Virus record (IMG/VR): IMGVR_UViG_3300009537_000154
Span: 1 to 25,851 of that record
Reading direction: 5' to 3' (one strand)
Source of the DNA: a virus
Length of the DNA: 25,851 nucleotides
Numbering within the stretch: position 1 is the first letter of the stretch; the number at the start of each line of letters is the position of its first letter. Positions 1 to 25,851 of this stretch are shown here, piece after piece. The position numbers were made by a program, and so were the translations under genes. The notes beneath the pieces were generated by a model that was not told the DNA's origin, searched no databases, and was given only the letters and a program-made list of their open reading frames with translations.

Positions 1-1472
1 AGCGTGGTAAGACCGTCGGCGTTACCAATGGAGAATGTCTTAGTACCTGTCCCCGTCATAATGTTCAGGGCAACAGTTCCTGCGGCAACGTTACCAGTTA
101 CAATGCTGGTTGTATGCGTTCCTGATGTGATTGCGCCTGTAGCGATGTTAGTCAGGAGCTGTCCTGTAGTCACTCCGCCGCAGTTGATGTTAACGGTCTT
201 TACGGAGTCTGCATTTGTTGTAGCGCCATCAGGGGCAATGTCAATCGTATCGGTTACGGCTGCTGTTATAACAGTTCCGCCGCCGATAGTGACTGTCCTA
301 GATGCTGTAGGAGCAAAGTCACCAAGGGAAAGGATAGCCGTGTCAGCTTCGTTGCCGATGAGAACCCCGGCACTACCAGCCTTGAGGATTAAAGCACCAT
401 TGGCGTGTGATGCCTCGATGGTCATAGCTGTAGCACTGTTGGCGCTAGAAGTAAAATTACTTGCTAGAGCTGCGTCAAGGCTAATAGCGGCGGCACTATC
501 TAAGCTAACGGCACCAGCAGAACCGGAACCGATATTCACGATATGAGCGGCTGCGGCATCAGCACCTATACCGATTGTCCTTGCAAGGTTACCCGAACCG
601 ATATTGATAGCATCGGCGCTGTTGTCCGTACCAAGATTAAGGGCTGTTCCCGCAGTGTCAATGGTTGCGGATGCGCTAGCCGTTAAAAGGCCAGTGAATG
701 TTAGCCCGACACAGGTAAGAGTACCGTTAGAGTCAATAGAGGCTACAGTTGCATCAGCGCTGTCATTGAAGATAACTTTATTGGCTGCGGCAGCGTCACC
801 CATCTTCATGATGAGATCTTGTCCACCAACAGCATTGAAGTTGGTGTCAACAGCCCCTGTGGAGGTGTAGATCGGCGAAACTACCGATGTGCTCGCTGTG
901 ATTGTGGTTCCTGTTATGGCTGCGGGAGTCACTGATCCGATGATACCATCCATCTTCACGAATGTCGCTTTACCGTCAGAGTCAATTTTGGCTACTTCTG
1001 CGGCGGCGGAATCCACAAAGGAAATCTTGTTGGCGGCTGCGGCATCACCCATTTTTACCGTGATGTTACTACCCGCGGCTACGTTGATCGCCATTGCGGC
1101 TGCGGATGCAAAGATCGGCGATGTCACACTCGTTGCCAACGTGATTGCCGCGTCTAAGTTTAGAGTGACCGTATGCCCAGCGTTTACATCTGTGATGTTT
1201 GTTCCGCCGGCGATCAGGATGTCTCCACCAACAGGCGAAAGGCTATTGATGGTGTCAACGTCAGAAGCACCAGGAGAAGCTAGCGCCCAAGATGCTGCGC
1301 CAGATGCAAGTTGACATAATTTCCATGCCTGCGCTGTATCCGTTCGTATCCAATCTTGTCCCAATGGATACTTAATGTCTGTAGCTGTTGGTGCGCGTGT
1401 AGCTAAAACAGGAACTGGAAATACGTTTACAAATGCTTGTGACGTACCTTGCGCTTGTGTAATTCTTGTCAT
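1..1472 (-). CDS. Repetitive fibre-like structural protein, 5' part (runs off left edge)
   Basis: The leftward frame is open from ATG 1472 to the window edge, giving 490 residues with no stop. The start has AGGGGA seven bases upstream. Residues 1-75 form a short head; the rest is rich in Ala, Thr, Gly, Ser and Ile, as in beta-structured phage fibres and surface adhesins. A unit of about 80 residues is repeated: residues 111-174 and 191-257 share SPI(F/Y), the block KMGDAAAANK and a KIDSDGKATF / SIDSNGTLT segment. Later stretches such as NIGSG and IGIGADAAAAH repeat more loosely. Low Lys content and lack of Cys-rich motifs fit an extended trimeric fibre, but no receptor or chaperone domain is in view because the C-terminus is missing. 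It lies beyond the rightward island and is oriented with the late virion genes. The fibre role is inferred from composition and repeats. Confidence 0.8.
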   Translation of the reverse strand, partial: MTRITQAQGTSQAFVNVFPVPVLATRAPTATDIKYPLGQDWIRTDTAQAWKLCQLASGAASWALASPGASDVDTINSLSPVGGDILIAGGTNITDVNAGHTVTLNLDAAITLATSVTSPIFASAAAMAINVAAGSNITVKMGDAAAANKISFVDSAAAEVAKIDSDGKATFVKMDGIIGSVTPAAITGTTITASTSVVSPIYTSTGAVDTNFNAVGGQDLIMKMGDAAAANKVIFNDSADATVASIDSNGTLTCVGLTFTGLLTASASATIDTAGTALNLGTDNSADAINIGSGNLARTIGIGADAAAAHIVNIGSGSAGAVSLDSAAAISLDAALASNFTSSANSATAMTIEASHANGALILKAGSAGVLIGNEADTAILSLGDFAPTASRTVTIGGGTVITAAVTDTIDIAPDGATTNADSVKTVNINCGGVTTGQLLTNIATGAITSGTHTTSIVTGNVAAGTVALNIMTGTGTKTFSIGNADGLTT

Positions 1473-1521
1473 GACTGTCCCCTCATGTGGTAAGTTTTTC
1501 TTTTATATTCATAAATATGAT

Positions 1522-1550
1522 TTTAATGTTCAAAATAAATCAGTTATGAT
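1522..1550 (+). promoter_or_regulatory. Candidate promoter of the RHH gene
   Basis: TTTAAT (1522-1527) and TATGAT (1545-1550) are 17 bases apart. The -10 is good and the -35 is weak. A start site near 1557 would leave a leader of only about 8 bases before ATG 1565, and no Shine-Dalgarno sequence is visible there. Confidence 0.35.
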
Positions 1551-1564
1551 ATATACTTATATAT

Positions 1565-1717
1565 ATGGAAGAATCAAAAAAGACAGCTACGTTGATCGTT
1601 AAAATGACTCGACACGAACATGACCTCCTGCGTCATGCCGCCATAGACCGAGGAATAAGTTTGTCACAATTGGTTAGACAGGCTTTGAAGATTTACATCG
1701 AAACTTATTGTAAATAA
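1565..1717 (+). CDS. Ribbon-helix-helix (Arc/CopG-type) small DNA-binding protein
   Basis: A 50-residue protein beginning MEESKKTATL and ending YIETYCK. It follows the RHH pattern: a basic N-terminal strand (TATLIVKMTRHEHD, about residues 7-20), helix 1 (HDLLRHAAIDRG), a turn with GISLSQL, and helix 2 (LVRQALKIYIET). In RHH repressors the strand of a dimer reads the DNA major groove. The gene is rightward, opposite to the virion genes on both sides, and is followed 74 bases later by the P63C gene. A perfect dyad lies between the two genes, so autoregulation or control of the neighbour is plausible. The start lacks a visible ribosome-binding site; ATG 1604 inside the frame would remove the strand and is less likely. 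Confidence 0.72.
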   Translation: MEESKKTATLIVKMTRHEHDLLRHAAIDRGISLSQLVRQALKIYIETYCK

Positions 1718-1723
1718 ATTCTT

Positions 1724-1746
1724 TTTCCTTTCTAGAAAAAAGGAAA
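1724..1746 (+). promoter_or_regulatory. Perfect 8-bp dyad upstream of the P63C gene (possible RHH operator)
   Basis: TTTCCTTT (1724-1731) is exactly mirrored by AAAGGAAA (1739-1746) across 7 bases. It lies just upstream of a -10-like TATACT (1752-1757) and covers the place a -35 would occupy; the -35 there (TTTCTA, 1729-1734) is poor. It has no U-tract, so an operator is more likely than an intrinsic terminator. Confidence 0.4.
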
Positions 1747-1791
1747 TCCATTATACTCTAGCTTTCTTTAACAAAATAGCAATGGGGTTTC

Positions 1792-2769
1792 ATGGATCAA
1801 AAACCAAACCTGATCACACACATCGTTACAAATCAAGACCGATCTAAGGGGGGGAGCACTGCCGCTAAAAATATGACAGCGGAACAACGCCGAGAACGTT
1901 CTTTAAAAGCAAATATGGGAAAAAAATGCTACCAGGGCATCCCTAAAGCCACCCATTCTGGTGAACTTAAAATAGGATTATCAACCATTGCTTGTGCTGT
2001 TCTTGATGACGGAAGAAGAGTAATCACCGAATCATCTATGTTTGAAATTTTAGGTCGATCTAAAACCGGCCGAAAATCAAAAAAGGAGGGTGTGAGCAAC
2101 TTGCCATCTTTTTTGACAGCTGGAAACCTTAAGTATCTAGTGATGAAACAATTAGGCGAGTGGTCGGGAACGATTAACTTCTATTCGCCTAAATTTGGAA
2201 AAGCCTACGGCTATGAAGCTGAAATTATTCCAGAGATATGTAAGATTTTTTTGGATGCTCGAAAGTATAATATTTTAACTCCTTCTCAGCTGCCTACAGC
2301 AGAACAGGCTGAAATAATCCTTCACTCATTGGCTAAAGTTGGAATTACGGCATTAATTGACGAAGCAACAGGCTTTCAACTGCAAAGAGATCACAATGAA
2401 CTTAAAAAATTATTTGAAAAGTTTATTTCTAAAGAATTACATCCTTGGACTCGAAAATTTCCTTCATTATTTTTTGAAAATATTAAAAGAATGTATGGAT
2501 TAGAACATCTCAAGGGAAATCCAAAGTTCGCCGGCCATCTTATTAATAGGTATATTTATAATGAAATTAGCCCAGAAGTATTAGAAGAATTAAAAGCACG
2601 TAATCCCATTACAGAAAACGGTTATCGCAAACATTGTCACCACCAACTTTTAACTCATGATGTTGGGCATCCCGCACTTGATAAACAAATTTTAATGATT
2701 AATACGTTAATGAGTATTAGCGATTCCAAAGAAGAGTTTGAAACATTATTCAAGAAAAGTAAAAGATAG
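1792..2769 (+). CDS. P63C-domain protein
   Basis: A 325-residue protein. The start ATG 1792 has GGGG six bases upstream. Residues 17-45 (KGGSTAAKNMTAEQRRER...) are a basic Gly/Ala/Arg segment seen at the N-terminus of P63C proteins. The C-terminal third carries the features I associate with the P63C domain: LIDEATGFQ near residue 188, the RKFPSLFFENIKRMYG segment near 230, and a late HCHHQLLTHDVGHP stretch rich in His. P63C occurs in phage and bacterial proteins; I know of no established molecular activity. The middle (FYSPKFGKAYGYEAEIIPEI) looks globular and has no obvious membrane segment. It is AT-rich and runs against the surrounding virion genes, together with the RHH gene, suggesting a moron or regulatory cassette. 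Family call is from pattern recognition only. Confidence 0.75.
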   Translation: MDQKPNLITHIVTNQDRSKGGSTAAKNMTAEQRRERSLKANMGKKCYQGIPKATHSGELKIGLSTIACAVLDDGRRVITESSMFEILGRSKTGRKSKKEGVSNLPSFLTAGNLKYLVMKQLGEWSGTINFYSPKFGKAYGYEAEIIPEICKIFLDARKYNILTPSQLPTAEQAEIILHSLAKVGITALIDEATGFQLQRDHNELKKLFEKFISKELHPWTRKFPSLFFENIKRMYGLEHLKGNPKFAGHLINRYIYNEISPEVLEELKARNPITENGYRKHCHHQLLTHDVGHPALDKQILMINTLMSISDSKEEFETLFKKSKR

Positions 2770-2784
2770 AACGAAGGATATTTT

Positions 2785-3033
2785 ATGGTAGAAATAGAAA
2801 ATACAAATTTAAATATTTTTATAACCGATTCTTCAGATAAATTTTATGAGGAAAAATCAAAGAGAGAATCTATTTATAAAACTGCTTGCGATGAATCACA
2901 TCAATTATGGGAAAATTATGAAAAATCAGGCTCTAAGGAAGACATGAGAATGTTTTTTATAAAATTTAAAGAACTTGATATATTATATAAAGATTGGCAA
3001 GATAATGTGAAGTACGAATATACTAACGAATAA
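2785..3033 (+). CDS. Unknown 82-residue acidic/helical protein
   Basis: ATG 2785 has AAGGA eight bases upstream, and the gene begins 15 bases after the P63C stop, so the two are probably co-transcribed. The protein is highly charged and helical from about residue 20 on (EEKSKRESIYKT, then QLWENYEKSGSKEDMRMF and LYKDWQDNVKYEY), with no Cys, no signal peptide and no membrane segment. I do not recognise a family. A small partner of the P63C protein is possible from position alone. Confidence 0.6.
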   Translation: MVEIENTNLNIFITDSSDKFYEEKSKRESIYKTACDESHQLWENYEKSGSKEDMRMFFIKFKELDILYKDWQDNVKYEYTNE

Positions 3034-3043
3034 AGGAGTTTAT

Positions 3044-3097
3044 ATGTTTTTTATTTTAGCGGTTCTTGGAATTTTCCTTCTTCTTCTCAGGTACTAG
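3044..3097 (+). CDS. 17-residue hydrophobic micro-ORF
   Basis: ATG 3044 sits five bases after a full AAGGAG, ten bases past the stop of the 82-residue gene. The product MFFILAVLGIFLLLLRY is one uninterrupted hydrophobic helix with a short basic end, like very small phage and bacterial membrane peptides. The same leader, AAGGAGTTTAT-ATG, starts the confident gene at 20370, so this is a working start signal in this genome. The frame overlaps the last 42 bases of the leftward gene ending at 3056, so its sequence is also constrained by that gene; this coupling could be chance. No function is assigned. Confidence 0.5.
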   Translation: MFFILAVLGIFLLLLRY

Positions 3098-4423
3098 ATT
3101 TTTTGAATATTCTTCTATATCAAATTGCGCTAGTACCCTTGCGGCTTCTGCATTTGTTTTTCCAATTTCTTCTATCATTTGATTAAATGTTTGCACTGCT
3201 GCTGGTCTCGAACCTTGATTCATAGCGCTTATCATTCTTGACCCTAGATTTTGCAAACGTTGGTTGACAACCATCTCCCTAGCCAATAAGCGACCACCAA
3301 CTAAGCCAAGAGCTTTTTGCAATGCCGGCATATTACCTGTTACTATAGCATTAAGCAACATCCCTGATTCCCCTAAATTTAGAAGCTTATCAGCAATATC
3401 TGGCCCCATTCTTTCTGCTTGTTTCGCAAAATTTCCGTAAAGTTGGTTGGTTAATGTAAAATCCCTCGAAAATTCTGGCGAAATACTCTCCAATCCTTTA
3501 GTTAAATCCTCCTTCAATAGACCTAATGATCTTTCTCCTTTTGTGATGTGATAATTTAGCTTTTGCCAAAAATCTATCACGTCTTCACCTGTCATTTTTG
3601 TAGATAACAAATCATTATAATCTTGACGGATCAACTCCCGTTGTTTTTCAGGCAATTTGCTTAACTTTTTTGAAATTTCATTAACCATCTTACCGCTAGC
3701 TTCACCAGAAAGAGCAGTTTTAGCCTCTGGCCTCTCTCGCATAGAATTCCAAACACGGCCTAAATTTTCTTTTGTTTTTTCAAATATCGAAACAGTTTTA
3801 CCACCCTTGGTAGCCACTTCCTCAGCAAAATCCCTCGCTACTCCACGGTTATTGGTTGTTAAAACTAAATCCTGTTCTGTTAATCCTTGTTGTCTTCCAA
3901 ATTCGGCTAGTCGATTTTGTTCTGGTGTTACTCCTTCATAACGACCTCGTATCGCCCAATTAGCTACATTTAGCGCATTCATTCCAACCACCTCACCAAT
4001 TGCTTGAGATAAAGGCCCCCCCCCCATTTCTTTCGCTACTTGGCCACCCATAGCTCCCCCTGCCGTCTGAGCAAGTATTTCTTTGATAGGGCCTCCAAAT
4101 GCCGCCATTCCTGGCAAGATTTTACCCCCTCGATATAACAATTCTTCCGGCAAACCTTCATTGGTTGGTAGAGCAGTTTCGGCCTTCTGCCTTAGATTGC
4201 TCCGTAGATTTTGATACTCTTTAATATATTCTTGTGGGTCTTGTCCCTCTTCAGGTTCATATGCCATTCCTAACAAACTTAAAGAACCTTCAATAAATCC
4301 TTTTGTAGCAGCGCTTGGCCATGACTTATAAAAAGGTATCTTCCCATTTTCGTCAGCCGTTGAAGCTAAAACTTCCTTTTTTACATAATTACCTACATCT
4401 AATTCGTCTTTCGTTATTGCCAT
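3056..4423 (-). CDS. Probable internal virion / ejection protein
   Basis: A 455-residue protein at the promoter-distal end of the late block. Residues 95-160 are Gly/Ala-rich and amphipathic (AAFGGPIKEILAQTAGGAMGG and on), a feature of phage proteins that are ejected through the envelope. The rest is helical and charged (ISKKLSKLPEKQRELIRQDY; ERSLGLLKEDLTKGL), ending in a Lys-rich tail KKKENSKNR. No transglycosylase motif or other enzyme signature is visible. It overlaps the preceding 403-residue gene by 10 bases, so translation is probably coupled. The ejection role is inferred from position after the nozzle and fibre genes and from composition; I do not recognise a named family. Confidence 0.7.
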   Translation of the reverse strand: MAITKDELDVGNYVKKEVLASTADENGKIPFYKSWPSAATKGFIEGSLSLLGMAYEPEEGQDPQEYIKEYQNLRSNLRQKAETALPTNEGLPEELLYRGGKILPGMAAFGGPIKEILAQTAGGAMGGQVAKEMGGGPLSQAIGEVVGMNALNVANWAIRGRYEGVTPEQNRLAEFGRQQGLTEQDLVLTTNNRGVARDFAEEVATKGGKTVSIFEKTKENLGRVWNSMRERPEAKTALSGEASGKMVNEISKKLSKLPEKQRELIRQDYNDLLSTKMTGEDVIDFWQKLNYHITKGERSLGLLKEDLTKGLESISPEFSRDFTLTNQLYGNFAKQAERMGPDIADKLLNLGESGMLLNAIVTGNMPALQKALGLVGGRLLAREMVVNQRLQNLGSRMISAMNQGSRPAAVQTFNQMIEEIGKTNAEAARVLAQFDIEEYSKNLVPEKKKENSKNR

Positions 4424-5625
4424 AATTCAATCTCTTTTTTTGTTGGTAATATATAACCTAATTTTTTCATGTTTTCCACGGCCTTTTCTACATCACCCTT
4501 ATATTTATCTACGAAAATAGCAATTGTGGATGGCGTTGCCACCGATCCTTTTGGAGGTTTTTTTTCTGCTTGTGACTTTATCCAATTGAAACCTTGCTCT
4601 TTTTCTCTTATCTGACGTGTTTTATACGCTGTTCGCTTAAGTATTTCAGCCTTTTGAGTTTCAGATGCTTTGCTAGCACGATTTTTAATATCACCCCTTT
4701 CATATCCATATTCTTTTCTATCTTGTTCCGCTAATCTATCAAAGTTTTCTAGGTATGCCTTATCCATTGCGGAATCAGCTTCTATTAACTCCTGCGTCAT
4801 TAAATTAGACTCTTTGTTTGCCCCTGGTTGAGCAAATGCCTTACTCATTACGCCTTCTATCCATTGGTTTTGAGCGCGAGCTGAGACGTCACTTAGATTA
4901 CCAACCAGATTGATCTTTGCCGCCTGCGCCAATTGAGCGCCAGAAGCGTTTTGTAACTCAGGCATTCCACTTCTCTCCGCAAAGTTAGCCCATGAAAATG
5001 CACCAAGATTATTTGATTCAATTGCATCCCTCGCCATCAAGGCGGCAAATTCTTTTTTATCTAGTCGTGTTCTGATTTTTGAAGCCTCATCTATTGCCGG
5101 TTTAGCCTGTGCTGTGTGATATTTTCTATCTTCACTAAAAGATTTGGTTTCTTGATTACGCAAATTCTGTTCTGCCAGAGCATACCGTCGTATGGAAGGG
5201 GATTCACTAGTTTGCATCATTGATAACTGATCATTGGAATAATTCGACAAAGGACGTTGTTTTTGCGGATTAACCTCAGGATTTATCTGTTGACCTTGAT
5301 TTGGTTCTGATCCAAACAATCTACTCCACTCATTTTTTTGCGTTTCTCTCTTGAGATTTTCCTTTATGAACGGTTGAAGGAATTCCGACGCTTGCTTTGC
5401 ATATTCAGGCGATGTTTTGCTTGCCAATGTTTGATATGCTTGCATGTAATCATTAGAGGAAGGGTTTGCAGGTAATGAAGAAAGAACATCATTAAGAACT
5501 GTATTATAGCCTTGTTTTTTCTGTTTCTCTGCCCGCTGTTGTAGACCTTGCGCAATTGATGAACCCGCGCTTGTTATACCCTGCGCTATCCCTGATGTGT
5601 CTTGCAATATAATCGGCTGTGGCAT
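4414..5625 (-). CDS. Probable internal virion / ejection protein, helical
   Basis: A 403-residue protein; ATG 5625 has AGGGGAT just upstream. The N-terminus (TSGIAQGITSAGSSIAQGL, about residues 10-28) is small-residue and amphipathic, followed by long Gln/Lys/Glu-rich helices. The central part has repeated Ala-rich helices (AKPAIDEASKIRTRLDKKEF; SDVSARAQNQWIEGVMSKAF). No Cys cluster or membrane anchor stands out. It lies between two other helical virion candidates, with the next gene overlapping its end by 10 bases. This arrangement of one small and two larger helical proteins after the nozzle resembles the trio of ejection proteins of T7- and P22-like phages, but sequence similarity to those is not evident. 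The role is an inference. Confidence 0.68.
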   Translation of the reverse strand: MPQPIILQDTSGIAQGITSAGSSIAQGLQQRAEKQKKQGYNTVLNDVLSSLPANPSSNDYMQAYQTLASKTSPEYAKQASEFLQPFIKENLKRETQKNEWSRLFGSEPNQGQQINPEVNPQKQRPLSNYSNDQLSMMQTSESPSIRRYALAEQNLRNQETKSFSEDRKYHTAQAKPAIDEASKIRTRLDKKEFAALMARDAIESNNLGAFSWANFAERSGMPELQNASGAQLAQAAKINLVGNLSDVSARAQNQWIEGVMSKAFAQPGANKESNLMTQELIEADSAMDKAYLENFDRLAEQDRKEYGYERGDIKNRASKASETQKAEILKRTAYKTRQIREKEQGFNWIKSQAEKKPPKGSVATPSTIAIFVDKYKGDVEKAVENMKKLGYILPTKKEIELWQ

Positions 5626-5677
5626 CTTATCCCCTACTTTTTCTTTTTCTTGCTCTTTCCTGCTTCACTCACGGCTA

Positions 5678-6193
5678 TTAAGCCGCCCCCATAGCTGCAC
5701 CAGCCGCTTGACCTGCTGCTGATATTAATGGGCCAGCTAAGCCTTGACGCTGTTGCATTAAAGGCGTAAAGGTTTGACCTGTTAAATAAGGCTGCATCAA
5801 TCCTAATGCCTGCAATTGCTTCATCTGCTCATTCTGCATGAACTGGCCATACTGTTGCCCAAGTTGCGTAGATACATCTGTGGCGCTTTGTGATAGAGCC
5901 TGATTTAAAGCTGACGATGAACCTGCATTTGCATCAGCATAGCGCTGTTGCACCGCCGGAAGAATGTTTTGATTTAAGGCTTGCATGGCAGGATCAACAT
6001 ACGACTTCTGAAATGCCGCATTCATATCCTCACCACCCATAGGTTGTAAAAGATTCTGAAATGTCTGTAGAAAATCAGGCCCCAGCTGACCGAATAGCTG
6101 ACTCTGCAATTGTTGTTGCTCCGGCGTCAACATGCTGATGTTTTTCTTGTGCTTGGTCGACCCCATCATTATGTCGCTTCCCTTTTTTCCCAT
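5678..6193 (-). CDS. Probable small internal virion protein (Gln/Ala-rich)
   Basis: A 171-residue protein with a basic N-terminus (MGKKGSDIMMGSTKHKKN), a Gln-rich middle (LTPEQQQLQSQLFGQLG; QQRYADANAGSSSALNQAL) and a hydrophobic Ala/Gly-rich C-terminus (LISAAGQAAGAAMGAA). This composition matches small phage ejection or internal core proteins that insert in membranes. The start ATG 6193 has GAGAGGAAG close upstream but lies 119 bases inside the 3' end of the preceding gene. In-frame ATGs 6169, 6166 and 6133 are alternatives that would shorten the overlap; none has a better ribosome-binding site. Downstream, in the -1 frame past the stop, an open stretch encodes a Lys-rich tail. Confidence 0.7.
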   Translation of the reverse strand: MGKKGSDIMMGSTKHKKNISMLTPEQQQLQSQLFGQLGPDFLQTFQNLLQPMGGEDMNAAFQKSYVDPAMQALNQNILPAVQQRYADANAGSSSALNQALSQSATDVSTQLGQQYGQFMQNEQMKQLQALGLMQPYLTGQTFTPLMQQRQGLAGPLISAAGQAAGAAMGAA

Positions 6194-6653
6194 CTTCTTC
6201 CTCTCTTACATACTCCATAAGTATGTCTTTTGAACGTTTAAATCCATGCCTCTGGCTATGCTTCGGATATCTCGTCATCCAGTAGGTTTTTTTTATATCT
6301 AACTTCACCATCAGATTTTTCATGTGTTCAGCTAATTTTGCAACAGCTTTACCGTTGAACCAATAGTTTTCATCAACAGAAAATGTATTAATCGTTATAT
6401 CCCTAGTCAACACATCTATCACGAACCAAAGAAATCCCTTCACTTGATTCTCACTATTCGCCATAACATAGATGTGATTGAAAGGACTTAACGCTGTCCC
6501 AGTATCAGATTCATATGTCAGATTTAACTCATTATATTTGTAAAAATCCTCGACAGAAAAATTCCTGTCCCTCACCTGCTCCACAAGATACTTGGGTATC
6601 AGGGTCGATGAAAACGCCCTCACCCATCGTAATTCTTCTATGTCTTTAGGCAT
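6075..6653 (-). CDS. Phage protein with acetyltransferase-like (GNAT) fold pattern
   Basis: A 192-residue protein. The alternation of strands and helices (HIYVMANSENQVKGFLWFVI, then DITINTFSVDENYWFNGKAV, AKLAEHMKNLMVKLDIKKTYW, KHSQRHGFKRSKDILMEY) resembles the GNAT-like proteins often encoded among podovirus tail genes, including the closing HGFKRSKDI segment like the acetyltransferase motif-B region. A canonical acetyl-CoA loop is not clear, so catalytic activity is uncertain. ATG 6653 overlaps the stop of the fibre-like gene by 8 bases. The last 40 residues are charged and Ala-rich and overlap another gene in a second frame. Functional call is moderate; coding status is strong. Confidence 0.65.
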   Translation of the reverse strand: MPKDIEELRWVRAFSSTLIPKYLVEQVRDRNFSVEDFYKYNELNLTYESDTGTALSPFNHIYVMANSENQVKGFLWFVIDVLTRDITINTFSVDENYWFNGKAVAKLAEHMKNLMVKLDIKKTYWMTRYPKHSQRHGFKRSKDILMEYVREEEDGKKGKRHNDGVDQAQEKHQHVDAGATTIAESAIRSAGA

Positions 6654-7203
6654 CTCTTTGTCCTATATAGGTTAAATAAAATATTAATCTTCCATCATTG
6701 ACGACTAATTGATTCGCCGTTGGTATCCCTGTCCCTGTATTCCAAATTTCTGCCTTTAATGTGTTAGGTATACCGTTCATCACACAATTGGTTCCTGCTG
6801 TAAATGCTAAATTGGATGGCTGTACAACACCCATAAAAGGCATTTTAGCACTATTGGCTACCTTGTAAGGCAAATTAATAAAAAGATTTCCCGTTGCTGT
6901 CACCGGCGCAGACCATTCAATATCCCCCCACACCTGCACCATCAACCCCTGGCGCTTAACCCATCCCGTCTGGTTCACATAGGTAAATGACCCTGACACA
7001 CTGCCGTCCAATGTGGGTACCCAATTGTTGCCACTTTCGGATTGATCATTCTTGATATTACCATTAACTGCCGCTGCAATATCTTCATACATTTCTTGGA
7101 TGATGTGCGTATACTCATGAAAGAAATTGTCCAACTTCTCTGGTTCACCACTAAGAATGTCATCACTCTTCACAGGGATATAAATTGTAGATGGAAGTGT
7201 CAT
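6646..7203 (-). CDS. Tail fibre-like / receptor-binding protein
   Basis: A 185-residue protein with AGGAGGG eight bases before ATG 7203. The first ~60 residues (KLDNFFHEYTHIIQEMYEDIAAAVNG) are helical and likely attach to the tail or trimerise. From about residue 68 it shows a beta pattern common to phage fibre heads: SGSFTYVNQTGWVKRQGLMV, then VWGDIEWSAPVTATGNLFIN and LPY. The C-terminus (GRLIFYLTYIGQRDA) is a terminal strand. It overlaps the nozzle gene by ATGA, so the two are translationally coupled. Receptor specificity cannot be read from sequence. Confidence 0.72.
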   Translation of the reverse strand: MTLPSTIYIPVKSDDILSGEPEKLDNFFHEYTHIIQEMYEDIAAAVNGNIKNDQSESGNNWVPTLDGSVSGSFTYVNQTGWVKRQGLMVQVWGDIEWSAPVTATGNLFINLPYKVANSAKMPFMGVVQPSNLAFTAGTNCVMNGIPNTLKAEIWNTGTGIPTANQLVVNDGRLIFYLTYIGQRDA

Positions 7204-9623
7204 CCCAATACCCTCCTGCCACGCATCCTAAACCAAGGCTTGAAGGCATGGATACGCAACGGTCTGGTATTACCATCATTGAAAATTCGTATCTGATGCA
7301 AATAACCAATCCCACCCGCAAAAACACGCTTCCACATCTTCGTACGATAGAATTTGTCTTTATTGAGCGTCCCACCCTGAACATAAGATAAAAAGGCGTA
7401 ACCTCCCCCTGAATAAGGCGTAAACGCCGTCGAATCGACATTAGTCATCTCAAATGTATCGTCAGTCACATTACTTATGAATGCCTCAATTCCATTGATC
7501 TCTGTCATTCCTCCGACATCCAAAAGAATAACTTTTTGCCCTTCAGTCAAATTGTGTCCCACAGCATCAACCACAGCAGGATTAGCTTGTGAAATGCCTG
7601 AGATTGCTACACCAAATTTTGTTATGTCATCATCAATAACAATAGTATTTTCTGTTACACTCGAAGCCTGCCATTGATAATCATTGAAATAAATGGCATT
7701 GTCCACGCCATAAATGTAAAATTGTTCACTAGCATTTACACCGTGATGTGGGCTTGAAATTGTGAATCCTGTTGAAGGATCAGCATTTATGGTAATATCT
7801 ACAACATCAGCCATCATCCTTAAATTTGGAAGAAGATCAATGCCAATTTCACTATACGGAAACTCATTATCATTCTTGAAAAATTGAACCGTCAAGTTTG
7901 TGTCTTTGTCTGAATCAAAATATATGTCCACATAACCTAGCTGCGCCTCTTTCCCTTGATCTTGATAGGGATTCCATCCGGCGCTTGTCACTTTGAATGA
8001 TATAGCTTGCCCCAGATCGCTATTCCCCTCTTCCATGATCATAATCTGCCCTATACGATTGCCCCCTAGGAACAACTCCGTATTCTTTGACCATGAGTAA
8101 GATAGGCATGTGGCTTGTTCATCAGCATCCTCAGCAGCAATATCCAGCCCATTAACGGCAGTAAAATCGGAAGCGGAATAATCCTTAGCCGCTGTTCCAT
8201 AGCCAAACACGTTCATATCAACGACAACACCAGCAGATTGTCTGTCAAATGTATATATCGACCAGCTTTTTGACTCCTCATCAAAGATAAGAGCATTCTC
8301 ACATTCGTCATTGTTCTCATTAGGATACAAAATCCAAGTCTTCAACTCACTGAAATCCCTTTCTATGAAAACCTTTTCAAATTGATCCTGGTTGATTTCA
8401 TTACTTGTGAAATCCTGTATCCTATCATCTATTCTTTGCGTATCTCCACCATCGGTAGCCGTTATGCCCCGTTGACCTATGGAAAAAACATATTTATCAA
8501 ATTCTGTTGTTCCCATCTTGGCATCAGCAGCACGGAAGTTATTTAATTTGTCCCATCTGAACGGTAACGCCGGATCAGGAATTGGCCTAAAGCTCCATAC
8601 AGAATTGGTAAATTGCGCAATTAACGACTCTTGCAAGTCACGTGCACTTATGATTTGATCTCCTGTGGGACATTCAACAAAACCCCCACGCCCGGCTACA
8701 TTATCATCCCAACTTGTAGCCCCGGAAGGACTTTGCACCTGACACCATCTTGCTTTTTGAGGAAATGTATTGGCTCCCTCTATCGTATGAAGCAATAAAA
8801 GCCTTTGCTTAATCACAAATATTAACTTGCAACCATTTATCGTCGTAAGTCCATTGATGACTGGCCTAAAGAGCTGTATTCGATGTGAAGTGTTGTCATA
8901 AAACCAAATTCCATCCGTTCCAGGGGCTGCCCCCGATACAGATAAACCATTTGTGAAATATACCCTGTTAATTGACCCGGAACTCTGCCAGTTGCAATGC
9001 CAAAGATAGTCTATGTTTCCCGATGTCCAACAGTCTGCATCTGTGTAGGTTGTAGCTGTTGCTCCATTATATAAATCAAGCGGCTCAAAGCATTGCAAAG
9101 TTGTATTGTAAACTGCCACCCGACGTGTGTCTGAAATCAATGTAACACGTGTGTTATCAGAACTAATATATTTGAATATCGCCATGATTCTAAGGCCAGG
9201 ATAAGTGCCTAACCGTCCACTAGATGCCGTATAAGCGCCCAATGCAGCACCATCAACTACGGCTCCCGCTGCATCAACCAGCTCAAATGTTAACCCCACA
9301 AGGTTTTGAATCGTGAACTTCTGACCATTCAACGTGTCCCATGTGCCACCAGCCATGTAATGCAATGAAATTGTCTGATCATTCGCTAAACCAGCAGCAG
9401 ATAGCACCGTGAACACCGCCGGCGTTCCATTGCTAGCAACAGTTATTTCTCTCCCATGCACCATCTCGCCTAAAAGCACATAACCATTACGCTTTTGAAT
9501 ATACCCATGCTTAACATTGGCATTCTCAAGTTCCGCAAAAGCATCCTTTGGAAGTTGCCAAATTTCCAGGTCTTCATCTAAACCCGTCTTATATGGAGCT
9601 ATTAAAAACGGCTGATAGGACAT
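7200..9623 (-). CDS. Large tail nozzle / stabilisation-type protein
   Basis: An 807-residue protein. ATG 9623 is chosen over an in-frame start 30 bases upstream because it has GGAGGG five bases ahead and shares one base with the preceding stop (TAATG). The N-terminus PFLIAPYKTGLDEDLEIWQL followed by PKDAFAELENANVKHGYIQKRNGY is typical of podovirus nozzle or packaged-DNA stabilisation proteins, where a loop near ENA-V contacts the adaptor. A propeller-like body with many short strands follows. Residues about 58-137 and 673-751 resemble the small beta-barrel E1-FCCH-type module (GLTNDQT...LNG..FTI; GHNLTEGQK...INGIEAFISNV); a weaker copy lies between about 610 and 672. It closes the end of the short tail and probably gates DNA. 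Neighbours are adaptor and fibre-like genes, as expected. Confidence 0.82.
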   Translation of the reverse strand: MSYQPFLIAPYKTGLDEDLEIWQLPKDAFAELENANVKHGYIQKRNGYVLLGEMVHGREITVASNGTPAVFTVLSAAGLANDQTISLHYMAGGTWDTLNGQKFTIQNLVGLTFELVDAAGAVVDGAALGAYTASSGRLGTYPGLRIMAIFKYISSDNTRVTLISDTRRVAVYNTTLQCFEPLDLYNGATATTYTDADCWTSGNIDYLWHCNWQSSGSINRVYFTNGLSVSGAAPGTDGIWFYDNTSHRIQLFRPVINGLTTINGCKLIFVIKQRLLLLHTIEGANTFPQKARWCQVQSPSGATSWDDNVAGRGGFVECPTGDQIISARDLQESLIAQFTNSVWSFRPIPDPALPFRWDKLNNFRAADAKMGTTEFDKYVFSIGQRGITATDGGDTQRIDDRIQDFTSNEINQDQFEKVFIERDFSELKTWILYPNENNDECENALIFDEESKSWSIYTFDRQSAGVVVDMNVFGYGTAAKDYSASDFTAVNGLDIAAEDADEQATCLSYSWSKNTELFLGGNRIGQIMIMEEGNSDLGQAISFKVTSAGWNPYQDQGKEAQLGYVDIYFDSDKDTNLTVQFFKNDNEFPYSEIGIDLLPNLRMMADVVDITINADPSTGFTISSPHHGVNASEQFYIYGVDNAIYFNDYQWQASSVTENTIVIDDDITKFGVAISGISQANPAVVDAVGHNLTEGQKVILLDVGGMTEINGIEAFISNVTDDTFEMTNVDSTAFTPYSGGGYAFLSYVQGGTLNKDKFYRTKMWKRVFAGGIGYLHQIRIFNDGNTRPLRIHAFKPWFRMRGRRVLG

Positions 9624-10294
9624 TAAAGCCCTCCAATAACGATAAAATCCCAAGCTATTGTGTGCAAAGTACTTGAATCATCTGTATATCTGATGACTAC
9701 CTCAAATTTGTCTAAAGCCTTATTTTGCCAACAACAAACTGCACTTCTATTGCCCCCTCCTATTCCTGTATGCGTCGCTGTAGCAATAACTTTGTAGTTT
9801 GTAGAGGCCATGTTTTTAGAGAAGCTGACTGTATATACCCCAGCTAATTGCGCCGTTGTGCAGTTAAATAACGAACTACCAGCACCCCCAGAAGCAACAT
9901 TCCCATACGCCGTGATCATGTTGTTTTTTCCAAATGTTAACGTCGTAGCTGGCGTTGTATCATACACAAGACCATTTGTGTTTACTTGCGTCGCCGTGCT
10001 GCCCAAGGCATTGCCTTGACTTATCTGAATGATATTTGGTGCCGGTGATATGTCATCCATGAGAAACATTTCTGTATTCGTTCCATCATTTTTGGAATAC
10101 AATACCATCGTATCATCAATACGCGTCGGGTCTACAGGAGGCGCAGCAGGTATCGTATTCCTCTCAGCAAAGTTTGCATTCCATATCCTTAAATCAACAT
10201 CTCCCAATTCAATAGAATTCCAGTTGTCTGTTATGACAGTAGGATACGACCGTATCTTTGTGCCATTATTTGGTAAATCTTTGTCCCACGGCAT
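9623..10294 (-). CDS. Tail-associated structural protein with beta C-terminal domain
   Basis: A 223-residue protein; ATG 10294 follows GAGGTGA, a strong ribosome-binding site. The N-terminus is short and polar (PWDKDLPNNGTKIRSYPTV), suggesting an attachment peptide. Residues 65-120 form a beta-rich linker. The C-terminal ~90 residues (GVYTVSFSKNMASTNYKVI, then WDFIVIGGL at the end) have the look of a fibre or H-type-lectin-like head domain found in phage tail proteins: strand NYKVIATATH, Trp near QNKALDKFEVVIRYTDD. It is coupled to the nozzle gene by TAATG. It could be a spike, a fibre or an accessory head fibre; the exact role is not determinable. Confidence 0.68.
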   Translation of the reverse strand: MPWDKDLPNNGTKIRSYPTVITDNWNSIELGDVDLRIWNANFAERNTIPAAPPVDPTRIDDTMVLYSKNDGTNTEMFLMDDISPAPNIIQISQGNALGSTATQVNTNGLVYDTTPATTLTFGKNNMITAYGNVASGGAGSSLFNCTTAQLAGVYTVSFSKNMASTNYKVIATATHTGIGGGNRSAVCCWQNKALDKFEVVIRYTDDSSTLHTIAWDFIVIGGL

Positions 10295-10302
10295 TTTTCA
10301 CC

Positions 10303-11223
10303 TCAGAATTTGGGCGTTGCTCTCATGTTTAATAAATTTTGATTTGTTCTGCGAAGAACATAAGCGACTTGCTCTTTGTATAATGCGGATATTTCCGAAT
10401 AGGCATCCATCTCACCATAATCTGCATGAATGTCTCTTGATGTGCCATAAGCTATACATGGCCCCCATTGGTCTAATAAGGGCCTGTCCGTAGCATTCGT
10501 AAACTCAGTTGCTGTAACACCCGCCTGCGTTGTAACGAGCGCGTTCGCATACGCCGCTACCTGGAATCTATAAGATTGATCAGGCACAGGATAAAATAAA
10601 AATTGGTGGTTATATGATAAAACTGCTGTTGGCCTACCCGCAACGAATTGACTATACGAAAAATAAATATTCACACCATCAACAGGTGCCGTCACAAACG
10701 TTACACTCATAACACCCGTTGAAAGATTCAATACACAACTTCCACCCAACGAACCAACGATGTTAATATTGGATGTTGTATAGGCACTAGAAGTGTCTTG
10801 AAATACCTCCACACCATCCGTAACAATCGTAGTCCCCGGAAGAATCGGGAAACCGGTTGCGGTTGATACAAAGGCAACAGTAACACCGTCACCGGTTCCC
10901 ACCGTCTGCCTCGCTATGTTCTGCGGACAATCATAATAGAATCTAGCGTAATCCTGATACCAATCCATACTCATTCTATCAACTGTTGCCGGAGCCTCAA
11001 AATTGATATATCCCGTTGGATAGTCATAACTTTGCTGATTGGCAAGCGTGATAAGCTCATAAAATGTGTGAAACCTTTCCAACTTAACCTCGGCTGGAAA
11101 AGTGTACTGAAAATATTTATTTATGTAATTATCAAGAACTTCGTTGCTCATTTCTTGCATAGAAATCCTTCCAGTTACCTGGCGCACTTTCTGCCTGATT
11201 TCCGCTAAATTCCATAATGCCAT
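10303..11223 (-). CDS. Head-tail adaptor protein with inserted beta domain
   Basis: A 306-residue protein; ATG 11223 has AAGGA upstream. The N-terminus (MALWNLAEIRQKVRQVTGRI, MSNEVLDNYINKYFQYTFP) and C-terminus (LLDQWGPCIAYGTSRDIHADY, then YKEQVAYVLRRTNQNLLNMR) form the helical body seen in podovirus adaptors that sit between the portal and the nozzle. Residues about 105-192 interrupt this body with a beta sandwich-like module (GTGDGVTVAFVS, PGTTIVTDGVEVFQD, LSTGVMSVTFVTAPVDGVNI) common as an insert in phage structural proteins. Position between capsid-proximal genes and the nozzle agrees. The inserted domain probably projects outward. Confidence 0.78.
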   Translation of the reverse strand: MALWNLAEIRQKVRQVTGRISMQEMSNEVLDNYINKYFQYTFPAEVKLERFHTFYELITLANQQSYDYPTGYINFEAPATVDRMSMDWYQDYARFYYDCPQNIARQTVGTGDGVTVAFVSTATGFPILPGTTIVTDGVEVFQDTSSAYTTSNINIVGSLGGSCVLNLSTGVMSVTFVTAPVDGVNIYFSYSQFVAGRPTAVLSYNHQFLFYPVPDQSYRFQVAAYANALVTTQAGVTATEFTNATDRPLLDQWGPCIAYGTSRDIHADYGEMDAYSEISALYKEQVAYVLRRTNQNLLNMRATPKF

Positions 11224-11232
11224 AGCAAATCC

Positions 11233-11595
11233 TTAATCCCTTACCTCTCTCATCTGAAAGCGATATAAATTACCATTTAAATTCTTTTCCATATCTCCCT
11301 TTCCGTTCGGCTTCCAACCCCAATCCGGCCTCGCTAACGATTCCACATGTTGCGCAATAAATCGTGGCAGTAAATAACGCCCTCCATGAAGGAATTCAAA
11401 GTTATGACCTTGGTATGAAAATGCTTCAGGATGCCCCTGCTGCTCCAAATTCATAAATTCATACGTGACAAGTTCACGTAAATATTTCTCTTCCTTCTCA
11501 TCTATCTTTCTGCTTCCATCTTCCTTATTAATAATAGGAAGTTTAGCCAATTTCTTGGGGTCTATTTTAGTTACATATCTTGCTTGTACTTGCAT
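11233..11595 (-). CDS. Unknown 120-residue virion-block protein
   Basis: ATG 11595 is preferred because GAGGTGA lies just upstream; an in-frame ATG 30 bases earlier falls in a G/C-rich hairpin and has no such site. The protein begins MQVQARYVTKIDPKKLAKLP and contains EEKYLRELVTYEFMNLEQQG and HNFEFLHGGRYLLPRFIAQHVES, with a Trp-rich RPDWGWKPNG. There is no membrane segment or Cys. The gene sits between the capsid-adjacent beta protein and the adaptor, a position where small head-completion proteins or scaffolds for tail assembly are often found. I do not recognise a family. Confidence 0.65.
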   Translation of the reverse strand: MQVQARYVTKIDPKKLAKLPIINKEDGSRKIDEKEEKYLRELVTYEFMNLEQQGHPEAFSYQGHNFEFLHGGRYLLPRFIAQHVESLARPDWGWKPNGKGDMEKNLNGNLYRFQMREVRD

Positions 11596-11612
11596 AATCA
11601 CCTCAAAATGAA

Positions 11613-11630
11613 GGGGGGCTTTCACCCCCC
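11613..11630 (-). terminator. G6/C6 hairpin after the capsid-adjacent gene (weak terminator or attenuator)
   Basis: On the leftward transcript GGGGGG pairs with CCCCCC across a 6-base loop (TGAAAG), directly after the stop of the 197-residue gene. The following bases, TTCATTTT, are only a partial U-tract, so it may attenuate rather than stop transcription and thereby lower tail relative to capsid expression. Confidence 0.55.
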
Positions 11631-11635
11631 TAAGA

Positions 11636-12229
11636 TTAATCTACTGGGTTATCACTCTTGAAAACAGCAATCATAACGGCATTGTTAGCCCCTACACATC
11701 CTGTTCCTAGCGTCATCCCTTGTATTGCGAAATTCTCCCGTGGCACTGCGTCACCGTTGACATCAGTTACACGCTTGACAATACCTCCGCTCACCCATAC
11801 ACTGTAAGCCGATGTATTTTCTACTAACGTAATCGCTGTAGCTGTTACAGATGCCACCGTAAACGTACCGTTTAACGATGTAGCGCTCCCATCATCTGCT
11901 AAATCAGATACCGTAATGGTATCCCCAATAGCTACCCCAACAGCAGCAATATTGGCCGCTGTGATAACCCCTGGGTTAGCATTTGTAAAAGCACTTATCG
12001 CACAGCCATACACCGCACTTTGCGCCAATGGCGTGAAACCGTTCGAGGTCGTCACCGCCCCAGTATCTACGGTTTGGTAATACCCATCTCCCATACCATT
12101 CACCCAATAGTATGATTTACCATTGGTAATATCGGTAGACGTGCATTCAGAAACTTCAAATCCGCAGTCCATATTTCGCGCTACTGCAGCTGCCGGGTTT
12201 GTCCAGCTTATTGTTTTAGATTGTGCCAT
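11636..12229 (-). CDS. Capsid-adjacent beta protein, probable decoration protein
   Basis: A 197-residue protein; ATG 12229 has GAGG six bases upstream. The frame region (residues 1-75 and 154-197) includes ARNMDCGFEVSECTSTDI and the C-terminal GTGCVGANNAVMIAVFKSDN, a small beta protein pattern. Residues 77-153 resemble the same E1-FCCH-like module found in the nozzle protein: ISAFTNANPGVITAANI, then VGVAIGDTITVSDLADDG, SLNGTFTVASVTATAITLV, and a closing GGIVKRV. Immediately following the capsid gene (apart from an inserted HNH gene) suggests a capsid decoration protein. Alternative: another minor head protein. Confidence 0.65.
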   Translation of the reverse strand: MAQSKTISWTNPAAAVARNMDCGFEVSECTSTDITNGKSYYWVNGMGDGYYQTVDTGAVTTSNGFTPLAQSAVYGCAISAFTNANPGVITAANIAAVGVAIGDTITVSDLADDGSATSLNGTFTVASVTATAITLVENTSAYSVWVSGGIVKRVTDVNGDAVPRENFAIQGMTLGTGCVGANNAVMIAVFKSDNPVD

Positions 12230-12251
12230 GTTGAGCCTCTATTTAGAAAAT

Positions 12252-12929
12252 TTAATAATTTTCAATTTGTTTACCCCGCTTATCAACATGTATTTCATTA
12301 TGGCATTTAGGACAGAGCCATTTTACTTCAAGTGGTTTTGAATAATCCTCATGATGCGCATGCAATCTTTCTTTTATATTGCACAACTCACAATTATTTG
12401 GCTTATTCATATCACCTCTAATAAGCGCATTTCCAACAGCAAACCAAGCTTTCGCTTTGTCCCTATTATTTTTTCTAAACAATTTGATAGTTTCATAATT
12501 TCTCTTTTTCTGTTCCTTAGAAAGATTTTTATAACTTTCTCTAGAGATCTTCTGAAGCTTTTCCTTGTTAATTTTATAATATCGTTGATTATATGCCTTT
12601 TTTTCTTCGATTGGTCGGTTTTTTCGCCATTCCTTAAGCCTTTTAACAACTCGTTCTCGATTCTTCGCATGATACTCACACATATAATCAAGTTTTTGTT
12701 GCCTTTTTTCTTCAGGTAGACTTTTATTTCGTTCAACCCATTTCTCTTTGTTGCGTTCATAATATTTTCTACAACTAAGATTGGTTTTTTCACGATTTAA
12801 TCTTCTCCATTGACTTGTTCTTGTATTTTGACAAGTCTTGCAGTCTGATCGCAAACCCGACTTAAATCTCTTATCTTTGTAAAATTGACTCTCATCCTTA
12901 TTTTCTCCACATTTACTACATGCTTTCAT
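12252..12929 (-). CDS. HNH homing-type endonuclease
   Basis: A 225-residue protein. ATG 12929 is chosen over an in-frame start 39 bases upstream because GGGGG lies five bases before it. Residues 4-33 hold a zinc-finger-like Cys pair (CSKC ... CKTC). Residues 50-160 are charged helical repeats around YY-x-x-NKEK (RKYYERNKEKWVERNK; NQRYYKINKEKLQKISR). The C-terminal HNH core has CELC (180-183), AHHEDYSKPLEVKWLC (191-206), CPKCH and H214, i.e. zinc ligands and the catalytic His region. HNH homing enzymes nick or cut an allele lacking the insertion. The gene is far more AT- and Lys-rich than its capsid neighbours and sits between the capsid and decoration genes, as free-standing homing endonucleases often do. 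Confidence 0.88.
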   Translation of the reverse strand: MKACSKCGENKDESQFYKDKRFKSGLRSDCKTCQNTRTSQWRRLNREKTNLSCRKYYERNKEKWVERNKSLPEEKRQQKLDYMCEYHAKNRERVVKRLKEWRKNRPIEEKKAYNQRYYKINKEKLQKISRESYKNLSKEQKKRNYETIKLFRKNNRDKAKAWFAVGNALIRGDMNKPNNCELCNIKERLHAHHEDYSKPLEVKWLCPKCHNEIHVDKRGKQIENY

Positions 12930-12949
12930 AAGTACCCCCTTTTTCAAGG

Positions 12950-12978
12950 AGTATACCCAAACGGGCATTTATTGTGTA
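12950..12978 (-). promoter_or_regulatory. Candidate private promoter of the HNH gene
   Basis: Leftward TACACA (12978-12973) and TATACT (12955-12950) are 17 bases apart, just after the capsid stop. The predicted start site is about 14 bases before the HNH ATG, and that leader contains the GGGGG ribosome-binding site. Confidence 0.45.
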
Positions 12979-12979
12979 C

Positions 12980-13924
12980 TTATGAATGGGTCGCTAACAA
13001 ACAATTCATAAAATTGTCATTGAGAGTTCTTGCGACGAACGGGTGTTGCCAACCAACTGAACCCCTTTGATGCAATGGATCAGAAGAACCAGCAGACCCA
13101 AGCGGCTCTACGTAGAACTCTCCTGTTTGTCCTCCCAATTGCACAACAGCATATGCCTCTTTACCCACAATTGGCATGGTGTATACAGGCGTAGCGGCTG
13201 TTGAGACACTTCCAATAGATGTATAAAGCCATCTAACGTTACGTGTTGACCCCCACTCTTCATCAAGCACCGTCTGGGTACCTGCGTAGTTGGCGGCATT
13301 GTTAAACGTCGACACAGCCTCTAGGTCGTCTAGAAGGGCGGTATCGATAATGCCCCAAAATGCAGCCCGTACAGGCTGTGTGGAAATCTTTGTAGACCCC
13401 TGAACAATTTCTGAGATCATCTTTGCGTCGTTATTCAAAAGCGTTTGAACAGCCGCAAAAATATCATCGGAAGTCAGCTCAGTCGGAGTATTTCCATTTA
13501 AACCATTTTGACATTGCGTCACACTAGCACACGATGCCAATACATCCCGTGTGAGTTCGTCAATAGTCTGACCAAAGTTTTGCGCCAAAAGACGTGAAGA
13601 TTCATTCAAAACCTGATCTTCGACCGTGAGGGCCACTTGGTTAGTAAATGTTACAAAGTTTCCGTAGAAATCAACACGTGCCTTGATGTCACTTGCTGAT
13701 AATTGCGCTCCCGGCGGTGTGATGCCGTCTTGCAAGGGCACTGGCACCGTTGCAAGCCTAGCATATCGACGGAACACAATCGTATCCCCCATTTTCTTTG
13801 GGAGAGTTCGCTTCTGAGCGAATTTTGTGTGAACTAACATAGGATACGCCGTCATCAGCAATAGCCTATCATAGTATTCTCGTACTGCTGGACTTAATAC
13901 AGCAGTGGTCGTTACATTAGCCAT
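12980..13924 (-). CDS. Major capsid protein, N4-gp56 family
   Basis: A 314-residue protein with AGGAG upstream of ATG 13924. It follows the N4-gp56-type HK97-fold capsid pattern from the N-terminus: AVREYYDRLLL (13-23), a QKRTLPKKMGDTIVFRRYAR stretch (37-56), TPPGAQLSASDIKARVDFYG (69-88), FVTFTNQVALTVEDQVLNES (90-109), and the NFGQTIDELTRDVLAS helix (116-131). The later part has VRWLYTSIGSV and IVGKEAYAVVQLGG, then GSVGWQHPFVARTLND near the end. The length is at the short end for this family, with no N-terminal prodomain, in line with a separate scaffold encoded immediately upstream. It forms the icosahedral shell. Confidence 0.93.
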   Translation of the reverse strand: MANVTTTAVLSPAVREYYDRLLLMTAYPMLVHTKFAQKRTLPKKMGDTIVFRRYARLATVPVPLQDGITPPGAQLSASDIKARVDFYGNFVTFTNQVALTVEDQVLNESSRLLAQNFGQTIDELTRDVLASCASVTQCQNGLNGNTPTELTSDDIFAAVQTLLNNDAKMISEIVQGSTKISTQPVRAAFWGIIDTALLDDLEAVSTFNNAANYAGTQTVLDEEWGSTRNVRWLYTSIGSVSTAATPVYTMPIVGKEAYAVVQLGGQTGEFYVEPLGSAGSSDPLHQRGSVGWQHPFVARTLNDNFMNCLLATHS

Positions 13925-13934
13925 GTTATAGCTC

Positions 13935-14591
13935 CTAGTAGTATCCTAGGTTTTGGTTCATCAGATTCCTAAAATCATTGTCAGACATATCTTTGTATCT
14001 TTTGGCTTCGCTTATCGGCGACGACTGCCCTACACTCGAAAGTGATCCCGCCTTATTGGCATTCTGAACTATACGTTCTGCATCGGCATTTCTCTTCGTC
14101 ACCTTGTTCTCACCCTTGTATACATCGCTATTCTTCGCTAGATAATAGGCAAGCTCAAAATCTTGCGTTTGCTCTAATGTTCGCCTCAACCCTGGATTAT
14201 GTTTTAAAACTTCGGGTAAATATTTTGTTACAGTTGCCTGGTAATCAGGATACTTTTGCGTCATCTTGATCTCTTGCAAGCTCATCTGATAATTTTGATT
14301 CATTTGCCCAAGAAACTTCTTAGCTTCTCCGACCGTTAAAACATCATCATCAGCAAGTTTGCTAAAATCATCCTGAGGCGCCTCAATCTTTTGATTCGCC
14401 CTGATCAACGCAAGGTTTTCCCTCATTTCCCTAACTTCATCTTGCAGTCGTTGCCTCTCTGCCCTCTCTGCTTGCAAAGCATCTAGAGGCACTTGCTGTG
14501 CCTCACGTACATGCTCTTGAGGTTCGGAATTTGCTACTTCTACAGGAGCGGCGGCCTCCATAACTTCGCCCGAAACTTCATCATTTTCCAT
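13935..14591 (-). CDS. Scaffolding protein
   Basis: A 218-residue protein directly upstream of the capsid gene, 10 bases away. Its N-terminus is acidic (MENDEVSGEVMEAAAPVEVA), then a coiled-coil of Glu/Arg/Gln (LQAERAERQRLQDEVREMRE, about residues 38-60), a helical middle (VGEAKKFLGQMNQNYQMSLQ; EVLKHNPGLRRTLEQTQDFE) and a basic C-terminus (EAKRYKDMSDNDFRNLMNQN). This order, acidic head to basic tail, is the pattern of phage scaffolds, where the C-terminal part contacts the capsid protein. ATG 14591 has GAAGG upstream. No protease motif is visible. Confidence 0.85.
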   Translation of the reverse strand: MENDEVSGEVMEAAAPVEVANSEPQEHVREAQQVPLDALQAERAERQRLQDEVREMRENLALIRANQKIEAPQDDFSKLADDDVLTVGEAKKFLGQMNQNYQMSLQEIKMTQKYPDYQATVTKYLPEVLKHNPGLRRTLEQTQDFELAYYLAKNSDVYKGENKVTKRNADAERIVQNANKAGSLSSVGQSSPISEAKRYKDMSDNDFRNLMNQNLGYY

Positions 14592-14620
14592 GACTAACCT
14601 TCGCCCTTACGCCGGCGGCG

Positions 14621-14995
14621 CTAATTGTTGTAAATATAACTGCCTGTAATGTCAGATCTGTGCTGTACATACGGTGTCGTTATTAATCCTGCTTTAGGCA
14701 TAATCTGCGACCAATCCAACGGTATATCGTGGATATTAATTGTCTCATTTACGACCTCGCCATCTCTCACTTCTAGCACTATCGTCCCCAAAAGATTGAT
14801 TGGCTGCTTGTCATAAGCTTTAACAACCCTCATGATCATATTTTCGCCTGTCTTAAGCTTCTTGTGTGTCGGCTTATAGCCAATAACAATCCAATAGTGC
14901 CCTGTAGGTCGGCTGTTGAGGATTTTTTCAACTTCCTTCTCATCCGCCTCACGCATCGCCTGAACTGTTTCGCCTAGCTCCTGTACCACACTCAC
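14621..14995 (-). CDS. Unknown protein between portal and scaffold
   Basis: A 124-residue protein. Two in-frame GTG starts, 14995 and 14989, are possible; the second is better spaced from AGGGGG (15000-14995). Residues 33-55 include HYWIVIGYKPTHKKLKTGEN and residues 66-85 a strand pair (NLLGTIVLEVRDGEVVNETI), followed by HDIPLDWSQIMPKAG and YVQHRSDITGSYIYNN at the end. Mixed alpha/beta with no Cys or membrane segment. In related phages this slot often holds small head-maturation or scaffold-associated proteins, but I do not recognise this one. Confidence 0.65.
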   Translation of the reverse strand: MSVVQELGETVQAMREADEKEVEKILNSRPTGHYWIVIGYKPTHKKLKTGENMIMRVVKAYDKQPINLLGTIVLEVRDGEVVNETINIHDIPLDWSQIMPKAGLITTPYVQHRSDITGSYIYNN

Positions 14996-14998
14996 CCC

Positions 14999-15178
14999 CT
15001 AATATTTGTAATCCCAAGCTTGTTTAGGATAGCCAAGGTTTCCCATCGGCTTCTCTTGTATTTTCCCCATGTCACTTTTCTGTGGAGCCAATACGTCACA
15101 ACTTTTGGGAGCACTTGCCTGCCCCATCTCCCCACTCATGCCCTTAGGCGCTTGTGGCGTGCTATTGTTATATTTCAT
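14999..15178 (-). CDS. 59-residue unknown protein coupled to the portal gene
   Basis: A short frame with a textbook AGGAGGTGAAAC before ATG 15178. The ATGA overlap with the portal stop (portal ends ...GGET then TGA) indicates translational coupling. It begins MKYNNSTPQAPKGMSGEMG, contains SCDVLAPQKSDMGKIQEK and ends GYPKQAWDYKY. Rich in Pro, Gly, Met, Lys and probably extended or disordered; the aromatic end could dock on a partner. It continues right up to the next gene's start region, leaving no gap in the operon. No family is recognised. Confidence 0.72.
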   Translation of the reverse strand: MKYNNSTPQAPKGMSGEMGQASAPKSCDVLAPQKSDMGKIQEKPMGNLGYPKQAWDYKY

Positions 15179-17238
15179 GTTTCACCTCCTGGTGGTTGCT
15201 GTACCTGCGGTACACTTTGCGGCTGCGGAAATGCAGCGTTCATCTTTTCGGATTGCTCCGTTACGGCTATGTCTTCTGACTTGTTTTGTATCTCGTCGGC
15301 CCGATTGATAGAATCCAGCTGTTGCACTATCTGCAAATACTTTATAATTCGATCATCATCCATGTTCTGCAGCTCTTTCATAGCCTTGATCTTCTCGAGT
15401 GTCGCCTGCGATCTATCATGCACAGCCTGAGCATTGCGTTCCTCTTGCAATCCCATGTTAGCCACAGCACGGGTAAACCGCTCCTTACTCAATGCCACAT
15501 CACTAATTGCCTTTGCCTGTGCGCTCTCAGATTGCGTCTTAAGCAATTGCATCTGTACAGCCTGTTGCTGTTGCGCCTGCTGTGCCTGCTGCTGCTCCGC
15601 CTGCTGCAATTCCTTAATATATTGACTGCCACCTTGAATCGGTGCCGCCTTAGCAAGTTGCTCACCCGTAACCGGCGCTCCCAACTGCTTGAGATCAACC
15701 AACTGACGGAAATAAAGTTGACGTTGAGTGTCCGTTAAAACACCCTCTTGCACACATACATCATATTTGACTACATCAAGGTTATAAAATTCCTTCGTAG
15801 GCTCCTCATTCAAAATTCTTTTTACCTTCTCAGGCTTCCACCTCTGAATAAACTTTAATGCTTTTTTCGATACCTGCTTTTGCAAGAACCGGAGATTGTC
15901 AAACAACTCTTGTAAATTTACTACCGATGCCCCCTGACGTAATAGCATCATTACGCCCGAATCGTTTGCCATCTCGGTTTGACCAAATGCCGCATCATTC
16001 ACCCCGGCAATCTCTGTTAAATCACGGTCGTATAGCTCTTGAAGTTGAAATGAACTGGCCGCAATCTGTGCCGGCTGTAGTCTCTCAACAGCACCAGGAG
16101 AAGAACCGGCCTTCTTCCAGATTACTTTACCTTGTGAAGTTTGGAATAAACTTTGAGGATTTATTACAGAATCTTCCTCCGCAAGCCACCCGCTATTAAT
16201 TTGAGTATTTACTATATCGCTCATCTGACTGCGGCGCTGGTTACTCTCCCTCTGCGGATCAATCAAACATCGTGATAATGACTGCACCCGCAAACTCCAC
16301 TCATCACTCTCAGGCTCAAATATTGCCAGTGATGGTGTCATAGGATACTCATCTAGTCCGTATGGGTTAATCTCAGTATCCATGTATTCATTGTTAACAA
16401 TTATCTGTAGCTCAACATATTTTTTCGGCCGTTGCACTACTTTAAGCTGCGGATATATTTGGATAAATTGCTTAACAAGCTCGTCTTGTCGGTCAAACTC
16501 CATCATCTCGCCAGTTTCCATGTCAACCAACATGGGAATATTACGCCACTTCTGCACCCACATCTCATTATATGCCAATAAATCCTGCCCGTTTGGCGTA
16601 CGCTGGTATGGTATCCACGTAAACTTGTCGTCCCTGTCCCAGCCTATCTTTTGCAAATTTTTCAGTTCTTTGGCATGTGTCGGCAACATAGATACTGCTT
16701 GCTCTAAACTTAAGTACTTACGCTTTAGAATATAAGCACAATCGGAAAAGTCACGTTTTGTAAAATAGGGGTCGACAATAAACGCATTGTACGGCTCTCG
16801 CTCAAACCGAATATCACCATTGAGCGGATCGTCTCGGTAATCCATCCATAGGCTACATAGATTAAATCCGGTCTTGAGCGCACCCCCAAAACAGTCTGAA
16901 ATACACTGATAACCATCTCCCGCCTGCATTACATACAGCAAAAGTTTGCTCAGTTGATCGGCAGTTTGCTGATCGGAATCCTCTTGCGGTATGACAACAG
17001 AAGATAATCTGTTTTTGCGCTGATAACCTGTAATTAAATTTATGGTACGCCGTATCCTATTAAAAACAAAACAGGCGCGCCCTTGCTGAAAAAGGTCGTT
17101 TTTTTCCTGTTGGCTCCACTGATCGCCAAGAAAGAAACGTAAATCCCTCTCAGCTTCACCAAAAAAAGGATTCCACGTTTGATAGGCATTGTCATAATAC
17201 GTATCAAAGTCTGTAAGAATTGTTTGAGATTTTACCAT
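15175..17238 (-). CDS. Portal protein, P22-like
   Basis: A 687-residue protein from ATG 17238 (G-rich GGTGGGT just upstream); a GTG 30 bases earlier has no ribosome-binding site. Early residues show DLRFFLGDQWSQQEKNDLFQ and GRACFVFNRIRRTINLITGY, a signature of P22-type portals, then QAGDGYQCISDCFGGALKTG. The wing and stem region includes RCLIDPQRESNQRRSQMSDI and the AFGQTEMANDSGVMMLLRQ helix. Residues about 560-640 are Gln-rich (EQQQAQQAQQQQAVQ) and helical, a length and composition fitting the barrel that projects into P22-type heads. It forms the dodecameric ring for packaging and connects to the adaptor. Located between terL and scaffold as expected. Confidence 0.9.
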   Translation of the reverse strand: MVKSQTILTDFDTYYDNAYQTWNPFFGEAERDLRFFLGDQWSQQEKNDLFQQGRACFVFNRIRRTINLITGYQRKNRLSSVVIPQEDSDQQTADQLSKLLLYVMQAGDGYQCISDCFGGALKTGFNLCSLWMDYRDDPLNGDIRFEREPYNAFIVDPYFTKRDFSDCAYILKRKYLSLEQAVSMLPTHAKELKNLQKIGWDRDDKFTWIPYQRTPNGQDLLAYNEMWVQKWRNIPMLVDMETGEMMEFDRQDELVKQFIQIYPQLKVVQRPKKYVELQIIVNNEYMDTEINPYGLDEYPMTPSLAIFEPESDEWSLRVQSLSRCLIDPQRESNQRRSQMSDIVNTQINSGWLAEEDSVINPQSLFQTSQGKVIWKKAGSSPGAVERLQPAQIAASSFQLQELYDRDLTEIAGVNDAAFGQTEMANDSGVMMLLRQGASVVNLQELFDNLRFLQKQVSKKALKFIQRWKPEKVKRILNEEPTKEFYNLDVVKYDVCVQEGVLTDTQRQLYFRQLVDLKQLGAPVTGEQLAKAAPIQGGSQYIKELQQAEQQQAQQAQQQQAVQMQLLKTQSESAQAKAISDVALSKERFTRAVANMGLQEERNAQAVHDRSQATLEKIKAMKELQNMDDDRIIKYLQIVQQLDSINRADEIQNKSEDIAVTEQSEKMNAAFPQPQSVPQVQQPPGGET

Positions 17239-17260
17239 GCACCCACCAATACAGTTTTTG

Positions 17261-17346
17261 CTTATCACTGTGTTGATAAGGATGCGTAGCCGGGTTCACA
17301 GCCCCGTGAAGATGATCAGTCTTACTACGCAACACATTCGTGTTGC
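17261..17346 (-). promoter_or_regulatory. Three consecutive stem-loops upstream of the portal gene
   Basis: The 108-base gap (17239-17346) holds three hairpins. GCAACAC/GTGTTGC (17329-17335 with 17340-17346) is a perfect 7-bp stem with a 4-base loop, beginning right after the stop of the 73-residue gene. GCGTAG/CTACGC (17284-17289 with 17325-17330) closes a second structure with an inner 5-bp stem (17295-17299 with 17306-17310). CTTATCA/TGATAAG (17261-17267 with 17274-17280) is a third perfect 7-bp stem. None is followed by a U-tract, so they do not look like terminators. Roles in mRNA processing, portal dosage or DNA packaging are possible. Confidence 0.6.
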
Positions 17347-17568
17347 TTACTTTTTGCGGCCTTTTGCCGACATCGCCGCCATTTTTTTATTGCCATACTT
17401 AGCCCGGCCTATTGCCGCCGCTAAAGCTCCTGGATTTTTGGCCCCTTTATCCGCTAACTTACCTTCTAGCGCTGCAAAACGTCCACCAGACCCGAGTTTT
17501 GCCTTGCTCACTGGCTCCGACTTTCCACCTTTTAGACTGCCAGGTTTTATCTTCTCGCCCTTTTTCAT
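17347..17568 (-). CDS. Small basic Gly/Ala/Lys protein between terminase and portal
   Basis: A 73-residue protein. ATG 17568 overlaps the TerL stop as ATGA and follows GAGGCGAGG. It begins MKKGEKIKPGSLKGGKSEPV and contains GSGGRFAALEGKLADKG, NPGALAAAIGRAKYG and a Lys-rich end (MAAMSAKGRKK). Small basic proteins with the RF-AALEGKLA and NPGALAA-IGRxKYG pattern are familiar in this exact slot of podovirus genomes. No function is established to my knowledge; the charge suggests nucleic-acid contact or a packaged role. Confidence 0.8.
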   Translation of the reverse strand: MKKGEKIKPGSLKGGKSEPVSKAKLGSGGRFAALEGKLADKGAKNPGALAAAIGRAKYGNKKMAAMSAKGRKK

Positions 17569-18818
17569 CCTCGCCTCATATAATATTGATTTTCCAGCTT
17601 CCGAGCATCTGCCGCTGTCATTTTAGATTGTGACTTGTTGTAAAAATGTGTTGTCAGAGCGTATCTTATTGCATCCATCGCGTGATCGTTTTGTTTTGAT
17701 GGCACATCCACCCCACGATTGCTAGCTTTAGTATCCCAACAGTAGTTGCTATACTCTTTAATCGTGTTGTCACAGCATTTACACACTTTAAATGCTCCCG
17801 TAGACATCTGCATACCATGATACCTAATGCCTTTGATCACGTCATTATCTGCATCTACAATACCCCTCACTCCTGACCTCAGTAACTCGACTTTAAAACT
17901 CGCTGCCGACGGGTCTATATATATACGTGTGGGAGACACTAAACTTAAAAACTCCTGTAAATCATTACTATAATCCCAATCCGATTTTTGACGTAATGTT
18001 TTTTTGGAATCATAATAGTACTCACGCTCTAACCATGTGTTTGGGTATAAATGCGGATTGTGACCTATCAGCGCAAACACGCAAGGATTAGTAGTTCCAT
18101 AGTCAATACCTACAATATATTCACTCGCCGGCCCGGGCGGCTGGTCTATTACATGTATTTCTTTATCAAAAAAATCATATACCGCACCTTCTGCAACCAC
18201 CCACTTACCCAAAATAAATCTATCATACCACAGCCCTTGATACTCTTTTTTTAACTGCTCTTTATATGTCGGGTCTAGTGCCGGATTGTCATCAATACTA
18301 AAGCTAAATACGGCACAATCCAACTCTTTGCGCCTGTCCATCCAATCCTTTTTAACCCAATGAAAAGGCGAGTCCGGGTTGGTGCTTGCAAAGAGCTTAG
18401 CCCCCTTAATAGACAGACGAGACAATAACATTTTTACAAATGTCTCCGGCAATAGACATAGCTCGTCTATGAGCGCTCCTGCAAACTCACTACCGCGAAT
18501 CTTGCCCTCGGCTCTATCATCATTGGCGCCCACTACATACATAGTGCGCCCATATAAGTTAACTTCACCCTTTCCGATTTTATACTGTACAGCTGAGCCA
18601 ATGAGATCTTGCAGCGGCTTAATGATATTGCGATTGATCGTTTTGTCCGTACGACCGCACAAGATAAGCGGCCCAGGTGGCCCGTCTTTTATAAACTTGA
18701 GCCAGCGCAAGAGCGCTATAAAGCTCTTGCCTGCCCTGACGGGGCCTTCAAAAATATTTAATCGAGAGTTTGAATCTTGATAAGCGGATATTTGCTTATC
18801 ACTTAGACTGTTTATCAA
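17565..18818 (-). CDS. terL: Terminase large subunit
   Basis: A 417-residue packaging motor. The ATPase half has Walker A GPVRAGKS (25-32), Walker B ALIDEL (115-120) and the coupling motif STN (145-147). The nuclease half has acidic residues in GIDYGTTNP (D239), RIYIDPSAASF (D302) and NDHAMDAIRYAL (D378, D382), the RNase H-like site that cuts concatemers. Length and motif order match the PBSX/Terminase_3-6 group. The likely start is TTG 18818, overlapping the small subunit by 20 bases; no ATG or GTG precedes Walker A. A CKCC cluster near residues 346-349 is unusual but does not touch the motifs. It docks on the portal encoded downstream. Confidence 0.95.
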   Translation of the reverse strand: MINSLSDKQISAYQDSNSRLNIFEGPVRAGKSFIALLRWLKFIKDGPPGPLILCGRTDKTINRNIIKPLQDLIGSAVQYKIGKGEVNLYGRTMYVVGANDDRAEGKIRGSEFAGALIDELCLLPETFVKMLLSRLSIKGAKLFASTNPDSPFHWVKKDWMDRRKELDCAVFSFSIDDNPALDPTYKEQLKKEYQGLWYDRFILGKWVVAEGAVYDFFDKEIHVIDQPPGPASEYIVGIDYGTTNPCVFALIGHNPHLYPNTWLEREYYYDSKKTLRQKSDWDYSNDLQEFLSLVSPTRIYIDPSAASFKVELLRSGVRGIVDADNDVIKGIRYHGMQMSTGAFKVCKCCDNTIKEYSNYCWDTKASNRGVDVPSKQNDHAMDAIRYALTTHFYNKSQSKMTAADARKLENQYYMRRG

Positions 18819-19242
18819 AATCTTTAGCGCTTTCGATTGTGTCTAATTTTGTCAAAATTGAAGAAAGTTTGCCGTCCATTTCTTCATTTTTCCCATCTTT
18901 GAGTGATGCCTCAAATTCTTTTTCTTCCCGTTTTTCCTGTTTCAAAAAATGATCGTAAACGGGTGCATTTAAATCGTAAGCCTTTGGATGTAATTTATTT
19001 TCACTCAACAATTTCTCTCTTCGATCGGCTAATTTTGCTCTAGCTTTTCGTATTGATTTGCCAAACCCGTCGGGGTCACCAATGCACCATTTAGTGATTG
19101 TGCCGGGGTCAAGCATGGGATCGTGATCAGCGCAAAATCCGCACAAATTAATACTATCTGGTTTTTTCAGCCATTCAAATAATTCTATTTCAATTTGATC
19201 TCGATCATGGATGCGGGGGCGTCCGCCAACGTTAACACTCAC
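18799..19242 (-). CDS. terS: Terminase small subunit
   Basis: A 147-residue protein starting at GTG 19242, which overlaps the previous stop as GTGA. The N-terminus has GGRPRIHDRDQIEIELFEWL, a basic turn followed by a helix, then DPMLDPGTITKWCIGDPDGF and GKSIRKARAKLADRREKL, a helix-turn-helix plus basic helix pattern of DNA-packaging small subunits. The C-terminal 45 residues are charged and helical (DHFLKQEKREEKEFEASLKD, ILTKLDTIESAKDFDKQSK), consistent with oligomerisation. Its position just before terL with a 20-base overlap supports the call. It recognises the packaging site and delivers DNA to TerL. Confidence 0.82.
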   Translation of the reverse strand: MSVNVGGRPRIHDRDQIEIELFEWLKKPDSINLCGFCADHDPMLDPGTITKWCIGDPDGFGKSIRKARAKLADRREKLLSENKLHPKAYDLNAPVYDHFLKQEKREEKEFEASLKDGKNEEMDGKLSSILTKLDTIESAKDFDKQSK

Positions 19243-19424
19243 TGTACCACCATGTTAGTTTTAATTTTAATTGTTTCGGGGATGATCTTTGCGTTTTGAA
19301 GGGCTAGGTCGATAAGCTCTTTAATTTTGGGGTCGTCTGGGGTCATTATGACATCGTCATAGATGAGATGTTTCTGTTTGTAAGAAGAGTCTTCGCCTTT
19401 GATAACGACTGTCAATTCTAGCAT
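19239..19424 (-). CDS. Small unknown protein, first gene of the late operon
   Basis: A 61-residue protein with a GAAGGC motif eight bases before ATG 19424. It begins MLELTVVIKGEDSSYKQKHL, contains DDVIMTPDDPKIKELIDLAL and ends IPETIKIKTNMVVQ. One strand pair, an acidic loop and a helix can be seen. The last bases overlap the terS start as GTGA, so it is co-translated with terS. It lies about 40 bases past the predicted leftward transcription start. No family is recognised. Confidence 0.7.
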   Translation of the reverse strand: MLELTVVIKGEDSSYKQKHLIYDDVIMTPDDPKIKELIDLALQNAKIIPETIKIKTNMVVQ

Positions 19425-19472
19425 TTTATGCCTTCAGGCTATGTTGTAGGGGCTGTTGTTGTTATATTCGTC

Positions 19473-19502
19473 AGTATATAGGATTTATTTTTTTTTTGCC
19501 AA
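19473..19502 (-). promoter_or_regulatory. Leftward promoter of the late (terminase-virion) operon
   Basis: TTGGCA (19502-19497) and TATACT (19478-19473) are separated by 18 bases, most of them A or T. The predicted start is about 40 bases before the first late gene. It is back-to-back with the rightward promoter at 19527-19555, only about 25 bases away. Confidence 0.6.
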
Positions 19503-19526
19503 CAAATTCTTTTTCTTCTTTTTTTC

Positions 19527-19555
19527 TTGCGAGTAAATCGCTTGTGTGGTATGCT
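19527..19555 (+). promoter_or_regulatory. Rightward promoter P1, extended -10
   Basis: TTGCGA (19527-19532), a 17-base spacer, and TATGCT (19550-19555) preceded by TGG make an extended -10 promoter. The spacer holds CTTGTGTG, echoing CTTGCGAG 15 bases earlier; both halves are kept in the second copy at 21108-21136. Confidence 0.7.
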
Positions 19556-19595
19556 TGGGCTATAAACAAACACAAACGTAGAAAGGAGTATAAGA

Positions 19596-19784
19596 ATGAT
19601 TAAATTTGACAAGGCCAGAAAGATATCGTCAACAGGGAAGTACTATCACACTTTTGTGGCGATTTGGGACAAGTTAGACGACAATTTAAAATCGAGGCTG
19701 ACATCATACGAGCTATCGTTAGTGATTGATTGTATGTTTTCACAGCATCAAGCGGGTTTTGCAAAGGGATTAAGGAACAATTAA
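19596..19784 (+). CDS. Small unknown protein, first rightward gene
   Basis: A 62-residue protein with GAAAGGAG upstream of ATG 19596, in the leader of promoter P1. It begins MIKFDKARKISSTGKYYHTF, has WDKLDDNLKSRLTSYELSLV and ends FSQHQAGFAKGLRNN. Probably one helical domain, mildly basic. Small first genes of an early phage operon are often host-interaction factors, but nothing here identifies a target. Its stop falls inside the first base block of repeat cassette R1. Confidence 0.7.
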   Translation: MIKFDKARKISSTGKYYHTFVAIWDKLDDNLKSRLTSYELSLVIDCMFSQHQAGFAKGLRNN

Positions 19785-19863
19785 TGCTTTAAGCTTTCCT
19801 CTGGCCCCTTGCGGGGGGCCAGGATGAGAGTTTAAACAAACACAATAGAAAGGAGTGTTCAAG
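19779..19863 (+). repeat. Intergenic cassette R1: tail block, 8-bp hairpin, RBS block
   Basis: Starts with AATTAATGCTTTAAGCTTTCC, then hairpin CTGGCCCC/GGGGCCAG (19801-19808 with 19815-19822), then GTTTAAACAAACACAA and GAAAGGAGTGTTCAA before ATG 19864. It is near-identical in its flanks to R2 (20090-20175), while the hairpin differs with paired changes. No U-tract follows, so it is not a standard terminator. Confidence 0.8.
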
Positions 19864-20103
19864 ATGAGAAATCAAAAAGAAAATTTCGTAGAAGTCGAAT
19901 TTAGAGATGATATTTATACGCTTACACAATTGCCACACATTGATGGACGTGATGATGATGTTTTTTATAGTGGTACAGCAGTTGACGAAGACGGAAATTA
20001 TTATTACATTGCCTGGGAGGTTAAGGAGGGATACGAAAAAATGGAAGACGAGTCGGACCATTGCGACTGGTCTAAACCATGTACGGTAGAATTAATGCTT
20101 TAA
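19864..20103 (+). CDS. Small acidic unknown protein
   Basis: A 79-residue protein. ATG 19864 is chosen because AAGGAG ends eight bases before it; the in-frame GTG nine bases upstream would overlap that site. It begins MRNQKENFVEVEFRDDIYTL, has HIDGRDDDVFYSGTAVDEDG and YYYIAWEVKEGYEKMEDES, and ends CDWSKPCTVELML. Strongly acidic, with a Tyr/Trp-rich strand centre and one Cys pair, an acidic single domain that could mimic DNA or bind a basic partner; this is speculation. Its last codons lie inside the start of repeat R2. Confidence 0.72.
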   Translation: MRNQKENFVEVEFRDDIYTLTQLPHIDGRDDDVFYSGTAVDEDGNYYYIAWEVKEGYEKMEDESDHCDWSKPCTVELML

Positions 20104-20175
20104 ACTTTCCCCCAGCCCCTTTAGGGGGGCTGTGATGAACGTTTAAACAAACACAACATAGAAAGGAGTGTTCAA
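20090..20175 (+). repeat. Intergenic cassette R2, partner of R1
   Basis: Begins ATTAATGCTTTAAAC, with hairpin CAGCCCC/GGGGCTG (20113-20119 with 20126-20132), then GTTTAAACAAACACAA and GAAAGGAGTGTTCAA before ATG 20176. Compared with R1 the flanks match almost base for base, while the stem has lost a pair on both sides and changed a pair, as expected if the pairing itself is selected. Confidence 0.8.
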
Positions 20176-20355
20176 ATGAATAAATACGAACTAAATGGCC
20201 TGGGTCCAATTTGGGTATGGGAAGCTGACAGTGAAGAAGAAGCAACCAAAATTTTCTTGAGTGAGCAGGGTTTTAAATCGGAAGAGGCGTTTATCAAATA
20301 TTTAACTGAAGATGTTGGGGTTAAGGATGCGGTTATTTCGTGGAAAAAAGTTTAA
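20176..20355 (+). CDS. 59-residue unknown protein
   Basis: A short frame starting at ATG 20176, five to six bases after AAGGAG within the cassette R2 block. It reads MNKYELNGLGPIWVWEADSE, then EEATKIFLSEQGFKSEEAFI and ends VGVKDAVISWKKV. The pattern, a beta strand followed by two helices and a closing strand, resembles many small phage proteins with a single alpha/beta domain. Stop TAA ends at 20355, 14 bases before the next ATG, whose AAGGAG lies in that gap. No family is recognised. Confidence 0.78.
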   Translation: MNKYELNGLGPIWVWEADSEEEATKIFLSEQGFKSEEAFIKYLTEDVGVKDAVISWKKV

Positions 20356-20369
20356 ATTAAGGAGTTTAT

Positions 20370-20567
20370 ATGTCAGAAGTTTGGGAGTTAGTTGAGCACA
20401 GACATTGTGGGAGGCGGTTTTACGCACGGACTAAAGAGACCGATGCAAGGCTTAAGCTATTTAATCGGAAGTGTTTACTGGCTGGAGAGATTGAGCTTTT
20501 AGAAAAAACTGGGTGTAAATTTGAGATATACCCTTACGAATCGTGTGAATATAAAGGAGACAAATAA
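20370..20567 (+). CDS. Small unknown protein
   Basis: A 65-residue protein starting at ATG 20370 after AAGGAGTTTAT. It begins MSEVWELVEHRHCGRRFYAR, with KETDARLKLFNRKCLLAGEI in the centre and EKTGCKFEIYPYESCEYKGD near the end. Four Cys residues are spread through it (13, 35, 49, 59), which could form a metal or disulphide site, although spacing is irregular. Its stop is directly followed by the next start with no gap. No family is recognised. Confidence 0.7.
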   Translation: MSEVWELVEHRHCGRRFYARTKETDARLKLFNRKCLLAGEIELLEKTGCKFEIYPYESCEYKGDK

Positions 20568-20888
20568 ATGAGTACACAAGTAGAAGATTTTTTAGACGAG
20601 AATGCAATCTTTGATTTTTCGGTGGATTATTACCGTGATCTTTGCGAACAGCTGGCACCACTCTTGCGTCAACAGAAAGAGCTTGAGTCAAAATGCAAAA
20701 AGTTGCGAGAGCAGGTTTTAACCCACGCCGGAGGGGATAGGATGGAGTACGGCATTAAGGTGACAAAAAGAGAGAGGGCCGGAGCGGTTGATCTCAAAAA
20801 ACTGGTTGAGGATGGAGTTATTAGCCAAGAAATTTTAGAAACATACAGGAAGGAGCCTACGGAATTTTACGAAGTGAGGAATTACTAA
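20568..20888 (+). CDS. Coiled-coil protein, recombination-accessory-like C-terminus
   Basis: A 106-residue protein, ATG 20568 touching the previous stop, with AAAGGAG eight bases upstream. Residues 1-25 are acidic, residues 26-55 form a helix or coiled coil (LCEQLAPLLRQQKELESKCK), and the C-terminal half, MEYGIKVTKRERAGAVDLKK then EDGVISQEILETYRKEPTEFYEV, resembles the tail found on phage YqaJ-type exonucleases and their accessory proteins. The enzyme itself is not in the window. The relation is weak and based on pattern only; it could equally be an independent small protein. Confidence 0.6.
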   Translation: MSTQVEDFLDENAIFDFSVDYYRDLCEQLAPLLRQQKELESKCKKLREQVLTHAGGDRMEYGIKVTKRERAGAVDLKKLVEDGVISQEILETYRKEPTEFYEVRNY

Positions 20889-21106
20889 TGGGCTTTTTGA
20901 AAGAATTATTTTGCAAGCATGAATACAAGCTGGTCGGATGGGGGGCGTGTCACGACATGCCGTCATACACGAGATCGGGGTCTTATATTTTACTCACGTG
21001 CAAAAAGTGCGGTAAGATTGAGCAGACGAACATCGTTGAAAACCTGGGCGATGAGTCGATTGAAGGATACTGCAAGAGAAAAAATATTGAGTTTGTGAAT
21101 ATTTAG
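20888..21106 (+). CDS. Small zinc-ribbon-like protein
   Basis: A 72-residue protein whose ATG shares one base with the previous stop (TAATG). It has FCKHEYKLVGWGACHD near the N-terminus, LLTCKKCGKIEQTN in the middle and EGYCKRKNIEFVNI at the end. The CKH and CKKCG pairs could bind zinc, as in the small phage proteins of the C..H ... C..C type. No catalytic motif is visible. The stop lies two bases before the -35 of promoter P2, so it ends the first rightward transcription unit. Confidence 0.68.
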   Translation: MGFLKELFCKHEYKLVGWGACHDMPSYTRSGSYILLTCKKCGKIEQTNIVENLGDESIEGYCKRKNIEFVNI

Positions 21107-21107
21107 C

Positions 21108-21136
21108 TTGCGAGTAATTAGCTTGTGTGCTATGCT
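21108..21136 (+). promoter_or_regulatory. Rightward promoter P2, copy of P1
   Basis: TTGCGA (21108-21113), 17 bases, TATGCT (21131-21136) with a TG element before the -10. A block of about 46 bases starting with CTTGCGAGTAA matches P1, including the CTTGTGTG in the spacer and ATAAACAAAC after the -10. Confidence 0.7.
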
Positions 21137-21154
21137 TAAGCCATAAACAAACGA

Positions 21155-21176
21155 CCCCTGGTCGCTAGGCCAGGGG
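21155..21176 (+). promoter_or_regulatory. 5' leader hairpin of the P2 transcript
   Basis: CCCCTGG (21155-21161) pairs with CCAGGGG (21170-21176), extendable inward by a U-G and a C-G pair to leave a GCTA tetraloop. It starts about 12 bases after the predicted transcription start, ahead of AAAGAAAGGAG and ATG 21205. A capping stem that protects the transcript is plausible. Confidence 0.6.
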
Positions 21177-21204
21177 CCACAAAACAAAGAAAGGAGTACA
21201 ATTT

Positions 21205-21474
21205 ATGAATAACGGAGATGAAAAAAAAAGGGAAGCAGAAATTCGCAGGGCTGCACGGGCTGAGGCGGAAATGAAGCAAGATCAAGAGAATTTAGAGGAT
21301 GCGATTTTCGAGCTGTTCAATAATCAAATGGAAATCTGTGAAAGGAACCCAAATAAAGATTTGATCAAGGGGTGCAAATATTTAATGCAAAGATTTGACT
21401 TAGACACTCGGTTTTTGCCTGAGCGGCTATATGATGCGGTTGTTGGGGAGGCTTGTCCAGATGTGCTCGACTAA
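21205..21474 (+). CDS. Small helical unknown protein, possible paralogue of next gene
   Basis: An 89-residue protein after AAGGAG. It begins MNNGDEKKREAEIRRAARAE, a charged helix, and then has QENLEDAIFELFNNQMEICE, LIKGCKYLMQRFDLDTRFLP and ERLYDAVVGEACPDVLD. The second half shares a spacing with the following gene: a hydrophobic helix, (F/Y)(D/N)LD, and an R-x-(Y/R)-D helix. No DNA-binding or catalytic motif is clear. First gene of the P2 unit. Confidence 0.68.
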   Translation: MNNGDEKKREAEIRRAARAEAEMKQDQENLEDAIFELFNNQMEICERNPNKDLIKGCKYLMQRFDLDTRFLPERLYDAVVGEACPDVLD

Positions 21475-21703
21475 AGATTTGGCTTCTGTGGAAGTGTTGA
21501 TAAAATATTTGGATAACGAGACGACTCCGGAGCTTGTGGAAGCTCTGGAGCATTTGTTTGCTAGTTACAATCTTGACGAAAGTCTTTTGTCGGTGAGGAT
21601 GAGGGACGTTTTGCGGGAAAGGAAGAGACGGAAGCAACGGTATGACTATTGCGACCCCGAGAGGGAATGTTATCTTTCGGCTATGTCTTGGATTGATTTT
21701 TAG
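21461..21703 (+). CDS. Small unknown protein, possible paralogue of preceding gene
   Basis: An 80-residue protein. ATG 21461 is chosen because GGGAGG lies nine bases upstream; an earlier in-frame ATG (21431) has none. It overlaps the previous gene by 14 bases. It begins MCSTKDLASVEVLIKYLDNE, then ELVEALEHLFASYNLDESLL and SVRMRDVLRERKRRKQRYDY, ending in a basic tail and SAMSWIDF. The LFASYNLDESLL segment aligns with LMQRFDLDTRFL of the neighbour, suggesting a tandem duplication. No function is assigned. Confidence 0.65.
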   Translation: MCSTKDLASVEVLIKYLDNETTPELVEALEHLFASYNLDESLLSVRMRDVLRERKRRKQRYDYCDPERECYLSAMSWIDF

Positions 21704-21742
21704 AAGCGGTCGACGATACGCCGGAGAATTTCGAGGATTAGT

Positions 21743-22153
21743 TCAATGGCGAGAAAGCATAAAAACTCTTTCGTTGCCAACGCATAAATCCCCGCTATTC
21801 GAGATATCAACAATCAAGGCATATTCTTTAGGATTTCCCTTTTTTTGTCCATACTTCCATACGATTCTTTCGTCGCCGTCGGCCCTGCCTGGCTTGAGGC
21901 CCGGGACTAGAAGGTCGGCGATGATGTCACGTATTTTCTTTAAAGCCGCTTGCAGGTTGTCGCCATCAAGCTGGCGGGGGGCTACCCGGGTGAGGGTGAC
22001 GGTAACGGGGAGGAGGGGAGTTTCTTTTAGCTGCTGCATCCAAGCGCCGGTGAGGGCGAGAAAATAATTCTTATGTCTTTTATTCTTCTTGCTCCAATGT
22101 TCCCGAAGGTTGGATTCTGACTCGATTCGGAGGGGGATGTTTAAAATAGGCAT
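21743..22153 (-). CDS. RusA-like Holliday-junction resolvase
   Basis: A 136-residue protein. Residues 9-30 (RIESESNLREHWSKKNKRHK) and the strand VTVTLTRVAPRQLDGDNLQA (50-69) then IRDIIADLLVPG are the pattern of phage RusA-type resolvases, with acidic residues D63, D65, D80 and D92/D94 in positions fitting the metal site. DERIVWKYGQKKG and EYALIVDI close the core. About 17 extra residues follow the core (SGDLCVGNERVFMLSRH). RusA enzymes cut four-way junctions during recombination or before packaging. It is last in the leftward accessory cluster and starts inside a hairpin. Confidence 0.75.
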   Translation of the reverse strand: MPILNIPLRIESESNLREHWSKKNKRHKNYFLALTGAWMQQLKETPLLPVTVTLTRVAPRQLDGDNLQAALKKIRDIIADLLVPGLKPGRADGDERIVWKYGQKKGNPKEYALIVDISNSGDLCVGNERVFMLSRH

Positions 22154-22173
22154 AGGATTTTTATAGCCTATTT
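22144..22173 (-). promoter_or_regulatory. Start-codon hairpin of the RusA-like gene
   Basis: AAATAGGC (22173-22166) pairs with GCCTATTT (22151-22144) on the leftward transcript, an 8-bp perfect stem across a 14-base AT-rich loop. The right arm begins with the G of the ATG. No Shine-Dalgarno site is visible, so initiation may depend on opening this hairpin or on coupling from upstream. Confidence 0.5.
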
Positions 22174-22176
22174 CTT

Positions 22177-22878
22177 TTAAACTTTCAATTTATTTTTGTC
22201 CCATAGTTCTTTCCAATACATGCAATGGATTTCCGCATACTCCCTGGGATTTAGTCCATAGGAGCCAAAACACATACCGCGATTTACTTCTATCAAAAGT
22301 TGTTCTCCATTGGAGGTTTCTCCAACATCAAAACAATAACTACTGTGTCCAATATCTACAGATTCTATATCTTCAATTAATTTTATGGGCGGCTGTTTTT
22401 TCCAATCACCTCTATATTGCCTCACATCAATCACTTTTCGATTTAACACAAAACATCGCCATTCATGTGCAATATTTTTATACTCTTGGCACCAAACAGG
22501 GACAGTATCATACAAATGTAGAAACATTAATGGATCAAATAGCTGTGGTTTAAATATGCCTTTTTCAAAAGGCTTGATGAAATAACCATTTTTTTCTTCT
22601 TTGAGAATCGTTACCACATTTGTTATTTGAATGTCCCTTTTGTAAAAGGATGCCAATTCATTAGGAAAATCCCCTATGAAAAAATCCTTTTTTTGTGCGT
22701 TTTTTTTCCATAGTTCCAAGCATCTTTTGTCACCGACGACTATATACGATTCATAACTTTCAGGTATTTGGTAAATGCTTTCATATTTTATGATTTCGAT
22801 TCCGAGATAAGTTAAGCCGGAGACAAGTTTTCTTAAATCGTAATCATCTGATAGCGCAGGAAATGTAATAGCAATCAT
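22177..22878 (-). CDS. ATP-grasp ligase-like protein, probably R2K clade
   Basis: A 233-residue protein. ATP-grasp hallmarks include a Lys after the first fold (YFIKPFEKGIF, K102), EWRCFVLNRKVIDVRQYRGD (R141 onward), and the metal-binding end CFDVG (D184) with IEVNRG (E197, N199). The short N-terminal half and conserved Arg plus two Lys match the R2K clade, which is known from phages and predicted to ligate amino acids or peptides onto proteins. The start ATGA-overlaps the 51-residue lipoprotein, so the pair is co-translated. A substrate is not identified. Other ATP-grasp ligases are possible. Confidence 0.72.
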   Translation of the reverse strand: MIAITFPALSDDYDLRKLVSGLTYLGIEIIKYESIYQIPESYESYIVVGDKRCLELWKKNAQKKDFFIGDFPNELASFYKRDIQITNVVTILKEEKNGYFIKPFEKGIFKPQLFDPLMFLHLYDTVPVWCQEYKNIAHEWRCFVLNRKVIDVRQYRGDWKKQPPIKLIEDIESVDIGHSSYCFDVGETSNGEQLLIEVNRGMCFGSYGLNPREYAEIHCMYWKELWDKNKLKV

Positions 22879-23030
22879 ATTTTTGGAGCTAGGTCGGCGG
22901 TGGCCGTCACATCAGGCGATGCAGCTTGCTGCTCGTCGATCATGTCCGTAGCGGTTCCCTCGCTATGTATCATGTTAATCGAGTAGGTGCAGGAGGTCAA
23001 TAGGAGTAGAAGGGGGATAAATTTCAACAT
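22875..23030 (-). CDS. 51-residue lipoprotein
   Basis: The frame starts at ATG 23030 with AAGG seven bases upstream. The N-terminus MLKFIPLLLLLTSC is a short signal with lipobox LTSC; cleavage before Cys14 would leave a 38-residue lipidated peptide rich in Thr, Asp, Ala and Ile (SEGTATDMIDEQQAASPDV). The ATGA overlap couples it to the ATP-grasp gene. Size and lipidation are like outer-membrane spanin subunits or superinfection exclusion lipoproteins, but no Pro-rich stretch typical of Rz1 is seen. Confidence 0.75.
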   Translation of the reverse strand: MLKFIPLLLLLTSCTYSINMIHSEGTATDMIDEQQAASPDVTATADLAPKI

Positions 23031-23043
23031 ATGATGCCTTTGG

Positions 23044-23229
23044 TTAATCCGGTTTCAGATTATTTTGTTTTAATCGTGTGCATTCGGGACAATTCTTATC
23101 ATGTTTATATGAGTTATCTGATTTAGTTCTCAAATAAATATGATTATTTATAATTCTTATCTCATCGTGGGGCATATCTTCACAACTTGTAAAAAAAAGT
23201 AATAGAAGGATCAAATATTTATTTTTCAA
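23044..23229 (-). CDS. 61-residue lipoprotein with CxxC pair
   Basis: A TTG start at 23229 overlaps the previous stop (TTGA). Sequence MKNKYLILLLLFFTSC is a compact signal and lipobox FTSC, giving a mature peptide from Cys16 of 46 residues. It has a charged middle (EDMPHDEIRIINNHIYLRTK) and a late CPEC that could bind metal or form a disulphide. It lies 13 bases upstream of the second lipoprotein gene. A TTG start is less common, so the exact start is uncertain, but the lipobox supports this frame. Confidence 0.72.
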   Translation of the reverse strand: MKNKYLILLLLFFTSCEDMPHDEIRIINNHIYLRTKSDNSYKHDKNCPECTRLKQNNLKPD

Positions 23230-23567
23230 AATGGTAGCGCTTCTTCTTCGGGTGCTTTATAAGCTGCTTGCTTGGGAGTATACACACTATTGGCTTGAAT
23301 TTTGTGTGCGTTGATGATCTCACGATAGAGGTTTTCCCGGGCGTAGTTGCTGTCTGGTGAGGAGCATGGCAGCCAGCTTTGTTCACCGTTTTGTATACAC
23401 AGCAGGTTTGCGGTGCAGGGGAAAATGCCTGAGCCGTCCTTGCGGGGCGTCACTTTGTAGCGTAGGAGGTGCTTGTCGCCCGATTGAAGGGTTGCCATGA
23501 TCTCGACGATCGCGAGACAATTCGCTTCATTTTGTGGGATGATATTTACGATTTCATAATCTTTCAT
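23226..23567 (-). CDS. Unknown protein with SSB-like acidic C-terminal tip
   Basis: A 113-residue protein, start ATG 23567 overlapping the preceding gene by ATGA. The body (AIVEIMATLQSGDKHLLRYK, VTPRKDGSGIFPCTANLLC, NGEQSWLPC, NLYREIINAHK) vaguely resembles small SpoVG-like or phage replication-associated beta/alpha proteins. The C-terminus APEEEALPF ends in acidic residues followed by hydrophobic-Pro-Phe, the form of the SSB tail that docks replication and repair proteins. It may be a single-strand-binding-like or SSB-mimicking factor. Evidence is a pattern only. Confidence 0.6.
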   Translation of the reverse strand: MKDYEIVNIIPQNEANCLAIVEIMATLQSGDKHLLRYKVTPRKDGSGIFPCTANLLCIQNGEQSWLPCSSPDSNYARENLYREIINAHKIQANSVYTPKQAAYKAPEEEALPF

Positions 23568-23788
23568 TCTTTTTCCTTGTTAAAATGTTCTGTTATTTCG
23601 TCCATAATTTTCACTAAATCATCATATTTTCCACTTATCATAACATATTCTTCGCTAGTCAAACGAATTGTTAGAACCGATGTCTTAGGGTTTTTGTGTA
23701 ATTCTAGATATTTAATATAGTCGATGCTAACGAGTAAATCGTTATTGATTCTTACAAATCCATTATTCAAAAATGTACAACTATTCAT
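23564..23788 (-). CDS. Small strand-rich protein, paralogue of the gene at 24441
   Basis: A 74-residue protein. It begins MNSCTFLNNGFVRINNDLLV and has SIDYIKYLELHKNP, VLTIRLTSEEYVMISGKYDD and LVKIMDEITEHFNKEKE. The order NGF-(V/I)-(R/K)-I, a YI-(K/Q) strand, L-x-I/M strand, then EIM helix also occurs in the 78-residue product of 24441-24677. The pattern faintly recalls FlbD or LytTR-like beta folds. ATG 23788 lies seven bases after the previous stop, with an A-rich leader and no clear ribosome-binding site. Its end overlaps the next start as ATGA. Confidence 0.65.
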   Translation of the reverse strand: MNSCTFLNNGFVRINNDLLVSIDYIKYLELHKNPKTSVLTIRLTSEEYVMISGKYDDLVKIMDEITEHFNKEKE

Positions 23789-23795
23789 TTTTTTT

Positions 23796-24014
23796 CTATT
23801 TTTTTCTTTGGGCTGTCATGCCGGTATCTTGCATAAATTTGCTAAAGTTTATTTTATCCTGCGGCCATCTAAAGGTGATGACGTCTTTCGTGGGCGTGAA
23901 CGGCTCGTCGCTGATGATGGTGTAGCCACGTCCCTGGTAGTGTGCGATGGTGGCCGCCCGTTCATCTTTCGGGACTAGCTTAATGTCCGTGTAATAGGGG
24001 TCAACAGGATTCAC
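23796..24014 (-). CDS. Small unknown protein
   Basis: A 72-residue protein from GTG 24014, which overlaps the previous stop as GTGA; GGAG is eight bases upstream. It begins MNPVDPYYTDIKLVPKDERA, has ATIAHYQGRGYTIISDEPFT and ends INFSKFMQDTGMTAQRKK. A helix followed by a GRGYTII strand suggests a small alpha/beta domain. GC-richer than the neighbouring 74-residue gene. No family is recognised. Confidence 0.62.
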   Translation of the reverse strand: MNPVDPYYTDIKLVPKDERAATIAHYQGRGYTIISDEPFTPTKDVITFRWPQDKINFSKFMQDTGMTAQRKK

Positions 24015-24187
24015 AAAATGTTCTCCGGCAGTGATTTAGGTTCTTCGGGTTCTGGGTGATTTTCTGCGTATTCAATATATTTTGCAGTTACTTGCTCAAA
24101 ATTTAGCATATTTAGGTGATAAGCTGTGTATAGTCCCAAAATTATCACGATAGCGGTTATTACTAAAATGTCTGCGGATTTTTCCAT
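24011..24187 (-). CDS. 58-residue single-TM microprotein
   Basis: The likely start is ATG 24187, two bases after the stop of the preceding micro-ORF; a start 72 bases earlier would overlap the entire middle of that ORF. Residues 6-24 (DILVITAIVIILGLYTAYH) are a membrane helix. A soluble C-terminal half follows with LNFEQVTAKYIEYAEN and a Pro/Glu-rich end (HPEPEEPKSLPENIL). No Cys or signal cleavage site. It is the third of three consecutive small membrane proteins. A lysis or host-membrane role is possible but unproven. Confidence 0.65.
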   Translation of the reverse strand: MEKSADILVITAIVIILGLYTAYHLNMLNFEQVTAKYIEYAENHPEPEEPKSLPENIL

Positions 24188-24189
24188 TT

Positions 24190-24318
24190 TTACCAAAGTA
24201 TTGCTATTTTCCAAATCCAACAACAGATGCCGAGCAGCGTCCAGAGGCCAATGCCCCATAGGATCGTCCGGCCGATCATGTCCACAGCCCTGATCTTTTC
24301 TCTATCGTCGTCAAACAT
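24190..24318 (-). CDS. 42-residue single-TM microprotein
   Basis: ATG 24318 overlaps the preceding micro-ORF by 8 bases. The N-terminus is charged (MFDDDREKIRAVDM), followed by GRTILWGIGLWTLLGICCWI and WKIAILW, a Trp- and Leu-rich membrane helix. This is the format of very small holin-like or toxin-like peptides. No clear ribosome-binding site is seen; re-initiation after the previous stop is likely. High GC in an otherwise AT-rich cluster. Confidence 0.62.
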   Translation of the reverse strand: MFDDDREKIRAVDMIGRTILWGIGLWTLLGICCWIWKIAILW

Positions 24319-24421
24319 ATGCCGCCAGCCACGAGATGCAATAAAAGGCGAAGACGATAGCGCAGCAGGCAGACCAGGCCAGGACGGCCCACAGGGCTTT
24401 AGTGCTGTTCATGTGGGTCAT
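24311..24421 (-). CDS. 36-residue single-TM microprotein
   Basis: The frame starts at ATG 24421 (or ATG 24412) and ends TGA at 24311. It reads MTHMNSTKALWAVLAWSACC and then AIVFAFYCISWLAAYV, nearly all membrane helix with three Cys residues. The ribosome-binding site is weak and the gene follows the 78-residue gene by 19 bases. The overlap with the 42-residue frame, and again very high GC for the area, suggest the two evolved as a unit. No function is assigned. Confidence 0.58.
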   Translation of the reverse strand: MTHMNSTKALWAVLAWSACCAIVFAFYCISWLAAYV

Positions 24422-24440
24422 TAATTTAATTTGTCGATTA

Positions 24441-24677
24441 TTATTTAACACAATCTGGCTCAGAATAGGTAATAATCGCTTTCATAATCTCTTGTAATTT
24501 TTCATAGGAGTCTTCAATAGTTAAATATATCTCTCCTGACATTTTCATTTTAAGATAATATTCTCCATCCATTAATCTTTCTTGTTTAATATGTTGTATA
24601 TATTTTACATTGATAATGTTTAGGTCGCCGATTTTAATAAAACCATTTCTAAAACATTTGGGATATTCTGATGTCAT
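24441..24677 (-). CDS. Small strand-rich protein, paralogue of the gene at 23564
   Basis: A 78-residue protein. ATG 24677 overlaps the RHH-like gene's stop (ATGA) and has AAGGA nine bases upstream. It begins MTSEYPKCFRNGFIKIGDLN, has IINVKYIQHIKQERLMDGEY, YLKMKMSGEIYLTIEDSYEK and LQEIMKAIITYSEPDCVK. Its core NGFIKI, VKYIQ, EIY-LTI, LQEIMKAI aligns position for position with the 74-residue product at 23564-23788. A diverged duplicate pair; no family is certain. Confidence 0.65.
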   Translation of the reverse strand: MTSEYPKCFRNGFIKIGDLNIINVKYIQHIKQERLMDGEYYLKMKMSGEIYLTIEDSYEKLQEIMKAIITYSEPDCVK

Positions 24678-24841
24678 TTGTTTTTTTCCTTCTTTTCCTC
24701 TTCGTCTAGATGTCGTATAATTTTGTCAAGCACCCATGAATGTTTTGATTTAAATTGCTGGTGATTTTCGATAGCTTTTCCGATTCGGTCGAGGGTTTCA
24801 CGGCGCAGCCGGATGTGGAAGCAGCAGTATGGGTTAGTCAT
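24674..24841 (-). CDS. Ribbon-helix-helix-like small protein
   Basis: ATG 24841 overlaps the previous stop by 8 bases; an upstream in-frame GTG (24859) lacks a ribosome-binding site. The 55 residues read MTNPYCCFHIRLRRETLDRI, then GKAIENHQQFKSKHSWVLDK and IIRHLDEEEKKEKNK. A basic strand (FHIRLRR), helix 1 (ETLDRIGKAIEN), loop, helix 2 (HSWVLDKIIRHLDE) fits an RHH DNA-binding protein. It could repress this cluster; a candidate operator was not found. Confidence 0.6.
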   Translation of the reverse strand: MTNPYCCFHIRLRRETLDRIGKAIENHQQFKSKHSWVLDKIIRHLDEEEKKEKNK

Positions 24842-25271
24842 GGGATTTGTCCATATCACTTTTTGTTAAACAATTACAAATAGGACATTTATCAAATTTA
24901 AGTAGTTTAATTTTAGAAGGTAAAACAGCGCCAAATCCGTAGTGATGGTATCCAATTTCTACAGACTGATCGGGAAAAACATCAAAATAATATTCTTTGA
25001 CCTGGTAAGGTTCGGGTATTTTTATATCTTTTTTTTGCTCTTTATTTTCTGGTATTTGTGGCATATATATCCAATATTTGACTTCTGGGTATGAAGTATC
25101 TTTATCTTCATTCAGGAAAGCAAGCTCAGAAGAAGTCAAATAATCATAAATCAATTGTGTTATTTTGCTTCTAATAAGATAACCATCAATATTTAGCCAT
25201 TCCATTTTTACAATGACTTTTGAGCCTGGGATAGGTTGTTCAAGTGCAAAATCTTTCCAAAATTGTATCAT
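24834..25271 (-). CDS. DUF551-like protein with zinc-knuckle C-terminus (copy B)
   Basis: A 145-residue protein. ATG 25271 is chosen: it overlaps the preceding stop as ATGA and has GGAG nine bases upstream. The N-terminal part MIQFWKDFALEQPIPGSKVI, then VKMEWLNIDGYLIRSK, and YWIYMPQIPENKEQKKDI recalls DUF551-like phage proteins (Trp, P-x-P-x-x-x-V-I-V, strand, closing W-x-x-x-P). The C-terminus has FDKCPICNCLTKSD, a likely half zinc site. It has the same architecture as the preceding gene but is much longer. Function unknown. Confidence 0.62.
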   Translation of the reverse strand: MIQFWKDFALEQPIPGSKVIVKMEWLNIDGYLIRSKITQLIYDYLTSSELAFLNEDKDTSYPEVKYWIYMPQIPENKEQKKDIKIPEPYQVKEYYFDVFPDQSVEIGYHHYGFGAVLPSKIKLLKFDKCPICNCLTKSDMDKSHD

Positions 25272-25579
25272 GAATCTTCTCCGCATAGAGGGCAAAAATT
25301 GAGATAATGTTGTTCTTTACCTTTCATCCACAAATAAACATCTTCGATTCTTTTGCAGGTGATATCACCTTTTTGGCAAACATGATCATTCGGAAGGATT
25401 GGAAGGGGGTGAGGGATAGTTGTCCAAGCAATAAAATCTTCAAAATCCCATGTGGAACCTCCACAATCGACCCATTCATCATCAACATTTCTCACAATAA
25501 TTAAATCATTTTTTCCAATCATAACTACAATACGATCATGATCTGGCATTGGGTAGTCTTTGCAAAGCTTCCATTCCAT
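25268..25579 (-). CDS. DUF551-like protein with zinc-knuckle C-terminus (copy A)
   Basis: A 103-residue protein with AAGGA six bases before ATG 25579. Residues 1-62 (MEWKLCKDYPMPDHDRIVVM, NDLIIVRNVDDEWVDCGG, FIAWTTIPHPLPILP) match DUF551: leading W, P-x-x-x-D-x-I-V-V strand, W-x-D, and closing AW-x-x-(I/L)P. The C-terminus adds HVCQKGDITC and FCPLCGEDS, forming two Cys pairs typical of a zinc ribbon. It overlaps copy B by ATGA. DUF551 is common in phages without a known function. Confidence 0.68.
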   Translation of the reverse strand: MEWKLCKDYPMPDHDRIVVMIGKNDLIIVRNVDDEWVDCGGSTWDFEDFIAWTTIPHPLPILPNDHVCQKGDITCKRIEDVYLWMKGKEQHYLNFCPLCGEDS

Positions 25580-25598
25580 AGCTTTCCTTTTTGGTCCT

Positions 25599-25628
25599 AT
25601 TATACAACACTTTCGGGATTTTCCGCAA
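25599..25628 (-). promoter_or_regulatory. Leftward promoter of the accessory cluster
   Basis: TTGCGG (25628-25623), 18 bases, TATAAT (25604-25599). The consensus -10 and a -35 like those of P1 and P2 support the call. It overlaps the last codons of the 76-residue gene, with a start site about 13 bases before ATG 25579. Confidence 0.6.
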
Positions 25629-25830
25629 GGGATTTTTCCAGTTTATAATCGATATATTTTGAAATATTTTCATAATAGTAATCAGCAATTTGGTAATCAT
25701 CAAAAACGCCAAGCATTAGGCAGCCACCGTCAATGGACATATTCGCCAGCGCCATACGACTAATTCGTACAAGAGATTCTAACGTTACAATCATCAGTGT
25801 ATTTTGATTATTTTTTTCGACCATGACCAC
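25600..25830 (-). CDS. Small unknown protein
   Basis: A 76-residue protein from GTG 25830, or 74 residues from ATG 25824, with no strong ribosome-binding site for either. It begins MVMVEKNNQNTLMIVTLESL, has RISRMALANMSIDGGCLMLG, DDYQIADYYYENISKYIDYK and ends EKSLAENPESVV. A Tyr-rich helix in the centre is notable. The gene may start further upstream beyond the window edge only if a stop-free extension exists; just 21 bases remain. No family is recognised. Confidence 0.58.
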   Translation of the reverse strand: MVMVEKNNQNTLMIVTLESLVRISRMALANMSIDGGCLMLGVFDDYQIADYYYENISKYIDYKLEKSLAENPESVV

Positions 25831-25851
25831 GACGGCCCAGGTTTTTGTTAA

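Follow-up and report, generated by a model that had tools for sequence, protein, structure and literature searches.

The RNase III sites of phage T7 (R0.3 to R1.3) are intercistronic hairpins of the early polycistronic mRNA, built of two helices with an internal loop and repeated as related copies in one genome. REP/MITE-type elements are also short imperfect palindromes, scattered over intergenic sites. In T4-like myoviruses, stem-loop cassettes termed PeSL recur between small early genes and have been proposed to mediate gene shuffling (Arbiol 2010 and Comeau 2014, as cited in PMC4503421 and PMC3950731). The locus compared with these systems here lies in a 25.85-kb virus record, a podovirus-like phage fragment analyzed over its whole length of 25,851 nt (the window), for which a search of an isolate collection returned no close relative. 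Its portal (phrog_156) and terminase genes run leftward, and small early genes begin at 19596 and run rightward, divergently from the terminase. They encode proteins of 62 aa (19596..19784, stop codon at 19782-19784), 79 aa (19864..20103, UAA stop at 20101-20103), and 59 aa (20176..20355), all on the plus strand, and family searches with the 62-aa and 59-aa genes gave no match.

The 79-aa gene has one hairpin on either side, R1 (19787..19837, plus strand), downstream of the 62-aa gene, and R2 (20098..20148, plus strand), ahead of the 59-aa gene. The two represent a single ~49-nt RNA hairpin and form a two-copy direct-repeat family with 81% identity over 75 nt (19771-19845 and 20082-20156). Each is followed by a leader with a ribosome-binding site, at 19838..19863 for R1 (AAACACAATAGAAAGGAGTG..., matching the leader of the promoter-like block P1 described below) and at 20149..20175 for R2; the ribosome-binding parts are 91% alike. 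R1 folds at −29.7 kcal/mol (z −4.8, covariance-model match of 63.4 bits) and R2 at −22.0 kcal/mol (z −4.2, 66.3 bits), values equaled by 0 of 200 dinucleotide shuffles in either case. The lower stem TTTAARC-T-TTC / GAR-N-GTTTAAA occurs in both copies, as does the internal loop, which is conserved and reads CUC/GGAU in R1 and CCC/UGAU in R2; above it lies the GC-rich upper stem. Aligned in register, the copies differ at 11 of 51 positions without breaking a single consensus pair. Two upper-stem pairs are altered on both arms (U-A to C-G and G-C to A-U), and two lower-stem wobbles of R1 become Watson-Crick pairs in R2 (G.U to A-U and U.G to U-A). One R1 pair is lost in R2 (U-A to U.C) at a non-conserved position, and the remaining differences fall in loops and the bulge. 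These comparisons bear out the earlier note, which had singled out repeated cassettes with paired stem changes; the GC-rich stem that it described is present and makes up only the upper half of the structure, the lower stem and the conserved internal loop having been missed. A slid pairing of the upper stem was rejected in favor of one with a one-base bulge, which pairs better.

Further copies were sought in other phages. An alignment of the small terminase subunit yielded 22 loci, one of which, L174, has a topologically identical hairpin at a junction of two early genes, with a homolog of the 79-aa gene immediately downstream. This copy was located by synteny and not by folding, and the core set of R1, R2, and L174 was likewise not chosen by fold. 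Scanning a viral collection with a pattern derived from these three returned 19 stretches, among them four additional folded copies, at L192/L196, L200, and L202, and L174 itself, recovered as L205; a looser scan added L334 among the matches listed. With a covariance model restricted to R1, R2, and L174, scores of 34.5–41.8 bits were obtained for L202, L192/L196, and L334, compared with a best score of 28.0 bits for 74 pattern matches in cellular genomes; 0 of these 74 cellular matches, which served as the negative control, score like a copy of the element. L200 reaches 24.2 bits with the three-sequence model, where it is not separable from chance, and becomes separable only with a six-sequence model that includes L200 itself. 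By these sequence comparisons the same predicted structure recurs at gene junctions of no fewer than five further phages, which makes six lineages counting the window, with at least seven distinct copies in all.

No Rfam 15 family matched the whole window at gathering threshold, and scanning 19400-21300, L192, L200, L202, and L205 at a weak threshold gave unrelated sub-threshold matches only. A search of the open-library literature did not find a description of the element, which is weak evidence of novelty, and the exact leader pattern had 0 matches in viral contigs. Most relatives identified via TerL and capsid have no small-gene region, and the element is absent from every one tested, as it is from isolate phages related to the L200 and L202 neighbors (HTVC103P and CV-1-33). 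Distant homologs of the 79-aa gene, found in Salinivibrio phage SMHB1 and on Paenibacillus plasmids, are all without the hairpin, and a tie between the hairpin and this gene family as such was therefore rejected.

Covariation was assessed on seven distinct copies (R1, R2, L174, L192/L196, L200, L202, and L334), aligned with MAFFT and with pairs counted on one named structure; all seven show the stems, the loop, and the position at a stop/start junction. In the consensus, the lower stem (YUUAARY…RYUUAAR) has 7+3 bp and the internal loop is asymmetric, with CYC on its 5' side and NGAU on its 3' side; the GC-rich upper stem is free in sequence and had been left unconstrained by the search patterns. 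Across the alignment 98.3% of pair cells are paired, and nine pairs, in 22 cells, are changed on both sides. The covariation score is 0.647 compared with 0.228 ± 0.044 for shuffled alignments and at most 0.20 for slid partners. Unpaired stem differences, named beforehand as the observation that would speak against a structured element, are thus not what the additional copies display. Invariant in all seven are the UUAA arms, U10, U11, C13, C15, and GAU with the following A, the invariance of UUAA outside R1, R2, and L174 being partly ascertainment: four of the seven copies were picked by a pattern requiring TTAA arms and then by fold. Y14 and the bulge base N40 covary, U occurring with G and C with U or C. 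On the sense strand there are 10 G.U pairs and 1 A.C pair (p 0.006, a figure partly biased by selection, as fold-picked copies favor G.U). This covariation in other phages, together with the junction context described next, strongly supports the proposal that selected pairing marks a functional RNA part; the companion claim of free sequence applies to the upper stem but does not extend to the UUAA arms, the CYC/NGAU loop, and the orientation, all of which are conserved.

Among the matches listed, 6 of 6 structured pattern-found copies lie between a same-strand stop codon and the next start, a position shared by 4 of 161 other pattern matches (p = 8e-9, slightly overstated because L192 and L196 are related). 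The upstream stop is inside the 5' arm in R2, L174, L192, L200, and L202 and 2–3 nt 5' of the element in R1, L196, and L334, and all six lineages are sense-oriented (p 0.016). The operons concerned are polycistronic and early or structural, and the major capsid gene is among the contexts. Distribution is sporadic over phages and operons that are unrelated, and each record other than the window, with its R1/R2 pair, has a single copy. In L174 the Shine-Dalgarno (SD) sequence overlaps the 3' arm of the hairpin, in R1, R2, and L334 it follows the hairpin by at least about 12 nt, and in L200 and L202 an SD is not clearly recognizable. General SD masking was rejected, the SD being outside the hairpin or unclear in the latter copies.

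At the level of sequence, a structured, sense-strand, intercistronic element is thereby established, and it is best read as a portable intercistronic cis-RNA. Its position exactly at the stop/start junction suggests that it probably cuts or insulates the shared mRNA, and the layout of two helices and an internal loop between early genes, like that of T7 sites, makes RNase III-type processing the likeliest step. We tentatively propose, at somewhat less than even confidence, that R1 and R2 belong to an uncatalogued conserved phage cis-RNA that serves as a cistron-boundary signal through RNase III-type cutting at the internal loop; taken by analogy, the element is most likely an RNase III-type processing or stabilizing site. 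Acting within the polycistronic mRNA, it would present two stacked ~10-bp helices to a putative double-strand-specific endonuclease of host or phage. The predicted cut at the internal loop would leave a protected 3' end on the upstream mRNA and provide the downstream gene with its own short leader and ribosome-binding site. Because the upstream stop codon is in or just before the 5' arm, terminating ribosomes would reach the lower stem at most, and the upper stem would stay folded. In the arrangement of two ~10-bp helices around an internal loop between cistrons the element agrees with T7 sites, yet the T7 core (AAGGUC-RYUC / GAGUGGCCUU...UAUGAUU) is unrelated to it and the R1 model found no match in T7 up to E 10. 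Conservation of the loop sequence across unrelated phages also exceeds what an RNase III normally demands, for which a specific binder, or common descent together with mobility, may be the reason. For phage biology, such an element would add an uncatalogued, covariation-supported cis-RNA family with a searchable consensus, and it raises two testable questions: how cistrons are separated in dense phage early operons, and whether RNA parts move with small-gene cassettes between unrelated phages.

The latter question touches on a different reading, possible but on balance doubtful, in which the element is mainly a recombination boundary, comparable to PeSL, that permits insertion, loss, or duplication of single small genes; the 79-aa gene plus one R copy would be such a cassette. 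The gene at 19864-20103 is indeed bounded by R1 and R2, and the sporadic occurrence in unrelated phages and operons is as expected for a gene-cassette joint. In the one strain pair of the set, L196 moreover has one extra 75-aa gene compared with L192, exactly at the 7-nt 5'-arm sequence TTTAAGT, left of which the two are 96% identical and right of which they are 100% identical over 835 nt; this junction is compatible with exchange at the element but may be an assembly chimera in L192. Recombination requires neither conserved pairing that includes G.U nor strict sense orientation, and family relatives exist without the element. The idea of a duplication unit for gaining small genes receives no more than suggestive support, from the 79-aa gene between R1 and R2 and from the difference between L192 and L196 at the 5' arm. 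PeSL are the nearest precedent for R1 and R2 as cassettes. By comparison with them, the R structure has a conserved internal loop and no terminator U-tract, the window is a podovirus-like fragment and not a T4-like genome, and R1 and R2 lack the promoter block of P1 and P2, so that only P2 combines promoter and stem-loop. We consider equally doubtful, though worth stating, a portable RNA gene-junction in which a small conserved element spreads with single-gene cassettes between unrelated phages, supplying a 5'-arm stop to the preceding gene and a processed, insulated leader to the next.

Translational coupling or insulation without cleavage is improbable. Ribosomes ending at the 5'-arm stop would melt the lower stem and expose the ribosome-binding site of the following gene, and the upper stem would hold the two cistrons apart, a scheme consistent with the stop codons in or 2–3 nt before the 5' arm and with the SD of L174. 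The distant SD of R1, R2, and L334 and the lack of a clear one in L200 and L202 argue against it, and the conserved internal loop is left unexplained. That loop is the core of a slightly less probable proposal, a binding site for a phage or host RNA-binding protein (a repressor or anti-decay factor) that reads CYC/NGAU; invariant C13, C15, and GAU with its following A, and the covariation of Y14 with N40, are consistent with such a reader, but the contexts are as different as early genes and the major capsid gene. An intrinsic terminator or attenuator is highly improbable despite the GC-rich stem between genes, because a U-tract, sought after the upper stem (NGAURAR) and after the full hairpin, follows in 0 copies. 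Just as remote is a DNA palindrome, either an operator or a tiny mobile element at TTAA, which the TTAA in both arms and the sporadic distribution might suggest, given that all six lineages are sense-oriented, G.U outnumbers A.C by 10 to 1, and none of the copies found lies inside a gene. Unlike REP/MITE-type elements, the hairpin occurs in one or two copies per genome, strictly in sense orientation between stop and start, and with no transposase link seen.

Two promoter-like blocks accompany the early genes. P1 (19527..19571, plus strand) has the form TTGCGA-17-TATGCT with an extended −10 and the start of a leader, and is without a hairpin; P2 (21108..21152, plus strand) is near-identical, with 84% identity over 51 nt, and a 30-nt block common to both has 2 matches in the window sequence and 0 in 100 shuffles. 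The P2 leader carries a simple 9-bp GC stem (21155..21176, plus strand; z −3.6, with 1 of 200 shuffles as good), followed by AGAAAGGAGT. This third stem, which the earlier note had already set apart from the repeats, is real, and it gives no covariance-model hit and hence is no member of the R family. In the leftward direction it has the look of a weak terminator; with its promoter and stem-loop, P2 is PeSL-like in make-up. A search with the 106-aa gene led to L084/L085, where the layout is shared but the following gene is preceded by a simple hairpin of another kind.

The window gene at 21205 and its 31%-identical L085 counterpart are each led by a hairpin, unrelated in sequence, that of L085 being located between the homolog of the 106-aa gene and the next gene. 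Three relatives (L109:11597-11621, L140:8552-8575, and L127:11547-11566) also carry simple GC hairpins immediately ahead of a ribosome-binding site, similarly far downstream of the major capsid gene and with differing sequences; this position-conserved stem is possibly a separate attenuator. Several consecutive small early genes of L184 share a leader type, AACAACAAAGGAT, before the start codon, a further case of a translation-initiation leader that is repeated. L192:1179-1206, in a phage contig, gives a near-threshold match to a CRISPR direct repeat (RF01317, 34.7 bits compared with a threshold of 35), and the large terminase gene of L084/L085 (before 4019, minus strand) has, by eye from the sequence, an apparent intein-like insert. 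In the window, a 238-aa minus-strand ORF (12252-12968) inserted directly downstream of the major capsid gene is, judged by its motif, a candidate free-standing HNH-type homing endonuclease, and 22177-22878 encodes an ATP-grasp protein of the R2K clade (Pfam PF18299, 1e-25), here phage-encoded.
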